Shown piece by piece: positions 1 to 64,000 of a stretch of 64,000 nucleotides of DNA. The stretch spans positions 2,976,001 to 3,040,000 of the forward strand of contig NZ_CP109487.1 in NCBI RefSeq assembly GCF_036227605.1. The letters run 5' to 3'. Origin of the DNA: Streptomyces sp. NBC_01439. Its GTDB lineage: Bacteria; Actinomycetota; Actinomycetes; Streptomycetales; Streptomycetaceae. Made by a program: the position numbers and the translations under genes. The notes under the pieces are model-generated. The model did no database searches. It was not told the DNA's origin and was given only the letters and a program-made list of their open reading frames with translations. Positions within the stretch are counted from its first letter, which is position 1; every line of letters starts with the position of its first letter.

Positions 1-1566
1 GGCGATCCGGGCGGCGGGGGTCCGTGCGTGGTCCAGCCACTCGGCGGCGGGGCCGGAGGTGGCGTCCTGCGCGAGCAGCAGCTGGACGGTGTCCCCGTCG
101 GACAGGGCGGAGGACAGGGAGGTGAGGCGCCCGTTGACGCGGGCGCCGATACAGCCGTGGGCCGCCTCGCCGTGCTGCGCGTAGGCGGCGTCGATACAGC
201 TGGCTCCGGCCGGCAGACTGATCGTGCCGGTGGCGCTGCCATCGTCCCGGAACACGGTGATCTCCCGGTCCTGGGCCAGCTCCGCCCGGAGCACGGTCCA
301 GAAGGTGTCGGGGTCGGGCGCGGACTGTTGCCAGTCGAGGAGTCGGGACAGCCAGCCGGGGCGCGTGGGGTCCACGCGCTCCTCGTCCGGGTCGGCGGCG
401 GCATCGGCCGTCGCGGTGGCGTACGGATTGCCGAGGGCGACCACGCCGGCCTCGGCGACGCGGTGCATCTGCCGGGTCCGCACGATGACCTCGGCCACGT
501 AGCCCTCGGGGGTGGCGAAGGCGGTGTGCAGCGACTGGTAGAGGTTGAACTTCGGGGTGGCGATGAAGTCCTTGAACTCTGAGACGACCGGGGTGAAGCA
601 GGTGTGCAGCTCGCCGAGCACGGCGTAGCAGTCGGCGTTCTCGCCGACGAGGACGAGGATGCGGCCGAAGTCGGAGCCGCGCAGTTCGCCGCGGGTGCGG
701 GAAATGCGGTGCACGGAGACGAAGTGCCGTGGCCGGACCTGTACTTCGGCGGCGATGCCGGCCTCGCGCAGGACACCCCGTACGGAGTCGGCGATGGCGG
801 GCAGCGGGTCGCGTTCTCCGGCATGGGCGGCGAGGAGCGCGCGGGTGCTCTCGTACTCCTCGGGGTGCAGGATCGCGAAGACGAGGTCTTCCAACTCGGT
901 CTTGAGGGCCTGCACGCCGAGCCGTTCGGCCAGCGGGATGAGCACGTCGCGGGTGACCTTGGCGATGCGGGCCTGCTTCTCGGGGCGCATCACGCCCAGG
1001 GTGCGCATGTTGTGCAGCCGGTCGGCGAGTTTGATGGACATGACGCGGACGTCGTTGCCGGTGGCGACGAGCATCTTGCGGAAGGTCTCGGGTTCGGCGG
1101 CGGCGCCGTAGTCGATCTTCTCCACCTTGGTGACGCCGTCGACGATGAAGCACACCTCGTCACCGAACTCCGCCCGGACCTGGTCGAGGGTCACGTCGGT
1201 GTCTTCGACGGTGTCGTGGAGCAGAGAGGCCGTCAAGGTGGTGGTTTCGGCGCCGAGTTCGGCGAGGATCAGGGTGACGGCGAGTGGATGTGTGATGTAC
1301 GGCTCACCACTTTTTCGCATCTGGCCGCGGTGCGAGGTCTCCGCGAGGAGATACGCGCGGCGCAGAATGGACAAATCGGCGTCCGGGTGGTGGGCGCGGT
1401 GCGCCTCGGCAACGTGGCCGATCGCGTCCGGAAGCCGGTCTCGTGACGTCGGCCCGAGCAGGGCCGCGCGCCCGAGCCGGCGCAGATCGAGCCTGGTCCG
1501 ACCGCGTCTGCGGAGCTCAGGGCGCGCTTCGGGGTGTGCTTCGGGGTTCGTGGCCTCTGCACTCAT
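1..1566 (-). CDS. rshA: RelA/SpoT-family (p)ppGpp enzyme RshA, C-terminus cut by window edge
   Basis: The first 522 codons of a RelA/SpoT homologue; the rest lies left of the window. The family makes and degrades the alarmone (p)ppGpp in the cytosol. The HD hydrolase domain spans about residues 70-215 and keeps its metal and catalytic signatures: THP near 92, LLHDTVEDTD at 115-124, KLADRLHN near 178. The synthetase domain follows (about 250-375) and a TGS domain lies at about 436-500. The synthetase has unusual residues: VRPRHFVSVHR at 275, EFKD instead of the usual RFKD at 330, and EVIVRT instead of ExQIRT at 359. Hydrolysis therefore looks intact while synthesis may be weak or altered. The ATG at 1566 fits the family N-terminus. 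I chose rshA over relA because of the dapF neighbour, as recalled for S. coelicolor (SCO5794). Known: two Rel homologues occur in Streptomyces. Inferred: a hydrolase-biased role. Confidence 0.9.
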   Translation of the reverse strand, partial: MSAEATNPEAHPEARPELRRRGRTRLDLRRLGRAALLGPTSRDRLPDAIGHVAEAHRAHHPDADLSILRRAYLLAETSHRGQMRKSGEPYITHPLAVTLILAELGAETTTLTASLLHDTVEDTDVTLDQVRAEFGDEVCFIVDGVTKVEKIDYGAAAEPETFRKMLVATGNDVRVMSIKLADRLHNMRTLGVMRPEKQARIAKVTRDVLIPLAERLGVQALKTELEDLVFAILHPEEYESTRALLAAHAGERDPLPAIADSVRGVLREAGIAAEVQVRPRHFVSVHRISRTRGELRGSDFGRILVLVGENADCYAVLGELHTCFTPVVSEFKDFIATPKFNLYQSLHTAFATPEGYVAEVIVRTRQMHRVAEAGVVALGNPYATATADAAADPDEERVDPTRPGWLSRLLDWQQSAPDPDTFWTVLRAELAQDREITVFRDDGSATGTISLPAGASCIDAAYAQHGEAAHGCIGARVNGRLTSLSSALSDGDTVQLLLAQDATSGPAAEWLDHARTPAARIA

Positions 1567-1706
1567 GGGCACCTCCGGCGGCTTCGACCGGCGGTGGTGG
1601 GCATGGGGTGAGCCCTCAGGGCCGGTGCCTGATGTTACCGACCCCACCACGTGGCGCAGTCCACCTCTCGCTCAGCGTGAAACGGATCACCCGTTAGAGG
1701 GAAGCT

Positions 1707-2582
1707 CTAGCCGAAAGCCGTTTCGGTGAGCCAGGACCCCTCGAACTCCCCCGCAGCCACGATCACGGCTGGTCCGGTCATGTCGATCTGCCCGTCGGGG
1801 TGTTCGGTGATGATCAGGGTTCCGCCGGGGAGGTCGACGGTGTACGCGACCGGTTCGCCGGTGGCGGCCGGGTCGACGCCGTCGCGGCGGATGGCGGCCA
1901 CGGCGACGGCGCAGGCGCCGGTGCCGCAGGAGCGGGTCTCGCCGGAGCCGCGCTCGTGGACGCGCATGGCGACGTGTCGGGGGCCCCGGTCGACGACGAA
2001 CTCGACGTTGACCCCGGCCGGGTAGGCGGACTCCGGGCTGAACGCGGGGGCGGCGAACAGGTTCCCCGCGTGGTCGAGGCTCTCGACGAAGGCCACCGCG
2101 TGCGGGTTGCCCATGTTCACGTTCCGCGCGGTCCAGCTCCGGGCGTCGACGCTGACCGTGACCTCGCCGGCGGGCAGCTCGGCGCGGCCCATGGAGACGG
2201 TGACGTCGCCCTTCTTGTCGAGGTGCACCCGCTTGACGCCCCCGCGGGTGGCGACGGCGAGGTCGCCCGGTTCGACGTGTCCGGCGTGCTGGAGGTAGCG
2301 GGCGAAGACGCGCACGCCATTGCCGCACATCTCGGCGATGGAGCCGTCGCTGTTGCGGTAGTCCATGAACCACTCGGCTTCGTCGGCCAGGTGCGCGGCC
2401 TCGGGGTGCGCGGCGGACCGGACGACGTGAAGGACGCCGTCAGCACCGATTCCGGCGCGCCGGTCGCACAGCTTCGCGACGGCGGACGCGGGCAGCTCGA
2501 TGGCGTTGTCCGGGTCCGGGACGATCACGAAGTCGTTCTCGGTGCCGTGGCCCTTGAGGAAGGAGAGGGTGGTCTGCGTCAC
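1707..2582 (-). CDS. dapF: Diaminopimelate epimerase
   Basis: DapF converts LL- to meso-diaminopimelate in the cytosol, the last shared step before lysine and the peptidoglycan cross-link residue. (Streptomyces peptidoglycan uses the LL form, so here the enzyme mainly serves lysine synthesis.) The 291-residue protein has the normal length and both catalytic cysteines of this cofactor-free racemase: Cys86 in MCGNGVRVFARYL and Cys219 in SCGTGACAVAVAA. The N-terminus FLKGHGTENDFV is typical. Translation starts at a GTG (2582). It lies between rshA and a small membrane-protein gene, all on the minus strand, and is probably co-transcribed with miaA upstream. Confidence 0.97.
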   Translation of the reverse strand: MTQTTLSFLKGHGTENDFVIVPDPDNAIELPASAVAKLCDRRAGIGADGVLHVVRSAAHPEAAHLADEAEWFMDYRNSDGSIAEMCGNGVRVFARYLQHAGHVEPGDLAVATRGGVKRVHLDKKGDVTVSMGRAELPAGEVTVSVDARSWTARNVNMGNPHAVAFVESLDHAGNLFAAPAFSPESAYPAGVNVEFVVDRGPRHVAMRVHERGSGETRSCGTGACAVAVAAIRRDGVDPAATGEPVAYTVDLPGGTLIITEHPDGQIDMTGPAVIVAAGEFEGSWLTETAFG

Positions 2583-2652
2583 CGGCCCATGGTACCGAGC
2601 ACCAGCTCAGGGCCGCCGGACCGTCCGAAGGGCGGAACCGTCCGAGGGGCGG

Positions 2653-3180
2653 TCAGCGGAGCCGGGCGACCCGGTACACGGCGAGACCTACGACGGCCAG
2701 TGCGACGACGGCGTAGAGCGCGGCCATGCGCCAGTCCGGGCGGCGGCCGCTCCCCCGAACCGGGAGGCCGGGCCACGTGTAGCCGACCCGTCGGGCGGCC
2801 ATCATTCCCCAGCCTCCGGCGCAGCAGCTGATCAGGAAGCCGAGCATGGCGACCACGGCACCGCCGTCGCCGAACTCGAAGGCGAGCGGGAAGGCGAACA
2901 TCAGCGAACCGGTGGCGGCGAGCATCGCAATGGGGGCGATCTGCCACAGGCGCAGGCGGCGCTGCGGGCGCAGTTCGACCTCGAACTCGGGTCCGGCGGC
3001 GGCTTCCGCCTCGGCGGAGTCCGGGGTGTCCGGGCCGTCCGGGGTCAGTCGCGCCGGATCGGCGGGCAGCCCGAGGCCCGCGGGCCCGTCCGTCTCGTCG
3101 GTCCCGTCCAGAAGCATCGGGTCCGCTTCCCTCCGGGTATCGTCCCGCCCGGTGTCGCGAGGGCCGGCCTCCATCGCCAC
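2653..3180 (-). CDS. Conserved hypothetical membrane protein
   Basis: A 175-residue protein I cannot assign to a function. The first 75 residues are hydrophilic, acidic and Pro/Gly-rich. Three hydrophobic segments follow, at about 82-100, 107-127 and 155-170, so it should be an inner-membrane protein with a cytosolic N-terminal tail. GTG 3180 follows a strong GGGGAGGG ribosome site; an ATG two codons later (3174) is the alternative start. It sits between miaA and dapF, and I recall a small membrane protein at the same place in S. coelicolor (SCO5792). It is likely part of the miaA-dapF transcript. No catalytic motif is visible. Confidence 0.75.
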   Translation of the reverse strand: MAMEAGPRDTGRDDTRREADPMLLDGTDETDGPAGLGLPADPARLTPDGPDTPDSAEAEAAAGPEFEVELRPQRRLRLWQIAPIAMLAATGSLMFAFPLAFEFGDGGAVVAMLGFLISCCAGGWGMMAARRVGYTWPGLPVRGSGRRPDWRMAALYAVVALAVVGLAVYRVARLR

Positions 3181-3306
3181 GCGCCCTCCCCACTCGGACT
3201 CAGTACGCCGCCGTTCATCGCAGGTGATCGCACCTGCTGGAGTTTGATGATGGCACGCCCCCGGCCCCGCTACTGGCGCGTGAGGCGTCCCGATGCCATC
3301 ACGTGA

Positions 3307-4245
3307 TCAGGCTGTGACCGCTCGTTCGACCAACGACTGCGCGAGTCCGAGGAGTTCCCCCCGGTCGGCGACGGCCCCGCTGAGCCAGTGGACGCGCGGG
3401 TCGCGGCGGAACCAGGAGTCCTGGCGGCGGGCGAACCGCTTGGTCGCCCGGACGGTCTCGGCCCGGGCCTCGTCCTCGGTGCACTCACCGGCGAGCGCGG
3501 CAAGGACCTGCTGGTAGCCGAGCGCCCTGGAGGCCGTGATTCCGTCGCGCAGCCCGCGGGCCTCCAGTGCGCGGACCTCGTCCACCAGTCCGGCCTCCCA
3601 CATCCGGTCGACCCGCAGCGCGATCCGCTCGTCGAGCTCCGGGCGGGCCACGTCGACGCCGATCTGCACGGTGTCGTAAACGGAATCGTGGCTGGGCAGG
3701 TTGGCCGTGAAGGGGCGGCCGGTGATCTCGATCACTTCGAGCGCGCGGACGATGCGGCGGCCGTTGCTGGGCAGGATGGCCTGCGCGGCGGCCGGGTCGG
3801 CGGCGGCGAGCCGGGCGTGCAGGACGCCGGAGCCGCGGAGCGCGAGCTCTTCCTCCAGTCGGGCCCGCACCTCGGGGTCGGTGCCGGGGAACTCCATGAC
3901 GTCCAGGGCGCCACGGACGTACAGGCCGGATCCGCCGACGAGGACGGGGGTACGCCCCTCGGCGAGCAGTTTGTCGATCTCCAGGCGAGCCAGCCGCTGG
4001 TAGTCGGCGACGTTGGCGGTGTCGGTGACGTCCCAGATGTCGAGGAGGTGGTGCGGCACGCCGCCGCGCTCCTCGGTCGTCAGCTTGGCGGTACCGATGT
4101 CCATCCCCCGGTACAGCTGCATGGAGTCGGCGTTGACGACTTCGCCGTCGAAGCGGCGGGCCAGGGCGACGCCCAGGTCGGACTTTCCTGCCGCGGTGGG
4201 ACCTACGACGGCGATGACCCGCGGGGCGGGGGCTGCATTCCTCAC
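3307..4245 (-). CDS. miaA: tRNA dimethylallyltransferase MiaA
   Basis: MiaA transfers a dimethylallyl group to N6 of A37 in tRNAs that read UNN codons. The P-loop GPTAAGKS is at about residues 15-22, followed by VNADSMQLYRGMDIGTAK and the DI(W)DVT stretch that form the substrate channel. The C-terminal DSWFRRDPRVHWL is typical. I chose GTG 4245, which gives 312 residues and follows a GGGG ribosome site. The frame is open to a TTG at 4272 with no better ribosome site. MiaB, which methylthiolates the product, is encoded about 1.6 kb away, so both steps of ms2i6A formation are in this window. Confidence 0.95.
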   Translation of the reverse strand: MRNAAPAPRVIAVVGPTAAGKSDLGVALARRFDGEVVNADSMQLYRGMDIGTAKLTTEERGGVPHHLLDIWDVTDTANVADYQRLARLEIDKLLAEGRTPVLVGGSGLYVRGALDVMEFPGTDPEVRARLEEELALRGSGVLHARLAAADPAAAQAILPSNGRRIVRALEVIEITGRPFTANLPSHDSVYDTVQIGVDVARPELDERIALRVDRMWEAGLVDEVRALEARGLRDGITASRALGYQQVLAALAGECTEDEARAETVRATKRFARRQDSWFRRDPRVHWLSGAVADRGELLGLAQSLVERAVTA

Positions 4246-4430
4246 CGCCCCAGTTTCGCAGCCCCTGGTCAAGACACAGCCATGTACCCGATCGAGTGAC
4301 GTGACGGGGTGGGGTCGGGGTCGTTGCCCTGGCGAGGTTCCGGCCGGACATGCGCCCTGCGTACGCCCGGCGCAGGCCGGTCCGGTCGACGCGGAACTTC
4401 ACTCACACGAGTAACGTTACGGGAGTAGAC

Positions 4431-4640
4431 ATGGGCATTTTTGATCGGTTTTTTCGCCGTAAGGACGAGATTGTGACCGAAGAGGTCGCGACGGAGGACC
4501 TGACGGCGGAGTCCGGCACGGCCGAGGAGGCCGAGCCTGTTGCCGAGAAGTCTCCGGAGGCGGGAGTCGTGGAGATCCCGAAGCAGCAGGCGGCCCCGGT
4601 GGCTGCGGACAGCGAGACCGGCGAGGGCGCCCGTACGTAG
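4431..4640 (+). CDS. Small acidic hypothetical protein
   Basis: A 69-residue protein that starts MGIFDRFFRRKDEIV, a short basic amphipathic head, followed by about 55 acidic residues rich in Glu, Ala and Thr. Ribosome site GGGAG lies five bases before the ATG at 4431; the open frame extends upstream to 4350 but without a ribosome site. It is divergent from miaA and 23 bases before the antitoxin-like gene, with which it is probably co-transcribed. The head resembles a short membrane-binding helix, which is only an inference. I recognise no domain. A similar small gene stands here in S. coelicolor (SCO5790, from memory). Confidence 0.75.
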   Translation: MGIFDRFFRRKDEIVTEEVATEDLTAESGTAEEAEPVAEKSPEAGVVEIPKQQAAPVAADSETGEGART

Positions 4641-4663
4641 CGACCGCCAACGGAAGGTGACCC

Positions 4664-4909
4664 ATGGGCCTGCTGGACAATCTAAAGGCCAAGCTCGCTC
4701 CGGCGAAGGACAAGGTCGGCGATCTCGCGCTGCAGCACGAGGGCAAGATCGGCGAGAGTCTGGACAAGGTGGCCAGGGCCATGGACTCCAAGACCAAGGG
4801 CAAGTACAGCGGCCAGATCACGAGCGGAACGGGCAAGGCGAAGGACGCCCTGGGGAAGATCGCGCACAAGGACGCTCCCGGCGGGCCGACGCCGCCGGCC
4901 GCCTCCTGA
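4664..4909 (+). CDS. Antitoxin-like protein (MT0933/Rv0909 family)
   Basis: An 81-residue protein of the family annotated as antitoxin after mycobacterial Rv0909 (Pfam MT0933_antitox). The N-terminus MGLLDNLKAKLAPAKDKVGDL and the Lys/Asp/Gly-rich amphipathic body match that family, which is often compared with stress-related CsbD-like proteins. The ribosome site GGAAGG stands six bases before the ATG. No toxin gene is adjacent: the upstream partner is the small acidic protein, and a strong terminator follows. It may therefore be a housekeeping member of the family and not half of a toxin-antitoxin pair. The name rests on family resemblance alone. Confidence 0.75.
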   Translation: MGLLDNLKAKLAPAKDKVGDLALQHEGKIGESLDKVARAMDSKTKGKYSGQITSGTGKAKDALGKIAHKDAPGGPTPPAAS

Positions 4910-4921
4910 CGCGGTCCGGGA

Positions 4922-4961
4922 AAGGGGCGCGGGACCGGCACGGCCGGGTCCCGCGCCCCTT
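4922..4961 (+). terminator. Strong hairpin terminator after the antitoxin-like gene
   Basis: A perfect 15-base-pair inverted repeat, AAGGGGCGCGGGACC at 4922-4936 with its complement at 4947-4961 and a 10-base loop. It starts 12 bases after the stop codon. There is no U-tract, as is common in Streptomyces. The hairpin is symmetric and could also stop transcription from the minus-strand gene at 5075. Confidence 0.8.
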
Positions 4962-5074
4962 CGCCGTTCCGAGAGCCCCACGGCCCCTCCTGGTAGCCCT
5001 GTCGCGCCCCGTCGGCTGCGCGGCCGCCGCGCGGCCACGACCGGCCGGGAACGATCAGGAACGGCTACGACCGG

Positions 5075-5797
5075 CTAAGACCAGGCGGCGACGAAGTACC
5101 CCACGCCGTACGGCGCGTCCTCGTACAGCAGCCGTCCCGCCAGCTCCGCGCCCCCGGCGGCGCCGGCCAGCACCTGCCAGGGGGCCCGTCCGGCGGCCTG
5201 GAGCTCGGCCGCGAGAGCGGCATCGATCCCGGCCAACGCGGCGACGTCGGCGGCGCCCAGCGCACGGGCGGCCTCCGCGTCGAAGGCCGCGGCGCGCTCG
5301 TCGAGGTATCCGGGGGCCTTGAGGGTGCGGCACGCACTGCCGTCCCCGAGGACCAGCATGGCCACGCGTTCGGCGGAACCGCCCAGGTCCGCGCCGAGGA
5401 GGCCGCAGCCGCTCGGGGCGAGGTCCGCGGCGACGGCCACCCCGGCGACCGGGGCTGCCGCCCAGCGGGCCTGGCCGAGGAGCCAGCCGGCCACCGCGAG
5501 GGAAGCCGGGAGGGTGGACCCGGTGGCATGGCCGCTCGGCGGTTCGCCCAGGTCGGGGCCCAGGGTGACGGTCAGGTCCACGCCGAACCCGGCGAAGCCG
5601 CCGGGGGTGCCCTGGTCGTACGCGCCGCCCTCGGCGGCGGCCCCGACCACGACCAGCAGGTCGGGCCGGGACGCGGCGAGCACCGCCAGCGCGTCGGAGC
5701 AGGCGGTGCGGGCGTCGCCGAGTTCGGCGGCGGCCCCCGCGGCCACCTCGGGCACGAGCAGCGGCGGGGCAGGACAAACGGCGGCGGCTACGAGCAT
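5075..5797 (-). CDS. Class III extradiol dioxygenase-like (LigB-domain) protein
   Basis: A 240-residue protein with the LigB-like fold signature seen in Streptomyces proteins annotated as class III extradiol ring-cleavage dioxygenase subunit B-like: the N-terminal AAVCPAPPLLVPEV, then DLLVVVGAA, FGVDLTV and the C-terminal APYGVGYFVAAW. The true dioxygenases bind Fe(II) with two His and a Glu. Here the usual first His is replaced by Cys-Pro (VCPAPPL), so ring cleavage is doubtful and the substrate is unknown. It starts at ATG 5797, 38 bases after the miaB stop, in the same direction, and probably shares its mRNA. It is conserved beside miaB in related genomes as I remember. Confidence 0.75.
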   Translation of the reverse strand: MLVAAAVCPAPPLLVPEVAAGAAAELGDARTACSDALAVLAASRPDLLVVVGAAAEGGAYDQGTPGGFAGFGVDLTVTLGPDLGEPPSGHATGSTLPASLAVAGWLLGQARWAAAPVAGVAVAADLAPSGCGLLGADLGGSAERVAMLVLGDGSACRTLKAPGYLDERAAAFDAEAARALGAADVAALAGIDAALAAELQAAGRAPWQVLAGAAGGAELAGRLLYEDAPYGVGYFVAAWS

Positions 5798-5835
5798 GAT
5801 CCGCAGCCTAGCCGCAGGCGCGGGGCCCGTGCCCC

Positions 5836-7359
5836 TCAGGAGGAGGTGGGCACCGAGCAGCCGGAGGTGACGACCGGCAGGGGCGCCGGGACGCCCAGCT
5901 TCGGGATCCCGAGCATGACGCCCGCCGGCTGGGCGGGGGCGGCGTTGCGCTTCTCCCAGGCGTCGCCGGCGCGGGTGCGGCGCACGATCAGCGTCGGGCC
6001 CTCGGCCAGCAGGTGGTGCGGCGCGGCGTAGGTGATGTCCACGGTGACCACGTCGCCGGGGCGGACCTCCTGCTCCGGCTTGGTGAAGTGGACCAGGCGG
6101 TTGTCGGGGGCGCGGCCGGACAGGCGGTGCGTGGCGCCGTCCTTGCGGCCCTCGCCCTCCGCGACCATGACCTCCAGGGTGCGGCCGACCTGCTTCTTGT
6201 TCTCCTCCCAGGAGATCTCCTCCTGGAGGGCGACCAGGCGCATGTAGCGGTCCTGCACGACCTCCTTGGGGATCTGCCCGTCCATGTCGGCGGCGGGGGT
6301 GCCGGGCCGCTTGGAGTACTGGAAGGTGAAGGCGTTCGCGAAGCGGGCCTCGCGCACGGCGTGCATCGTCTGCTGGAAGTCCTCCTCCGTCTCGCCGGGG
6401 AAGCCCACGATGATGTCGGTGGAGATCGCGGCGTGCGGGATCGCGGCGCGGACCTTCTCGATGATGCCGAGGAACCGCTCCTGCCGGTACGAGCGGCGCA
6501 TCGCCTTCAGGATCGGGTCCGAACCGGACTGCATCGGCATGTGCAGCTGCGGCATCACGTTCGGGGTCTCGGCCATCGCCGCGATCACGTCGTCCGTGAA
6601 GTCGCGCGGGTGCGGGGAGGTGAAGCGGACCCGCTCCAGGCCCTCGATCTGGCCGCAGGCGCGCAGCAGCTTGCTGAAGGCCTCCCGGTCGCCGAGGTCC
6701 GAGCCGTACGCGTTCACGTTCTGGCCGAGCAGGGTGATCTCCGAGACGCCCTCGGCGACCAGGGCCTCCACCTCGGCGAGGATGTCGCCGGGCCGGCGGT
6801 CCTCTTCCTTGCCGCGCAGGGCCGGGACGATGCAGAAGGTGCAGGTGTTGTTGCAGCCGACGGAGATCGAGACCCAGGCGGCGTAGGCGGACTCGCGGCG
6901 GGTCGGGAGCGTGGAGGGGAAGGCCTCCAGCGACTCGGCGATCTCGACCTGCGCCTCCTCCTGGATGCGGGCGCGCTCCAGCAGTACGGGCAGCTTGCCG
7001 ATGTTGTGCGTACCGAAGACGACGTCGACCCAGGGGGCCCGCTTGACGATCGTGTCGCGGTCCTTCTGGGCGAGGCAGCCGCCGACGGCGATCTGCATGC
7101 CGGGGCGCTTCGTCTTCATCGGGGCCAGTCGGCCGAGGTTGCCGTACAGCTTGTTGTCGGCGTTCTCGCGGACCGCGCAGGTGTTGAAGACCACGACGTC
7201 GGCGTCGCCGTCGGCGCCTTCGGGCGCCCGGACGTAACCGGCGTCCTCCAGCAGACCGGAGAGCCGCTCCGAGTCGTGCACGTTCATCTGGCACCCGTAG
7301 GTGCGCACCTCGTAGCTTCGCTTCACGTCCACTGCCTGGCTCCGGTCGCTGCTGGTCAT
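5836..7359 (-). CDS. miaB: tRNA-2-methylthio-N6-dimethylallyladenosine synthase MiaB
   Basis: A radical-SAM methylthiotransferase that converts i6A37 to ms2i6A37 in tRNA. The 507-residue protein has the three domains in order. The N-terminal MTTase domain carries cluster cysteines 23 ([12 protein letters not shown]), 61 (NTCAVREN) and 95 (GGCLAQ). The radical-SAM domain has CNNTCTFC (Cys169, 173, 176). A C-terminal TRAM domain follows from about residue 400. Its ATG overlaps the TGA of the upstream gene (ATGA, 7356-7359), so translation is probably coupled. A downstream Asp-rich stretch in the first domain is slightly longer than in E. coli MiaB. Confidence 0.96.
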
Positions 7360-8069
7360 GCAACAAGGGTAGGCGGTACCCGGTGGCCCTCCGGTCCCCC
7401 GTTCAGCCGACCCGGGGGAAGGCGGCGGCCGAAGAGGACGAGCAGCAGGTCCTGGGCTTCCCCGTGCACGGGAGTTCCCTCGCCGTGGGACCAGTCCAGG
7501 TCCTGCGCGCACAGCTGGACGCCGGTCAGGTCCGCGCCGAAGAAGCGCAGGGACCGGGGGGTGACCGCGTCGAGGAGGAGCCGCAGCCGGTCTGCGGGGA
7601 CGCGGCGCGGGTGGCCGAGGGCGACGGTGATGTCGAGGCCGTGGACCACGTCGTGGGCGAGGGCTCCGGTGGGGCCGGCGGCGGGCGGTTTCCAGGGGTG
7701 GTCGGCGTTCTCGCGGAGCAGCGCGGCGAGCTCGCGCGCGGTGAAGGCGGCGGCGTCGCGGCGGGCCGTGCGGTCGGTCATCCGGTGCAGGTTGCCGCGG
7801 GCGCGCAGCAGTTCGGCGGCGAAGCCGGGGAGGGTGGTGCGGAAGCCGAGGGACAGGTGGGCGGCGACCTCGCGGACGCGCCAGCCGGCGCAGAGGGAGG
7901 GGGCGTCCCACTGGTCCGGGGTCAGGGCGTCCAGTACGTCGGCCAGCTCGCGGCGTTCGGCGGCGACGGCCGCGGCGATCCCACGGCGGTGCACGGAGGT
8001 GGGCGAGGTGGATCGGGAGGTCGGTCGGGAGGTCGGTCGATCGTTGGGTCGGTCGGTGGGTCGGCTCAT
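7356..8069 (-). CDS. Maleylpyruvate isomerase / mycothiol-dependent DinB-like protein
   Basis: A 237-residue protein of the actinobacterial TIGR03083 / maleylpyruvate-isomerase-type group, four-helix DinB-like proteins that often use mycothiol. The core [20 protein letters not shown] and VAAHL are characteristic, and the [15 protein letters not shown] segment supplies a further metal-ligand His. The first 27 residues are a low-complexity Arg/Pro/Thr/Ser stretch encoded by imperfect GGTCGGTCG repeats, so the real start could be a later codon such as the GTG at about 7994. It overlaps miaB by 4 bases and is divergent from a LysR gene. The substrate is unknown; leucine or maleylpyruvate-type thiol chemistry is only a family guess. 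Confidence 0.75.
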
Positions 8070-8090
8070 GGCTTCAGGGTCGGGGCGGCA

Positions 8091-8106
8091 TTGGGCATAA
8101 GTCCAA
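8091..8106. promoter_or_regulatory. Palindrome in the divergent LysR intergenic region
   Basis: TTGGGCATAAGTCCAA is an imperfect 16-base palindrome (12 of 16 positions symmetric) in the 71 bases between two divergent genes. A second inverted pair, CATAAG at 8096 and CTTATG at 8138, overlaps it and ends on the LysR start codon. LysR regulators usually bind T-N11-A palindromes between themselves and a divergent target, so this is a plausible autoregulatory site. Confidence 0.4.
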
Positions 8107-8140
8107 GAGCGGGTCCTTCTGCAATCTAGAATCCAGGCTT

Positions 8141-9103
<963 letters not shown>

Positions 9104-9135
9104 CAGGACGGCGGACGGGTGGCAGGATCGCGGCC

Positions 9136-10131
9136 ATGCCTCTCGTACCGCCCCGGATCAGCAGGCGCCACGCCCTGCGGGTCCTGGTGGCGGTACTCGC
9201 CGTGCTCGGGGTCCTGACGTGGTGGCTCAAGCCCTTCGGGCAGCCGGAACTGGAAGGCGAGCTGACCTTCAGCACGGGCGCGCGAACCGGGGTCTACCAC
9301 CGGTACGGGCAACTGCTGGAGCAGGCGCTGGGCCGGGACATGCCAGGAGTGGACGTGCTCCTGCAGACCAGCGAGGGCTCGCAGGAGAACCTGAAGCGGC
9401 TGGCCACCGGCGAGGCGGACTTCACGGTGGCGACGGCGGACGCGGTCGCCAAGTACCAGCTCGACAAGAAGCCCGGCGCGGACCGACTGCGCGGGGTCGC
9501 ACGGCTGTACGACGACTACGTGCAGCTGGTGGTTCCGGCCGGCTCCCCGGTGCAGTCGGCCCGGGACCTGAGCGGCAAGCGGGTCGCGATCGGTCAGCCG
9601 GGCTCCGGCGTGCGGCTGGTCTCGGAGCGACTGTTGAAGGCGGCGAAGATCGACCCGGTTCTGGACATCACGCCGGTGTCGATCGGCATCGACACCATGC
9701 CGGGTGAGCTGGAGGCCGGCCGGATCGACGCGTTCTTCTGGTCCGGCGGCCTGCCGACGAACGCCGTGAAGGAGCTGTCGGAGCGCTTCGACATCCGGCT
9801 CGTACCGCTCGGTGACCTGATGGAACCGCTCCAGGAGAGCGGCAGCCCGGCACGCTACTACCGGACGGCCGTGATGCCGCAGGACGTCTACACGCGGGCG
9901 CGCAACACCAGCTCGGTATCGACCCTGGCCGTGCCGAACCTGCTGGTGACCACGGCGGGAACCGACCCGCAGCTCACCGAGCAGCTGACGCGGACGGTGA
10001 TCCTCAGCCGCGACCTCGTCGGGCGCGAGGTGCACGCGGCGCAGCTCGTGGACCTGCGGACGGCGATCTACACCGACCCGCTGGACCTGCACGAAGGCGC
10101 ACGCCGGTACTACCGGTCCGTCAAGCCCTGA
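9136..10131 (+). CDS. TAXI-family TRAP transporter solute-binding protein (orphan)
   Basis: A 331-residue extracytoplasmic binding protein of the TAXI type. An uncleaved or Sec-type N-terminal hydrophobic helix (about residues 14-30) precedes the binding fold: FSTGARTGVYHRYGQLL is the TAXI signature region, and residues such as GQPGSGVRLVSERLL and DAFFWSGGLPTNAV line the ligand cleft in relatives. No lipobox is visible. TAXI proteins normally work with a fused TRAP permease, and none is encoded nearby, so it is an orphan or pairs with a distant permease. Ligands in the family are organic acids such as glutamate, glutamine or oxoglutarate. Start ATG 9136, 32 bases after the LysR gene. Confidence 0.85.
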   Translation: MPLVPPRISRRHALRVLVAVLAVLGVLTWWLKPFGQPELEGELTFSTGARTGVYHRYGQLLEQALGRDMPGVDVLLQTSEGSQENLKRLATGEADFTVATADAVAKYQLDKKPGADRLRGVARLYDDYVQLVVPAGSPVQSARDLSGKRVAIGQPGSGVRLVSERLLKAAKIDPVLDITPVSIGIDTMPGELEAGRIDAFFWSGGLPTNAVKELSERFDIRLVPLGDLMEPLQESGSPARYYRTAVMPQDVYTRARNTSSVSTLAVPNLLVTTAGTDPQLTEQLTRTVILSRDLVGREVHAAQLVDLRTAIYTDPLDLHEGARRYYRSVKP

Positions 10132-10143
10132 GCGTCCTGGGGT

Positions 10144-11205
10144 TCACGAAGGGGACGGTGGCGAAGGCAGCAGCATGGTCGCTGCCGCGGCCGCGCCGAT
10201 CAGCCCCGCATGGGTGCCCAGCATCGCCGGCACCACCTGGATGTCCTTGACGAACGAGAGCGTGGCGTAGGCCGCGAGGTGGCTGCGGATCGGGGCGAAG
10301 AGGATGTCGCCGGCCGCGGCCACTCCACCGCCGATGACCGCGATGTCCGTCTCCACGAGGGTCGCGGTGGCCGCGATGGCGGCGGCCAGGGCGCGGCCCG
10401 CCCGGTCGAAGGCGGCCAGGGCGACCGGGTCGCCCTCGGCGGCGGCAGCTGCCACTCCCGCTGCCGTGGCGTCAGGCCGGCCGGCCGCGCCCTTCGCACC
10501 GGTCACGCCGACACCTGCGCCGGCCCCCGCCGTGCCCGACGGCGTCCAGCCCTGGTCCAGGGCCCAGCGGGCGATCGCCGTACCGGAGGCGATCGACTCG
10601 ACGCACCCATGGCCGCCGCACACGCACGGCTCGCCGTCGAACGCCACACTCATGTGGCCGATGTGCCCCGCGTTGCCCGTGGGGCCGGGGTGGAGCTGGT
10701 TGTTCAGGATCAGGCCACCGCCCACGCCCGTGGAGACCACCATGCACAGGGCGTTCGCGTGGCCCCGGGCCGCACCCAGCCAGTGCTCGGCAGCGGTCAT
10801 CGCCACCCCGTCACCGGCCAGCACGGTCGGCAGGTCGGCCCCGCGCGCCGCGAGCTCCGCCACGACCCGCTCTTGGACCGGGAATTCCCGCCAGGCCCCG
10901 ATGTTGACCGGGCTGACCGTGCCCCGGGAGGTGTCCACCGGGCCGGCGCTGCCGATCCCGCAGCGGACCGCCGAGGCCCAAAGCGGCGACTCGGAGAGGT
11001 CGGCGACGACCTCGGCGACCGCCGCCATGACCCCGTCGGCGTCCGCCCCGCGCGGGGTCGGGCGGCGGGTGGTGGCCGTCATCGTGCCGTCGGGTTGCAC
11101 CAGCGCACCGGCAATCTTCGTACCGCCGACGTCGATCGCGACCGTCGGTCCGGCGGCCGCTGCGGCGGCCCGTGGTGCGGGGAACGGGGCGCTGGGAATG
11201 ATCAC
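10144..11205 (-). CDS. ROK-family sugar kinase
   Basis: A 353-residue ROK protein without the helix-turn-helix of ROK repressors, hence a sugar kinase that uses ATP on glucose, mannose, GlcNAc or ManNAc. The phosphate loop AIDVGGTKIAGALV is at about residues 23-36. The zinc-binding signature follows: His in GNAGHIGHM, then CVCGGHGCVESIASG. The catalytic Asp is in VLAGDGVAMTAAEHW. It lies 28 bases downstream of the LacI gene and is probably co-transcribed. Given the endoglycosidase and GH5 genes across the regulator, a mannose or GlcNAc kinase is likely, but specificity cannot be read from the sequence. GTG start at 11205. Confidence 0.88.
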   Translation of the reverse strand: MIIPSAPFPAPRAAAAAAGPTVAIDVGGTKIAGALVQPDGTMTATTRRPTPRGADADGVMAAVAEVVADLSESPLWASAVRCGIGSAGPVDTSRGTVSPVNIGAWREFPVQERVVAELAARGADLPTVLAGDGVAMTAAEHWLGAARGHANALCMVVSTGVGGGLILNNQLHPGPTGNAGHIGHMSVAFDGEPCVCGGHGCVESIASGTAIARWALDQGWTPSGTAGAGAGVGVTGAKGAAGRPDATAAGVAAAAAEGDPVALAAFDRAGRALAAAIAATATLVETDIAVIGGGVAAAGDILFAPIRSHLAAYATLSFVKDIQVVPAMLGTHAGLIGAAAAATMLLPSPPSPS

Positions 11206-11233
11206 GGTGGCGGCTCCAGGAAGGTTTTCAGGA

Positions 11234-12394
11234 TTAAGTATGCGCCGGGGGCGGCGCCGTGCTCTCGCGAGGCTCCAGCCTCGGCCGCTCGCTGATCCGC
11301 ACCCCGGGCGGGCTGCCCGCGAGGACGGCCAGGAGTTCCTCGGCGGCCAGCCGACCGAAGCCGGCGGTGTCCCGTACGAGAGCGGTGAGCCGGGGATGGG
11401 TGACCCGGCAGAGGGCGGAATCGTCCCAGGCCACGATCGAGAGCCGGCCCGGAACCGGGATGCTCAGCTCGGCGGCGACCGCGCGCCCGGCCACGGCCAT
11501 CACGTCGTTGTCGTAGACGAGCGCCGTGGGTGGATCCGGCTCGGCCAGGACCCGTCGCGTGGCCGCCGCGCCCTCGGCGTCGGAGTAGTCGGTGACCACC
11601 GAGCGCACTTGGTCCGGACCCAGGCCGCGACGTGCGGCCTCGGTCCGGAGGGACTCCATCCGGCGGACCGTGTGGGCGAGGCCGGGGAGCCCGGCGACGT
11701 GCACGATCCTGCGGTGGCCGAGCCCGTACAGGTGCTCGAGGACCTGTGCCATGGCGCCGGCGTCGTCGGCCCGGACGGAAGACAGAGCCGCGGACAGAGC
11801 CGCGGAGGGAGCCGGGGCCTGGGCCTGGGTGGAAGCCTGGGCCGGATCCTGGGCCGGATCCTGGGCGGGAGCCGAGGAGGGCCCTGTCCTGCCCTCGAGA
11901 CCGGTGGCCGCGCCGCCGTCCGGGAAGAGGGCCTCGCCGATGGTGACCGCGGGCAGGGCCAGTCCCTCCAGGAGCGCCGGTCTCGGGTCGCTGGTCCGCG
12001 GGTCGACGACGAGCACGCCGTCGACCCGTCGCTCGGCCCACCAGCGGCGGTAGACCGCGCATTCGGCGTCGATGTCCTCGACGACCTGGAACAACAGGGC
12101 GGTGCGGGCCGCGGAGAGGACCTCCTGGATGCCGGAGACGAGCTGGAGGAAGAACGACTCGACGCCGAGCGTGTGCGCGGGCCGGGCGAGGACCAGGCCG
12201 ACGGCTCCGGAGCGTTCGCCGGACAGGGCCCGGGCCGCACTGTTGGGCTGCCAGCCGAGTTCCTCGGCGACGCGCCGGATCCGGGCCCGGGTGTCCTGCG
12301 AGACGCCCGGCCGGCCGTTGAGCGCGAAGGAGACGGCGCTCTCCGACACGCCGGCCTGCCGGGCGATGTCCTTGATCGTGGGTCTGCGGGCCAT
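11234..12394 (-). CDS. LacI-family transcriptional repressor
   Basis: A 386-residue LacI regulator starting MARRPTIKDIARQAGVSES, with the HTH and hinge helix (NSAARALSGERS) followed by a sugar-binding PBP1-like domain. ATG 12394 follows a GAGG ribosome site; another ATG at 12406 lacks one. A low-complexity insert of about 30 residues (repeats of AQDP, then SAALSAALSS) sits in the middle of the ligand domain, encoded by short tandem repeats near 11780-11880. It is longer than normal and may be a surface loop. It heads the kinase gene and is divergent from the GH5-GH85 pair. A palindrome at 12884-12901 is its likely operator, so it probably represses the glycan genes until a sugar inducer binds. 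Confidence 0.9.
   Translation of the reverse strand: MARRPTIKDIARQAGVSESAVSFALNGRPGVSQDTRARIRRVAEELGWQPNSAARALSGERSGAVGLVLARPAHTLGVESFFLQLVSGIQEVLSAARTALLFQVVEDIDAECAVYRRWWAERRVDGVLVVDPRTSDPRPALLEGLALPAVTIGEALFPDGGAATGLEGRTGPSSAPAQDPAQDPAQASTQAQAPAPSAALSAALSSVRADDAGAMAQVLEHLYGLGHRRIVHVAGLPGLAHTVRRMESLRTEAARRGLGPDQVRSVVTDYSDAEGAAATRRVLAEPDPPTALVYDNDVMAVAGRAVAAELSIPVPGRLSIVAWDDSALCRVTHPRLTALVRDTAGFGRLAAEELLAVLAGSPPGVRISERPRLEPRESTAPPPAHT
11780..11880. repeat. Short tandem repeats inside the LacI gene
   Basis: Imperfect tandem units, GACAGAGCCGCG twice and GGCCGGATCCTG twice, in frame with the LacI reading frame. They encode the AQDPAQDPAQ and SAALSAALSS loop insert. Confidence 0.7.
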
Positions 12395-12883
12395 GGCCTG
12401 CCTCATTCGTCCTTCGGGTGCGTCACACGTGGCGGAATACGGACGGCAATGGCCGGACCGTACGCGATCCTGCCCCGACAGGCCGCTTTTATGACGATCC
12501 ATTGGTCTTCCGGGGGGTGCGTCGAGCGGCGGCCGTGGCTCGAAGTCCACCTCGGCCGCCCGGTCCACCGGAACGTGCGGGAGTCGGGCCGCGGCACGGT
12601 GACCGGCCAAGTCCCCTACGGCGAACCGGCGTAGGCCCGTATGGGGCCCCGCGCGCCCGGGGCGACGGCCGCGGCCGGATCGGGCGCCGCCACCCACGGC
12701 CCTTTCGGGGCGGGGCCGTTGGGCCCGGTCACCATCCCCACGTCCTCGAACCCCCCGGGCCGGTGCGCTCCGGTCGGCGGTGCGGCCGCCCCCGTACGGC
12801 CCGAGGCAGAACGGGCCCGAAGCGGCGACCGCGTGACCGAAATACCGCTGTCCATTTCCACGCACTTCGTTTCAGCCGGCCGT
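12395..12883. other. Gene-free stretch between divergent lacI and GH5 genes
   Basis: About 490 bases with open frames on both strands but none with a convincing start, ribosome site or recognisable product. It presumably holds the lacI promoter. The right end leads into the palindromic operator. I see no RNA gene in it. Confidence 0.6.
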
Positions 12884-12901
12884 AACTAAAGCGCATTAGT
12901 T
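12884..12901. promoter_or_regulatory. Probable LacI operator upstream of the glycosidase genes
   Basis: AACTAAAGCGCATTAGTT is an 18-base palindrome with a central GCGC and a single asymmetric pair (positions 7 and 12). LacI-family operators are typically such palindromes with a central CG. The core AAGCGCAT occurs again as a direct tandem pair at 12944-12951 and 12952-12959, giving three copies ahead of the GH5 gene. Binding by the divergent LacI regulator is inferred from position. Confidence 0.65.
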
Positions 12902-13014
12902 TCCTCAGGATCTTCACCTAGAACCCTTGTGTCAACTGGGCTGAAGCGCATAAGCGCATGGTCAGGGGCCCTGTTGACTTTCCCGATCGGCACCGGCAGG
13001 TTGTGGCGCATCCG

Positions 13015-14298
13015 ATGAAGTCCTCCAGAACTCCAGGACGCCCCGTGCACGATGACGTGCTCCGCTTCGGCGCCAACTACACGCCGGCCCGCGGCTGGTT
13101 CCACCACTGGCTGGACTTCGACCTCGACGAGGTGCGGGCCGACCTCGATTCGATCGCCGCGCTCGGGTTGGACCACGTCCGCGTCTTCCCGCTGTGGCCG
13201 GTCTTCCAGCCGAACCGGACGCTGATCCGGCCGCGCGCCGTCGAGCAGCTCGTCGCGCTCGCCGACGCGGCCGCCGAACGCGGGCTCGACGTCAACGTGG
13301 ACGGGCTGCAGGGGCACTTGTCGAGCTTCGACTTCCTGCCCGCCTGGACCCGGACCTGGCACCGGCGCAACATCTTCACCGACCCGGACGTGGTCGCCGG
13401 GCAGGAGGAGTACTTGCGCACGCTGGCCGCGGCCCTCGCCGACCGGCCGAACTTCCTGGGCATGACGGTCGGCAACGAGATCAACCAGTTCTCCGGCGCC
13501 CCGCACCCCGACCCCGACCGGATCACCCCGGACCAGGCCGCCCGCTGGCTGGAGCGGATGCTCGCCGCCTGCGAGGAGGGCGCACCAGGGCGGCTGCACC
13601 TGCATGCCGAGTACGACGCGGCCTGGTACCGGGACGGACACCCGTTCACGGCGGCCCATGCGGCCCGGCTGGGCGGGGTCACCGCCGTGCACTCCTGGGT
13701 GTTCAACGGCACCGCGCAGCGCCACGGCCGGAGCGGGACGGCGACGGAGCACCATGCCGCGTACCTGATCGAGCTCTCCAAGGCCTGGGCCCTGGACCCG
13801 CACCGCCCGGTGTGGCTCCAAGAGGTCGGTGCCCCGGCGCCGTTGATCCCGCCCGCGCACGCGGCGCGCTTCACCGAGGCCACCGTCGCCAACGCCCTGG
13901 ACTGCCCGGACCTGTGGGGCGTGACCTGGTGGTGCTCGCACGACGTGTCCCGGGAGCTGGCGGACTTCCCGGAGCTGGAGTACGGCCTCGGCCTGCTCAC
14001 CAACGACCGCCGGACCAAGCCGGCCGGCGCCGCCGTCTCCCGGATCGCCGCGCGGTGGCGGGGCCGCGCGCACCGCCCGGCGCCGCGGTCCACCGCGCTC
14101 GCCGTGGACGTCGGTGCGGGGGCGCAGGCTCCGGGGCGCTCGGTGTGCGCCCCGGGCGGCGCGTTCTTCGAAGCCTGGGCCTCGCTGACGGCCCAGGGGG
14201 TGCGCCCCGCGGTGGTCCTCGCGGAGCGTGCCGCGGACCCCGCCCATCTGGCCGCGCGCGGCATCACCGAGGTGCTGCGCGTGCACGACGTGACCTGA
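13015..14298 (+). CDS. GH5-type glycoside hydrolase, probable beta-mannosidase (GH5_18-like)
   Basis: A 427-residue (beta/alpha)8 hydrolase. FGANYTPARGWFHHWLDFD and HVRVFPLWPVFQPNR resemble the GH5_18 subfamily, whose studied members cut the Man-beta-1,4-GlcNAc core left after N-glycans are trimmed. The clan-A catalytic pair is present: acid/base Glu155 in VGNEINQ and nucleophile Glu270 in VWLQEVGAPA. No signal peptide is seen, so it should act in the cytosol. ATG 13015 gives the best start; an ATG at 12958 would include the AAGCGCAT repeats in the coding region. It is 45 bases before the GH85 gene and forms an operon with it. The subfamily is assigned from motif memory, so a mannanase or other GH5 activity is possible. 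Confidence 0.8.
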   Translation: MKSSRTPGRPVHDDVLRFGANYTPARGWFHHWLDFDLDEVRADLDSIAALGLDHVRVFPLWPVFQPNRTLIRPRAVEQLVALADAAAERGLDVNVDGLQGHLSSFDFLPAWTRTWHRRNIFTDPDVVAGQEEYLRTLAAALADRPNFLGMTVGNEINQFSGAPHPDPDRITPDQAARWLERMLAACEEGAPGRLHLHAEYDAAWYRDGHPFTAAHAARLGGVTAVHSWVFNGTAQRHGRSGTATEHHAAYLIELSKAWALDPHRPVWLQEVGAPAPLIPPAHAARFTEATVANALDCPDLWGVTWWCSHDVSRELADFPELEYGLGLLTNDRRTKPAGAAVSRIAARWRGRAHRPAPRSTALAVDVGAGAQAPGRSVCAPGGAFFEAWASLTAQGVRPAVVLAERAADPAHLAARGITEVLRVHDVT

Positions 14299-14343
14299 CC
14301 GGCCGATCTCCCGGTCCCCCGATCCCTTCGTGAGGAGCCCCGC

Positions 14344-16536
14344 ATGCCCGAGACCGACGACGTCGTCGATCCGCGTACGCCGCCCGCCTCGGTACGGCCG
14401 ACCCGGCGCAGGGTGCTGGTCACCGGGGCCGGGGCCGCCGTGCTGCTGGGTCTGGCGGGCCGCGCCCGGGCCGCCGCCGCGCCCGCGCCCTTACCGGTGA
14501 GAGCGCCCGCCGCGGCACCGGCACCGGCACCGGCACCGGTCGACCTGGCCCCGTACGCCTCGTACTGGTTCCCGGACTCCCTCCCGTCGGGGGCCCCCGG
14601 TCCCGGGATCGTGTGGCGCTCGCTGAGCCGGTGGACCCCCGAGAGCGATCCCGATCTGGCCCACAACACCTCGACCGTGCCACTGGCGCAGCGGTTCACC
14701 CCGGTCCCGGCGAACCGGGACGCCCGCGCCGGCCAGGCCCGCATCGCCTCCCTGGTCTCCTTCGGGCCCACGGCCGGGAACCCGTCCCAGGGCTCCCCGA
14801 CCGCCGACCACTACGCGCTCACGCACTGGGCGTACATCGACGAGCTGGTCTTCTGGGGCGGTTCGGCCGGCGAGGGCATCGTGCTCGCGCCGAACGCGCC
14901 GGTGGTCGACGCCGCCCACCGCAACGGCGTCCGGGTGCTGGGCAACGTGTTCCTGCCGCCCGTCGCCTACGGCGGCGACCTGCGGTGGACCTGCGACCTG
15001 GTGCGGCGGGACTCCCTGGGCCGCTTCCCGATCGCCGACAAGCTGGTCGAGGTGGCGCGGACCTACGGCTTCGACGGCTGGTTCGTGAACGCCGAGACCG
15101 ACGGCGGGGACAGCGCGCTCGCCACCCGGATGCGGGAGTTCCTGCGCGCCCTGCGGGCGGCCGGCGAGCCGCACGGACTGCGCACCACCTGGTACGACGC
15201 CATGAACAACACCGGCCGGGTGGGCTGGCAGGGCGCCCTCAACGCGCTCAACCAGGAGTTCTTCGAGGACCGGGCCGGGACGGTCTCGGACACGATGTTC
15301 GTGGACTTCCGTTGGACCCCGGACACCCTGGCCGCCTCGGGCACGCTCGCCGACCGCCTCGGCCGCTCCCGCCACGACCTGTGGGCCGCGGTCGACACCG
15401 AATCCCGCGGCTGGGACGCGGTCGTCGACTGGGACGCGATCGTCCCGCGCGGGCGGGACCACGTCGTCAGCTACGGCTTCTACCGGCCCGAGTGGACCCG
15501 CAACCACCTCACCGACCGCTCCCCCGGCGCCTTCCACCGTGCCGACGACCGGTTCTGGACGGGCGAGTCCCTGGACCCGGCCCGGCCGGCGCCCGGGGCC
15601 CGCTGGCGGGCGCCGGCGACGGCCGTCGCCGACCGGTCCACCGTCACCGGGCTCCCCTTCGCCTGCTCCTTCAACACCGGGCACGGGCTGCGCTGGTACG
15701 ACAGCGGCAGGGTCGTTTCGGACACGCCCTGGAACCACCTCGGGCTCCAGGACCGGCTCCCCGGCCGCCGCTGGGCGGTCGACACCGCCGGGGCGCGCCC
15801 CTCGGTCACCCTGGACTTCGCGAGCGCCTGGCGCGGCGGCTCCAGCCTGCTGGTCGAGGGCGAGCTGACCGCCCCGGTGACCATCGGGCTGCACTCCACA
15901 CGGCTGCCGCTGACCCGCGGGTCGGTCCTGGAGCTGGTGCACGCCACCGGACCGGAGCCGGTCGCCGCGGAGATCACGGCGAAAGCCGCGGCGGGGATCG
16001 CGGTGGAGGTCGGCGTGGCCGTCCGCGAGCCGTCCGGCCCCGGCGAGCCCGTCCCGTACACGTGGCTGCCGGCCGCGACCCGGGACGGTGGGCGGGGCTG
16101 GCGCACGACGCGGGCCGCTCTGACGGCACTGGCCGGCAGGACCGCGTACGGCCTCGCGGTACGGATCACCGCGCTCGGGAAGGGACCGGTGGTGTGGCGG
16201 ATCGGCGCCGTGTCGGTGCGCGACGAGACCCGCACCCGGCGCCCGGTGCCTCCCACCGCACTGGTCGTGGACGCCTCGTCCCGGCAGGACGGCCGGGCCC
16301 GGGTGCGTCTGTCCTGGCGGGCGGCGGCCGGCCCCGACGGGCGGCCGCGCCACTACGAGGTGTGGCGGGTCCTGCCCGACGGCACGCGGCGCTTCCTCGG
16401 GGGCACCTGCGGCACCGCCCTGTACCTGCCCGCCGTCCCGCGCGCCGGACGGGAACGGGCGGCGGCCTTCGAGGTCCGGGCCGTCGACGAGCTGTACGCG
16501 GTGTCGGAGGCGGCCCGCACCGCCCTCGTCTGGTAG
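14344..16536 (+). CDS. Secreted GH85 endo-beta-N-acetylglucosaminidase
   Basis: A 730-residue endoglycosidase that cuts the GlcNAc-beta-1,4-GlcNAc core of N-glycans and releases the glycan from the protein. TRRRVLVTGAGAAVLL at residues 20-35 is a twin-arginine (Tat) signal, followed by a Pro/Ala-rich linker. The GH85 catalytic domain runs from about 70 to 430 with the substrate-assisted pair Asn249 and Glu251 in GWFVNAETD. The rest is beta-rich, with a fibronectin-like C-terminus (PPTALVVDASSR to the end). A good GAGGAG ribosome site precedes ATG 14344. With the GH5 gene, ROK kinase and LacI regulator it forms a plausible glycan scavenging locus. Confidence 0.92.
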   Translation: MPETDDVVDPRTPPASVRPTRRRVLVTGAGAAVLLGLAGRARAAAAPAPLPVRAPAAAPAPAPAPVDLAPYASYWFPDSLPSGAPGPGIVWRSLSRWTPESDPDLAHNTSTVPLAQRFTPVPANRDARAGQARIASLVSFGPTAGNPSQGSPTADHYALTHWAYIDELVFWGGSAGEGIVLAPNAPVVDAAHRNGVRVLGNVFLPPVAYGGDLRWTCDLVRRDSLGRFPIADKLVEVARTYGFDGWFVNAETDGGDSALATRMREFLRALRAAGEPHGLRTTWYDAMNNTGRVGWQGALNALNQEFFEDRAGTVSDTMFVDFRWTPDTLAASGTLADRLGRSRHDLWAAVDTESRGWDAVVDWDAIVPRGRDHVVSYGFYRPEWTRNHLTDRSPGAFHRADDRFWTGESLDPARPAPGARWRAPATAVADRSTVTGLPFACSFNTGHGLRWYDSGRVVSDTPWNHLGLQDRLPGRRWAVDTAGARPSVTLDFASAWRGGSSLLVEGELTAPVTIGLHSTRLPLTRGSVLELVHATGPEPVAAEITAKAAAGIAVEVGVAVREPSGPGEPVPYTWLPAATRDGGRGWRTTRAALTALAGRTAYGLAVRITALGKGPVVWRIGAVSVRDETRTRRPVPPTALVVDASSRQDGRARVRLSWRAAAGPDGRPRHYEVWRVLPDGTRRFLGGTCGTALYLPAVPRAGRERAAAFEVRAVDELYAVSEAARTALVW

Positions 16537-16556
16537 CCGGACAGGGGGTCTGTGGC

Positions 16557-17969
16557 TCAGCCGCCCTGGGGGTCGGTGCGCGGGACGGCCACCGTCACCC
16601 GCAGCCCGTGCGGCGGGTTCTTCTCGTAGGAGAGGGACCCGCCGCCCGCGGCGAGCAGGGCACGGGAGATCGACAGGCCGAGCCCGGAACCCTTGACGTT
16701 CTGGTGGCGGCCGCTGCGCCAGAACCGGTCGCCGACGCGGAGCAGCTCGTCCTCGGTGAGGCCGGGGCCGCGGTCTGCGACGGCCACGCGGACGGTGCGC
16801 CCCTCGGTGGAGACCGAAACCTCGACCTCCTCGCCCGCGGGGGTGAATTTGAGGGCGTTGTCGATGACCGCGTCGAGCGCACTGGACAGGGCGATGGGGT
16901 CGGCCCAGCCGGTGATGGCGCTGCGGCCCGTCTCGGTGAGCCGTACGCCCTTCTCCTCGGCGTAGGGGCGCCACGCGGCGACCCGCTCGGCCGTCAGGGC
17001 CCCGATGTCGGTGAGGCTGATCTCGGCGGAGGCGTGCTCGGCCAGCGCCAGGTCCAGCAGGTCGTCTAGGACCTGGGTCAGGCGCTTGCCCTCGGTGCGC
17101 ACGGAGGCGATCTCCTCGTTCCCCTCTGGCAGTTCGAGGGCGAGCAGCTCGATCCGCAGGAGCAGCGCCGCGAGCGGATTGCGCAGCTGGTGGGAGGCGT
17201 CGGCGACGAACGCGCGCTGCTGTTCCAGGACCTCTTCGACGTTGTCGGCCATCTCGTTGAACGAGTGGGCCAGGCGTTGGAGTTCCGGGGGCCCGCCGGC
17301 GGCCGCGACCCGCGAGTTCATCCGTCCGGTGGCGATGCCGTGGGCGGCCGCGTCCAAGGTCTGGACGGGCTTGAGGACCCAGCTGGTGAGCTTGAGGGCG
17401 GCGCCGAAGGCGACCAGCATGGCGGCGGCGAGTCCGCCCACGATCAGCAGCCAGCCCTTCAGGATCCGGGCGCGCATCTGGTCGGTCGGGGATTCGGTGG
17501 CGACGACCGCGACCACGTCCCCGTCGAGGACGACCGGGGAGATGACGAGCAGTTTGCCGTCGGTCTGCCAGGGCCACACCTGCGGCGGATCGTGGCTGCG
17601 CCGGCCGGCCAGCGCCTGCTCCAGGGCCCGGCGCCCCTCGCGGGAATCCGGGAGCTGCCACCAGCCCGGGGACCGAGCCAGGGCGTTGTCGTCCCGGTAG
17701 AAGATGCCGGCGCGGATCCCGTACAGCGTTTGGTAGCGGGCGAGTTCCTGCCCGAGGGTCTCGCGGCGCTCGGCGGCGCCCATGGATCCGGAACCCTCGG
17801 CGTCGATGAAGAACTGTGCGAGGGCGGCGAAGCGGGCGCTGTCGTCGATCCGGTCGACCACCACCCGCTGCTGCTGCCCGGCGGCCAGGCTCACGGCGAG
17901 CGGGAAGCCGAGGGCGAGCAGCGTGCCCGCCATCAGGATGACGAGCAGCGGGAGCAGACGGGCACGCAC
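16557..17969 (-). CDS. gluK: Sensor histidine kinase of the glutamate system (GluK)
   Basis: A 470-residue membrane histidine kinase. TM1 is at about 5-30, an extracytoplasmic sensor domain at 31-168, TM2 at 170-194, HAMP at about 195-247, then the phosphoacceptor His260 in FVADASHQLRNPLAALL and the ATPase domain with N box (IDNALKF) and G boxes (DRGPGLT, GSGLGLSIS). It is transcribed 12 bases after the response regulator and ends convergent with the GH85 gene. A pair at this position, next to the glutamate importer, is the GluR-GluK system described for glutamate sensing in S. coelicolor (recalled). The ligand is therefore inferred from synteny. Confidence 0.88.
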   Translation of the reverse strand: MRARLLPLLVILMAGTLLALGFPLAVSLAAGQQQRVVVDRIDDSARFAALAQFFIDAEGSGSMGAAERRETLGQELARYQTLYGIRAGIFYRDDNALARSPGWWQLPDSREGRRALEQALAGRRSHDPPQVWPWQTDGKLLVISPVVLDGDVVAVVATESPTDQMRARILKGWLLIVGGLAAAMLVAFGAALKLTSWVLKPVQTLDAAAHGIATGRMNSRVAAAGGPPELQRLAHSFNEMADNVEEVLEQQRAFVADASHQLRNPLAALLLRIELLALELPEGNEEIASVRTEGKRLTQVLDDLLDLALAEHASAEISLTDIGALTAERVAAWRPYAEEKGVRLTETGRSAITGWADPIALSSALDAVIDNALKFTPAGEEVEVSVSTEGRTVRVAVADRGPGLTEDELLRVGDRFWRSGRHQNVKGSGLGLSISRALLAAGGGSLSYEKNPPHGLRVTVAVPRTDPQGG

Positions 17970-17981
17970 GACAGAAGGTTC

Positions 17982-18692
17982 CTAGGGAGCGGCCGGGGCG
18001 ACGAGCCGGTAGCCCACCCCTCGGACGGTCTCGATGAGGGCGGGCATGCGCAGTTTGGAGCGGAGCGAGGCGACGTGCACCTCCAGGGTGCGCCCGGTCC
18101 CCTCCCAGCTGGTGCGCCACACCTCGCTGATGATCTGCTCGCGGCGGAAGACGACGCCGGGCCGCTGCGCGAGCAGGGCCAGCAGGTCGAACTCCTTGCG
18201 GGTGAGGGGCACGTCGGCGCCGTCCACGCTCACCCGGCGGTTGGGCAGCTCGATGCTGACGGGGCCGAGGCGGACCGTGGCGGCCGTACCGGTGCCGGCG
18301 ACCTCTTCGGAGGCGCCGGTGCGCCGGGCGACGGCGTGGATGCGGGCGAGGAGCTCGCCGGTGTCGTAGGGCTTGACCACGTAGTCGTCGGCGCCCATGT
18401 TCAGGCCGTGGATGCGGGAGCGTACGTCGGCCCGCGCGGTCACCATGATCACGGGGGTGGCGGTGCGCTTGCGGATCTTGCCGCACACCTCGTAGCCGTC
18501 CTGATCGGGCAGACCGAGGTCGAGCAGGATCACGCCGTAGGGCTGGGGGCAGGTCGGCGCGCCGGCGGGCAGGAGCGCCTGGAGGGCCTCTTCGCCGTTG
18601 CGGGCGTGGGTGACCTGGAAGCCGTGGCGGGCGAGGATCGCGGACAGGGCTGCCGCGACGTGATCGTCGTCCTCGACGAGCAGCAGTCTCAT
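17982..18692 (-). CDS. gluR: OmpR-family response regulator of the glutamate system (GluR)
   Basis: A 236-residue response regulator. The receiver has the acidic pocket VEDDD at 6-10 and phosphoacceptor Asp58 in VILLDLGLPDQDG; residues 41-52 hold a short insert before it. The C-terminal OmpR-type winged helix (VPLTRKEFDLLALLAQRPG then GRTLEVHVASLRSKL) binds DNA. It is divergent from gluA, with a 299-base intergenic region that contains an inverted repeat over the likely gluA promoter. The family logic suggests that it controls gluABCD. Confidence 0.9.
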   Translation of the reverse strand: MRLLLVEDDDHVAAALSAILARHGFQVTHARNGEEALQALLPAGAPTCPQPYGVILLDLGLPDQDGYEVCGKIRKRTATPVIMVTARADVRSRIHGLNMGADDYVVKPYDTGELLARIHAVARRTGASEEVAGTGTAATVRLGPVSIELPNRRVSVDGADVPLTRKEFDLLALLAQRPGVVFRREQIISEVWRTSWEGTGRTLEVHVASLRSKLRMPALIETVRGVGYRLVAPAAP

Positions 18693-18925
18693 GTCGTCCC
18701 CCTCTCCTCTTGTCTCACTCGGGCTTCACTGCGCATGGTCACACGCAGGGCCGCACGTAGGGCCACCATGCATCCACGCCGATACGGAGTCCCACGTCAA
18801 GAGGGTCCCGCCCCGGCGCGCCTTCCGTTATGCACCCGGTACGCGGACATGATCGACCACACCGGTGTCGCGCACGGAGCGTATCGGGAAGAGGCCGGAT
18901 CGTTATCCTCAATTCTCCCTCAGAT

Positions 18926-18958
18926 GTGATGACGTTGTGCGCGTCACGTCACTACTGT
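18926..18958 (+). promoter_or_regulatory. Candidate promoter and inverted repeat before gluA
   Basis: A -35-like TGACGT at 18930-18935 and a -10-like TACTGT at 18953-18958 are 17 bases apart. An inverted repeat, GTGATGACG at 18926 and CGTCACGTCAC at 18942, covers the spacer. It is a reasonable place for GluR or another regulator to bind. The match is imperfect. Confidence 0.4.
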
Positions 18959-18991
18959 CCTGCCAACCGAGGAGGACGGAGCAAGAAGCCG

Positions 18992-19777
18992 ATGAGCGGA
19001 GTATCAGTGACCAAGGACGTGCAGGACGCGGCCGGTGCCGCAGACGACCTGGTCGTACTGAGCAACGTCAACAAGCACTTCGGCGCGCTGCACGTGCTTC
19101 AGGACATCGATCTGAGCATTGCCCGCGGTGAGGTAGTCGTGGTGATCGGTCCCTCGGGATCGGGCAAGTCCACGCTGTGCCGGACCATCAACCGGCTGGA
19201 GACCATCGACTCGGGCACCATCACGCTCGACGGGAAGGACCTGCCCTCCGAGGGCAAGGAACTGGCCCGGCTGCGCGCCGACGTCGGCATGGTGTTCCAG
19301 TCGTTCAACCTCTTCGCGCACAAGACGGTGCTGCAGAACGTCATGCTGGGCCAGCTGAAGGTCCGCAAGACCGACAAGGCCACGGCCCACGCGAAGGCGC
19401 TGTCCCTGCTGGAGCGGGTGGGCGTCGGCTCCCAGGCCGACAAGTACCCGGCACAGCTCTCCGGTGGCCAGCAGCAGCGCGTGGCGATCGCCCGGGCGCT
19501 CGCCATGGAGCCGAAGGTGATGCTCTTCGACGAGCCGACCTCGGCCCTGGACCCGGAAATGATCAACGAGGTGCTGGAGGTCATGCAGCAGCTCGCCCGC
19601 GAGGGCATGACGATGGTGGTCGTCACGCACGAGATGGGCTTCGCGCGGTCCGCCGCCAACCGGGTCGTCTTCATGGCCGACGGAAAGATCGTCGAAGAGG
19701 CGACTCCCGAGCAGTTCTTCAGCAACCCGCGCAGCGATCGGGCGAAGGACTTCCTGTCGAAGATCCTGCACCACTGA
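18992..19777 (+). CDS. gluA: Glutamate ABC transporter ATPase GluA
   Basis: The ATP-binding subunit of a polar amino-acid importer, 261 residues. Walker A is at 53-61 (GPSGSGKST), the Q-loop in [10 protein letters not shown], the signature in [15 protein letters not shown], Walker B in [12 protein letters not shown] and the switch His in VVTHEMGF. The GluA type is close to GlnQ/HisP. It heads gluABCD on the plus strand. ATG 18992 is the conventional start; the GGAGG ribosome site lies 17 bases upstream, so the GTG at 19007 remains possible. It is likely regulated by the divergent GluRK pair. Confidence 0.95.
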
Positions 19778-19894
19778 GATTTCCGTCTGGTAGTCATCCG
19801 TATGCGGATCGTCGCCGGATCGTTCCTGTCTGCCGTGCGTGCGCCGCAAGCGTCGCTCGTCGTTCAACCACGTCTCATCCGAGGGAAGTTCACC

Positions 19895-20746
19895 ATGAAG
19901 ATCTCCAAGGCCGCTGCGGCCGCGGCCGTCGCCGTCGCCCTGTCCCTGACCGCGACCGCGTGTGGCGGCAGCAAGCAGGACGCCGCCAGTGACGGCGGTG
20001 CGTCCGGTGGCGCCAAGGACAAGATCGTCGTCGGCATCAAGTACGACCAGCCCGGTCTGGGCCTGAAGACCCCGGACGGCAAGTACACGGGCTTCGACGT
20101 CGACGTGGCGACCTACGTCGCCAAGGAGCTCGGCTACGAGCCGAACCAGATCGAGTTCAAGCAGGCCGTCAGCGCCGAGCGCGAGAACCTGATCGCGAAC
20201 GGTGACGTGAAGTTCGTCGTCGCGACCTACTCGATCAACGACAAGCGCAAGGAGAAGGTCGACTTCGCCGGCCCGTACTTCCTCGCGCACCAGGACCTGC
20301 TGGTCCGCGCCGACGAAACGGGCATCACCAAGGCCGAGGACCTGAACAAGAAGAAGCTCTGCTCGGTCACCGGCTCCACGTCGGCGCAGAACGTCAAGAC
20401 CAAGCTGGCTCCCGAGGCCGACCTGCTGGAGCAGGGCGGCTACTCCGAGTGCATCACCGGCCTGGAGAACAAGGCCGTCGACGCCCTGACCACGGACAAC
20501 TCGATCCTGGCGGGCTACGCGGCGCAGGACAAGAACAAGGGCAAGTTCAAGCTGGTCGGGCTGAGCCTGAGCAACGAGAACTACGGCATCGGTCTGAAGA
20601 AGGGCGACAAGGAGCTCCAGACCAAGATCAACGCCGCGCTCAAGAAGATGGTCGAGGACGGCAGCTGGCAGAAGGCCGTGGACAAGAACCTCGGCCCGGC
20701 CAACTACAAGAACGAGCCTGCTCCGCAGATCACCGAAGGCAGCTGA
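19895..20746 (+). CDS. gluB: Glutamate-binding lipoprotein GluB
   Basis: The 283-residue substrate-binding protein of the importer, exported and lipid-anchored. The signal runs to a lipobox-like LTATAC with Cys at about residue 25. The SBP_bac_3 fold follows: IVVGIKYDQPGLGLKTPDGK, the ligand-site FVVATYSINDKRKEKVDFAGPY (positions 109-130, partly quoted here in pieces), then SNENYGIGL. It is preceded by a GAGGGAAG ribosome site before ATG 19895. A hairpin after its stop probably stabilises the gluB end of the mRNA and gives more binding protein than permease. Confidence 0.93.
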   Translation: MKISKAAAAAAVAVALSLTATACGGSKQDAASDGGASGGAKDKIVVGIKYDQPGLGLKTPDGKYTGFDVDVATYVAKELGYEPNQIEFKQAVSAERENLIANGDVKFVVATYSINDKRKEKVDFAGPYFLAHQDLLVRADETGITKAEDLNKKKLCSVTGSTSAQNVKTKLAPEADLLEQGGYSECITGLENKAVDALTTDNSILAGYAAQDKNKGKFKLVGLSLSNENYGIGLKKGDKELQTKINAALKKMVEDGSWQKAVDKNLGPANYKNEPAPQITEGS

Positions 20747-20762
20747 TTCATCGGTGAGGAGC

Positions 20763-20791
20763 GTCGCCGCCCGCCTGCCGCGGGCGGCGGC
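20763..20791 (+). promoter_or_regulatory. GC-rich hairpin between gluB and gluC
   Basis: CGCCGCCCGC at 20765-20774 pairs with GCGGGCGGCG at 20780-20789 around a 5-base loop, extended by one wobble and one more pair. It lies 17 bases after the gluB stop and well before gluC. Stem-loops after the binding-protein gene are a common way to raise its level over the permeases, by partial termination or by protecting the mRNA. Confidence 0.65.
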
Positions 20792-20829
20792 GCACCTCAC
20801 CGGCCATCCTGGGGAGAGCGCAGGGCATC

Positions 20830-21504
20830 GTGTTCGATTTTCTTGATTCCGGGCAGTACGACGTGCTCGGAGCCTTCTGGGTGACGGTTCAGCTCACCCT
20901 CTACTCGGCGGTCGGATCCCTGATCTGGGGGACCGTCCTGGCGGGGATGCGGGTCAGCCCGGTCCCGCTGCTGCGGGGCTTCGGCACCGCCTACGTCAAC
21001 CTGGTCCGCAACACCCCGCTGACCTTGCTGATCATCGGTTGCTCGCTGGGGCTCAACCAGACGCTCGGCATCGCCCTGGGCGGCAGCACGTTCAAGGAGA
21101 TCGGCTTCCGGCTCGCGGTCCTCGGACTGACCGCCTACACCGGCACCTTCGTCTGCGAGGCCCTGCGCTCCGGCATCAACACCGTGCCCGTGGGTCAGGC
21201 CGAGGCGGCCCGCGCACTGGGGCTGAGCTTCTTCCAGGTGCTCACCCTGATCGTGCTCCCCCAGGCTTTCCGGGCGGTCATCGCACCGCTCGCCAACGTA
21301 CTGATCGCACTCACCAAGAACACCACGGTGGCGGCGACCATCGGCGTGGCCGAAGCGGCCCTGCTGATGAAGGAAATGCTCGAGAACGAACCGCAGGCGC
21401 TCTTCGCGGTCTTCGCTGTCTTCGCTCTCGGTTTCGTCCTGCTGACCCTGCCCACCGGCCTTCTGCTGGGCTGGGTCGCCAAGCGAGTGGCGGTGAAGCG
21501 ATGA
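20830..21504 (+). CDS. gluC: Glutamate ABC transporter permease GluC
   Basis: A 224-residue HisMQ-type permease with about five membrane segments. The EAA loop SVxxx(EAARALGLSFFQVLTLIVLP) near residues 120-140 contacts the ATPase. It starts at GTG 20830 and its TGA overlaps the gluD ATG (ATGA, 21501-21504), so the two permeases are translationally coupled and probably form a heterodimer. Confidence 0.93.
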   Translation: MFDFLDSGQYDVLGAFWVTVQLTLYSAVGSLIWGTVLAGMRVSPVPLLRGFGTAYVNLVRNTPLTLLIIGCSLGLNQTLGIALGGSTFKEIGFRLAVLGLTAYTGTFVCEALRSGINTVPVGQAEAARALGLSFFQVLTLIVLPQAFRAVIAPLANVLIALTKNTTVAATIGVAEAALLMKEMLENEPQALFAVFAVFALGFVLLTLPTGLLLGWVAKRVAVKR

Positions 21505-22391
21505 GTTCCGTTCTGTACGACACCCCTGGCCCCAAGGCCAAGGCGCGCAACTGGATCTACAGCGGGCTCTTCGTCGTGCTGTTCGGGCTCGTCCTGTGGT
21601 GGGCGCTGTCCCTCATGGGCGAGAAGGGCCAGCTCGACGCCGACAAGTGGTCCCCCTTCGTCACCGACAGCCGGGTCTGGACCACGTACCTGCTCCCGGG
21701 CCTGGTGGAGACCCTCAAGGCCGGCGCGCTCGCCATGCTGATCGCCCTCCCGTTCGGCGCGCTGCTGGGCATCGGTCGACTGTCGGACCACGCGTGGGTG
21801 CGGGGTCCGGTCGGCGCGTGGGTCGAGTTCTTCCGTGCCATCCCGGTGCTGATGCTGATGCTGTTCGGCTTCGCGCTGATGGCGCCGCGGCTCATGGACG
21901 TCCCCTCCGACACCCGGCCCTTCTGGGCCGTGGTCACGGGCCTGGTCCTCTACAACTCGGCCGTCATCGCCGAGATCGTCCGGGCGGGCGTGCTCTCCCT
22001 GCCCCACGGCCAGAGCGACGCCGCCAAGGCGATCGGCATGCGCAAGGGCCAGACGATGTTCCACGTGCTGATCCCGCAGGCCGTGACGGCGATGCTGCCG
22101 GCCCTGGTCAGCCAGCTCGTGGTGATCCTCAAGGACACCGCGATCGGTGGCGCCCTGCTGGGCTTCGGGGAACTGCTCTCCATGAACCGGCAGATCTCGG
22201 CCAACTACAGCAACACCATCCCGACGCTCTTCGTGATCGCACTGATCTACATCGTCGTGAACTTCGGCCTCACCTCGTTCGCCTCCTTGCTGGAGGGCCG
22301 ACTGCGGAAGTCGAAGAAGAGCACCGGTGCGGTGGTCGGCGTCAACGATGTGAACGACATGGCGACCGGGGCGAACTCGGGCGGGATCTGA
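21501..22391 (+). CDS. gluD: Glutamate ABC transporter permease GluD
   Basis: A 296-residue permease with a longer N-terminus than GluC, with a first membrane helix at about 20-40 and the core of five further segments from about 70. The EAA-type loop is SDAAKAIGMRKGQTMFHVLI. The C-terminal tail is polar (GAVVGVNDVNDMATGANSG) and is probably cytosolic. It is the last gene of the operon; a 14-base-pair hairpin follows 63 bases downstream. Confidence 0.93.
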   Translation: MSSVLYDTPGPKAKARNWIYSGLFVVLFGLVLWWALSLMGEKGQLDADKWSPFVTDSRVWTTYLLPGLVETLKAGALAMLIALPFGALLGIGRLSDHAWVRGPVGAWVEFFRAIPVLMLMLFGFALMAPRLMDVPSDTRPFWAVVTGLVLYNSAVIAEIVRAGVLSLPHGQSDAAKAIGMRKGQTMFHVLIPQAVTAMLPALVSQLVVILKDTAIGGALLGFGELLSMNRQISANYSNTIPTLFVIALIYIVVNFGLTSFASLLEGRLRKSKKSTGAVVGVNDVNDMATGANSGGI

Positions 22392-22454
22392 CGGCCCTCC
22401 CGGTCCAGGGGCCGTTGGGGCTCTGACCTCACGTCATTCATATTGCTCAGTCTG

Positions 22455-22487
22455 TGTGGTGCGGCGGAATTCATCCGCCGCACCACA
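22455..22487 (+). terminator. Terminator of the gluABCD operon
   Basis: A perfect 14-base-pair inverted repeat, TGTGGTGCGGCGGA and its complement, around the 5-base loop ATTCA. It starts 63 bases after the gluD stop. It is symmetric and could also stop transcription from the small minus-strand frame at 22563. Confidence 0.8.
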
Positions 22488-22562
22488 TTGCGTTGTACCG
22501 ATCGATGCGACTTCCGGCTTCGACGTCGGCCGTGCTGGAGGAGCCTCGAGCGATCCAGTCCA

Positions 22563-22781
22563 TCAGTGGGACCTCGTGATGATGCCGCCGCTCTTTACCG
22601 AGGTGAACGGCGGGCAGGCGATGAAGGAGGGGGCACGCTCGTCCTTCCATTCCAGCGAATGGACACTGACGTCGCCGCCGCCGTCCTCACGCACGCAGAT
22701 GACCGCCGCCTTGCAGTGTCCATCCTTGACGCCCTTTTCGGAATTTCCGATTCCATTTACCGCTGCGCCGACCAGGGTCAC
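22563..22781 (-). CDS. Possible small hypothetical protein
   Basis: A 72-residue frame with a GTG start at 22781 and good third-position G/C bias. The product has a Cys in GHCKAAVIC twice and one in FIACPPFTS, and no domain I recognise. The start has no strong ribosome site. It is divergent from the FAD monooxygenase gene and ends in front of the glu terminator. I give it as a candidate because its codon use fits a real gene better than the overlapping plus-strand frames do. Confidence 0.35.
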   Translation of the reverse strand: MTLVGAAVNGIGNSEKGVKDGHCKAAVICVREDGGGDVSVHSLEWKDERAPSFIACPPFTSVKSGGIITRSH

Positions 22782-22849
22782 TTGACGCGGGCACCTACAG
22801 TGGGTTGCATACGTTCTGTGATCACATACCGGACATCGGGAGCCGCGCC

Positions 22850-24448
22850 ATGGACCCGGTGATCGTCGTCGGCGCGGGACCCGTCGGACTGTCCCTGTCG
22901 CTCGCCCTGGCAGGTGCGGGCGTACCCTCCGTCGTGCTCGACGAGGGGCCCGGAAAGGAAGAGGTCCGGCCGGCCCGTACCGTCGTCCTGCACGCCGAAA
23001 CGTCGGCCATGGCGCACCGGCTGGGCTGTACGACGCTGCGCGACGAGGGGACGTACTTCGCCGCCTGGCGCACGATGCGCCGGCGCCAGACCGACCGGCG
23101 GATCACCTTCGAGGACCGCCAGGCCCCGCTGCACGTGCCGCAACACGCACTGACGCGCGGACTGCGCGACGCCGCCGTGTCCCACCCGCTCGTCCAGCTG
23201 GTCACCGACAGCAAGCTGGATTCCCTGGAGCAGGACGGCCGGGGCGTCACCGCGCACACCCGGGGCGCCGAAACCACCTGGTGGCGCGGGAGTTACCTGG
23301 TCGGCTGCGACGGCGCCCGCTCCACCGTGCGCAAGCTGCTCGGCATCCGCTTTCCGGGCCGCACCGCCGTGGAGCGGCACGCCGTGGCCGCGCTGCGCAC
23401 CGAACTGCCCTGGCCCGGCGAGGCCTTGCTGCACCGCAGCCCGCCGCAGGAGGTCACCTCGCGGCCGCTGCGCGACGGGGTGTGGCGGTTGGACTGGCTA
23501 CTCCCGCCCCGCGGGGAACTCGTGACCCCCGACGTGCTGGTGACCCTGATCCGCGACACCCTCGCGGTGTGGTGCGGCGGCACGACACCCCCGTACGACC
23601 TCATCGACACCGGGGTCCACACCCTGCACCACCGCCTCGCCCGCCGCTGGCGCGACGGCCGCGCCTTCCTCGCCGGAGACGCCGCGCACCTGCTGGGCGC
23701 GCTCGGCACCCAAGGGGTCGAGGAGGGACTCCGGGACGCCGAGAACCTGGCGTGGAAGCTCTCCCTGGCCTGGCACCAGGGCGCTTCCGAGGCCCTGCTC
23801 GACAGCTACGAGGGCGAGCGGCGCACCGCGGTCGCCTCCCGCCTGCGCGCGGCCGACCAGGCGATGCCGTCGCTGCGCGCCGGGGGCGGCCTGCGCACCT
23901 ACCTCCCCGGCGCCGCACGTTCCGCCGAATCCCTGCTCACCGACGGCCACCTGGGGCGCGGACCGCTGGGCTCGGAGCCCACGTACGCCCCGCCGGTCGC
24001 CGTGCACGAGGTCCCGACGGCCACGGAGCCGGGCGGCCCGGTGGCGAACGTTGCGGTGACCGCGCCCGACGGGGCGACCGTGCCGCTGCGGGACCTGCTC
24101 GGGCAGGGCCGGTTCCTGGTGGTCCTGGTGGCTCCCGGCACCGGGGTCTGGGACCGCCGCCACTGGCTCGGCGCCGGACTGATGCCCCGACTCGCCGCGG
24201 CGGTGAGCGCCCTCCCGGTCCGCACCGACCTGCTGGTCGCGGACGGCTATCCGGGGGCTCCGGCGCACACCGTGCTGCTGGTGCGGCCGGACGGGCACCT
24301 GGCGGCGACCTTCGCGGGGGTCCGCCCGGCGGAACTGTACGAGGCGGCGGACACCCTACGGGCGGGCGCGCCCGCGTCCCGGGTACCGGCGCCCGCTCAG
24401 GCGTCGTCGGTGCCGATGCCGACGACGCCGACCGCGGTGATCGATTGA
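22850..24448 (+). CDS. FAD-dependent class A monooxygenase
   Basis: A 532-residue flavoprotein hydroxylase of the PHBH/polyketide-hydroxylase type, which uses NAD(P)H and O2 on an aromatic substrate. The FAD fingerprints are VIVVGAGPVGLSLSLALAG at the N-terminus, YLVGCDGARSTVRK (DG motif) and LAGDAAHLLGALGTQGVEEG (GD motif). The C-terminal part, about residues 390-500, is the thioredoxin-like domain common in this class. ATG 22850 has a GGGAG ribosome site seven bases before it. No biosynthetic cluster surrounds it, so the substrate is unknown. A similar gene precedes the recA region in S. coelicolor, as I recall. Confidence 0.88.
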   Translation: MDPVIVVGAGPVGLSLSLALAGAGVPSVVLDEGPGKEEVRPARTVVLHAETSAMAHRLGCTTLRDEGTYFAAWRTMRRRQTDRRITFEDRQAPLHVPQHALTRGLRDAAVSHPLVQLVTDSKLDSLEQDGRGVTAHTRGAETTWWRGSYLVGCDGARSTVRKLLGIRFPGRTAVERHAVAALRTELPWPGEALLHRSPPQEVTSRPLRDGVWRLDWLLPPRGELVTPDVLVTLIRDTLAVWCGGTTPPYDLIDTGVHTLHHRLARRWRDGRAFLAGDAAHLLGALGTQGVEEGLRDAENLAWKLSLAWHQGASEALLDSYEGERRTAVASRLRAADQAMPSLRAGGGLRTYLPGAARSAESLLTDGHLGRGPLGSEPTYAPPVAVHEVPTATEPGGPVANVAVTAPDGATVPLRDLLGQGRFLVVLVAPGTGVWDRRHWLGAGLMPRLAAAVSALPVRTDLLVADGYPGAPAHTVLLVRPDGHLAATFAGVRPAELYEAADTLRAGAPASRVPAPAQASSVPMPTTPTAVID

Positions 24449-24519
24449 CCGTCTCCGGGACTCCGTGGTTCACTCGCGGAGTGACCGGCAACGACGTACG
24501 CCTGTGGCGGAGGGTCCAT

Positions 24520-24567
24520 ATGGACCTGCTCCGCTACGCGGGCTGCGTGTGTCGCCCTTCCTGCTGA
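24520..24567 (+). CDS. Cys-rich leader peptide upstream of cysteine dioxygenase
   Basis: ATG 24520 begins a 15-residue peptide, MDLLRYAGCVCRPSC, with a GGAGG ribosome site six bases upstream. Three of its last seven residues are Cys. It lies 78 bases before the cysteine dioxygenase start. Small Cys-rich leaders in actinobacteria act as attenuators in which ribosome stalling reports cysteine or Cys-tRNA level. The regulated step here, and whether high or low cysteine raises expression, is inferred. A longer start (GTG 24481) in the same frame has no ribosome site. Confidence 0.75.
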   Translation: MDLLRYAGCVCRPSC

Positions 24568-24645
24568 TTCGCCCTTCCCTCCGCGCGCCCCGTGCCGTCC
24601 ACCGGCCTGCGCGCACCTCCGCGAACCCAGGAACGGTCCCCCTTC

Positions 24646-25194
24646 ATGTCTGCACCCGCATCCGCACCCCCGTACGCCCTGGAGTCCTCGACGGCGGCCG
24701 GCGGCCCCACGGCCGCCGAGCTCCTCGATTTCGCCCTCCGCACGGCGGCCGACGCCGAGGTCGTGGCCTCGCTGCCACTCGATCCCGAGGGCCGCACCTG
24801 GATCCGGCTGGACGGGCCGGGCGGCAGCGAGGCGTGGCTGATCGGCTGGCCTCCGGGCACCGGCACCGGCTGGCACGACCACGCCGAATCGCGGGGCGCC
24901 TTCGCCACCGCCCGGGGCCGGCTCACCGAGCACTCGCTGACCGTGCGCCTGCCCGCGGAGGGCTGGAGGTCCCTGGAACTGGCCCCGGACGTCGACCGCC
25001 GCCGCACCCTGGCCGCGGGATCGGGGCGCGCCTTCCGGGAACACCACGTGCACGAGGTCCTCAACGAGTCGCAGGCCGAGCACGCGGTCTCCGTGCACGC
25101 CTACTACCCGCCGCTCCCGCTGATCCGCCGCTACAGCCGCAGCGGCCCGGTGCTCAGCCTGGAGCACGTCGAGCGTCCGGCGGACTGGCAGTGA
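24646..25194 (+). CDS. Cysteine dioxygenase family protein (cupin)
   Basis: A 182-residue cupin that would oxidise cysteine to cysteine sulfinate with O2 and Fe(II). The iron-binding triad is visible: His77 and His79 in GWHDHAESRGAFAT and His151 in SVHAYYPP. The conserved LNESQAEHAVS lies between them. The ribosome site is weak (AGGAAC, 13 bases before ATG 24646). The TGA overlaps the GTG of the rhodanese gene (GTGA, 25191-25194). It is preceded by the Cys leader, which supports cysteine as its substrate. Bacterial relatives also include 3-mercaptopropionate dioxygenase, so that remains possible. Confidence 0.85.
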   Translation: MSAPASAPPYALESSTAAGGPTAAELLDFALRTAADAEVVASLPLDPEGRTWIRLDGPGGSEAWLIGWPPGTGTGWHDHAESRGAFATARGRLTEHSLTVRLPAEGWRSLELAPDVDRRRTLAAGSGRAFREHHVHEVLNESQAEHAVSVHAYYPPLPLIRRYSRSGPVLSLEHVERPADWQ

Positions 25195-25580
25195 GCGCCC
25201 CGATCGGCATCGACGAGTTGCTGGAGCGGGTCCGCGCGGGCTACACCCGCGTGGATGCGCGGGAGGCGTACGCCGCCTCCCGCGCCGGGGCCCTCCTGGT
25301 GGACATCCGCTACCAGGCCCTGCGCGAGCGGGACGGGCTGGTCCCGGGCGCGCTGGTGGTCGAGCGCAACGAACTGGAGTGGCGCCTGGACCCACGGGGC
25401 AGCCACCGCCTCCCCGAGGCCACGGGCCACGACCTCCAGGTGGTGGTGATCTGCAACGAGGGCTACGCGTCCAGCCTCGCCGCGGCCTCGCTGCACGCCC
25501 TGGGGATCCACCGCGCGACAGACCTGACCGGCGGCTTCCAGGCCTGGAAGTCCGCCGGCCTCCCGGTCGCACCCGCCTGA
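25191..25580 (+). CDS. Rhodanese-domain sulfurtransferase
   Basis: A 129-residue single-domain rhodanese, with the active-site Cys88 in VVVICNEGYASSLAAASL; the six-residue loop is CNEGYAS. LLVDIR and GFQAWKSAGLPV are the standard conserved ends of the fold. It begins with GTG overlapping the stop of the dioxygenase gene, so the two are coupled. It probably handles sulfane sulfur released in cysteine turnover. The exact sulfur donor is unknown. Confidence 0.88.
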   Translation: MSAPIGIDELLERVRAGYTRVDAREAYAASRAGALLVDIRYQALRERDGLVPGALVVERNELEWRLDPRGSHRLPEATGHDLQVVVICNEGYASSLAAASLHALGIHRATDLTGGFQAWKSAGLPVAPA

Positions 25581-25653
25581 TGCCCCCGGGCTCCGGCCGG
25601 ACCCGGTTCTCGAACGCCGGACGGGCTGGAAGGTCCGGCCTCGCCGGCCTTCG

Positions 25654-25694
25654 CGGCGCCGTTTCCGGGGGCAGCGCCCCCGGCAACGGCGCCG
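25654..25694. terminator. Bidirectional hairpin between rhodanese and permease genes
   Basis: GGCGCCGTT at 25655-25663 pairs with AACGGCGCC at 25685-25693; inside it CCGGGGGC pairs with GCCCCCGG around a short loop. Together this is a long, stable hairpin between two convergent genes and serves both. Confidence 0.8.
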
Positions 25695-25699
25695 CACGC

Positions 25700-28258
25700 C
25701 TAGGCCGTGGCCACTTCCACCGGAGGTACCCGCAACGCCGCCCGGCCCGGGAGGGCGGTGGCCGCCAGGGCCAGCATCCCGGCCACCCCCACCACGGCCG
25801 CGTAGGCCACCGGCAGCACCGCGGGCGCCGCCGCCCCCGTCATGCCCACGCTGAACGCGGTCAGTACGGCCAGCGCGATCCCAGATCCCAGCGCCGTCCC
25901 GATCAGGAGCACCGCCAGTGCCTCCGTCCGCAGCATCCGCAGCACCTGCCGGCGCTTCGCCCCGGCCAGCCGCAGCATCGCGAACTCCCGGAACCGCTCG
26001 GCGGTCGACATCGCGAGCGTGTTCACCACCGCGATCGCGGTGAAGGCCAGCACCAGTCCCATCGCCAGCAGGTTGATCTCCGCCCCGGCGTCCTGCCGCT
26101 CCGCCCGTGCCGCGTCGGCGTCCACCGCGGACAGCACCCGTACGTCCGGGAACTCCCGGACCGCGGAGACCAGTTGCTCCCGTCCGGTCCCCGAACCCGG
26201 TTCCGCCGCCACCAGCACGCTGGCGGCCAGCGGATTGTCCGCGTGCGCGGCCACCAGCCCGTGCGGCAGCGTCAGATCGCCGAAGCCGAGGCCCCGCGCG
26301 TACACGGCCGAGACCGTCAGCGTGACCGGGGTACCGTCCCCCAGCGTCAGCTTCAGCGGGCTCCCGGGCTTCAGCCCCAGCTGGTCGGCGGCGAGTTCGC
26401 TCACCGCCGCGCTCCCCTCGCCGAAGCCGTCCAGGCTGCCGCCGGTGACCTCCGGGTCCCAGGTCCGGGTCAGCCCGGCCGGGGTCACGCCCTGCGCGGC
26501 GTACTTCGTGAGCCCCACCCGTACCGAGGTGTGCACGATCTCGGTGGCCGCCGTGACCCCCGGGGTGCGCCGGACCCGCTCGACGGCCTCCCTCGTCACT
26601 CCCGGCCCCTGCGCGGCCAGTGCCCACGGGGCCCGGATCCCCTCGCGGGCCTGGGCCCGGGCGGCGTCCCCGAGCGTCGGGGTGATGAAGAGCACGGTGC
26701 AGGTCATGCCAATCAGCAGCGCCAGCGGGGTGACGGCGGAGGCCATGCGCGTGGCGTTCCCGCGCAGGTTGGCGGTGGCCAGGTGACCGCCCGGGCCGGC
26801 CAGCCGCAGCGGTCCGGCGAGCAGCGCGGTGGCGGCCCGTACGAGCAGCGGGCCGAGCAGCGAAACCGCCCCGGCCAGTACCACCACGGCGAGGAAGGTG
26901 ACCGGGGTGGAGGCCGGCTCGGTGCGCAGCGAGCCGAGTACGACGACCAGCACCGCCCCGCCCGCCAGCAGCAGCACGCCGAGTCCGCTGCGGATCCAAC
27001 CGGGCCGCCCCCGCTCGACGGCGGCTTCGGCGAGCGCCTCGGCCGGGCGGATCCGGGCGATCCGGCGGCCGGTGATCCGGGCGGCGGCCCAGGCTCCGAG
27101 CAGGCTGGCCGCGACGGCCGCGAACATCGGGAAGATGCCGGCGGTGGGCTCCAAGGTGGCGGGGACGACCCCGCCGTCGACGAACCGGCCGTGCAGCCAG
27201 GCGGCGAGCGGCAGCCCGGCGAGCGCTCCGGCGACGCCGGCGGCCAGGCCGACGAGCAGTGCTTCCCGGCCGATCATGCGCCGCAGCTGCCCCGGGGTGG
27301 CGGCGATGGCCCGCAGTAGGGCGAGTTCGCGGTAGCGCTGCTGGACGGAGAGCGCGAAGGTCCCGACAACCACGAGGATCGCGACGAGCAGCGAGGTGCC
27401 GCCCATCGCACCGCCCATGGAGACCAGTTTGATGCGGGCGCCGGCGGCGTCGAGGAATTCCACGGGGCCGCGCCCGTCACCCGTGGCGACCTGCGCCGTG
27501 GTGCCTTGCAGTGCCCGCTCGACCCGGGCGGCGAGCTCGGTGGCGCCGACACCCGGCGCGGGCAGCACTCCGATGGCGCTGACCTGACCGTCGCGGGCGG
27601 CGAGGCGCCGGGCCTCGTCGTCACTGAAGAAGAGCGCGTGCTGCTGCGCGAGGTCGCCCCGGGCGCCCCGGTCCGTCTTCGCGACCCCGCTGACCCGGTA
27701 CGTCTTGGGTTCGCCGGTGGACTGCACGGCGAGCTCGGAGCCCGGCTCCAGCCCGGCGCGGGCGGCCAGCGCCCGGTCGACGACGACCTCGCCGCCGCTC
27801 TGCGGGGCGCGGCCCTCGCTGAGGGTGAAGGGGGTCAGTGCGGCGGAGGTCCAGGCGTGCCCGTACGGGGGCACCACCGGCGCGCCGGGGCCCTCGAGCA
27901 GGGGGACGGCCTGGAAGGTGAGCTCGGGGACGGCCCGTTCGACGCCGGGTACGGCACGGACCGTGTCCACGGTGGCGGCGGGGAGCCAGGCCCGCTCGGC
28001 GACCGGTTTGGCCTTGTGCTTGGTCTTGGTCCGTCCGCCCTTCTTCTCCTTGACCGTGGTCTCGTGGACGTTCTGGTCGGCGGAGACGAGGATCGGCGCG
28101 GCCGCGTAGCGCTCGGTGCCGATCTTTCCGCGGAGGCCCGTTTCCAGGAGTGTCCCGCAGGCGGTGACGAGGGCGGCCGCGCACAGCAGTGCGACGAAGG
28201 CGCCGAGGAAACCCGCCTTGCGGTCCCTGACGGTCTGGAGGGCGTAACGCAGCATCAT
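25700..28258 (-). CDS. FtsX-like ABC transporter permease (MacB/LolC type, no adjacent ATPase)
   Basis: An 852-residue permease of the two-repeat FtsX type. TM1 is at about 14-35; a large extracytoplasmic domain follows up to about 275, with a Lys-rich insert (TVKEKKGGRTKTKHKAKP near 74-91). Then come core helices, and a second repeat with a comparable large domain and the final helices near 715-845. These proteins act in lipoprotein or peptide transport or as mechanotransmission partners of an ATPase. The ATPase gene that normally stands next to it is absent in this window. The start is uncertain: 28258 has no clear ribosome site, and 28294 is an alternative ATG. Confidence 0.8.
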   Translation of the reverse strand: MMLRYALQTVRDRKAGFLGAFVALLCAAALVTACGTLLETGLRGKIGTERYAAAPILVSADQNVHETTVKEKKGGRTKTKHKAKPVAERAWLPAATVDTVRAVPGVERAVPELTFQAVPLLEGPGAPVVPPYGHAWTSAALTPFTLSEGRAPQSGGEVVVDRALAARAGLEPGSELAVQSTGEPKTYRVSGVAKTDRGARGDLAQQHALFFSDDEARRLAARDGQVSAIGVLPAPGVGATELAARVERALQGTTAQVATGDGRGPVEFLDAAGARIKLVSMGGAMGGTSLLVAILVVVGTFALSVQQRYRELALLRAIAATPGQLRRMIGREALLVGLAAGVAGALAGLPLAAWLHGRFVDGGVVPATLEPTAGIFPMFAAVAASLLGAWAAARITGRRIARIRPAEALAEAAVERGRPGWIRSGLGVLLLAGGAVLVVVLGSLRTEPASTPVTFLAVVVLAGAVSLLGPLLVRAATALLAGPLRLAGPGGHLATANLRGNATRMASAVTPLALLIGMTCTVLFITPTLGDAARAQAREGIRAPWALAAQGPGVTREAVERVRRTPGVTAATEIVHTSVRVGLTKYAAQGVTPAGLTRTWDPEVTGGSLDGFGEGSAAVSELAADQLGLKPGSPLKLTLGDGTPVTLTVSAVYARGLGFGDLTLPHGLVAAHADNPLAASVLVAAEPGSGTGREQLVSAVREFPDVRVLSAVDADAARAERQDAGAEINLLAMGLVLAFTAIAVVNTLAMSTAERFREFAMLRLAGAKRRQVLRMLRTEALAVLLIGTALGSGIALAVLTAFSVGMTGAAAPAVLPVAYAAVVGVAGMLALAATALPGRAALRVPPVEVATA

Positions 28259-28348
28259 GCGGCCAACTTTGCCGTCGCGCCGGGCGACTGACATTGGCGT
28301 GCCCCGGCGTCTGGTCCCGGGGGCTACCCCCACCCCGGGCCCACCGGC

Positions 28349-28915
28349 TCACTCCCCCGGGTACCCCAGGTCGTCGGCGTCGTCGCCCTCCGTCTCCAGC
28401 GCCCGGCGCACCACCCGCAGGGCCATGCCCTCCGGGTATCCCTTGCGGGCGAGCATCCCGGCGAGGCGCCGGATCCGCTTGTCCCGCTCCAGGCCCCGGG
28501 TGGAACGGAGCTTGCGCTCCACGAGCTCCCGGGCGGTCTGCTCTTCCTGATCGGAATCCAGCAGCTCCAGGGCCTCCTCCACGAGGGTGGCGTGCACCCC
28601 CTTGGTCCGGAGCTCCTGGGCCAGCGCCCGACGGGCCAGGCCCCGGCCGCGGTGCCGGGATTCGACCCAAGCTCCGGCGAAGGCCGCGTCGTCGATCAGG
28701 CCCACCTCCTCGTAGCGGGAGAGGACCTGTTGCGACACCTCCTCGGGGATGCCCCGCTTGTGCAGGGCGTCCGCGAGCTGGCGCCGGGTACGCGGGCTCC
28801 CGGTGAGCAGGCGCAGACAGATCGCCCGCGCCTGCTCCTCGGGGCTCTGGGGCGGCAGCTCCGAACGGCCCTCACGGCCGCCTCGGCGCTCGCCGCCCCC
28901 TTCCTGCTCCCGCAC
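28349..28915 (-). CDS. recX: RecA regulator RecX
   Basis: A 188-residue RecX, the regulator that binds inside the RecA filament groove. It has the three-helix repeats of the family (SRYEEVGLIDDAAFAGAWVE, then RALAQELRTKGV, then RLAGMLARKGYPEG). The first 25 residues are a basic, Gly- and Glu-rich tail. It starts at GTG 28915, three bases after the recA stop, so it is co-transcribed and probably coupled. Confidence 0.93.
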   Translation of the reverse strand: MREQEGGGERRGGREGRSELPPQSPEEQARAICLRLLTGSPRTRRQLADALHKRGIPEEVSQQVLSRYEEVGLIDDAAFAGAWVESRHRGRGLARRALAQELRTKGVHATLVEEALELLDSDQEEQTARELVERKLRSTRGLERDKRIRRLAGMLARKGYPEGMALRVVRRALETEGDDADDLGYPGE

Positions 28916-28918
28916 GGG

Positions 28919-30025
<1,107 letters not shown>

Positions 30026-30128
30026 GGGTTCCACCCGGTTTGCTTGAGTCGATCGCTTCACGTCACTGACGCTAATGCCTGCCACTGACAATGCGCCTCC
30101 ACGAGCGTTTCGGCTGTGGATAACCCAT

Positions 30129-30144
30129 CAGAATGGATGTTCGA
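30129..30144. promoter_or_regulatory. LexA/Cheo-type SOS box upstream of recA
   Basis: On the minus strand the core reads GAACATCCATTC, a near-palindrome of the form GAAC-N4-GTTC with one base changed in the second half. The same core is the SOS-like motif I recall ahead of S. lividans recA. One half-site (GTTCGA on the plus strand) is perfect. It fits LexA control of recA; binding itself is not shown by the sequence. Confidence 0.65.
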
Positions 30145-30290
30145 TTTCCCTGTCAAGCGCACCACGCCCGCCCCGGCCCACGACCGAGGCCGCGCCGCCG
30201 TTCGGGAACGGGCGCCGGCTCACGACCGTCTCCACCCCCGGGTGGTGCGAGGAGAACCGGCCGCCGTCAACCGAACGACAGGAGACCCAC

Positions 30291-30641
30291 GTGCCCGCGC
30301 TGCGCCGCCCGTCCCGCGTGACGGCGATCTGCCTCGTCCTGGCCACCGCACTGCTGGCCGGCGGCGTCTTCGCCGTCCGGCAGGGCCCGGCGGCGGGCCT
30401 TCTCCCCGAAGCGACATGGGGCGGCTGGCGGTCCCGAGAGGTGCTGCACTGGTCGACACACGTCCGGGTCAACAGGTGGGCACACGCCGCAGAGGCGGAG
30501 ATCCGCATGGGCAAGGCCGAGTGGATCACGCTCAAGGCGTACGGCGAGGACGCCCACGGCACCACGGGCATGTACCCCACTGCCTTCACCCTCACCCCCG
30601 ACGGGAAGCTCACCGGGCGGGAAGTCGCACTCGCTGGCTGA
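30291..30641 (+). CDS. Small secreted or membrane-anchored hypothetical protein
   Basis: A 116-residue protein with a basic start and one hydrophobic helix at about 9-29 (VTAICLVLATALLAGGVFAV), so exported or membrane-anchored. The remaining 85 residues are soluble, with no cysteine and no recognised motif. GTG 30291 follows a clear AGGAG ribosome site six bases upstream. It is divergent from recA and forms part of the accessory stretch that continues to about 36.3 kb. Confidence 0.7.
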   Translation: MPALRRPSRVTAICLVLATALLAGGVFAVRQGPAAGLLPEATWGGWRSREVLHWSTHVRVNRWAHAAEAEIRMGKAEWITLKAYGEDAHGTTGMYPTAFTLTPDGKLTGREVALAG

Positions 30642-30802
30642 CACTTGACGGAGCGACCGCTCGCCCGCGGGGTTCACTCGAAGACCCGGCGCGTCGCCCA
30701 GCCCGACCTGCCGGGTCCGAGTGCGCTCTCCACGCCCCCGCCCGGGCGGGGCCGCCAAAACCCTGTGGCTCTTCGGGGTCGGCCCTGCATACGTTCGGCC
30801 GC

Positions 30803-31528
30803 ATGGCTGACGACTGCTTCGGGCACCCGCAACTGGCCGCGATCTACGATCCGCTCGACCCCGACCGCAGCGATCTCGATGCCTACCTCCGCATCGCGGA
30901 AGAGTTCGAGGCGCACCGGGTCCTGGACATCGGCTGCGGCACGGGGGTGTTCGCGCTCCTCCTCGCCGAGCGCGGGATCGACGTCGTCGGCATCGACCCC
31001 GCCCGGGCGTCCATCGACGTCGCCCGGGCCAAACCGGGTGGCGAGCGGGTACGCTGGATCTGCGGTGACGCGACAACCCTCCCGCCACTGCAGGTCGACC
31101 TCGCAACAATGACGGCGAACGTGGCCCAGGCCATCGTTGATCCGGGCAACTGGCAGAAGACCCTGCGGGGAGCCCATGAGGCACTACGGCCCGGTGGGCA
31201 CCTGGTCTTCGAGACCCGTGACCCGGCGAGGCGCGCCTGGGAGGAGTGGACCCCCGAGAACTCCCGCCGCGTGACCGAGATCCCGGGCGTCGGCCCCGTC
31301 GAGAGCTGGGTCCGGCTGATCGAGGTGAGCCGGCCCCTGGTGACCTTTCGCCGGACCTACGTCTTCGCAGCGGACGGGCGGGTGCTGACCTCGGATTCGA
31401 CGCTGCGCTTCCGCGGGCGCGAAGAGATCGAGACGGACCTGGTCACCCATGGCTACTCGGTGCAGGACGTGCGCGATGCGCCGGACAGGCCGGGCGACGA
31501 GTTCGTCTTCCTCGCACGACGCCCCTGA
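30803..31528 (+). CDS. SAM-dependent methyltransferase (class I)
   Basis: A 241-residue methyltransferase. The SAM-binding motif I is VLDIGCGTGVFALLLA, followed by an acidic end of strand 2 (VVGIDPA) and motif II/III at CGDATTLPPLQVDLATM and LRPGGHLVFETRDP. It is of the UbiE/Methyltransf_11 kind, and its substrate is unknown. ATG 30803 has no ribosome site, but TACGTT stands seven bases before it, so the mRNA may be leaderless. Confidence 0.85.
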   Translation: MADDCFGHPQLAAIYDPLDPDRSDLDAYLRIAEEFEAHRVLDIGCGTGVFALLLAERGIDVVGIDPARASIDVARAKPGGERVRWICGDATTLPPLQVDLATMTANVAQAIVDPGNWQKTLRGAHEALRPGGHLVFETRDPARRAWEEWTPENSRRVTEIPGVGPVESWVRLIEVSRPLVTFRRTYVFAADGRVLTSDSTLRFRGREEIETDLVTHGYSVQDVRDAPDRPGDEFVFLARRP

Positions 31529-31592
31529 TCCCGAGCGATCCACGCCGCTCCGTCACGCCCCTGCGGTACCGGGACGCAGGAGCGCCCCGTCA

Positions 31593-31928
31593 TCAGGATC
31601 CGGGGTCGCGCAGTACGAGCACCTCCGCGAAGGGCCTGCCGGTCCGCTCCGCGTACGCCATCCGCTCGCGCACCTCGCGCAGGGTGCGCGGCCGGTATCC
31701 CGGTCCGCCGAAGCAGCAGTTCTTGTGGAAACGCACGCCCGCGTTCAGCAGCACGGCGAGCGTCCGCCATGCCGCGGCGTCCCGCCGACGGGGCACGGCG
31801 AAGGCCGACCCCACATGGACCAGGGCTCCCGCACACCGCGGACAGATCCGCTCCCGGTCCCTGTCGTAGGGCTGCTTGTACGAGGCCCTGCAGGGCAGGC
31901 AGACGTAGGAGGTCTTCGCATGAGCCAT
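31593..31928 (-). CDS. Small zinc-ribbon hypothetical protein
   Basis: A 111-residue protein with two CxxC pairs, CLPCRASYKQ near residue 10 and CPRCAGALVHVG near 29, which should bind one zinc. The rest holds NCC in a GVRFHKNCCFGGPGY stretch and a basic C-terminus (TLREVRERMAYAERTG). I know this as a conserved Streptomyces hypothetical. Nothing in it indicates enzymatic activity. It is on the minus strand and ends before the IS element. Confidence 0.75.
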   Translation of the reverse strand: MAHAKTSYVCLPCRASYKQPYDRDRERICPRCAGALVHVGSAFAVPRRRDAAAWRTLAVLLNAGVRFHKNCCFGGPGYRPRTLREVRERMAYAERTGRPFAEVLVLRDPGS

Positions 31929-32062
31929 GGGAGCAGGGTAGGCAGTTCCCGCACCGGGATCACCGCGATTGCGGGGCCCGGAACGGCGGGGGCGGGGGTC
32001 CGGTCACAGCGCTAGTAGGGCTTGGTCAGGTTGGGGCTGGTGTTGCGTGTCCTAAGGGCTCG

Positions 32063-33346
32063 GTGAGTCGTTCAAGACGTGTGACGCCGGAGGAAATTGC
32101 AGCTGTACGTGGCGAGTTGGAGGACTTCGCGGCGGAGGTTTTCGAGCCGTTCGCGCGTAAGGATCAGCGTCGGTGGGGGCGGGTTTACCTGCGGGGCCTG
32201 CTCACGGACGGGCAGCGCAAGTCGGTCGAGCCGATGGCCGCCCGGCTGGGCGAGGACGGGAACCGTCAGGCCCTGGCCCACTTCATCACCACCAGCCCGT
32301 GGGACCCCGCGCATGTGCGGGCCCGGCTGGCCTGGAGCATGGAGAAGGCGATCCGGCCCACCGTGCTGATCTTCGATGACACCGGCTTCCTCAAGGACGG
32401 CAATGCCTCGGCGTGTGTCTCGCGGCAGTACACCGGCACTGCGGGCAAGGTCACCAACTGCCAGGTGGGCGTCTCCCTGCACCTGGCCTCGGACCACGCC
32501 TCGGTGGCGGTCAACTGGCGGCTGTTCCAGCCCGAGGCCTGGGACCCCGCCTCGCCGAAGGCGGACCCGGCCAAGGTCGCCCGCCGCACCGCCTGCGGCA
32601 TTCCCGACGACACCGGGCATGTGGAGAAATGGCAGCTGGCCCTGGACATGCTGGATGAGACCCGCTCGTGGGGCATCGAGGTGCCGCTGGCCGTCGCGGA
32701 CGCCGGATACGGAGACGCGGCGGCATTCCGGCACGGCCTGCAGGCCCGCGGCCTCAACTACATGGTGGGGATCTCCACCACCCTCTCGGCCCAGCCCGGC
32801 GAAGCCGTGCCGGTGACCGAGCCCTACTCCGGGAACGGACGGCCACCCGTGGCGAAGTACCCGGACAAGCCGCAGTCGGTGAAACAGCTGGTCATCGCGG
32901 CCGGCCGGAAGACGGCGAAGCCAGTGCAATGGCGTGAGGGCTCCCGGCCCGGCACCGGCCGCAGCGGCTTCAAGCGGATGTACTCGCGGTTCGTGGCCTT
33001 GCGGATCCGGCCTGCCGGTCGCGAGGTCCGCCACACGGTCGAGGGCCCGGAACTGCCCGCATGCTGGCTGCTGGCCGAGTGGCCGGCCGACCAGGGCGAA
33101 CCCGTTCAGTTCTGGCTCTCCGACCTGCCCGCCGACACCCCGCTGACCACCCTGGTCCGCCTGGCCAAGCTCCGCTGGCGCATCGAGCACGACTACCGCG
33201 AGATGAAACAGGCCCTGGGACTTGCCCACTTCGAGGGACGCACCTGGAACGGATGGCACCACCACGTCACCCTCGTATCCGTCGCCCACGCCTTCTGCAC
33301 CCTGCAACGACTGGCCAGAGCCCCAAAAGACATGGCGCCGGCCTGA
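32063..33346 (+). CDS. IS701-family DDE transposase (C-terminus in -1 frame)
   Basis: A 427-residue transposase of the IS701 family. Catalytic Asp residues appear in VLIFDDTGFLKDG and AVADAGYGD, the Glu in RIEHDYREMKQALGL. GTG 32063 has an AAGGG ribosome site. The frame stops at 33346, shortly after LQRLARAPKDMAPA, while the -1 frame continues with LSLYQVVRELQTLLATWTGA and CPTCHRG to a TGA at 33445-33447, as family members normally do. So the true C-terminus of about 39 residues lies in the -1 frame, either through programmed slippage at CCA-AAA-G or because one base was gained by mutation. If neither works, this copy is inactive. Confidence 0.85.
   Translation: MSRSRRVTPEEIAAVRGELEDFAAEVFEPFARKDQRRWGRVYLRGLLTDGQRKSVEPMAARLGEDGNRQALAHFITTSPWDPAHVRARLAWSMEKAIRPTVLIFDDTGFLKDGNASACVSRQYTGTAGKVTNCQVGVSLHLASDHASVAVNWRLFQPEAWDPASPKADPAKVARRTACGIPDDTGHVEKWQLALDMLDETRSWGIEVPLAVADAGYGDAAAFRHGLQARGLNYMVGISTTLSAQPGEAVPVTEPYSGNGRPPVAKYPDKPQSVKQLVIAAGRKTAKPVQWREGSRPGTGRSGFKRMYSRFVALRIRPAGREVRHTVEGPELPACWLLAEWPADQGEPVQFWLSDLPADTPLTTLVRLAKLRWRIEHDYREMKQALGLAHFEGRTWNGWHHHVTLVSVAHAFCTLQRLARAPKDMAPA
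33323..33329 (+). other. Possible -1 frameshift site in the transposase gene
   Basis: In frame 0 the codons here are CCA AAA followed by G. Slipping back one base lets the AAA-reading tRNA pair with AAA again and the CCA codon re-pair as CCC (two of three matches). AAA is rare in this genome type. The downstream sequence in the -1 frame encodes the family C-terminus. Confidence 0.45.
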
Positions 33347-33457
33347 GCCTCTACCAAGTCGTCCGCGAGCTACAAACCCTCCTCGCGACATGGACCGGCG
33401 CATGCCCCACCTGCCACCGCGGCATACCCACACCAACCCCAACCTGACCAAGCCCTA

Positions 33458-33622
33458 CTAGTGCTGTGGCCGGAAAGGTTTGCCGGTTCGCGGCGTTCGG
33501 TGCGGTACATCGCAAGGCGGAAGGCCGCGGCTCGTACTGGACGTACTTGCGCGGTCCGACAACGCGGCGAGGTGCCGTACCGGGCGTCGTGAGCCGGTGA
33601 ACCTTTCCGGCCACAGCACTAG
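33458..33622. mobile_element. 165-base palindromic MITE-like element flanked by CTAG
   Basis: Both ends carry the 23-base inverted repeat CTAGTGCTGTGGCCGGAAAG-GTT and its complement. The arms extend to 56 positions (33458-33513 with 33567-33622) with 46 Watson-Crick pairs, 9 G-T pairs and 1 mismatch (33509), around a 53-base loop. CTAG stands at each end, and the left CTAG is also the right end of the IS. There is no coding frame for a transposase, so it is non-autonomous. The ends differ from those of the adjacent IS701 element, so a different transposase should move it. Confidence 0.85.
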
Positions 33623-34968
33623 AGGGGACCGAGGTCACCGTGGAGGACGGTCCGGGTGATCGGGGGCCGATCCCGGAGGGCGAGGATCTCGTTGGCGAGG
33701 TCCACGACGGGGAGCGGGTCCTGGTCGCGGTGCACCTCGATGGAGGCCGCCTCGAGGCTGCGCGGTACGGCTCCGGCATCGAGCAGGACGCGCCAGTCCT
33801 GCGGGCCCAGTTCGAGGAACTCCAGTGCGGTCAGTCGGGCGATCTCCAGCGGGTCGGCGAGCGTGCCCGGGGAGGCGGTGAGGGTCCGTAGCCGGGGCAG
33901 TCCCATGACGGGGACGAGGCTCAGCGGTGCGCCCTGCCATCCGCCGGTGGACAGCACCTCCAGGCGCGGGTCGACGACGGCACGGGGGTCCGTCAGGCCC
34001 GCGAGGTCGGTCCGGGCGCCGGGCCGAGGTCGGTCCCCCGGGCGGTCGCGGCGCCCTTCCCCGCGTCCGTTGACCACCAGGTCGGTGAGGGAGTCGGCGA
34101 GCAGTTCACCGCCGATGACCTGCTCGTGGTCGATCAGCACGATCTGTCCGAGGGCGCCCCGCGGGCCCGGCGTCAGATCGACCGCGATCGGGTCGCCTCC
34201 GCCGCCGACCGCGAAGACGATCCAGCCCGGGGAACCGACCAGGCCCTGTACGGCGGCGCCGGGCGGTGTGTCGACGACCTGCATCGCCGCGGACCGCCAG
34301 TCGCACGGACGGGTGGGGGCGCGGGCGACGTACAAGCGCTCCAAGGGGAGGAGTTCGCAGTCGACCGCCCCATCGAGGTGTTCGGCGGCCCCGTCGACGT
34401 CGCCGCGGCCCCTGCGCCCCGCCGCGGTCACCCGGTGGAGCACCTTGAGCTCGTCGGGCAGCGTGACGCCCAGTCGTTCCTCCGCGGCGGCGATCTCCGC
34501 CTCCGTAGCCCCCCGGGCGCCGGGCACCTGCGCGCGGAGCGTGCGTTCCAGCAAGGCCGGATCCGCCGACGGCGACGGTGCCGCCCCGGGGGTCGGATCG
34601 GGGAGGCGGCGCCAGGGTTCGGCGAGCGCCCCCTCGACCAGGAGGAGCGCCCCCGGGTGCACGGTGGCGAATCCGGGCTCCACGGCGGGTCCGGGATCGA
34701 TCAGGTGGAGCGCGGTCGCCCCGGTCGGCGAGACCTCCGCCTTGAAGCAGACGTCGCGGGCTTCCGCGTCCGCGAGCGCGCGCAGCACCCGCTCCACCGC
34801 GTCGAGCTCGGCCCGGCTCGCCCGTCCGCGCCGCGGACGTCGAGGGGCCCGTACCCAACCGCGCCGGCCGATCCGTCCCGCCAGGTGGCCGTCCGGGGCC
34901 GCAGGTGTCCGCACACCGTCGGCGCGCAGGATCCGCAGCAGCGGCTCCCAGGTCGCGAAGTCGTGCAT
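33619..34968 (-). CDS. SUKH (SMI1/KNR4) domain protein
   Basis: A 449-residue protein with an SMI1/KNR4-like (SUKH) domain at about 140-290 (ATEAEIAAAEERLGVTLPDE, then LKVLHRV, then GWIVFAVGGGGDPIAVDL). SUKH proteins commonly serve as immunity proteins against secreted toxins, but some are housekeeping. A C-terminal half with a leucine-rich-like series (LEFLELGPQDWRVLLDAG) follows. No toxin gene is adjacent. Its TAG stop lies within the CTAG at the end of the palindromic element, so insertion there did not shorten it. ATG 34968 is chosen over the upstream GTG/ATG frames for lack of a ribosome site elsewhere. Confidence 0.75.
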   Translation of the reverse strand: MHDFATWEPLLRILRADGVRTPAAPDGHLAGRIGRRGWVRAPRRPRRGRASRAELDAVERVLRALADAEARDVCFKAEVSPTGATALHLIDPGPAVEPGFATVHPGALLLVEGALAEPWRRLPDPTPGAAPSPSADPALLERTLRAQVPGARGATEAEIAAAEERLGVTLPDELKVLHRVTAAGRRGRGDVDGAAEHLDGAVDCELLPLERLYVARAPTRPCDWRSAAMQVVDTPPGAAVQGLVGSPGWIVFAVGGGGDPIAVDLTPGPRGALGQIVLIDHEQVIGGELLADSLTDLVVNGRGEGRRDRPGDRPRPGARTDLAGLTDPRAVVDPRLEVLSTGGWQGAPLSLVPVMGLPRLRTLTASPGTLADPLEIARLTALEFLELGPQDWRVLLDAGAVPRSLEAASIEVHRDQDPLPVVDLANEILALRDRPPITRTVLHGDLGPL

Positions 34969-35074
34969 CGCGGGCAAGAACGGCCTCCGGTCGAGTGCGG
35001 CGGCCGGTCGTCCGCCACCCCCGCCGGCCCTGCACACACCCTACGCAGCACCACCGACACCCGCCCCGGTCAGG

Positions 35075-35542
35075 TCACTTGGCCGCCAGGACCGCCTTGA
35101 TCATCGAGACGGTGCTGACCAGTTTGGGGAGGCCTTCCGTCTGGACCGCCCTGATGCCCCGGGAGACCTGGCTCCCGTCCTTCTTCGCGGCCCCGTCGGC
35201 GCATTCTGCCGCCCCCCGCCGGAACCCGCCGAGGGCCTCCTTCCAGTGCCGCTGGGCGGCTTCGTCCGGGATCGGGTCGAGCTTCTCGGCCTTGGCGGTC
35301 TGGGCCAGCAGGTCCTGGCAGGCGGGTCCTTGGACGTCGATCGTGCGCATGCTCACCTCGTTGACCCGGCCGGCGTCCTCGGTCAGCTTCCTGATCTGCT
35401 CCTCGCCCCCCGAGCCGTACCACTCCTCCAGCCGCTCGGCCGGGGTCTGGGAACAGCCTCCGAGCAACAGCACGACCGCTGCGACGGTGGCGGTGGCGGT
35501 GGCACGGGTCGTCGCTGCGGGGACGCGCACGCGGAATCTCAT
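35075..35542 (-). CDS. Hypothetical lipoprotein
   Basis: A 155-residue lipoprotein with signal and lipobox VVLLLGGC at about residue 23-30. The mature domain is helical and charged, with a Cys pair (GPACQDLL, AAECADG) that could form a disulfide. No domain is recognised. It is in the accessory stretch beside recA. Confidence 0.8.
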   Translation of the reverse strand: MRFRVRVPAATTRATATATVAAVVLLLGGCSQTPAERLEEWYGSGGEEQIRKLTEDAGRVNEVSMRTIDVQGPACQDLLAQTAKAEKLDPIPDEAAQRHWKEALGGFRRGAAECADGAAKKDGSQVSRGIRAVQTEGLPKLVSTVSMIKAVLAAK

Positions 35543-35636
35543 GGAACCTGGAACCCCCCCTGGATCGGTCCGACCGATGCTGCCAGGGGCGCTCGGGGCC
35601 CGTGCCCCTCGTGATGGTTTCGTGACGGGTCGTCGG

Positions 35637-36260
35637 TCAGAGGGAGATCGCCGTCCCGAGGGACTCGGCGGCCAGGAACTTCGGCGCGCCCTCCTCGTAG
35701 AAGACGTCGAGGGCCGTGACCGTGAATCCGGCCGCCGCCAGCAGGTCCGGGGCGGATCGGGTGAGGTGGCAGCCGCCCAGGAGCCGCATGTTCAGCGGTT
35801 CGAGCCGTCGCTGCATGCGGCGCACGCGCCAATCGCCTTCCGGGGCGAGCCCGTGTTCGACGAAGTGCAGGGTTCCGCCCCGCTTGAGCACGCGGCGCAG
35901 CTCGCGCAGGGCGGCCACGGCGTCCGGGATGGTGCACAGCGTCCAGGTGGACAGCGCGGAGTCGAAGCCACCGTCCTCGAAGGGCAGCGACTGGCCGTCC
36001 AGGCCGGCCCGCCGGACCGGGACGCGGGCGCCGCGCACGCGCTCCGCGGCCAGCCGCCACGCGACGTCGGACGGCTCGACCGCCGACACGCCCGTGACGC
36101 CCTGCGGGTAGAAGGGGGCGTTGTGCCCCGCGCCGAAGCCGATCTCGACGACCTCGCCCGCCAGCCCCGCGCAGACCCGGCGTCGCAGCGGCCGGGCCAT
36201 CTTGGCCCCGCAGGCGACGTTGAGGATCCGCGGCACTGCCTGCTCTGCGTAGAACCCCAT
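35637..36260 (-). CDS. SAM-dependent methyltransferase
   Basis: A 207-residue methyltransferase of the UbiE/COQ5-like fold. The start MGFYAEQAVPRILNVACG at ATG 36260 is the usual N-terminus; the open frame extends to 36353 without support. SAM motif I is VVEIGFGAGHN, then LDGQSLPFEDGGFDSALSTW is motif II and the post-motif FVEHGL is present. It resembles phospholipid or quinone N-/C-methyltransferases, but the substrate is unknown. It is divergent from the HTH-Clp_N gene, so the palindromes there could affect it as well. Confidence 0.85.
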   Translation of the reverse strand: MGFYAEQAVPRILNVACGAKMARPLRRRVCAGLAGEVVEIGFGAGHNAPFYPQGVTGVSAVEPSDVAWRLAAERVRGARVPVRRAGLDGQSLPFEDGGFDSALSTWTLCTIPDAVAALRELRRVLKRGGTLHFVEHGLAPEGDWRVRRMQRRLEPLNMRLLGGCHLTRSAPDLLAAAGFTVTALDVFYEEGAPKFLAAESLGTAISL

Positions 36261-36333
36261 GGCGGCCTCCGCGTCTCGCGCTTCCTCCTCAGGATGACAC
36301 CGCGGCCCCGCGCCCACGAACACCCCACGCGGG

Positions 36334-36352
36334 TGACAACCTGAGGTTGACA
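36334..36352. promoter_or_regulatory. Palindromic operator 1 before HTH-Clp_N gene
   Basis: TGACAACCTGAGGTTGACA is a 19-base palindrome, symmetric but for the second A/T pair. It covers the -35 element TTGACA (36347-36352) of the gene at 36384. Together with operator 2 it forms a pair of CAACCT/AGGTTG sites. Confidence 0.8.
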
Positions 36353-36384
36353 CTCATCGAGGTGTCAACCTAGGGTTGCACCTA
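36347..36384 (+). promoter_or_regulatory. Promoter of the HTH-Clp_N gene, likely leaderless
   Basis: TTGACA (-35) and TAGGGT (-10, 36371-36376) are 18 bases apart. Counting seven bases from the -10 places the transcription start at the ATG (36384), so the mRNA would have no leader. This would explain the lack of a ribosome site. Confidence 0.65.
36362..36381. promoter_or_regulatory. Palindromic operator 2 before HTH-Clp_N gene
   Basis: GTGTCAACCTAGGGTTGCAC, a 20-base palindrome with the same CAACCT core, overlaps the -10 element. Its centre is about 28 bases from that of operator 1, so the pair would occlude the whole promoter if bound. Confidence 0.8.
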
Positions 36385-37139
36385 TGACGAACCCTTCGGT
36401 GGAACCCGTTCGCATGACCAATCCGGTACGCCTCGACGACCTGATCGAGGCCATCAACAAGGTCCACACGGACCCCCTGGAGCAGCTCAGCGACGCCGTC
36501 GTCGCAGCAGAGGCCCTCGGGGACGTCGCGGACCACCTCATCGGCCACTTCGTCGACCAGGCCCGCCGCTCCGGCGCCTCCTGGACCGACATCGGCCGCA
36601 GCATGGGCGTCACCCGCCAGGCGGCCCAGAAGCGCTTCGTCCCCAAGGCGGACAAGGAGGGCGCGGGTGGCATGGACCCGAGCGCCGGCTTCGGCCGCTT
36701 CACCCCCCGCGCCCGCAACGTCGTCATGACCGCCCAGAACGAGGCCCGCGCCGCCGGCAACACCGAGATCCGAACCGAGCACCTGGTCCTGGGCCTCCTC
36801 GCCGAGTTCGAGGGCCTCGCCGGGTACGCCCTGAGCGCCCAGGGGGTCTCGGCGGACGAGGTGCGCGCCGCCGTGACCGCCCTGCTGCCCCCGGCCCAGC
36901 CGGAGGTCCCCGACCTGATCCCCTTCGACGCGTCCGCGAAGAAGGCCCTCGAACTCACCTTCCGCGAAGCCCTCCGCATGGGCCACGACTTCGTCGGCAC
37001 GGAGCACGTCCTGCTCGCGCTCCTGGAGCTGGAGAACGGCGAGGGCCCGCTGAGCGGTCTCGGACTCGACAAGGCCGCCGTCGAGACGACCGTCAGCGAA
37101 GCCTTGGCAGTCGTACGCGTCGACGCCGACGGGCAGTAG
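36384..37139 (+). CDS. HTH and Clp_N (ClpR/ClpC-repeat) domain regulator
   Basis: A 251-residue protein of two parts. The first 88 residues contain a helix-turn-helix-like stretch (SGASWTDIGRSMGVTRQAAQKRF near 62-84, given here as residue range with its core SMGVTRQAAQ). Residues about 102-246 are the Clp_N double repeat (RARNVVMTAQNEARAAGNTE, then the second repeat with TFREALRMGHDFVGTEHVLL), the peptide-binding module of ClpC/ClpA, without an ATPase. Clp_N modules can recruit substrates to proteases, so this may be a regulator whose stability or activity depends on proteolysis. Twin palindromes over its own promoter make autoregulation likely. Its 3' end overlaps the permease gene by 47 bases. 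Confidence 0.85.
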   Translation: MTNPSVEPVRMTNPVRLDDLIEAINKVHTDPLEQLSDAVVAAEALGDVADHLIGHFVDQARRSGASWTDIGRSMGVTRQAAQKRFVPKADKEGAGGMDPSAGFGRFTPRARNVVMTAQNEARAAGNTEIRTEHLVLGLLAEFEGLAGYALSAQGVSADEVRAAVTALLPPAQPEVPDLIPFDASAKKALELTFREALRMGHDFVGTEHVLLALLELENGEGPLSGLGLDKAAVETTVSEALAVVRVDADGQ

Positions 37140-38340
37140 AGGACTCCGCGTCCCGCGTCAGTTCGTAGCGCTTGACGTACGCACCGAGGAAGGACTGCAG
37201 GGTGGCGACGGCCGGGATCGCGATGAGCGCCCCGACCGCGCCCAGCAGGGCGGTGCCCGCGATGACCGATCCGAAGGCCACCGCCGGATGGATGTCCACG
37301 GTCTTCGAGGTCAGCTTCGGCTGCAGGACGTAGTTCTCGAACTGCTGGTAGATCACCACGAAGCCGAGTACGTACAGCGCGTACCAGGGGTCCACGGTGA
37401 AGGCGAGCAGGACCGGCAGCGCGCCCGCGAGATAGGTGCCGATGGTGGGGACGAACTGCGAGACCAGTCCCACCCACACGGCGAGCGCGGGCGCGTACGG
37501 CACCCCGAGGACCGCCAGCACGATGTAGGTCGCGACACCGGAGATCAGGGCCATCAGCCCGCGCGAGTAGAGGTACCCGCCCGTCTTGGCGACGGCGATC
37601 TCCCAGGCGCGCAGCACCTCGGCCTGCTTCGCGGGCGGCAGTACGGAGCACAGCGCGCGCCGCAGCCGCGGTCCGTCGGCGGCGAAGTAGAAGGAGAACA
37701 GTCCGATCGTCAGCAGCTTGAAGAGTCCGCCGAGCACGGTGGCGGAGACGTCGAGCACTCCGGACGCGCTGTTCTGCACGTACTTGCGCAGCCAGTCGGA
37801 GCGCAGCACGCTCTCCTGGATCTCCAGCCGGGACAGTTCGGTGTGGAAGGTGGAGTTGATCGCTTTGATCACCGAGTCGAGATAGCCCGGGAAGCCCTCG
37901 ACCATGGCGACGATCTGCCCGGCGAGCAGCGAGCCGAGCAGGGCGAGGAAGCCCGCGGTCACGATGAGCACCGCGAGGAACACCACGAAGGTGGCGAGCC
38001 CGCGGCGCATGCCGCCGGCCGCCATCCTGGCCACCGCCGGTTCGATCGCGAGCGCGAGGAAGAACGCGATCAGGATGTTGACGAGGAGGCCTATCAGCTG
38101 GTGGAAGGCCCAGCTACCGAGCTGGAAACAGGCCACGAGGGCCAGTACGAGGACCACGGCGCGCGGCAGCCAGCGCGGCATGCGCGCATCGTCCGCGGCG
38201 GGGGCCGCACCGGACGGGGGCGACCCGGGCGGACCCGGCCGACCCGGCTGATCCGGCGTTTTCGGCTCCTCCGCCTCCACCGGCGGTGTCACCCCCCGCG
38301 CCTCGGCGGACTGATCGGTCGTTTCTTCGCTGGCTGCCAC
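37093..38340 (-). CDS. AI-2E family transporter
   Basis: A 415-residue membrane protein of the AI-2E (PerM) family, with a cytosolic 54-residue Pro/Glu-rich N-terminus, about eight membrane segments and the signature VGLVSQFVPTIGTYLAGALP plus GFVVIYQQFENYVLQPKL. The family moves small molecules or ions, and its substrates are seldom known. It starts at GTG 38340. The C-terminal Arg-rich tail (RRRRRVRLPRLR) overlaps the Clp_N gene end to end, so the two mRNAs are complementary over about 47 bases. It is near recA as I recall in other Streptomyces. Confidence 0.85.
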   Translation of the reverse strand: MAASEETTDQSAEARGVTPPVEAEEPKTPDQPGRPGPPGSPPSGAAPAADDARMPRWLPRAVVLVLALVACFQLGSWAFHQLIGLLVNILIAFFLALAIEPAVARMAAGGMRRGLATFVVFLAVLIVTAGFLALLGSLLAGQIVAMVEGFPGYLDSVIKAINSTFHTELSRLEIQESVLRSDWLRKYVQNSASGVLDVSATVLGGLFKLLTIGLFSFYFAADGPRLRRALCSVLPPAKQAEVLRAWEIAVAKTGGYLYSRGLMALISGVATYIVLAVLGVPYAPALAVWVGLVSQFVPTIGTYLAGALPVLLAFTVDPWYALYVLGFVVIYQQFENYVLQPKLTSKTVDIHPAVAFGSVIAGTALLGAVGALIAIPAVATLQSFLGAYVKRYELTRDAESSTARRRRRVRLPRLR

Positions 38341-38390
38341 GGCGCCAAGTCTGTCCCACCCGCGCCCGCCCTCGCGAAACAGCGCGCTGG

Positions 38391-38585
38391 TCAGCGCAGC
38401 GACGCCGGTACGTCCATCGCCGAACACACCGCGCGCCACACGTCCTTGGTCTCCCAGCCCGCATCCAGCGCCTGGTGGACGGTGCGCCCGCCCAGCTCCG
38501 TCATGACGTGGTCCCGCGCGAAGGAGTCCGCATAGCCCGCGCCGAAGTGCTCCGCCATCCGTTCCCAGAAAATCGTCAACCGCAT
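38391..38585 (-). CDS. DUF3046 small protein
   Basis: A 64-residue protein starting MRLTIFWERMAEHFG, the DUF3046 signature, typically found near recA in actinobacteria. Its function is unknown. It starts at ATG 38585 and ends 50 bases before the AI-2E permease gene downstream. Confidence 0.92.
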   Translation of the reverse strand: MRLTIFWERMAEHFGAGYADSFARDHVMTELGGRTVHQALDAGWETKDVWRAVCSAMDVPASLR

Positions 38586-38666
38586 GCCCCCAGTATCCCG
38601 CCCCGGGAGAGTGCACCGCCCGCGTTCGGCCCTCCCCGCCGCACCGCTGCGTCCTACGTTGCACGC

Positions 38667-39659
38667 ATGCCCGGAGACGAAGCTTCCCCGCAGACCCCCC
38701 AGAACCCTCAGCCCTCTCAGCCCCCGCAGACCCCGCTGGCCCGCGCCGAAGGGTTCATCTGGCTCACGGCCCGCGTGCTGGAGCAGCGGCGGTTCGCGTT
38801 CCACTTCCTCGGCGGGGACGCCGACCCGGTGGACACGGCCCTCGGTTCGTACCTCAACGCGGACGGAGGATACGGTCACGCACTCGATCCGGATCTTCGC
38901 GGTCCGCTCAGCCAACCCCTACACACCGCGCACGCGCTGCGCGTGCTCGACAGCCTGGGCCGCTGCGCCGGGCAGCGCGTCGAGCGGCTCTGCCGCCACC
39001 TGACCGGGGTCTCCACCGCGGACGGCGCGCTTCCGGTGGTCTTCCCGGCCCCCCGCGACTATCCGGCGGCCCCCTACCACCCCCTGCACGACGACCCGCC
39101 GGGCGAGCTGCTGACCACGGGCCCGGTCGTCGGCGTACTGCACCGCAACCGGGTCTGGCACGCCTGGCTCTTCCGGGCCACGGACTTCTGCTGGGACCGG
39201 GTCGAGAACCTGCACCACTCGCACCCGTACGAGATCCAGAGCGCGGTGGCCTTCCTCGACGGCATCCCCGACCGGGCGCGCGCGGCGGCGGCCGCGGACC
39301 GGCTGGGGCGGCTGGTGCGCGAGCAGCGGCTCGTGGTGCTCGATCCGGTGCGGCGGGCGGAGTACCCGGAAGCCCCCGGCTACGCGCCGGGCGAGCGGCT
39401 GTACCCGCACGACTTCGCCCGGCGGCCGGAGTCGCTGGCCCGCGGCTGGTTCACCGATGCGGAGCTGCGCCGCTCACTGGACTTCCTGGCCTCCGAGCAG
39501 CAGCCGGACGGCGGCTGGCCGGTGCGCCGGCGGGCGTGGGCGCCCGGGAGTTCGCTGGAGCGGCGGCCGATCGCCACCCTGGAGGCCCTGCTCACCCTGC
39601 GTGCGTACGGGCGCCTGCCCGCCAAGGTCAGCCCCCCAGGGCCCGTACCCCCGCGGTGA
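38667..39659 (+). CDS. Prenyltransferase/squalene-cyclase-repeat-like hypothetical protein
   Basis: A 330-residue protein whose end SEQQPDGGWPVRRRA carries a QW-like repeat of the terpene cyclase/prenyltransferase beta-subunit toroid, with another at SYLNADGGYGHALDPDL. No catalytic DxDD or zinc ligands of those enzymes is visible, so a structural use of the fold is likely. The ATG at 38667 has no ribosome site, but TACGTT stands six bases before it (leaderless). It ends 32 bases inside the convergent azlD gene. Confidence 0.75.
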   Translation: MPGDEASPQTPQNPQPSQPPQTPLARAEGFIWLTARVLEQRRFAFHFLGGDADPVDTALGSYLNADGGYGHALDPDLRGPLSQPLHTAHALRVLDSLGRCAGQRVERLCRHLTGVSTADGALPVVFPAPRDYPAAPYHPLHDDPPGELLTTGPVVGVLHRNRVWHAWLFRATDFCWDRVENLHHSHPYEIQSAVAFLDGIPDRARAAAAADRLGRLVREQRLVVLDPVRRAEYPEAPGYAPGERLYPHDFARRPESLARGWFTDAELRRSLDFLASEQQPDGGWPVRRRAWAPGSSLERRPIATLEALLTLRAYGRLPAKVSPPGPVPPR

Positions 39660-39936
39660 CGACGACGGCGGCCGCGACCACGACCAGGAACGGGGCCCGC
39701 AGCAGCAGCGCCAGCCCGGCGGCCGCGAGTCCGGCGGCGCGGGCGTCGACGACGAGGGCGGACCCGGTGCTGAAGGTCTGTTGGGCGGTGAGGGCGGCGA
39801 GCAGGGCGACCGGCAACAGTGCGGCCAGGCGGCGCACGAGCGGCCGTTCCAGGGCCCCGGCGGGGACGAGCAGCCCGGCGAGCTTGACGGCGTAGCAGCC
39901 GACGACCGTGAGGCCGATGGCGATCCAGACGTTCAC
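39628..39936 (-). CDS. azlD: Branched-chain amino acid exporter subunit AzlD
   Basis: A 102-residue small membrane partner of AzlC with three to four hydrophobic helices. It starts at GTG 39936, overlapping the AzlC stop (GTGA), so translation is coupled. The pair exports branched-chain amino acids or their analogues in relatives (azaleucine resistance in Bacillus). Confidence 0.85.
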   Translation of the reverse strand: MNVWIAIGLTVVGCYAVKLAGLLVPAGALERPLVRRLAALLPVALLAALTAQQTFSTGSALVVDARAAGLAAAGLALLLRAPFLVVVAAAVVVTAGVRALGG

Positions 39937-40655
39937 GGACGGCGTCCCTTCATCCACAGCACGACGGGGGCGGCCAGGGCCGCGATCAGCACGGGCACCC
40001 CGGCGGGCAGTACGGGCAGGAAGCCGAGGCCGAGGACGAGCGCGAGGGCGGCGACGGCCCGCTCAGTGGAGGTCTTCAGCATCGGGGCCAGCAGCGCCAG
40101 GAACACGGCGGGGCCGGCGGCGTCCAGGCCCCACGCCCTGGTGTCCCCGATGGCCTCGGCCCCGAGCGCACCGAGCAGGGTGGTGAGGTTCCACAGCACG
40201 TAGAGGGTGAGTCCGGTGACGGTGAAGCCGAGCCGGGCCGACTTCCGGTCGGGCTGGGCCAGCGCGACGGCAGTGGTCTCGTCGATCACCCAGTGCGCAG
40301 CGAGGGGCCGCACGGCGCGGGGCAGCCTGAGCAGCTGCGACAGCCGCAGCCCGTAGAAGGCGTTCCGGGTCCCGAGGAAGAAGGCCCCGGCGGCGGCGGT
40401 GAACGGGTTCCCGCCCGCCGCGAGCGCCCCGACCAGGGCGAACTGCGAAGCACCGGTGAAGACGAGGAGGCTGAGCACACAGGCCTGGAGGGTGCTGATG
40501 CCGGCCCCGGCGGCGGTCACCCCGAAGGCGAACCCGGACAGTCCGACGGCCACCCCGACCCCGAGCGCGTCCCGCACCACGGCGGCGCGCGGCCGCTCGT
40601 CGGGCGCCTGTGTCTCTCGTATCTCTGGCTCTGTGACCAGCTGGTTCTCTCCCAC
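39933..40655 (-). CDS. azlC: Branched-chain amino acid exporter AzlC
   Basis: A 240-residue permease of the AzlC family. FTGASQFALVGALAAGG and HWVIDETTAVALAQ are conserved features. It starts at GTG 40655. The order is AraC regulator, small gene, azlC, azlD, all minus strand; an AraC/AzlCD unit is common, so the regulator is the likely controller. Confidence 0.9.
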   Translation of the reverse strand: MGENQLVTEPEIRETQAPDERPRAAVVRDALGVGVAVGLSGFAFGVTAAGAGISTLQACVLSLLVFTGASQFALVGALAAGGNPFTAAAGAFFLGTRNAFYGLRLSQLLRLPRAVRPLAAHWVIDETTAVALAQPDRKSARLGFTVTGLTLYVLWNLTTLLGALGAEAIGDTRAWGLDAAGPAVFLALLAPMLKTSTERAVAALALVLGLGFLPVLPAGVPVLIAALAAPVVLWMKGRRP

Positions 40656-40664
40656 GCCCCGAAA

Positions 40665-40940
40665 CTACGCGGGGCCCGCCTGACGGGTCTTGTACGTTCT
40701 TGCGCGCGCCCGGAGTGAGTCCCGCCGGCGCACCGGTTCCCCGAGCAGCGCGGTGAGCTCGGCCTCGGCCCCGGCGGTCAGCGGCGCCCCGAACGCGCAC
40801 GGGGTGGGCTCCCTGGGGGGCCCGAGCGTCCCGAAGCGCGGCTCGGGGTCGAGGTGGCGGTGGTGGTCGCCGTCCGGATGGACCGAACCCGGCCGCTCGG
40901 GAAGCCGTCCCCGCACGTGCGCCTCGTAACGTGCCCGCAC
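40665..40940 (-). CDS. Hypothetical protein between AraC and AzlC
   Basis: A 91-residue protein with high G/C at third positions, rich in Arg, Pro and Glu, without transmembrane segments. It starts at GTG 40940, 24 bases after the AraC gene stop, and ends nine bases before azlC. The spacing and codon bias argue for a real gene in this operon. I recognise no domain. Confidence 0.55.
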   Translation of the reverse strand: MRARYEAHVRGRLPERPGSVHPDGDHHRHLDPEPRFGTLGPPREPTPCAFGAPLTAGAEAELTALLGEPVRRRDSLRARARTYKTRQAGPA

Positions 40941-40964
40941 CCCCCGATGTCCATGATCGGCAGC

Positions 40965-41813
40965 CTAGAGCGTGCGCTCCCGCCGGTACGCGCCGGGCGG
41001 CACCCCCACGATCCGGGTGAAGTGCCGGTTCAGGTGCGGCTGGTCGGTGAAGCCCACGGCGACGGCCGCCTCCGCGGGCGCCGTGCCCGCGTCGAGGAGC
41101 CGGCGCGCCTGCCGGACGCGGGCGTCGGTCAGCCAGGTGTGCGGCGGCATCCCGTACCGCTCGCGGAAGGCCCGCAGCAGCGCGAAGGGGCTCGTGCCCA
41201 GCTCCGCGGCGAGCTGCTCCAACGACGGCGGGTCGGCCATCCGCTCCTGCAGTACGGCCCGGGCCGCCGCGGCGTCGGCGCCGCCCGCACCGCGGACGGT
41301 ACGGGCGGGCAGCGGTCCGGCGTGCCGGGTCAGCATCCGCGCCACCACGCTGCGCAGCAGTGTGTCGGCGGCCAGTGCGTTCCCCGCCTCGGCGGCCCGG
41401 TGGATCTCGGTGATGGCCTGCGCGCCCTGGGGGTCGGCGACCATGTCGGTGGTGAAGCCGGGGGTGCCGCGCAGGGTGCCGAGGTCGTCGGCGACCTCGG
41501 CGAGCAGCTCGCTGGAGGGGTAGAGGGTGGCGTACGCCCAGCCCTCGGGCACGCCGGCGCGCGCGGTGTGCGGTACCTCGGGGTTGATCAGGACCACGCT
41601 GCCCGGTCCGGCGCGCACCACGTGGCCGGGGAGCCCGATCTCCTCGACGCCTCCGGTGACGGCCGCGATGACGTACCCGTCGTGCGCGTGGCGCGGGAAG
41701 GTGTGGCGCACGTAGTGGGCGCGCAGCAGGTCGAGGCCCGGCAGTTCCGCGTACTGCCAGTGCCGTGCCCACTCCCGGCGCCCCCCGGCGCCCTCGTCCT
41801 CGTCCGTCCCCAT
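40965..41813 (-). CDS. AraC-family transcriptional regulator
   Basis: A 282-residue AraC regulator. An N-terminal cupin domain (HAHDGYVIAAVTGG, then PGSVVLINPEVPHTA) senses a ligand; the C-terminal double HTH (LAAELGTSPFALLRAFRERY, then AVAVGFTDQPHLNRHFTRIVG) binds DNA. The effector is probably an amino acid, since AzlCD follows in the same direction. Confidence 0.92.
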   Translation of the reverse strand: MGTDEDEGAGGRREWARHWQYAELPGLDLLRAHYVRHTFPRHAHDGYVIAAVTGGVEEIGLPGHVVRAGPGSVVLINPEVPHTARAGVPEGWAYATLYPSSELLAEVADDLGTLRGTPGFTTDMVADPQGAQAITEIHRAAEAGNALAADTLLRSVVARMLTRHAGPLPARTVRGAGGADAAAARAVLQERMADPPSLEQLAAELGTSPFALLRAFRERYGMPPHTWLTDARVRQARRLLDAGTAPAEAAVAVGFTDQPHLNRHFTRIVGVPPGAYRRERTL

Positions 41814-41893
41814 CCCCCCATTCTGCGCCCGGCCCGCGTCGCGCGTTTGCCCAGGTCCGGCCCGTTGTCAGTGGCCGGGTGCACGATGGGAGC

Positions 41894-44800
41894 ATGGCAG
41901 GCGCTGCGCTCGACTCGTTCTCCCCCGCGACCCGCTCGTGGTTCACGGGGGCCTTCGTCACGCCCACCGACGCGCAGGAGGGCGCCTGGCGGGCGATCGG
42001 GGAGGGCTCGGACGTGCTGGTGGTGGCCCCCACCGGCTCCGGCAAGACCCTGGCGGCGTTCCTCGCCGCCCTCGACCGGCTCGCGTCGACCCCGCCGCCC
42101 GCGGATGCGAAGAAGCGCTGCCGCGTGCTGTACGTCTCGCCCCTGAAGGCCCTGGCCGTCGACGTGGAGCGCAATCTGCGCAGCCCGCTGACCGGGATCC
42201 GCCAGGAGTCGGTCCGCCTGGGCCTGCCCGAGCCGGACATCCGGGTCGGGATCCGCTCCGGCGACACCCCGCCCGCCGAACGGCGGGCGCTGGCCACCCG
42301 CCCGCCGGACATCCTCATCACCACGCCCGAATCGCTGTTCCTGATGCTGACCTCGGCGACCCGGGAGGCCCTGGCCGGGATCGAGACGGTGATCCTGGAC
42401 GAGGTGCACGCGGTGGCGGGGACCAAGCGCGGCGCCCATCTCGCCCTCTCCCTGGAGCGGCTGGACGAGCTGCTGCCCCGCCCGGCGCGCCGGATCGGGT
42501 TGTCGGCGACGGTGCGGCCGGTGGACGAGGTGGCCCGGTACCTGGCGCCGCGCGGCAAGGTGGAGATCGTCCAGCCGCCGTCGGCCAAGGAGTTCGACCT
42601 GTCGGTGGTCGTCCCGGTGCAGGACATGGGCGAGTTGGGCGGCTCCCCGGCGACCGAGGGCAAGGAGGGCGGGGACAAGCCGTCGATCTGGCCGCATGTG
42701 GAGGAGCGGATCGCCGACCTGGTGCAGGCGCACCGCTCGACGATCGTGTTCGCCAACTCCCGCCGGCTCGCCGAGCGGTTGTGCAACCGGCTCAACGAGA
42801 TCGCGTACGAGCGCGCCGTCGGCGAGAAGTTGCCCGAGCACTCCTCGCCGGCCGAGGTCATGGCCCAGTCGGGCGCCGCGCTGGGCGCCCCTCCGCTGCT
42901 GGCCCGCGCGCACCACGGCTCGGTGTCCAAGGAGCAGCGGGCGCTGGTGGAGGAGGACCTGAAGGCGGGCCGGCTGCCGGCCGTGGTCGCCACCTCCAGC
43001 CTGGAGCTGGGCATCGACATGGGCGCGGTGGACCTGGTGGTGCAGGTGGAGTCGCCGCCCTCGGTGGCCTCCGGGTTGCAACGGGTGGGCCGGGCCGGGC
43101 ACCAGGTGGGCGCGGTCTCCACCGGGGTGGTCTTCCCCAAGTACCGGGGAGACCTGGTGCAGGCGGCGGTGGTCACCGAGCGGATGCGCACGGGGGCGAT
43201 CGAGTCCCTGCGGGTGCCCTCCAACCCCCTCGACGTACTGGCGCAGCAGCTGGTCGCGATGGTCGCGATGGACACGTGGCAGCTGGACGACCTGCTCGCC
43301 CTGGTGCGGCGGGCGGCGCCCTTCGCGGCGCTGCCGGAGTCGGCGTTCACGGCGGTGCTGGACATGCTGGCCGGGCGCTATCCGTCGGACGCGTTCGCCG
43401 AGCTCCGGCCGCGCGTGGTCTGGGACCGGGTGGCGGGGACAGTCACGGGCCGGCCGGGTGCCCAGCGCCTCGCGGTCACCTCGGGCGGCACGATCCCCGA
43501 CCGGGGTCTCTTCGGTGTCTTCCTCGCGGGCTCCGACCCCAAGAAGGGCGGCGGCCGGGTCGGGGAGCTCGACGAGGAGATGGTCTACGAGTCCCGGGTC
43601 GGGGACGTCTTCACCCTGGGCACCACCTCGTGGCGGATCGAGGACATCACGCGGGACCGGGTCCTGGTCACCCCCGCACCCGGGGTGCCGGGCCGGCTGC
43701 CGTTCTGGAAGGGCGACCAGCTCGGGCGGCCGCTCGAACTGGGCCGTGCGGTCGGCGCGTTCCTCCGCGAGCTCGGCGGCCTGGGCGAGGAGGACGCCCG
43801 CCTACGCCTGCTGGCGGCCGGCCTGGACGCCTGGGCCGCCGAGAACGTGTTGGCGTACCTCGCCGAACAGCGCGAGGCCTGCGGTCACGTCCCCGACGAC
43901 CGGACCATCGTGGTCGAGCGGTTCCGCGACGAGCTCGGGGACTGGCGGGTCGTGGTCCACTCCCCTTTCGGCGCGCAGGTGCACGCCCCCTGGGCGCTGG
44001 CACTGGGCGCCCGCCTCGCCGAGAAGTACGGCATGGACGCGCAGGTGATGCACGCCGACGACGGGATCGTGCTCCGTCTGCCCGACGCGGACCTGCTGTC
44101 CATGGACCTCCTGGACCACGATCCGGCGGCCGTGCACGGGTTCGAGTTCGACGACGAGAAGGCTCCGCTGGGCGCGGCCGATGTCGCCTTCGACCACGGT
44201 GACATCAACCAGCTCGTCACCGACCAGGTCGGCGGCTCCGCACTGTTCGCCTCACGGTTCCGCGAGTGCGCGGCCCGCGCCCTGCTGCTGCCGCGCCGCA
44301 GCCCCGGCCGGCGCACCCCGTTGTGGCAGCAGCGCCAGCGCGCCTCCCAGCTGCTCCAGGTGGCCTCGGAGTTCGGCTCCTTCCCGATCGTGCTGGAAGC
44401 CGTACGGGAGTGCCTCCAGGACGTCTTCGACGTGCCCGGCCTGACCGAGCTGATGGGGGACATCGAGGCGCGCCGGGTCCGGCTGGTCGAGGTGACCACC
44501 CCGGAGCCCTCCCCCTTCGCCCGTTCCCTCCTCTTCGGGTACGTGGCCCAGTTCCTCTACGAGGGGGACTCGCCGCTGGCCGAGCGCCGGGCGGCCGCGC
44601 TGTCGCTGGACTCCCGGCTGCTGGCGGAGCTGCTCGGCCAGGCGGAGTTGCGCGAACTCCTCGACGCGCAGGTGCTGGAGGAGTTGGAGCGGGAGCTCCA
44701 GTGGCTCACGGAGGACCGGCGGGCCAAGGATCCCGAGTCGGTGGCCGACCTGCTGCGCCTGCTGGGCCCACTGACGCAGGACCAGTTGACCGAGCGCGGG

Positions 44801-46483
44801 GCGGATCCGGCCTGGGCCGGCGAGCTTGCCGCGGCCCGTCGCGCCATCGCGGTCAGGATCGGCGGCGCGGACCACTGGGCGGCGATCGAGGACGCGGGCC
44901 GGCTGCGCGACGCGCTGGGCACGGCGCTGCCCGTCGGGGTTCCGGAGGCGTTCACCGAGCCGGTCAAGGACCCACTCGGGGACCTCCTGGCCCGGTACGC
45001 CCGCACCCACGGGCCCTTCACCACGGCCGCCGTCGCCGCCCGCTTCGGCCTGGGCGCGGCAGTGACCGAAGGCGCCCTGCACCGGCTGGCGGCGGCCGGC
45101 CGGGTGGTGCAGGGCGAGTTCCATCCGGCGGGCATCGGCCAGGAGTGGTGCGACGCGACGGTGCTGCGCCGGCTCCGCCGCCGTTCCCTCGCCGCGCTCC
45201 GCCAGGAGCTGGAACCAGTACCGCCGACCTCACTCGCCACCTTCCTCCCCCAGTGGCAGCACCTGAGCGGAGCACTGCGCGGCCTCGACGGGCTGGCCCG
45301 TGCGGTGGAACAGCTCCAGGGCGCCCCGGTGCCGGCCTCCGCGCTGGAACGCCTGATCCTCCCGTCGCGGGTGAGCGGGTACTCCCCGGGCCTGCTGGAC
45401 GAACTCACCACCGCGGGCGAGGTGGTCTGGGCGGGCGCCGGCGCCCTCCCGGGCAAGGACGGCTGGATCTCCCTGTACCTGGCGGAAGCGGCCCCGATGC
45501 TGCTGCCCCCGCCGCACCCGCTGGAGCAGAGCCCCCTCCACCAGGCGGTCCTGGCATCGCTGGCGGGCGGGTACGGCCTGTTCTTCCGGCAGATCGCGCA
45601 GTCGATCCGCGGCGAGTTCCCCGAGGTGTCCGACGTCGCCCTCTCCGAGGCCGTATGGGATCTGGCCTGGTCGGGCCGGCTCACCAACGACACGCTGGCC
45701 CCCTTGCGGTCGCTGCTCGGTTCGGGCCGCACGGCCGGCTCGACGGCGCACCGGGCCCGGCGCACCGTCCCCCGCGGCCGGTACGGCACGCTCAGCGCGA
45801 CCGTGTCCCGTAGCGGACCGCCCACGGTCTCCGGACGCTGGTCCCTGCTGCCGGATACGGCCCCCGACCCGACGCACCGGGCCCACGCCCTGGCCCGCAC
45901 GCTGTTGGACCGGCACGGGGTGGTGACCCGTGGGGCGGTCGCCGCGGAAGGGGTGGAAGGCGGCTTCAGCGCGGTCTACCGCGTCCTGTCGGCCTTCGAG
46001 GACAGCGGCCAGGCGCGCCGGGGCTACGTAGTGGAGGGGCTGGGCGCGGCCCAGTTCGCGATGGACGGGGCGGTGGACCGCCTCAGGGCCGCCGAGCGGA
46101 CCCCGCCCCCTCTGGCGGCGGTGGTGCTGGCGGCCGCCGACCCGGCGAACGCCTACGGCGCGGCCCTGCCCTGGCCCGAGCCGCCGGCCGGGGCCACCCA
46201 CAAGCCGGGCCGCAAGGCGGGCTCCCTGGTGGTGCTGGTGGACGGGGAGCTCGTCCTGTACCTGGAGCGCGGCGGCAAGACCCTGCTGGCCTGGCCCGCC
46301 CCGGAGGACCCCCGGCTCACGGCGGCCACGACCGCCCTGGCGGGCGCCTCCCGCGCGGGCACGCTCCCGGCCCTCACGGTGGAACGGATCAACGCGGCGG
46401 CGGCCCTGACCTCCCCCCTGGGTCCGGCCCTGGAGGCGGCCGGCTTCCACGCCACTCCGAGGGGGTTGCGCCTGCGCTCCTGA
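41894..46483 (+). CDS. lhr: Lhr-type ATP-dependent DNA helicase
   Basis: A 1529-residue superfamily-2 helicase, the length of long bacterial Lhr. Walker A is APTGSGKT, the box II is ILDEVHAVAG, SAT and motif VI (QRVGRAGH) are present. After the two RecA folds (to about residue 430) come a winged helix and Lhr core domains, then a long C-terminal part with further winged-helix repeats, as in mycobacterial Lhr. Lhr unwinds 3'-tailed DNA or RNA-DNA and acts in DNA repair; it is damage-inducible in mycobacteria. It precedes a lipoprotein gene and the Nei glycosylase gene. ATG 41894 has a GGGAG only two bases before it, so the start may be read without a leader. Confidence 0.93.
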   Translation: MAGAALDSFSPATRSWFTGAFVTPTDAQEGAWRAIGEGSDVLVVAPTGSGKTLAAFLAALDRLASTPPPADAKKRCRVLYVSPLKALAVDVERNLRSPLTGIRQESVRLGLPEPDIRVGIRSGDTPPAERRALATRPPDILITTPESLFLMLTSATREALAGIETVILDEVHAVAGTKRGAHLALSLERLDELLPRPARRIGLSATVRPVDEVARYLAPRGKVEIVQPPSAKEFDLSVVVPVQDMGELGGSPATEGKEGGDKPSIWPHVEERIADLVQAHRSTIVFANSRRLAERLCNRLNEIAYERAVGEKLPEHSSPAEVMAQSGAALGAPPLLARAHHGSVSKEQRALVEEDLKAGRLPAVVATSSLELGIDMGAVDLVVQVESPPSVASGLQRVGRAGHQVGAVSTGVVFPKYRGDLVQAAVVTERMRTGAIESLRVPSNPLDVLAQQLVAMVAMDTWQLDDLLALVRRAAPFAALPESAFTAVLDMLAGRYPSDAFAELRPRVVWDRVAGTVTGRPGAQRLAVTSGGTIPDRGLFGVFLAGSDPKKGGGRVGELDEEMVYESRVGDVFTLGTTSWRIEDITRDRVLVTPAPGVPGRLPFWKGDQLGRPLELGRAVGAFLRELGGLGEEDARLRLLAAGLDAWAAENVLAYLAEQREACGHVPDDRTIVVERFRDELGDWRVVVHSPFGAQVHAPWALALGARLAEKYGMDAQVMHADDGIVLRLPDADLLSMDLLDHDPAAVHGFEFDDEKAPLGAADVAFDHGDINQLVTDQVGGSALFASRFRECAARALLLPRRSPGRRTPLWQQRQRASQLLQVASEFGSFPIVLEAVRECLQDVFDVPGLTELMGDIEARRVRLVEVTTPEPSPFARSLLFGYVAQFLYEGDSPLAERRAAALSLDSRLLAELLGQAELRELLDAQVLEELERELQWLTEDRRAKDPESVADLLRLLGPLTQDQLTERGADPAWAGELAAARRAIAVRIGGADHWAAIEDAGRLRDALGTALPVGVPEAFTEPVKDPLGDLLARYARTHGPFTTAAVAARFGLGAAVTEGALHRLAAAGRVVQGEFHPAGIGQEWCDATVLRRLRRRSLAALRQELEPVPPTSLATFLPQWQHLSGALRGLDGLARAVEQLQGAPVPASALERLILPSRVSGYSPGLLDELTTAGEVVWAGAGALPGKDGWISLYLAEAAPMLLPPPHPLEQSPLHQAVLASLAGGYGLFFRQIAQSIRGEFPEVSDVALSEAVWDLAWSGRLTNDTLAPLRSLLGSGRTAGSTAHRARRTVPRGRYGTLSATVSRSGPPTVSGRWSLLPDTAPDPTHRAHALARTLLDRHGVVTRGAVAAEGVEGGFSAVYRVLSAFEDSGQARRGYVVEGLGAAQFAMDGAVDRLRAAERTPPPLAAVVLAAADPANAYGAALPWPEPPAGATHKPGRKAGSLVVLVDGELVLYLERGGKTLLAWPAPEDPRLTAATTALAGASRAGTLPALTVERINAAAALTSPLGPALEAAGFHATPRGLRLRS

Positions 46484-46637
46484 CGGCGCACACGGTCCCG
46501 ACCCTGTCACTCACGTCCTGAACGTGTCACAAACCCGTCGCCGGGCGTCCCTCGGCCGGCCGATCCGCTTATTGATCCTTTATCAAGGTGATCACAGGCA
46601 TTGCGCTGGCAATGCACAGTCATGGGGGACGAGAAGA

Positions 46638-47309
46638 GTGAGCACCATCAGCATGCGCAACACCACCCTGGGCGCGGTCGGTCTGGCAGTCGTCGGCAGT
46701 CTGGTCCTGACCGGCTGCAATAACGGCGACGGAGAGCGCCCGGCGCAGCCGGCCGCCTCCCACCCGGGCGGCACATCACCCGCCCCCGGCGCTTCGGCCA
46801 GCCCGTCGAGCGGGAGCAGCGCGGCCCCCGCCGGGGCCCCGGGCACCGCGAAGTCCGGCCAGGTCTTCAAGATCGGCGAGGCCGCGGAGGTCCCGTACGA
46901 CTACGGGGACTTCAAGGGCAGCCGGCTCGCCCTCACCGTCACGGCGATCGAGCAGGGCACGCCCGCCGACCTGGAGGGAATGGACCTCGGCGACAAGGCG
47001 AACGGCAAGGTCCCGTACTACGTCCGCTACACGGTCAAGAACATCGGCACCACGGACATGTCGTACGCCTCGGTCGGCCACGTGAAGGGCCTGCTCGGGG
47101 ACGGCACCGGGGCCCAGAGCCTGGCGGTCATCGGCACGTTCGACAAGTGCAAGACCGAGTCCATGCCGAAGGGCTTCACCAACGGCCAGACCCAGACGAG
47201 TTGTGCGATAGCCCTGGCCCCGTCGGCCCAGGTGAAGGTCGCCGGCGCCGAGTACTCGGGCAACCCGTACAACGCGATGAGCAAGGGCGAGGCCATCGCC
47301 TGGAAGTAG
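46638..47309 (+). CDS. Secreted lipoprotein with Ig-like (DUF4352-type) domain
   Basis: A 223-residue lipoprotein with lipobox VLTGC at about residue 24-28, then a Pro/Ser/Ala-rich linker up to about residue 75 and a soluble domain: YYVRYTVKNIGTTDMSYAS is typical of DUF4352-like Ig folds. The Cys pair FDKCKTESM and TSCAIAL may form a disulfide. Start GTG 46638 with GGGGGA eight bases upstream. It stands between lhr and nei, with no clear role for it there. Confidence 0.75.
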   Translation: MSTISMRNTTLGAVGLAVVGSLVLTGCNNGDGERPAQPAASHPGGTSPAPGASASPSSGSSAAPAGAPGTAKSGQVFKIGEAAEVPYDYGDFKGSRLALTVTAIEQGTPADLEGMDLGDKANGKVPYYVRYTVKNIGTTDMSYASVGHVKGLLGDGTGAQSLAVIGTFDKCKTESMPKGFTNGQTQTSCAIALAPSAQVKVAGAEYSGNPYNAMSKGEAIAWK

Positions 47310-47706
47310 CCCCACCGCCACGGCCCGGTCCCTGACCGGGGGTAGGTGGGCCCGCGAGCCGGCTGCGCCGAATCGGGACCACACCTCCGCACCGCGGGGA
47401 GCACGCCCCCGGACCGCAAGGGCGGGCGTGGAGCCGCACGGCAGGGCCGGACCCACAAGGCGCCCCGGAAGCCACCCGCAGGGCACCACCCCCGCCGCAG
47501 GTGGCCGCGGCACCCGGCTCACATCGGGACCGCACCGCAGGGAGCACGCCCGCGAACCGCACGGCCGGGTCGCAGTCGGACCCGCACGGGCCCCGCAGGG
47601 CGCCGCGCCGGCCGGAAGCCGGCCTGCAAGGCGCCTGGTCCCCCGTCGGGGCCACCCGGCGGCCCGCGCGAGCCGGCGGCACGGGCCGGGAGCGCACAAT
47701 GAAGCC
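47310..47706. other. Gene-free region with two diverged repeat copies
   Basis: About 400 GC-rich bases with no supported gene. Two related blocks of about 60 bases, starting ATCGGGACC at 47372 and 47523, share CACCGC-GGGAGCACGCCC and the following GACCGCA-GGGCCGGG-like run. Open frames cross it but none has a family match. Confidence 0.65.
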
Positions 47707-48501
47707 ATGCCCGAAGGTGACAGCGTCCGGCGCGTGGCGACCCGGCTCCACACCGCCCTCGCAGGCCGCGCACTCACCCGCAGCGACCTGCGCGTCCCCC
47801 GCTTCGCCACCGCCGACCTCACCGGTCGCGTCACCCTCGACGTCACCCCCCGCGGCAAACACCTCCTCACCCGCTTCGAGGGCGGCCTCACCCTGCACAG
47901 CCACCTCCGGATGGACGGCGCCTGGCGCGTCTTCGCCCCCGGCGAGAAGTGGCGCGGCGGCCCCGCGCACGAGATCCGAGCCGTCCTCGGCACGGTCGAC
48001 CACATCGCCGTCGGTTACCGCCTCCCCGTCCTGGAGCTGATCCGCACCGCCGAGGAGGACCGCGCCGTGGGCCACCTCGGCCCCGACCTGCTCGGCCCGG
48101 ACTGGGATCCGGCCCTCGCCGCCGCCCACCTCCTCGCCGTCCCCGAGCGCCCCCTCGGCGAGGCCCTGCTCGACCAGCGCAACCTCGCCGGCATCGGCAA
48201 CATCTACAAGGCCGAACTCTGCTTCCTGGCCCAGGTCACCCCTTGGACCCCGGTCGGCGCGCTCCCCGAATCGGCTCTGCCCCGGCTGGCCGCCGCCGCC
48301 CACCGGCTGCTGTCCGCGAACACCGGCGAGCGGCCGGGCCCGCGCAACACGACCGGCAGCCGCCGCCCCGGCCAGGACCTCTTCGTCTACGGCCGCGCGC
48401 ACCGTCCCTGCCTGCGCTGCGGCACCCCCGTCCGCGAGGCCCCCCAGGACGGCCGCCCCACCTACTGGTGCCCCCGCTGCCAGCAGGGCCCGACACCCTG
48501 A
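47707..48501 (+). CDS. nei: Nei/Fpg family DNA glycosylase (endonuclease VIII-like)
   Basis: A 264-residue bifunctional DNA glycosylase/AP-lyase that removes oxidised bases. The N-terminal Pro2-Glu3 in MPEGDSVRRVA gives the catalytic Schiff-base amine. The H2TH DNA-binding domain lies mid-protein, and a C-terminal zinc finger has CLRCG and WCPRCQ (CxxC pairs). The MPEGD start favours Nei-like over MPELPEV of Fpg. It follows lhr with one gene between; lhr and nei are neighbours in mycobacteria as well. CACAAT six bases before the ATG suggests a leaderless start. Confidence 0.9.
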   Translation: MPEGDSVRRVATRLHTALAGRALTRSDLRVPRFATADLTGRVTLDVTPRGKHLLTRFEGGLTLHSHLRMDGAWRVFAPGEKWRGGPAHEIRAVLGTVDHIAVGYRLPVLELIRTAEEDRAVGHLGPDLLGPDWDPALAAAHLLAVPERPLGEALLDQRNLAGIGNIYKAELCFLAQVTPWTPVGALPESALPRLAAAAHRLLSANTGERPGPRNTTGSRRPGQDLFVYGRAHRPCLRCGTPVREAPQDGRPTYWCPRCQQGPTP

Positions 48502-48540
48502 GGGATGCCCCCGCACTCCCGGACCCGACCGGGCACACAG

Positions 48541-48571
48541 ATTGACGGTCTGTCAGATTCGGTCGTACGGT
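48541..48571 (+). promoter_or_regulatory. Promoter with overlapping operator palindrome before SDR gene
   Basis: TTGACG (-35, 48542-48547) and TACGGT (-10, 48566-48571) are 18 bases apart; the ATG stands six bases after the -10. TGACGGTCTGTCA (48543-48555) is a palindrome over the -35. A TetR-like repressor would fit, but none is encoded adjacent. Confidence 0.5.
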
Positions 48572-48577
48572 CCCGGC

Positions 48578-49348
48578 ATGCCCACACCCACAGCCCCGTA
48601 CGGCCTCACCGGCCGCACCGCCCTGATCACCGGCGCCGCCAGCGGCATCGGCCGCGCCACCGCCGTCCTGCTCGCCGAGGCGGGGGCGCACGTGCACTGC
48701 GCGGACCGCGACGAGCAGGGCCTCGCCGAGACGGCCGCACTCGTCGCCAAGGCCGGCGGCACCGCCACCGTCCACCCGCTCGACGTCACCGACCGGGCCG
48801 CGCTCCGGGCGGCCGTCACTGCGGCGGGCCCGCTCGACATCACGGCCGCCATCGCCGGGGTCATGCACACGAGCAGTGTCCTGGAGACCACCGACGAGGA
48901 CCTCGACCGGATCCTGGACATCAATTTCAAGGGGGTCCTGCTCACCTGCCAGGAAGCCGCCCGTTCCATGATCGCGGCGGGCCGCCCCGGCTCCCTCGTC
49001 ACCATGGCCTCCGGGGCCGTGGACGCCGCCCAGCCCGGCCTGCTCTGCTACAGCGCCGCCAAGGCCGCCGTCGTCCAGCTGACCAAGACACTCGCCACCG
49101 AGGCCGGCCCGCACGGCATACGGGTCAACGCCGTCGCCCCGGGCTGGATCCGCACCCCCATGACCGGCCGCCACAGCCCCGAGGTCCAAGAGCAGACCGA
49201 GGCGGCGATGGTCCGGATGTCCCCGCTGCGCCGGGTCGGCGAGCCCGAGGACATCGCCCGTGCGGTGCTCTACCTGGCCTCGGACGCCTCGTCCTTCATG
49301 ACGGGTCAGATCCTTCGCCCGAACGGTGGGGTGTCCATGCCCTGGTAG
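48578..49348 (+). CDS. SDR-family NAD(P)-dependent oxidoreductase
   Basis: A 256-residue short-chain dehydrogenase. The cofactor motif is ALITGAASGIGRATA; the catalytic triad is Ser in GAVDAAQPGLLCYSAAKAA region (YSAAK carries Tyr and Lys) with Asn in LDINFKGV. The C-terminal GQILRPNGGVSMPW is typical for FabG-like members. The substrate is unknown. A palindrome covers its promoter. Its 3' end overlaps the small minus-strand gene by about 53 bases. Confidence 0.9.
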   Translation: MPTPTAPYGLTGRTALITGAASGIGRATAVLLAEAGAHVHCADRDEQGLAETAALVAKAGGTATVHPLDVTDRAALRAAVTAAGPLDITAAIAGVMHTSSVLETTDEDLDRILDINFKGVLLTCQEAARSMIAAGRPGSLVTMASGAVDAAQPGLLCYSAAKAAVVQLTKTLATEAGPHGIRVNAVAPGWIRTPMTGRHSPEVQEQTEAAMVRMSPLRRVGEPEDIARAVLYLASDASSFMTGQILRPNGGVSMPW

Positions 49349-49571
49349 CCCCATCGACCGCCCGCCGCACCGTCCACCGCGCCTTCCGCACCGGGCCCGG
49401 CACGCAGTGCACCGGCAGCAGGCCCAGCCCCCACCCGCCCACCGCCACCGCACCCTCCACGGCCCCGGACTCGGCGGGTGCCAGTACCAGCCGCAGCACG
49501 GCCCACCACCACAGCGCCCCCGCCGTCAGCGCGAGGACCGACACCGCGGGTGTGCGCAGCAATCGCCGCAC
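49296..49571 (-). CDS. Small membrane hypothetical protein
   Basis: A 91-residue protein with one membrane segment, VLALTAGALWWWAVLRLV at about residues 10-27, followed by an apolar half and a basic tail. GTG 49571 has a strong GGGAGG ribosome site. The reading frame continues upstream without support. It overlaps the SDR gene tail. Confidence 0.55.
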   Translation of the reverse strand: MRRLLRTPAVSVLALTAGALWWWAVLRLVLAPAESGAVEGAVAVGGWGLGLLPVHCVPGPVRKARWTVRRAVDGATRAWTPHRSGEGSDPS

Positions 49572-49714
49572 GAACGCCTCCCAGGGGCCGGAACCCGGAC
49601 GGCCCCATCCTCCCGCACCCCCCGCGCCCCCGCACCCAGAACGGCCGGGAGCCCCGGCCGGTGCACCAGGCACCGGCCGGGGCTCCGGCCACGCTCAAAC
49701 ACGCACGTGCTCGC

Positions 49715-50095
49715 TCACGCGGCTACGACATTCACCGCTTCCGCAGGTGCCTTGATGGTCACCCGCTCCGGTCCACCCGTGACCGAAGCCATGGAGACCG
49801 AATTGAGCATCGGGCGGACCGGCACGCTGACCGGTTCGCTTGCCGCGGCCGACTGTGCCAGCTCGGCCAGCGACAGTTCGTCACTGACTTCGCGCATCAG
49901 CTCGGACATCCGTACGTCCAACGCGTCGCAGATCGCGGAGAGCAGCTCGGAGGATGCCTCCTTCTGCCCCCGCTCCACCTCGGAAAGATAGCCGAGAGAA
50001 ACTCGGGCCGACGAGGAGACTTCGCGCAGAGTACGGCCCTGGCGCTGGCGCTGCCGACGCAGCACGTCACCCAGCAGGCGACGGAGCAGAATCAT
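49715..50095 (-). CDS. clgR: Clp gene regulator ClgR (XRE family)
   Basis: A 126-residue HTH_XRE regulator with DNA-binding helices in [20 protein letters not shown]. ClgR activates clpP, clpC and lon genes and is itself degraded by ClpP. The C-terminus AVNVVAA ends in Ala-Ala, the type of C-terminal degron recognised by ClpX/ClpP and used by ClgR in Streptomyces. A strong GGAGGGAG ribosome site precedes ATG 50095. The position next to cinA, pgsA and ftsK is that of clgR in actinobacteria generally. Confidence 0.92.
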
Positions 50096-50204
50096 CGGTG
50101 GCTCCCTCCTCTGACCGTGTAGCCGCATCCTTCACGCCCCACCGTACCGCCTCGCGCCGCGGCCGTGCGGGGAGCGATGTCGTGTTCACTCAGGGCTGCA
50201 AACA

Positions 50205-50771
50205 TCAAATCCCCCCGTTCTGTTCCGTATCCTGCCCCCGCGCATTCTCGCGGAGTTGGTCCGAGAGAAGCCTGAGCACTGTGCGTGCACTCTCCCTACG
50301 AATTTCCGCGCGGGAGCCTTTCAACCTCAGACGGACCGTTTTCCTGCCCCCTGGACCGTCCACCGCGACGAAAACGGTGCCCACCGGCTGCCCGTCCTGC
50401 GGCTCCGGACCGGCCACCCCTGTGGTCGAGATCCCCCACGAAGCCCCCATCACGCGCCGCACACCGGCCGCCATCTCCGCCGCGACCTGCGCGTTCACCG
50501 CACCTTCGGCTGCGAGCAATCCCGCGTCCACCCCGAGGACCACGTGCTTGATCTCCGTCGCGTACGCGGTGACCGAGCCGCGGAAGGACCGGGAGGCTCC
50601 GGGGACCGCCGTCAGCTCGGCGGCCACCATCCCGCCCGTCAGCGATTCCGCCACGGCAAGGGTCTGGTCACTCTCCGCAAGGAGGCGTAGCGCATCCTCA
50701 GCCACTGCGGCCACACCCGCCGCTCCCGAAACGGCTTGTGCCGCCGGAAAGTCCCCCGCCGGGTGGGTCAC
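50205..50771 (-). CDS. cinA: CinA C-terminal domain protein (nicotinamide-nucleotide amidohydrolase)
   Basis: A 188-residue single-domain CinA-family enzyme (PncC type) that deamidates NMN to NaMN. The core AESLTGGMVAAELTAVPGAS and TTGVAGPEPQDGQPVGTVF are its active site. It lacks the N-terminal MoaB-like domain of full CinA. GTG 50771 overlaps the pgsA stop (GTGA), so the two are translationally coupled. Confidence 0.9.
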   Translation of the reverse strand: MTHPAGDFPAAQAVSGAAGVAAVAEDALRLLAESDQTLAVAESLTGGMVAAELTAVPGASRSFRGSVTAYATEIKHVVLGVDAGLLAAEGAVNAQVAAEMAAGVRRVMGASWGISTTGVAGPEPQDGQPVGTVFVAVDGPGGRKTVRLRLKGSRAEIRRESARTVLRLLSDQLRENARGQDTEQNGGI

Positions 50772-51436
50772 CGCGCGGCCCGCTCCTCGGCCCGCTCCTC
50801 GGCGAGACCCTGGCGGCGCAGCACGACCGCCTGTCGGATGTAGTCCAAACCGGTGACGACGGTCAGCACGACGGCGATCGCCATCACCCAGAAGCGCATG
50901 GTCGCCAGCGCCCCGGTCAGCGCGAGGACATACATGCCCACGGCCGTGCCCTGTGCGAGGGTCTTCAGCTTTCCGCCCCGGCTGGCCGGAATCACGCCGT
51001 AGCGGATGACCCAGAAGCGCATCAGGGTGATCCCGAGCTCCCGTCCGAGGATCACCCCGGTCACCCACCAGGGGAGGTCACCGAGCCAGGAGAGACAGAT
51101 CAGCGCCGACCCCATGATCGCCTTGTCGGCGATGGGGTCGGCGATCTTGCCGAAGTCCGTGACCAGGTTGTACGTCCGGGCCAGGTGCCCGTCGAAGATG
51201 TCCGTGATCATGGCGACGGCGAACGCCGCCCAGGCCCAGGCCCGCCACGCCGGGTCGTAGCCGCCGTCGGCGAGCAGCAGCACGACGAAGCCCGGCACGA
51301 GCACGAGCCGGATCATCGTCAGGATGTTGGCGATGTTCCACAGGCTGGCCTGATTGACCGCCGCGGCCCCCAGCTTCGCGCCGGGTACCGGCCGACGGCC
51401 GGTCCCGCCCGCCGCAGATGCCGGGACTCCGGTCAT
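50768..51436 (-). CDS. pgsA: CDP-alcohol phosphatidyltransferase (PgsA-like)
   Basis: A 222-residue membrane phosphatidyltransferase that moves a phosphatidyl group from CDP-diacylglycerol to glycerol phosphate (or another alcohol). The CDP-OH motif is in [20 protein letters not shown] plus ADPIADK, with Asp79, Asp82, Asp100 and Asp104 as metal ligands. Five to six membrane segments. ATG 51436 overlaps the rimO stop (ATGA). Which alcohol it uses is inferred from family and gene order. Confidence 0.9.
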
Positions 51437-52935
51437 CCGGCCGCCTCCTCAAGATCCATGCCGAGGGGCTCGGCGACCAGGTCCACACCCAGGGTGCCGA
51501 CCACCTTTGCCGTGACGATACGCCCGGGGACCAGGCCCGTGCTGTCCGTGAAGACCACCTGGCCGTCCGTTTCGGGCGCCTGGTGCGCGGCGCGCCCGTA
51601 GGCGCCCTCGCCGTCCTCGTCGACCGCTTCCACGGTCTCGACGAGCACTTCGAGGGTCTCCCCGATGCGTTCCTCGGCACGCTGCGAGGTGAGCTCCTCG
51701 GCGAGCCGCTGCATGTGCGCGAGCCGCTCGGCGATGGTGTCCTCGTCCAGCTTGTTCTCGTAGGTGACGGCCTCGGTGCCGTCCTCGTCGGAGTACCCGA
51801 AGACGCCGATGGCGTCGAGGCGCGCGTGGGTGAGGAAACGCTCCAGCTCCGCGAAGTCCGATTCCTTCTCGCCGGGGAAGCCGACGATGAAGTTGGAGCG
51901 GACGCCGGCCGTCGGGGCCTTGGAGCGGATGGTGTCCAGCAGCTCCAGGAAGCGGTCGGTGTCACCGAAGCGGCGCATGGAGCGCAGCACGTCGGGGGCC
52001 GAGTGCTGGAAGGACAGGTCGAAGTACGGCACGACCTTGGGGGTCGAGGTGAGTACGTCGATCAGGCCGGGCCGCATCTCGGCGGGCTGGAGGTAGCTGA
52101 CGCGGACGCGCTCGATGCCGTCCACCTCGGCCAGCTCCGGCAGCAGGGTCTCCAGCAGCCGGATGTCGCCGAGGTCCTTGCCGTACGAGGTGTTGTTCTC
52201 GGAGACCAGCATGATCTCCTTGACGCCCTGCTCGGCGAGCCAGCGGGTCTCGCCCAGCACGTCGCTGGGGCGGCGGGAGATGAAGGAGCCGCGGAAGGAC
52301 GGGATGGCGCAGAAGGAGCAGCGTCGGTCGCAGCCGGAGGCCAGCTTGACCGAGGCGACCGGGCTCTTGTCCAGGCGGCGGCGCAGGGGGGCGCGCGGGC
52401 CCGAGGCGGGCGCGAGCCCGTCCGGCAGGTCGGCGGGGGCCTCTGCCGGCTCCTCGGCGGGCGCCGACTGGGCGTGGCCCGGCAGGGAGACCTCGGCGTC
52501 CTGGCGGGCGGCCGGGCTGATCGGCAGCAGCTTGCGCCGGTCGCGCGGGGTGTGGGAGGCGTGGATGCCACCGTTGAGGATGGTCTGGAGGCGGTCGGAG
52601 ATGTCGGCGTAGTCGTCGAAACCGAGGACTCCGTCGGCCTCGGGGAGCGCTTCGGCGAGTTCCTTGCCGTAGCGCTCGGCCATACAGCCGACGGCGACGA
52701 CGGCCTGGGTCTTGCCGTGATCCTTGAGATCGTTGGCTTCCAGCAGGGCGTCTACGGAGTCCTTTTTGGCGGCTTCGACGAAGCCGCAGGTGTTGACGAC
52801 GGCTACGTCCGCATCGGCGGCGTCCTCGACGAGCTCCCAGCCATCCGCCGCCAAGCGGCCTGCGAGCTCCTCCGAGTCCACCTCGTTACGGGCGCAGCCA
52901 AGAGTGACAAGGGCGACGGTACGGCGTTCGGGCAT
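51433..52935 (-). CDS. rimO: Ribosomal protein S12 methylthiotransferase RimO
   Basis: A radical-SAM methylthiotransferase that modifies Asp88 of ribosomal protein S12. The MTTase domain has cluster cysteines 14, 50 and 84; the radical-SAM cluster is CDRRCSFC at 202-209; a TRAM domain ends the protein. The 500 residues include an insert of about 60 residues (125-190, rich in Pro, Ala and Arg) between the first domain and the radical-SAM core, which is absent in E. coli RimO. ATG 52935 is chosen from its [20 protein letters not shown] start. It is the first gene of a coupled rimO-pgsA-cinA run. Confidence 0.95.
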
Positions 52936-52992
52936 GGACTCAAGACTACTTCGTCCCGGCGTCGACCCCTGCCGCATGTCCCCCTACAGCAA

Positions 52993-53026
52993 GATCCCCG
53001 GAGTGCGGCGCAGCACCCCGGGGATC
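52993..53026 (-). terminator. Hairpin after the rodZ gene
   Basis: GATCCCCGGAGTGC (52993-53006) pairs with GCACCCCGGGGATC (53013-53026), 13 of 14 positions, around a 6-base loop. It lies 36 bases past the rodZ stop on the minus strand and before rimO. Confidence 0.75.
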
Positions 53027-53061
53027 CGGATTCAAGCCTTCCGCCCTAGGGCGGTCCCGCC

Positions 53062-53958
53062 TCAGCCCGCCTGGGGCTGGTCCTGGAGGGGGTCGGCCTT
53101 CGTGTATTTCAGACGCTCCACCTGACCGGGCTGGAAGTCGTCCTTGATCTCCTTGCCGTTCACGAAGAGCTTCACGGCCCCGGCGTCGCCGAGCACGAGG
53201 TCGATGGACTCCTTGTCCGTGAAGGTCTTGGACTCACCCTGCGTGAGGGTGCCGTCGAAGAGCAGCCGTCCGGTGGAGTCCTTCGCGGAGATCCAGCTCT
53301 CGCCCGTGTCGGCCGTCAGGACCACGGTGACGAGGTCCTTGGGCGCGGCGGCGATCGCACTGTCCGAGGGCTCCGGCTTGGGCGCCTGCGGGGTCTGCTG
53401 GGGCTGGGCGACCGGCTTGGCGCCGGTCTGCTTGGGTGCGGGCTTGGGGGAGGCGGAACCTTCCGCCACCGGGCGCTTGTCCTTCTCGTCGCCACCGCTG
53501 AAGGCGGTGAAGCCCACGAAGCCGATCACGGCGACGATGGCGGCGACCATGGCCGCGGTCCAGTTGGGCCGCTGCCGCTCGGGGCGGATCCGCTCGGCCT
53601 CGAACATCGGCGCGGCGGGCGTGGGTGCCGGCCGGCCGCCGTGGGCCGCGTCGTAGCTCTCGACCAGGGGTGCCGGATCGAGGGCCACGGCGCGGGCGAG
53701 CGTACGAATGTGACCGCGGGCGTAGACGTCGCCGCCGCACCGCGTGAAGTCGTCCTCTTCGATCGCGTGCACGATCGGGATGCGCACGCGGGTGGTGGAA
53801 CTGACCTCGTCGACGGTGAGCCCGGCGGCGATCCGGGCCTTCTTGAGGGCCGTCCCGATGGACGGGCCTTCGACGGGACGTTCGACGATGCGGTCCTCGG
53901 ACCGGTCGTCGGTCGAAGGCCGCTCTTCTTCGGGGGAGTTGGAGTTGCCGATGGACAC
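53062..53958 (-). CDS. rodZ: RodZ-like HTH membrane protein
   Basis: A 298-residue protein of the RodZ family. An XRE-type HTH at 34-102 (LKKARIAAGLTVDEVSSTTR), a charged linker, one transmembrane segment at about 136-154, a Pro-rich linker and a C-terminal DUF4115 domain (about 225-290). RodZ links MreB to the cell-wall machinery in rods; in Streptomyces it probably helps polar or septal wall growth. It starts at GTG 53958 and stands between rimO and ftsK. Confidence 0.88.
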   Translation of the reverse strand: MSIGNSNSPEEERPSTDDRSEDRIVERPVEGPSIGTALKKARIAAGLTVDEVSSTTRVRIPIVHAIEEDDFTRCGGDVYARGHIRTLARAVALDPAPLVESYDAAHGGRPAPTPAAPMFEAERIRPERQRPNWTAAMVAAIVAVIGFVGFTAFSGGDEKDKRPVAEGSASPKPAPKQTGAKPVAQPQQTPQAPKPEPSDSAIAAAPKDLVTVVLTADTGESWISAKDSTGRLLFDGTLTQGESKTFTDKESIDLVLGDAGAVKLFVNGKEIKDDFQPGQVERLKYTKADPLQDQPQAG

Positions 53959-54178
53959 GTGGGCGCCTTTCGAGCGTGTAGCCACCTGCTGGAAGTCCAG
54001 TCTAGGGGGGTGACGAAAGGGTGGAGCAACCGGAGGGTGCACTCCCTACGCCATCCGAATGGCGAAGGGAGGTCGTGCTCGGGTGCGGCGGCCCGGCGCC
54101 GTGCAGGAGCTCGTGCGCCTACCGCCACCTCTCTTCAACTTGACGCGGGTCCAAGGGAAACGGTTGCCCGCGATTTCA

Positions 54179-56968
54179 TTACGGATGGGCCTCGCCGCGG
54201 ATCACGGCGAGCACCCCGTCCAGGTCATCGGCCTTCAGCAGGACGTCGCGCGCCTTCGAACCCTCGCTCGGGCCGACGATGCCGCGCGACTCCATGAGGT
54301 CCATAAGCCGCCCGGCCTTCGCGAAGCCCACCCGCAACTTGCGCTGGAGCATCGAGGTGGACCCGAACTGCGTGGAGACCACCAGCTCCGCCGCCTGGCA
54401 CAGCAGGTCCAGGTCGTCGCCGATGTCCTCGTCGATCTCCTTCTTCTGCTTCTGGCCGACGGTGACGTCGTCCCGGAAGACGGGCGCCATCTGGTCCTTG
54501 CAGTGCTGGACGATCCCGGCGATCTCGTCCTCGGTGACGAAGGCGCCCTGGAGGCGGACCGGCTTGTTCGCGCCCATCGGCAGGAACAGCCCGTCGCCCT
54601 TGCCGATCAGCTTCTCGGCGCCCGGCTGGTCGAGGATGACCCGGCTGTCCGCGAGCGAGGAGGTGGCGAAGGCGAGGCGCGAGGGCACGTTCGCCTTGAT
54701 CAGGCCGGTGACCACGTCCACCGAGGGCCGCTGGGTGGCGAGCACCAGGTGGATGCCGGCCGCACGGGCCAGCTGGGTGATGCGGACGATCGAGTCCTCG
54801 ACGTCGCGCGGGGCCACCATCATCAGGTCGGCGAGCTCGTCGACGATCACCAGCAGGTACGGGTACGGGCTGAGCTCCCGCTCGCTGCCCGGCGGCAGTT
54901 TGATCTTGCCGTCCCGAATGGCCCGGTTGAAGTCGTCGATGTGCCGGTAGCCGAAGGCCGCCAGGTCGTCGTAGCGCAGGTCCATCTCGCGCACGACCCA
55001 CTGGAGCGCCTCGGCGGCCCGCTTGGGGTTGGTGATGATGGGCGTGATCAGGTGCGGGATGCCCTCGTACGCCGTCAGCTCGACCCGCTTGGGATCCACG
55101 AGGACCATCCGGACGTCCTCCGGGGTGGCCCGGACCATGATCGAGGTGATCAGGCAGTTGATGCAGGAGGACTTGCCGGAGCCGGTCGCACCGGCGACCA
55201 GCACGTGCGGCATCTTGGCGAGGTTGGCCATGACGTAGCCGCCCTCGACGTCCTTCCCGAGCGCGACCAGCATCGGGTGGTCGTCCTCGGCCGCGTCCGC
55301 GAGGCGCAGCACGTCACCGAGGTTGACCATCTCGCGGTCGGTGTTCGGGATCTCGATGCCGACCGCGGACTTGCCCGGGATCGGGCTGATGATCCGGACG
55401 TCCGGCGAGGCCACGGCGTAGGCGATGTTCTTGGTGAGGGCGGTGATCCGCTCGACCTTGACCGCGGCGCCCAAGGTGACCTCGTACCGGGTCACCGTCG
55501 GCCCCCGGGTGAAGCCGGTGACGTCCGCGTCGACCTTGAACTCGGTGAACACGTTGCGCAGCGAGGCGACGACCGCGTCGTTGGCGGCGCTGCGGGTCTT
55601 GCCGGGCCCGCCCTTCTCCAGCAGGTCGAGCGAGGGCAGCGCGTACGTGATGTCCCCGCGCAGCTGGAGCTGCTCGGCGCGCGGCGGCAGCGCCTGGGCC
55701 TGGGGCGGAGCCTTGGTCAGGTCGGGCACCGCCAGCGTCCCGGAGGCCGCGGCGGTGGTCGCGTGCGGCCGCCCGGCGGCGGGGGCGGAGTCGGCTTCGG
55801 GGGCCCGCTCGGGAGTGTGGTCCGGTACGGGGCGCTCCGCGCGGGCGGTCGGCACCGGAGCGGTGGGCTCCGAGCCCTCCCGCTCGACGGTGATCCCCTG
55901 CGTGAGGTCGGCGACGAGCGGGGAGGGCGGCATTCCGCCGTAGACCACCCCGTCCAGGGCGGCGGCGGCCGCGGCGGCCACGTCGACGGCGTCCATCCCC
56001 CGCTCCATGGCGGGCCGGGCCGGGGCCCTGCGCGGCCTGCGCCGCCGGGCGAGCGCCTCCTCCTCGGCTTCGTCCGCGGAGTCGCCGGAGCCCGCGCCCG
56101 CTCCGCCGCGGGCCCGCCACTGCTCCGGGTCGTGCCGCTCGCCGCCGGCGGCCGCGTCTTCTCCGTAGCCCTCGTCGTACTCGTTCGGGGCGATGATCCC
56201 GAGCCGGATGCCGAGCCTGCGCAGCCGCTGCGGGATCGCGTTGACCGGGGTCGCCGTGACCACGAGCAGCCCGAAGATCGTGAGCAGCACCAGCATGGGC
56301 ACGGCCAGCGGCGCGCCCATGGTGAAGATCAACGGCTTGGAGGCGCCCCAACCGATGAGCCCGCCCGCGTTCTGCATGGCGGTGGTGCCCTCGTCCCGAC
56401 CGGGCGCCCCGCAGGCGATGTGGACCAGTCCCAGAACCCCGATGACCAGGGCGGACAGACCGATGCCGATGCGGCCGTTGGCATCGGTCTGTTCGGGATG
56501 GCGGATGAAACGCACCGCCATGACGCCGAGCAGGATCGGCACGAGCAGGTCCAGCCGTCCGAAGAGGCCGGTGATCAGCATCGTGACCAGATCCCCGACG
56601 GGACCGCTCAGATTCGACCAGGTGCCGGCCGCCACGATCAGCGCGAGGGCGAGCAGCAGCAGCGCCACGCCGTCCTTGCGGTGCGCGGGGTCCAGGTTCC
56701 TCGCCCCCTGACCGATCCCGCGGAAGACGGCGCCGACCGCGTGCGCGCAGCCCAGCCAGACGGCGCGCACCAGCCGCACCACGCCTCCGGTCGGGGAGGG
56801 CGCCGGCTTGGCCGCGACCTTCTTGACCGGAGGGCGCTTGGCGGCGGCCTTCTTCGCCGGGGGCTTGCGCGCGGGCGCGGCCTTCTTGGCCGGCGCCGTC
56901 GTACGGCCGGTGCGGCCCTTCTCGGTGCCCGCGGCGCTCTGGGAACCCTTACCGGACGTACGTGACAT
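54179..56968 (-). CDS. ftsK: DNA translocase FtsK
   Basis: A 929-residue membrane translocase that pumps DNA through closing septa. A basic Ala/Lys-rich N-terminus (about 10-60) precedes four membrane segments (about 100-260), a Pro-rich linker, then the motor: Walker A in VAGATGSGKSS (about 588-598), Walker B in LLVIVDELADLMM. The gamma winged helix at the C-terminus recognises polar DNA signals. ATG 56968 begins MSRTSGKGSQSA. It is the last gene of the rodZ-ftsK stretch and shares its direction with the osaB gene. Confidence 0.95.
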   Translation of the reverse strand: MSRTSGKGSQSAAGTEKGRTGRTTAPAKKAAPARKPPAKKAAAKRPPVKKVAAKPAPSPTGGVVRLVRAVWLGCAHAVGAVFRGIGQGARNLDPAHRKDGVALLLLALALIVAAGTWSNLSGPVGDLVTMLITGLFGRLDLLVPILLGVMAVRFIRHPEQTDANGRIGIGLSALVIGVLGLVHIACGAPGRDEGTTAMQNAGGLIGWGASKPLIFTMGAPLAVPMLVLLTIFGLLVVTATPVNAIPQRLRRLGIRLGIIAPNEYDEGYGEDAAAGGERHDPEQWRARGGAGAGSGDSADEAEEEALARRRRPRRAPARPAMERGMDAVDVAAAAAAALDGVVYGGMPPSPLVADLTQGITVEREGSEPTAPVPTARAERPVPDHTPERAPEADSAPAAGRPHATTAAASGTLAVPDLTKAPPQAQALPPRAEQLQLRGDITYALPSLDLLEKGGPGKTRSAANDAVVASLRNVFTEFKVDADVTGFTRGPTVTRYEVTLGAAVKVERITALTKNIAYAVASPDVRIISPIPGKSAVGIEIPNTDREMVNLGDVLRLADAAEDDHPMLVALGKDVEGGYVMANLAKMPHVLVAGATGSGKSSCINCLITSIMVRATPEDVRMVLVDPKRVELTAYEGIPHLITPIITNPKRAAEALQWVVREMDLRYDDLAAFGYRHIDDFNRAIRDGKIKLPPGSERELSPYPYLLVIVDELADLMMVAPRDVEDSIVRITQLARAAGIHLVLATQRPSVDVVTGLIKANVPSRLAFATSSLADSRVILDQPGAEKLIGKGDGLFLPMGANKPVRLQGAFVTEDEIAGIVQHCKDQMAPVFRDDVTVGQKQKKEIDEDIGDDLDLLCQAAELVVSTQFGSTSMLQRKLRVGFAKAGRLMDLMESRGIVGPSEGSKARDVLLKADDLDGVLAVIRGEAHP

Positions 56969-57082
56969 GGGCCCGAGGTTACCGGTGCGCGCGCCGGTGG
57001 ACACGCGTGCCCACCCCTTCACCCGTTCGTGTCGTCGGCTCCGTAGGCGCTTTGACGCACCACCAGTCCCGACCCCACACGG

Positions 57083-57766
57083 TCAGTTCTGCGCGGGCAG
57101 GACCGAAGCCCCTCCGGCGGTCCCGGGCTCCAGTGCGTCGAGTGCCCTGCGCAGTCCGGTGAGTTTGCGCTCCAGGTGGGCCGCGGTCGCCACCACGCCG
57201 GCGTCGGCCGCATCCTCGCCGAGCTGCTTCGTCAGCGCCTCGGCCTGCTCCTCGACCGCCGCGAGCCGGGCGGAGAGCTCGGCCAGCAGTCCGGCCGTCT
57301 CCTTGCCCGCGTCCACGCCGCCCGAGCTGCCGCCCTCCAGCTGGAGCCGCAGCAGGGCGGCCTGCTCCCGCAGTTGGCAGTTCTTCGTGTACAGCTCCAC
57401 GAAGACCGAGACCTTGGCCCGCAGCACCCACGGGTCGAAGGGCTTGGAGATGTAGTCGACCGCACCCGCCGCGTAGCCGCGGAACGTGTGGTGCGGACCG
57501 TGGTTGATCGCGGTGAGGAAGATGATCGGGATGTCCCGGGTCCGTTCCCGCCGCTTGATGTGCGCGGCCGTTTCGAATCCGTCCATGCCCGGCATCTGGA
57601 CATCCAGCAGGATGACCGCGAAATCGTCCGTCAGCAGCGCTTTGAGCGCTTCCTCCCCCGACGACGCCCGGACCAGTGTCTGATCGAGCGCGGAGAGGAT
57701 GGCCTCCAGCGCCAGCAGATTCTCCGGCCGGTCGTCGACCAGGAGGATCTTGGCCTTCTGCACCAT
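57083..57766 (-). CDS. osaB: Response regulator OsaB
   Basis: A 227-residue response regulator with receiver domain at about 5-125 (ILLVDDRPENLLALEAILSA, phosphoacceptor in AVILLDVQMPGMDG). The C-terminal half is a charged coiled-coil-like stretch without a DNA-binding domain. The sequence after the receiver has the 'TKNCQLREQAALLRLQLEGG' heptads. ATG 57766 has a GAGGAGG ribosome site. Its place beside the large hybrid kinase is that of osaB of S. coelicolor, required for osmoadaptation and for aerial growth under osmotic stress (recalled). Confidence 0.87.
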   Translation of the reverse strand: MVQKAKILLVDDRPENLLALEAILSALDQTLVRASSGEEALKALLTDDFAVILLDVQMPGMDGFETAAHIKRRERTRDIPIIFLTAINHGPHHTFRGYAAGAVDYISKPFDPWVLRAKVSVFVELYTKNCQLREQAALLRLQLEGGSSGGVDAGKETAGLLAELSARLAAVEEQAEALTKQLGEDAADAGVVATAAHLERKLTGLRRALDALEPGTAGGASVLPAQN

Positions 57767-58040
57767 GCCCTGTCCTCCTCGCCCCGGCATGGGGCCTCCC
57801 CGGCTCCGGGTTCCGGCCTGTGCGCCGGACCCCGCCCCAGAGGACGGCATCCTTGCGCCGTCCGTCCTTGTGCCGGTCATCGTAGCCCCAGTCCCGAGAT
57901 CGCCACACCCTGTCACCAAGATGTCACTGTGCACGAAGCGCAAACGCGGCGGGAGAGCAGAAGGTTCCCCGTTCGCCGCCCTCCCACACCGCCCCGGGCT
58001 GGGTGAGTCGGCGATCGGCGCCCTTCCGCTCTCCCGACGA

Positions 58041-63626
<5,586 letters not shown>

Positions 63627-63804
63627 CTACGAGCCGACCTTGCAAGCCCGCCCAGTGTTTCACCCTGGCCGAACCCGGCCATAACACTTCGGCACCATCG
63701 CACACCCGCCGTACCCTGCGGGTGGAATCCCCCACGACGGCACCATGCCGACCGCGAAGGTAAGTAACCTGGCACCCGATGTCCAACCGCGTCGAAGGAG
63801 ACTC

Positions 63805-64000
63805 GTGATCACGGCACGGGCGGCTGCCAGCTTCGATCCCCTCGGGCGCTCGGTCGCCGCCGCCCGCGGGTTCGTCCGCGACACCCTGCACGGCTGGGGC
63901 TTCGCGGACATCGTCGACGACGCGGTGGTCCTCACCAGCGAGCTCGTCACCAATGCCGTGGTCCACGCCGGCACCCGGGCCGAGGTCCTGTGCCTGCGCG
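63805..64000 (+). CDS. osaC: RsbW-like kinase domain protein OsaC, C-terminus cut by window edge
   Basis: The first 65 codons of a gene divergent from osaA. GTG 63805 has GAAGGAG five bases upstream. The start (MITARAAASFDPLGRSVAAA, then the N box SELVTNAVVHAGT) is a GHKL-type ATPase of the RsbW/anti-sigma kind. OsaC, next to osaA in S. coelicolor, is a multidomain protein with such a kinase domain that controls a sigma factor in osmotic stress (recalled). Only the N-terminus is visible, so the domain structure is not verified. Confidence 0.7.
   Translation, partial: MITARAAASFDPLGRSVAAARGFVRDTLHGWGFADIVDDAVVLTSELVTNAVVHAGTRAEVLCLR

Follow-up and report, generated by a model that had tools for sequence, protein, structure and literature searches.

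A MITE-like foldback element of Streptomyces and other bacteria with a plus strand that is probably selected to fold

Introduction

MITEs are a known class of mobile elements, and in bacteria they have mostly been viewed as passive DNA that is recognised at its ends only. A palindromic element of Streptomyces sp. NBC_01439 raises the question of whether the inside of such an element can be under selection as well, and on which strand. It lies at 33458–33622 of the window, by which we mean the whole stretch of 64,000 nucleotides that was analysed. A sequence-only reading had described it as a stem of 56 positions with 46 Watson-Crick pairs, nine wobbles and one mismatch, all wobbles being G-T on the plus strand and none A-C, and had taken this as a sign of selection for a folded plus strand, either as RNA or as single-stranded DNA. 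Here, the family of this element, its copies and ends, its strand-specific pairing, the covariation of its helices and its wide distribution are described.

Anatomy and fold of the element

The element is bounded at both ends by CTAG, which is itself palindromic, and its inverted repeat was recovered independently in a separate search. The following features were assigned to the element and its neighbours:

32016–33457, plus strand: IS701-family insertion sequence adjoining the left edge of the hairpin, with CTAG on either side (32012–33461 with both CTAGs); its transposase reading frame ends at 33346
33458–33622, plus strand (the folding strand): whole foldback element from CTAG to CTAG, 165 nt, recognised by inverted repeat, fold and mirror pairing
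33458–33461, no strand: left CTAG, common to the right end of the adjoining IS701 element, as judged from the flanks of 13 IS701 copies
33462–33480, plus strand: left terminal inverted repeat, TGCTGTGGCCGGAAAGGTT; together with CTAG, 23 nt are identical in both arms
33481–33513, plus strand: left inner arm, which holds all nine wobble positions (mirror pairing; G-T bias of the inner arms)
33511–33521, plus strand: 5' side of the conserved core motif, CGCAAGGCGGA (alignments A1 and A2)
33522–33555, plus strand: variable apical hairpin (plus-strand fold; covarying pairs in helices 3 and 4)
33534–33537 and 33543–33546, plus strand: apical stem GTAC/GTAC with its loop at 33538–33542 (plus-strand fold)
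33556–33571, plus strand: 3' side of the conserved core motif, CCGACAACGCGGCGAG (alignments; its CGACAACGCGG part stood in the search pattern)
33567–33599, plus strand: right inner arm, pairing with 33481–33513 (mirror pairing)
33600–33618, plus strand: right terminal inverted repeat (arm comparison)
33619–33622, no strand: right CTAG; read on the minus strand, its TAG ends the neighbouring reading frame
33619–35037, minus strand: neighbouring reading frame that runs towards the element, encodes an SMI1/KNR4 (SUKH-1) domain and stops in the right CTAG

Mirror pairing, in which position i is set against 67080 − i over the outer 56 positions, showed the earlier count to be exact: 46 Watson-Crick pairs, nine G-T pairs at the same nine positions, no A-C pair and a single A-G mismatch at 33509/33571. 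Inward of position 56, simple mirror pairing fails, and a core hairpin with internal loops follows. From the outside in, the layout is thus CTAG/YTAR, a family-specific terminal repeat, a wobble-rich helix, the core with its internal loops and a variable apical hairpin. The core of the element family is ATCGCAAGGCGGA ... CCGACAACGCGGCGAG and contains the internal loops. Model R2, of whose 55 rows the window copy is one, matched the window at 33491–33582 on the plus strand with 87.9 bits, the runner-up reaching 13.1.

When each strand was folded with 18 flanking bases per side and compared with 200 dinucleotide shuffles, the plus strand reached −146.6 kcal/mol (z −13.2) and the minus strand −116.1 kcal/mol (z −8.1). 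A second recurring module of the outer helix, its left side reading approximately TGCGAGGA and its right side GACCGCA or CCGCAGC, was seen by eye in Bacillota and some actinomycetes; in the window element the corresponding stretch is ordinary helix.

Copies, ends and transposon partners

The 9.58-Mb single contig of this genome holds eight close copies at 96–100%, the window copy included, and two further copies at 83% that are interrupted by short inserts. The near-identical copies sit at differing loci of the genome. Model R1 found 21 core copies, and the other elements of the genome match the query at about positions 32–138, which is the core, or at part of that only. The window element carries the end that we call family A, CTAGTGCTGTGGCCGGAAAGG, and other readable ends in the same genome are CTAGGTCCTGTCGTCAAAGT (B), CTAAGGGCTGTCCCGTAATCC (C) and CTAGGCCGTCTCTTCCGGATC (D). 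Among relatives in general, the core is shared whereas the ends are of many kinds. With its length of 165 nt, its 23-nt terminal inverted repeats and its many copies, the element has the build of a MITE, and it is non-coding as judged by length.

G+C-rich short hairpins that resemble REP sequences (of the CTCCCCCAGC...GCTGGGGGAG type and similar) break the arms at a few recurrent points beside the core. Such inserts were observed at loci L010, L022, L023, L131, L179, L202 and L203.

Two kinds of ends could be linked to autonomous insertion sequences present in the same genome. At locus L075, an IS630-family transposase (NF033545, 156 bits) lies between family-A-like ends, the left one at 568 and the right one at 1813 or 2459. 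At locus L236, an IS5-type transposase lies between CTAAGGGCTGTCCCGTAACTG ends, of which the first 18 bases equal family C; this protein passes for Pfam DDE_Tnp_4 and HTH_Tnp_4 and reaches 129.4 bits for NCBIfam IS5, below the cut-off of 140. One and the same core therefore occurs within ends that resemble those of two unrelated transposase families, IS630 for family A and IS5-type for the C-like ends. Beside the elements, three transposases were searched for. No insertion sequence partner was found for B, D or other ends. One locus was searched for an empty site in 61 genomes, and none was found. At L075 (1810–2550), a reading frame of the SMI1/KNR4 (SUKH) type separates the IS630 transposase gene from the outer family-A end, as a passenger would, and a SUKH reading frame adjoins the hairpin of the window too.

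The IS701 element to the left also targets CTAG. The genome has 13 copies of its right 358 bases at 100%, every one with a CTAG at either side (window, L348–L360), and seven of the 13 abut a hairpin of the element family, so CTAG-targeting insertion sequences are often neighbours of the core. This suggests a landing preference of IS701 beside the hairpins, and the adjacency is a possible route for an exchange of ends. The left flank of the IS701 copy in the window (32000–32015) ends in CCGGTCACAGCGCTAG, which is of the family-A type, as if CTAG insertions had been stacked side by side.

Strand-specific G-T pairing

The sequence-only reading had considered nine G-T pairs out of nine unlikely by chance, and against a 1:1 expectation this holds (p = 0.004, two-sided), although p-values for the G-T bias overstate its strength, as the elements are still related. 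It had also named two observations that would speak against it: close copies that are perfect palindromes, and A-C pairs as frequent as G-T elsewhere. Neither was encountered. All nine G-T pairs are retained in all eight near-identical genome copies, the window copy included; A-C among these is limited to one cell in each of two copies, within the terminal repeat, where the other seven do not have it. Among 56 non-redundant elements, the helix transitions on the plus strand were 279 G-T versus 33 A-C, with more G-T in 53 elements, more A-C in none and three even. The excess is stronger than one copy can show, because the pattern holds in non-redundant relatives.

These counts were made with a symmetric helix filter after removal of redundancy, G-T and A-C being scored alike in the arm alignment, and only elements with an arm alignment above the score limit were counted (93 in a first count; 32, 10 and 14 in the filtered groups). 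In the 32 elements of the Streptomyces set, the ratio of G-T to A-C was 145:8 in the inner arms and 38:17 in the outer 25 bp, and 30 elements had more G-T and none more A-C. The ten elements from Bacillota gave 36:2 (nine with more G-T, none with more A-C), and 14 elements from other actinomycetes gave 60:6 (14 and none). The latter group comprises Actinocatenispora, Leucobacter, Microtetraspora, Sphaerimonospora, a Nocardioides and a Micrococcales MAG; for it and for Bacillota, the elements were retained from 31 loci per group, and the loci of the phylum search described below (L253–L259) did not reach the filtered counts. Before filtering, the bias was weaker in seven elements of other actinomycetes (inner arms 37:14, outer 13:3) and in five of Bacillota (inner 12:0, outer 6:6).

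The first count of 93 elements in 33 clusters had given 567 G-T to 37 A-C in the inner arms and 131:61 in the outer 25 bp, with G-T in excess in all 33 clusters. Tandem wobbles in this set were 148 of the 5'-UG-3'/3'-GU-5' type, two of the reverse type and 20 of GG/UU types, numbers that partly reflect shared descent; 5'-UG-3'/3'-GU-5' is the usual orientation of tandem wobbles in RNA. Short palindromes lacking the core, which were collected as a control for the G-T bias, were too few for the purpose (12 in all, of which few looked genuine on inspection, with 11 of 21 transition pairs concordant).

Covariation

For the covariation analysis, 82 of 156 windows with less than 90% mutual identity formed the pool, from which 57 rows were chosen by hand and aligned with MAFFT (alignment A1). 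Paired cells made up 95.4% as compared to 77.5 in shuffled alignments, a figure that holds for intact elements because the 25 rows omitted by hand mostly had an arm broken or replaced. The folding filter had moreover set aside 64 of 191 candidate cores, including genuine ones with REP-like inserts. Double changes were counted in 194 cells versus 53.8 ± 7.2 in shuffles, none of 500 shuffles being as high, whereas structure registers that were slid along the alignment yielded far fewer, at most 74. The helices of these 57 rows thus covary beyond shuffled controls, as expected of a structured RNA, although the controls are somewhat flattering since the structure came from the same alignment and the rows are related. 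In 16 of 22 pairs both sides had changed. Wobbles exchange with each other and with Watson-Crick pairs, as in columns 16–93 (UG 33, GU 12, GC 4, CG 3, UA 3, other 1).

The claim of selection for a folded plus strand, as RNA or single-stranded DNA, is therefore supported on three counts, as G-T far outnumbers A-C in relatives, all eight close copies keep the wobbles and the helices covary. It has to be weighed against drift alone, either by a strand-asymmetric C-to-T bias or from one founder with nine changes, so that the G-T pairs would merely be inherited. The nine positions are indeed common by descent to all eight close copies, and related sequences are non-independent and can exceed shuffles. 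However, double changes far exceed those in shuffles, with pairs shifting in every direction (GC, CG, UA, AU, UG and GU), and Bacillota as well as other actinomycete genera show the bias again. Nor would a mutational bias lead one to expect the weaker G-T excess in the terminal repeats of the Streptomyces set. Drift alone is thus a very improbable explanation.

Distribution across bacteria

In the genus of the window, 267 of 392 genomes, its own included, gave core matches by BLAST (E <= 0.001), many of the best E-values being weak. A search of one-per-species genomes with the exact core pattern returned at least 118 stretches (L118–L235). A portion of the core motif was fixed in this pattern, which did not include the helices to either side or the wobbles; invariance of the core motif in these loci is partly by construction, because the CGCAAGGCGGA region and CGACAACGCGG stood in the pattern. 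Among the matches listed, most are from Streptomyces, and there are others from Kitasatospora, Actinacidiphila, Solihabitans, Nocardioides, Actinocatenispora, Microtetraspora, Sphaerimonospora, Leucobacter, a Micrococcales MAG and a Bifidobacteriaceae MAG. One of the matches listed lies outside Actinomycetota, in an Oscillospiraceae MAG (L189). Matches were also obtained in 45 plasmid records, 44 of Streptomyces and one of Embleya.

In a sample of the phylum, 14 of 198 genomes had a model match, seven of them outside the genus. On reading these seven loci, L253, L254, L256, L257 and L259 look real, with arms, and L258 and L260 were set aside as apparent chance matches. The genome of L189 shows an extreme expansion, with 125 model matches in a MAG of about 1.9 Mb, and in the family to which it belongs 7 of 120 sampled genomes match, its own included. 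In another genome of that family (G598), model matches come as opposed pairs spaced about 20 nt apart, with 17.8 to 26.2 bits for the weaker member (L311, L316, L323, L327 and L331).

The Bacillota loci had been found by model R1, which included two rows from L189. A model built without these two, from 55 rows (13 of the window genus and 42 titled as actinomycetes) and free of any Bacillota row, still recovers the Bacillota copies. With this model, locus L284 scored 51.9 bits with structure and 30.4 with sequence only from the same rows, and the same 33 loci gave 41 matches with structure versus 28 with sequence only, a comparison that is rough because the two models weight rows differently.

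Core searches in phages were without a match. In viral contigs the strict core pattern had no match; a looser pattern gave three, mutually identical over the stretch inspected, which do not have the hairpin fold of the element and were rejected.

Gene context

Genes around L118–L235 were predicted with our own codon-usage script. Among the matches listed, 5 of 106 elements overlap a predicted gene. Of the remaining 101, 38 have a gene 3' end no more than 60 nt away on the sense side, 46 on the antisense side and 15 on both. In elements with YTAR at either end, the TAG is the stop codon of a neighbour in 30 of 55, an upper estimate because an element end could have more than one candidate site, as compared to 41 of 168 background CTAGs; 18 of the 168 lie inside predicted genes. 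As CTAG reads TAG on either strand, its duplication keeps a stop for both of two convergent genes, and insertion at such a site would be nearly harmless.

Frequent location at gene 3' ends could also mean that the element is a terminator or mRNA stabiliser that is useful to the host and kept for that. In one study, many abundant short RNAs of S. coelicolor and E. coli were mapped to palindromes, many of them in 3' UTRs, and were interpreted as probable decay intermediates (PMC4681348), which would fit such a role. On the other hand, the element has no orientation preference, its near-identical copies sit at different genome loci, and the CTAG site accounts for the location at gene ends, as its TAG is a stop in 41 of 168 background cases already. 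A host-useful 3' end element is therefore improbable. Because gene orientation is unbiased (38 versus 46), transcription from the neighbouring gene would in many copies not yield the folding strand, and this argues for a fold that benefits the element and not the individual host genes.

The same lack of orientation bias counts against an RNA, and single-stranded DNA would likewise prefer G-T over A-C. The folded plus strand might thus be single-stranded DNA that is recognised in replication, conjugation or transposition, with no part for RNA. DNA hairpins also tolerate G-T, copies occur in both orientations to genes, and the conserved internal loops could form a DNA-binding site. Orientation to replication leans 14:7 in the own genome and 9:5 in ten other single-contig genomes among the matches listed, but this crude tally of 23:12 is not significant (p = 0.09), with the origin assumed to be central and the copies non-independent. 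Both partners identified, with three transposases covered by the search beside the elements, are moreover DDE enzymes, one of the IS630 family and one of the IS5 family, and such transposases act on double-stranded ends. Single-stranded DNA is thus a serious alternative that we nevertheless regard as unlikely, and RNA seems the likelier form of the folding strand.

Discussion

The element is probably best explained, with moderate confidence, as a MITE-like, non-coding foldback with CTAG/YTAR sites and ends like those of insertion sequences, the plus strand of which is selected to fold, most likely as RNA. Transposases of the IS630 family and of the IS5 type would mobilise it. It may act as a transcript that arises from read-through at the gene ends where it is often located, and its conserved core may be bound or processed by a widely conserved factor of the cell, candidates being an RNase III-like nuclease, RNA polymerase or the ribosome. 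Contact with such a factor would make the insertion tolerated and let the element persist. What selection would maintain is a long hairpin with conserved internal loops, in which wobbles are tolerated and A-C pairs are not. G-T pairs may be favoured doubly, as the RNA stays folded and the DNA palindrome becomes less perfect and so less unstable.

A bolder idea, for which we see a real yet less than even chance, is that the structured core itself is the unit of selection, a selfish RNA or single-stranded DNA module, conserved between Actinomycetota and Bacillota, that survives by swapping its transposon ends, also for those of unrelated transposase families, with many of these ends directed at the same, nearly harmless CTAG stop-codon sites. 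If true, this would make the family a selfish unit of a new type, with an inside that is conserved across phyla, RNA-like covariation, wobbles on one strand and ends that change partner. For antibiotic-producing bacteria, the family also provides a concrete candidate RNA that is very abundant and easy to test.

The structured RNA families in Rfam likewise have helices that covary and internal loops that are conserved. None of the 4227 families of Rfam 15 reaches its cut-off at the window element, and in the loci of six relatives no match to the element was obtained at E <= 0.1. The matches below threshold in the window copy are to two microRNA-precursor families (61.1 bits versus a cut-off of 168, E 1e-9; 41.2 versus 268, E 1.4e-5), an identity that was rejected and put down to the long hairpin shape. 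In Rfam 15 and among the open-licence papers listed, no description of the core was found.

Integron attC sites and the ends of IS200/IS605 elements are imperfect hairpins recognised on one strand, and the element resembles them as an imperfect hairpin with pairing that favours one strand. Unlike them, it has ends that are long near-perfect repeats as in insertion sequences with DDE transposases. Integron attC sites have R'' and R' core sites; the RYYYAAC/GTTRRRY pair was not seen in the element on inspection by eye. REP/BIME systems combine a short REP, which has a tetranucleotide foot, with a transposase of the RAYT (Y1) kind.

Transcribed palindromic repeats as such are already known. As described in one paper, NEMIS, ERIC and BIME are transcribed intergenic repeats with stems that are perhaps recognised by ribonucleases (PMC1590033). 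The present element differs from these in that its core with internal loops is conserved between Actinomycetota and Bacillota.

Among the systems that come closest are also MITEs of the IS630 and IS5 families, with which the element shares its short, non-coding build, terminal inverted repeats resembling the ends of an insertion sequence in the genome, the CTAG/YTAR site and the many copies. It differs from them in a conserved inner core that recurs within ends of two unrelated families of insertion sequences, and in the strand-specific wobble bias and covariation of its helices.
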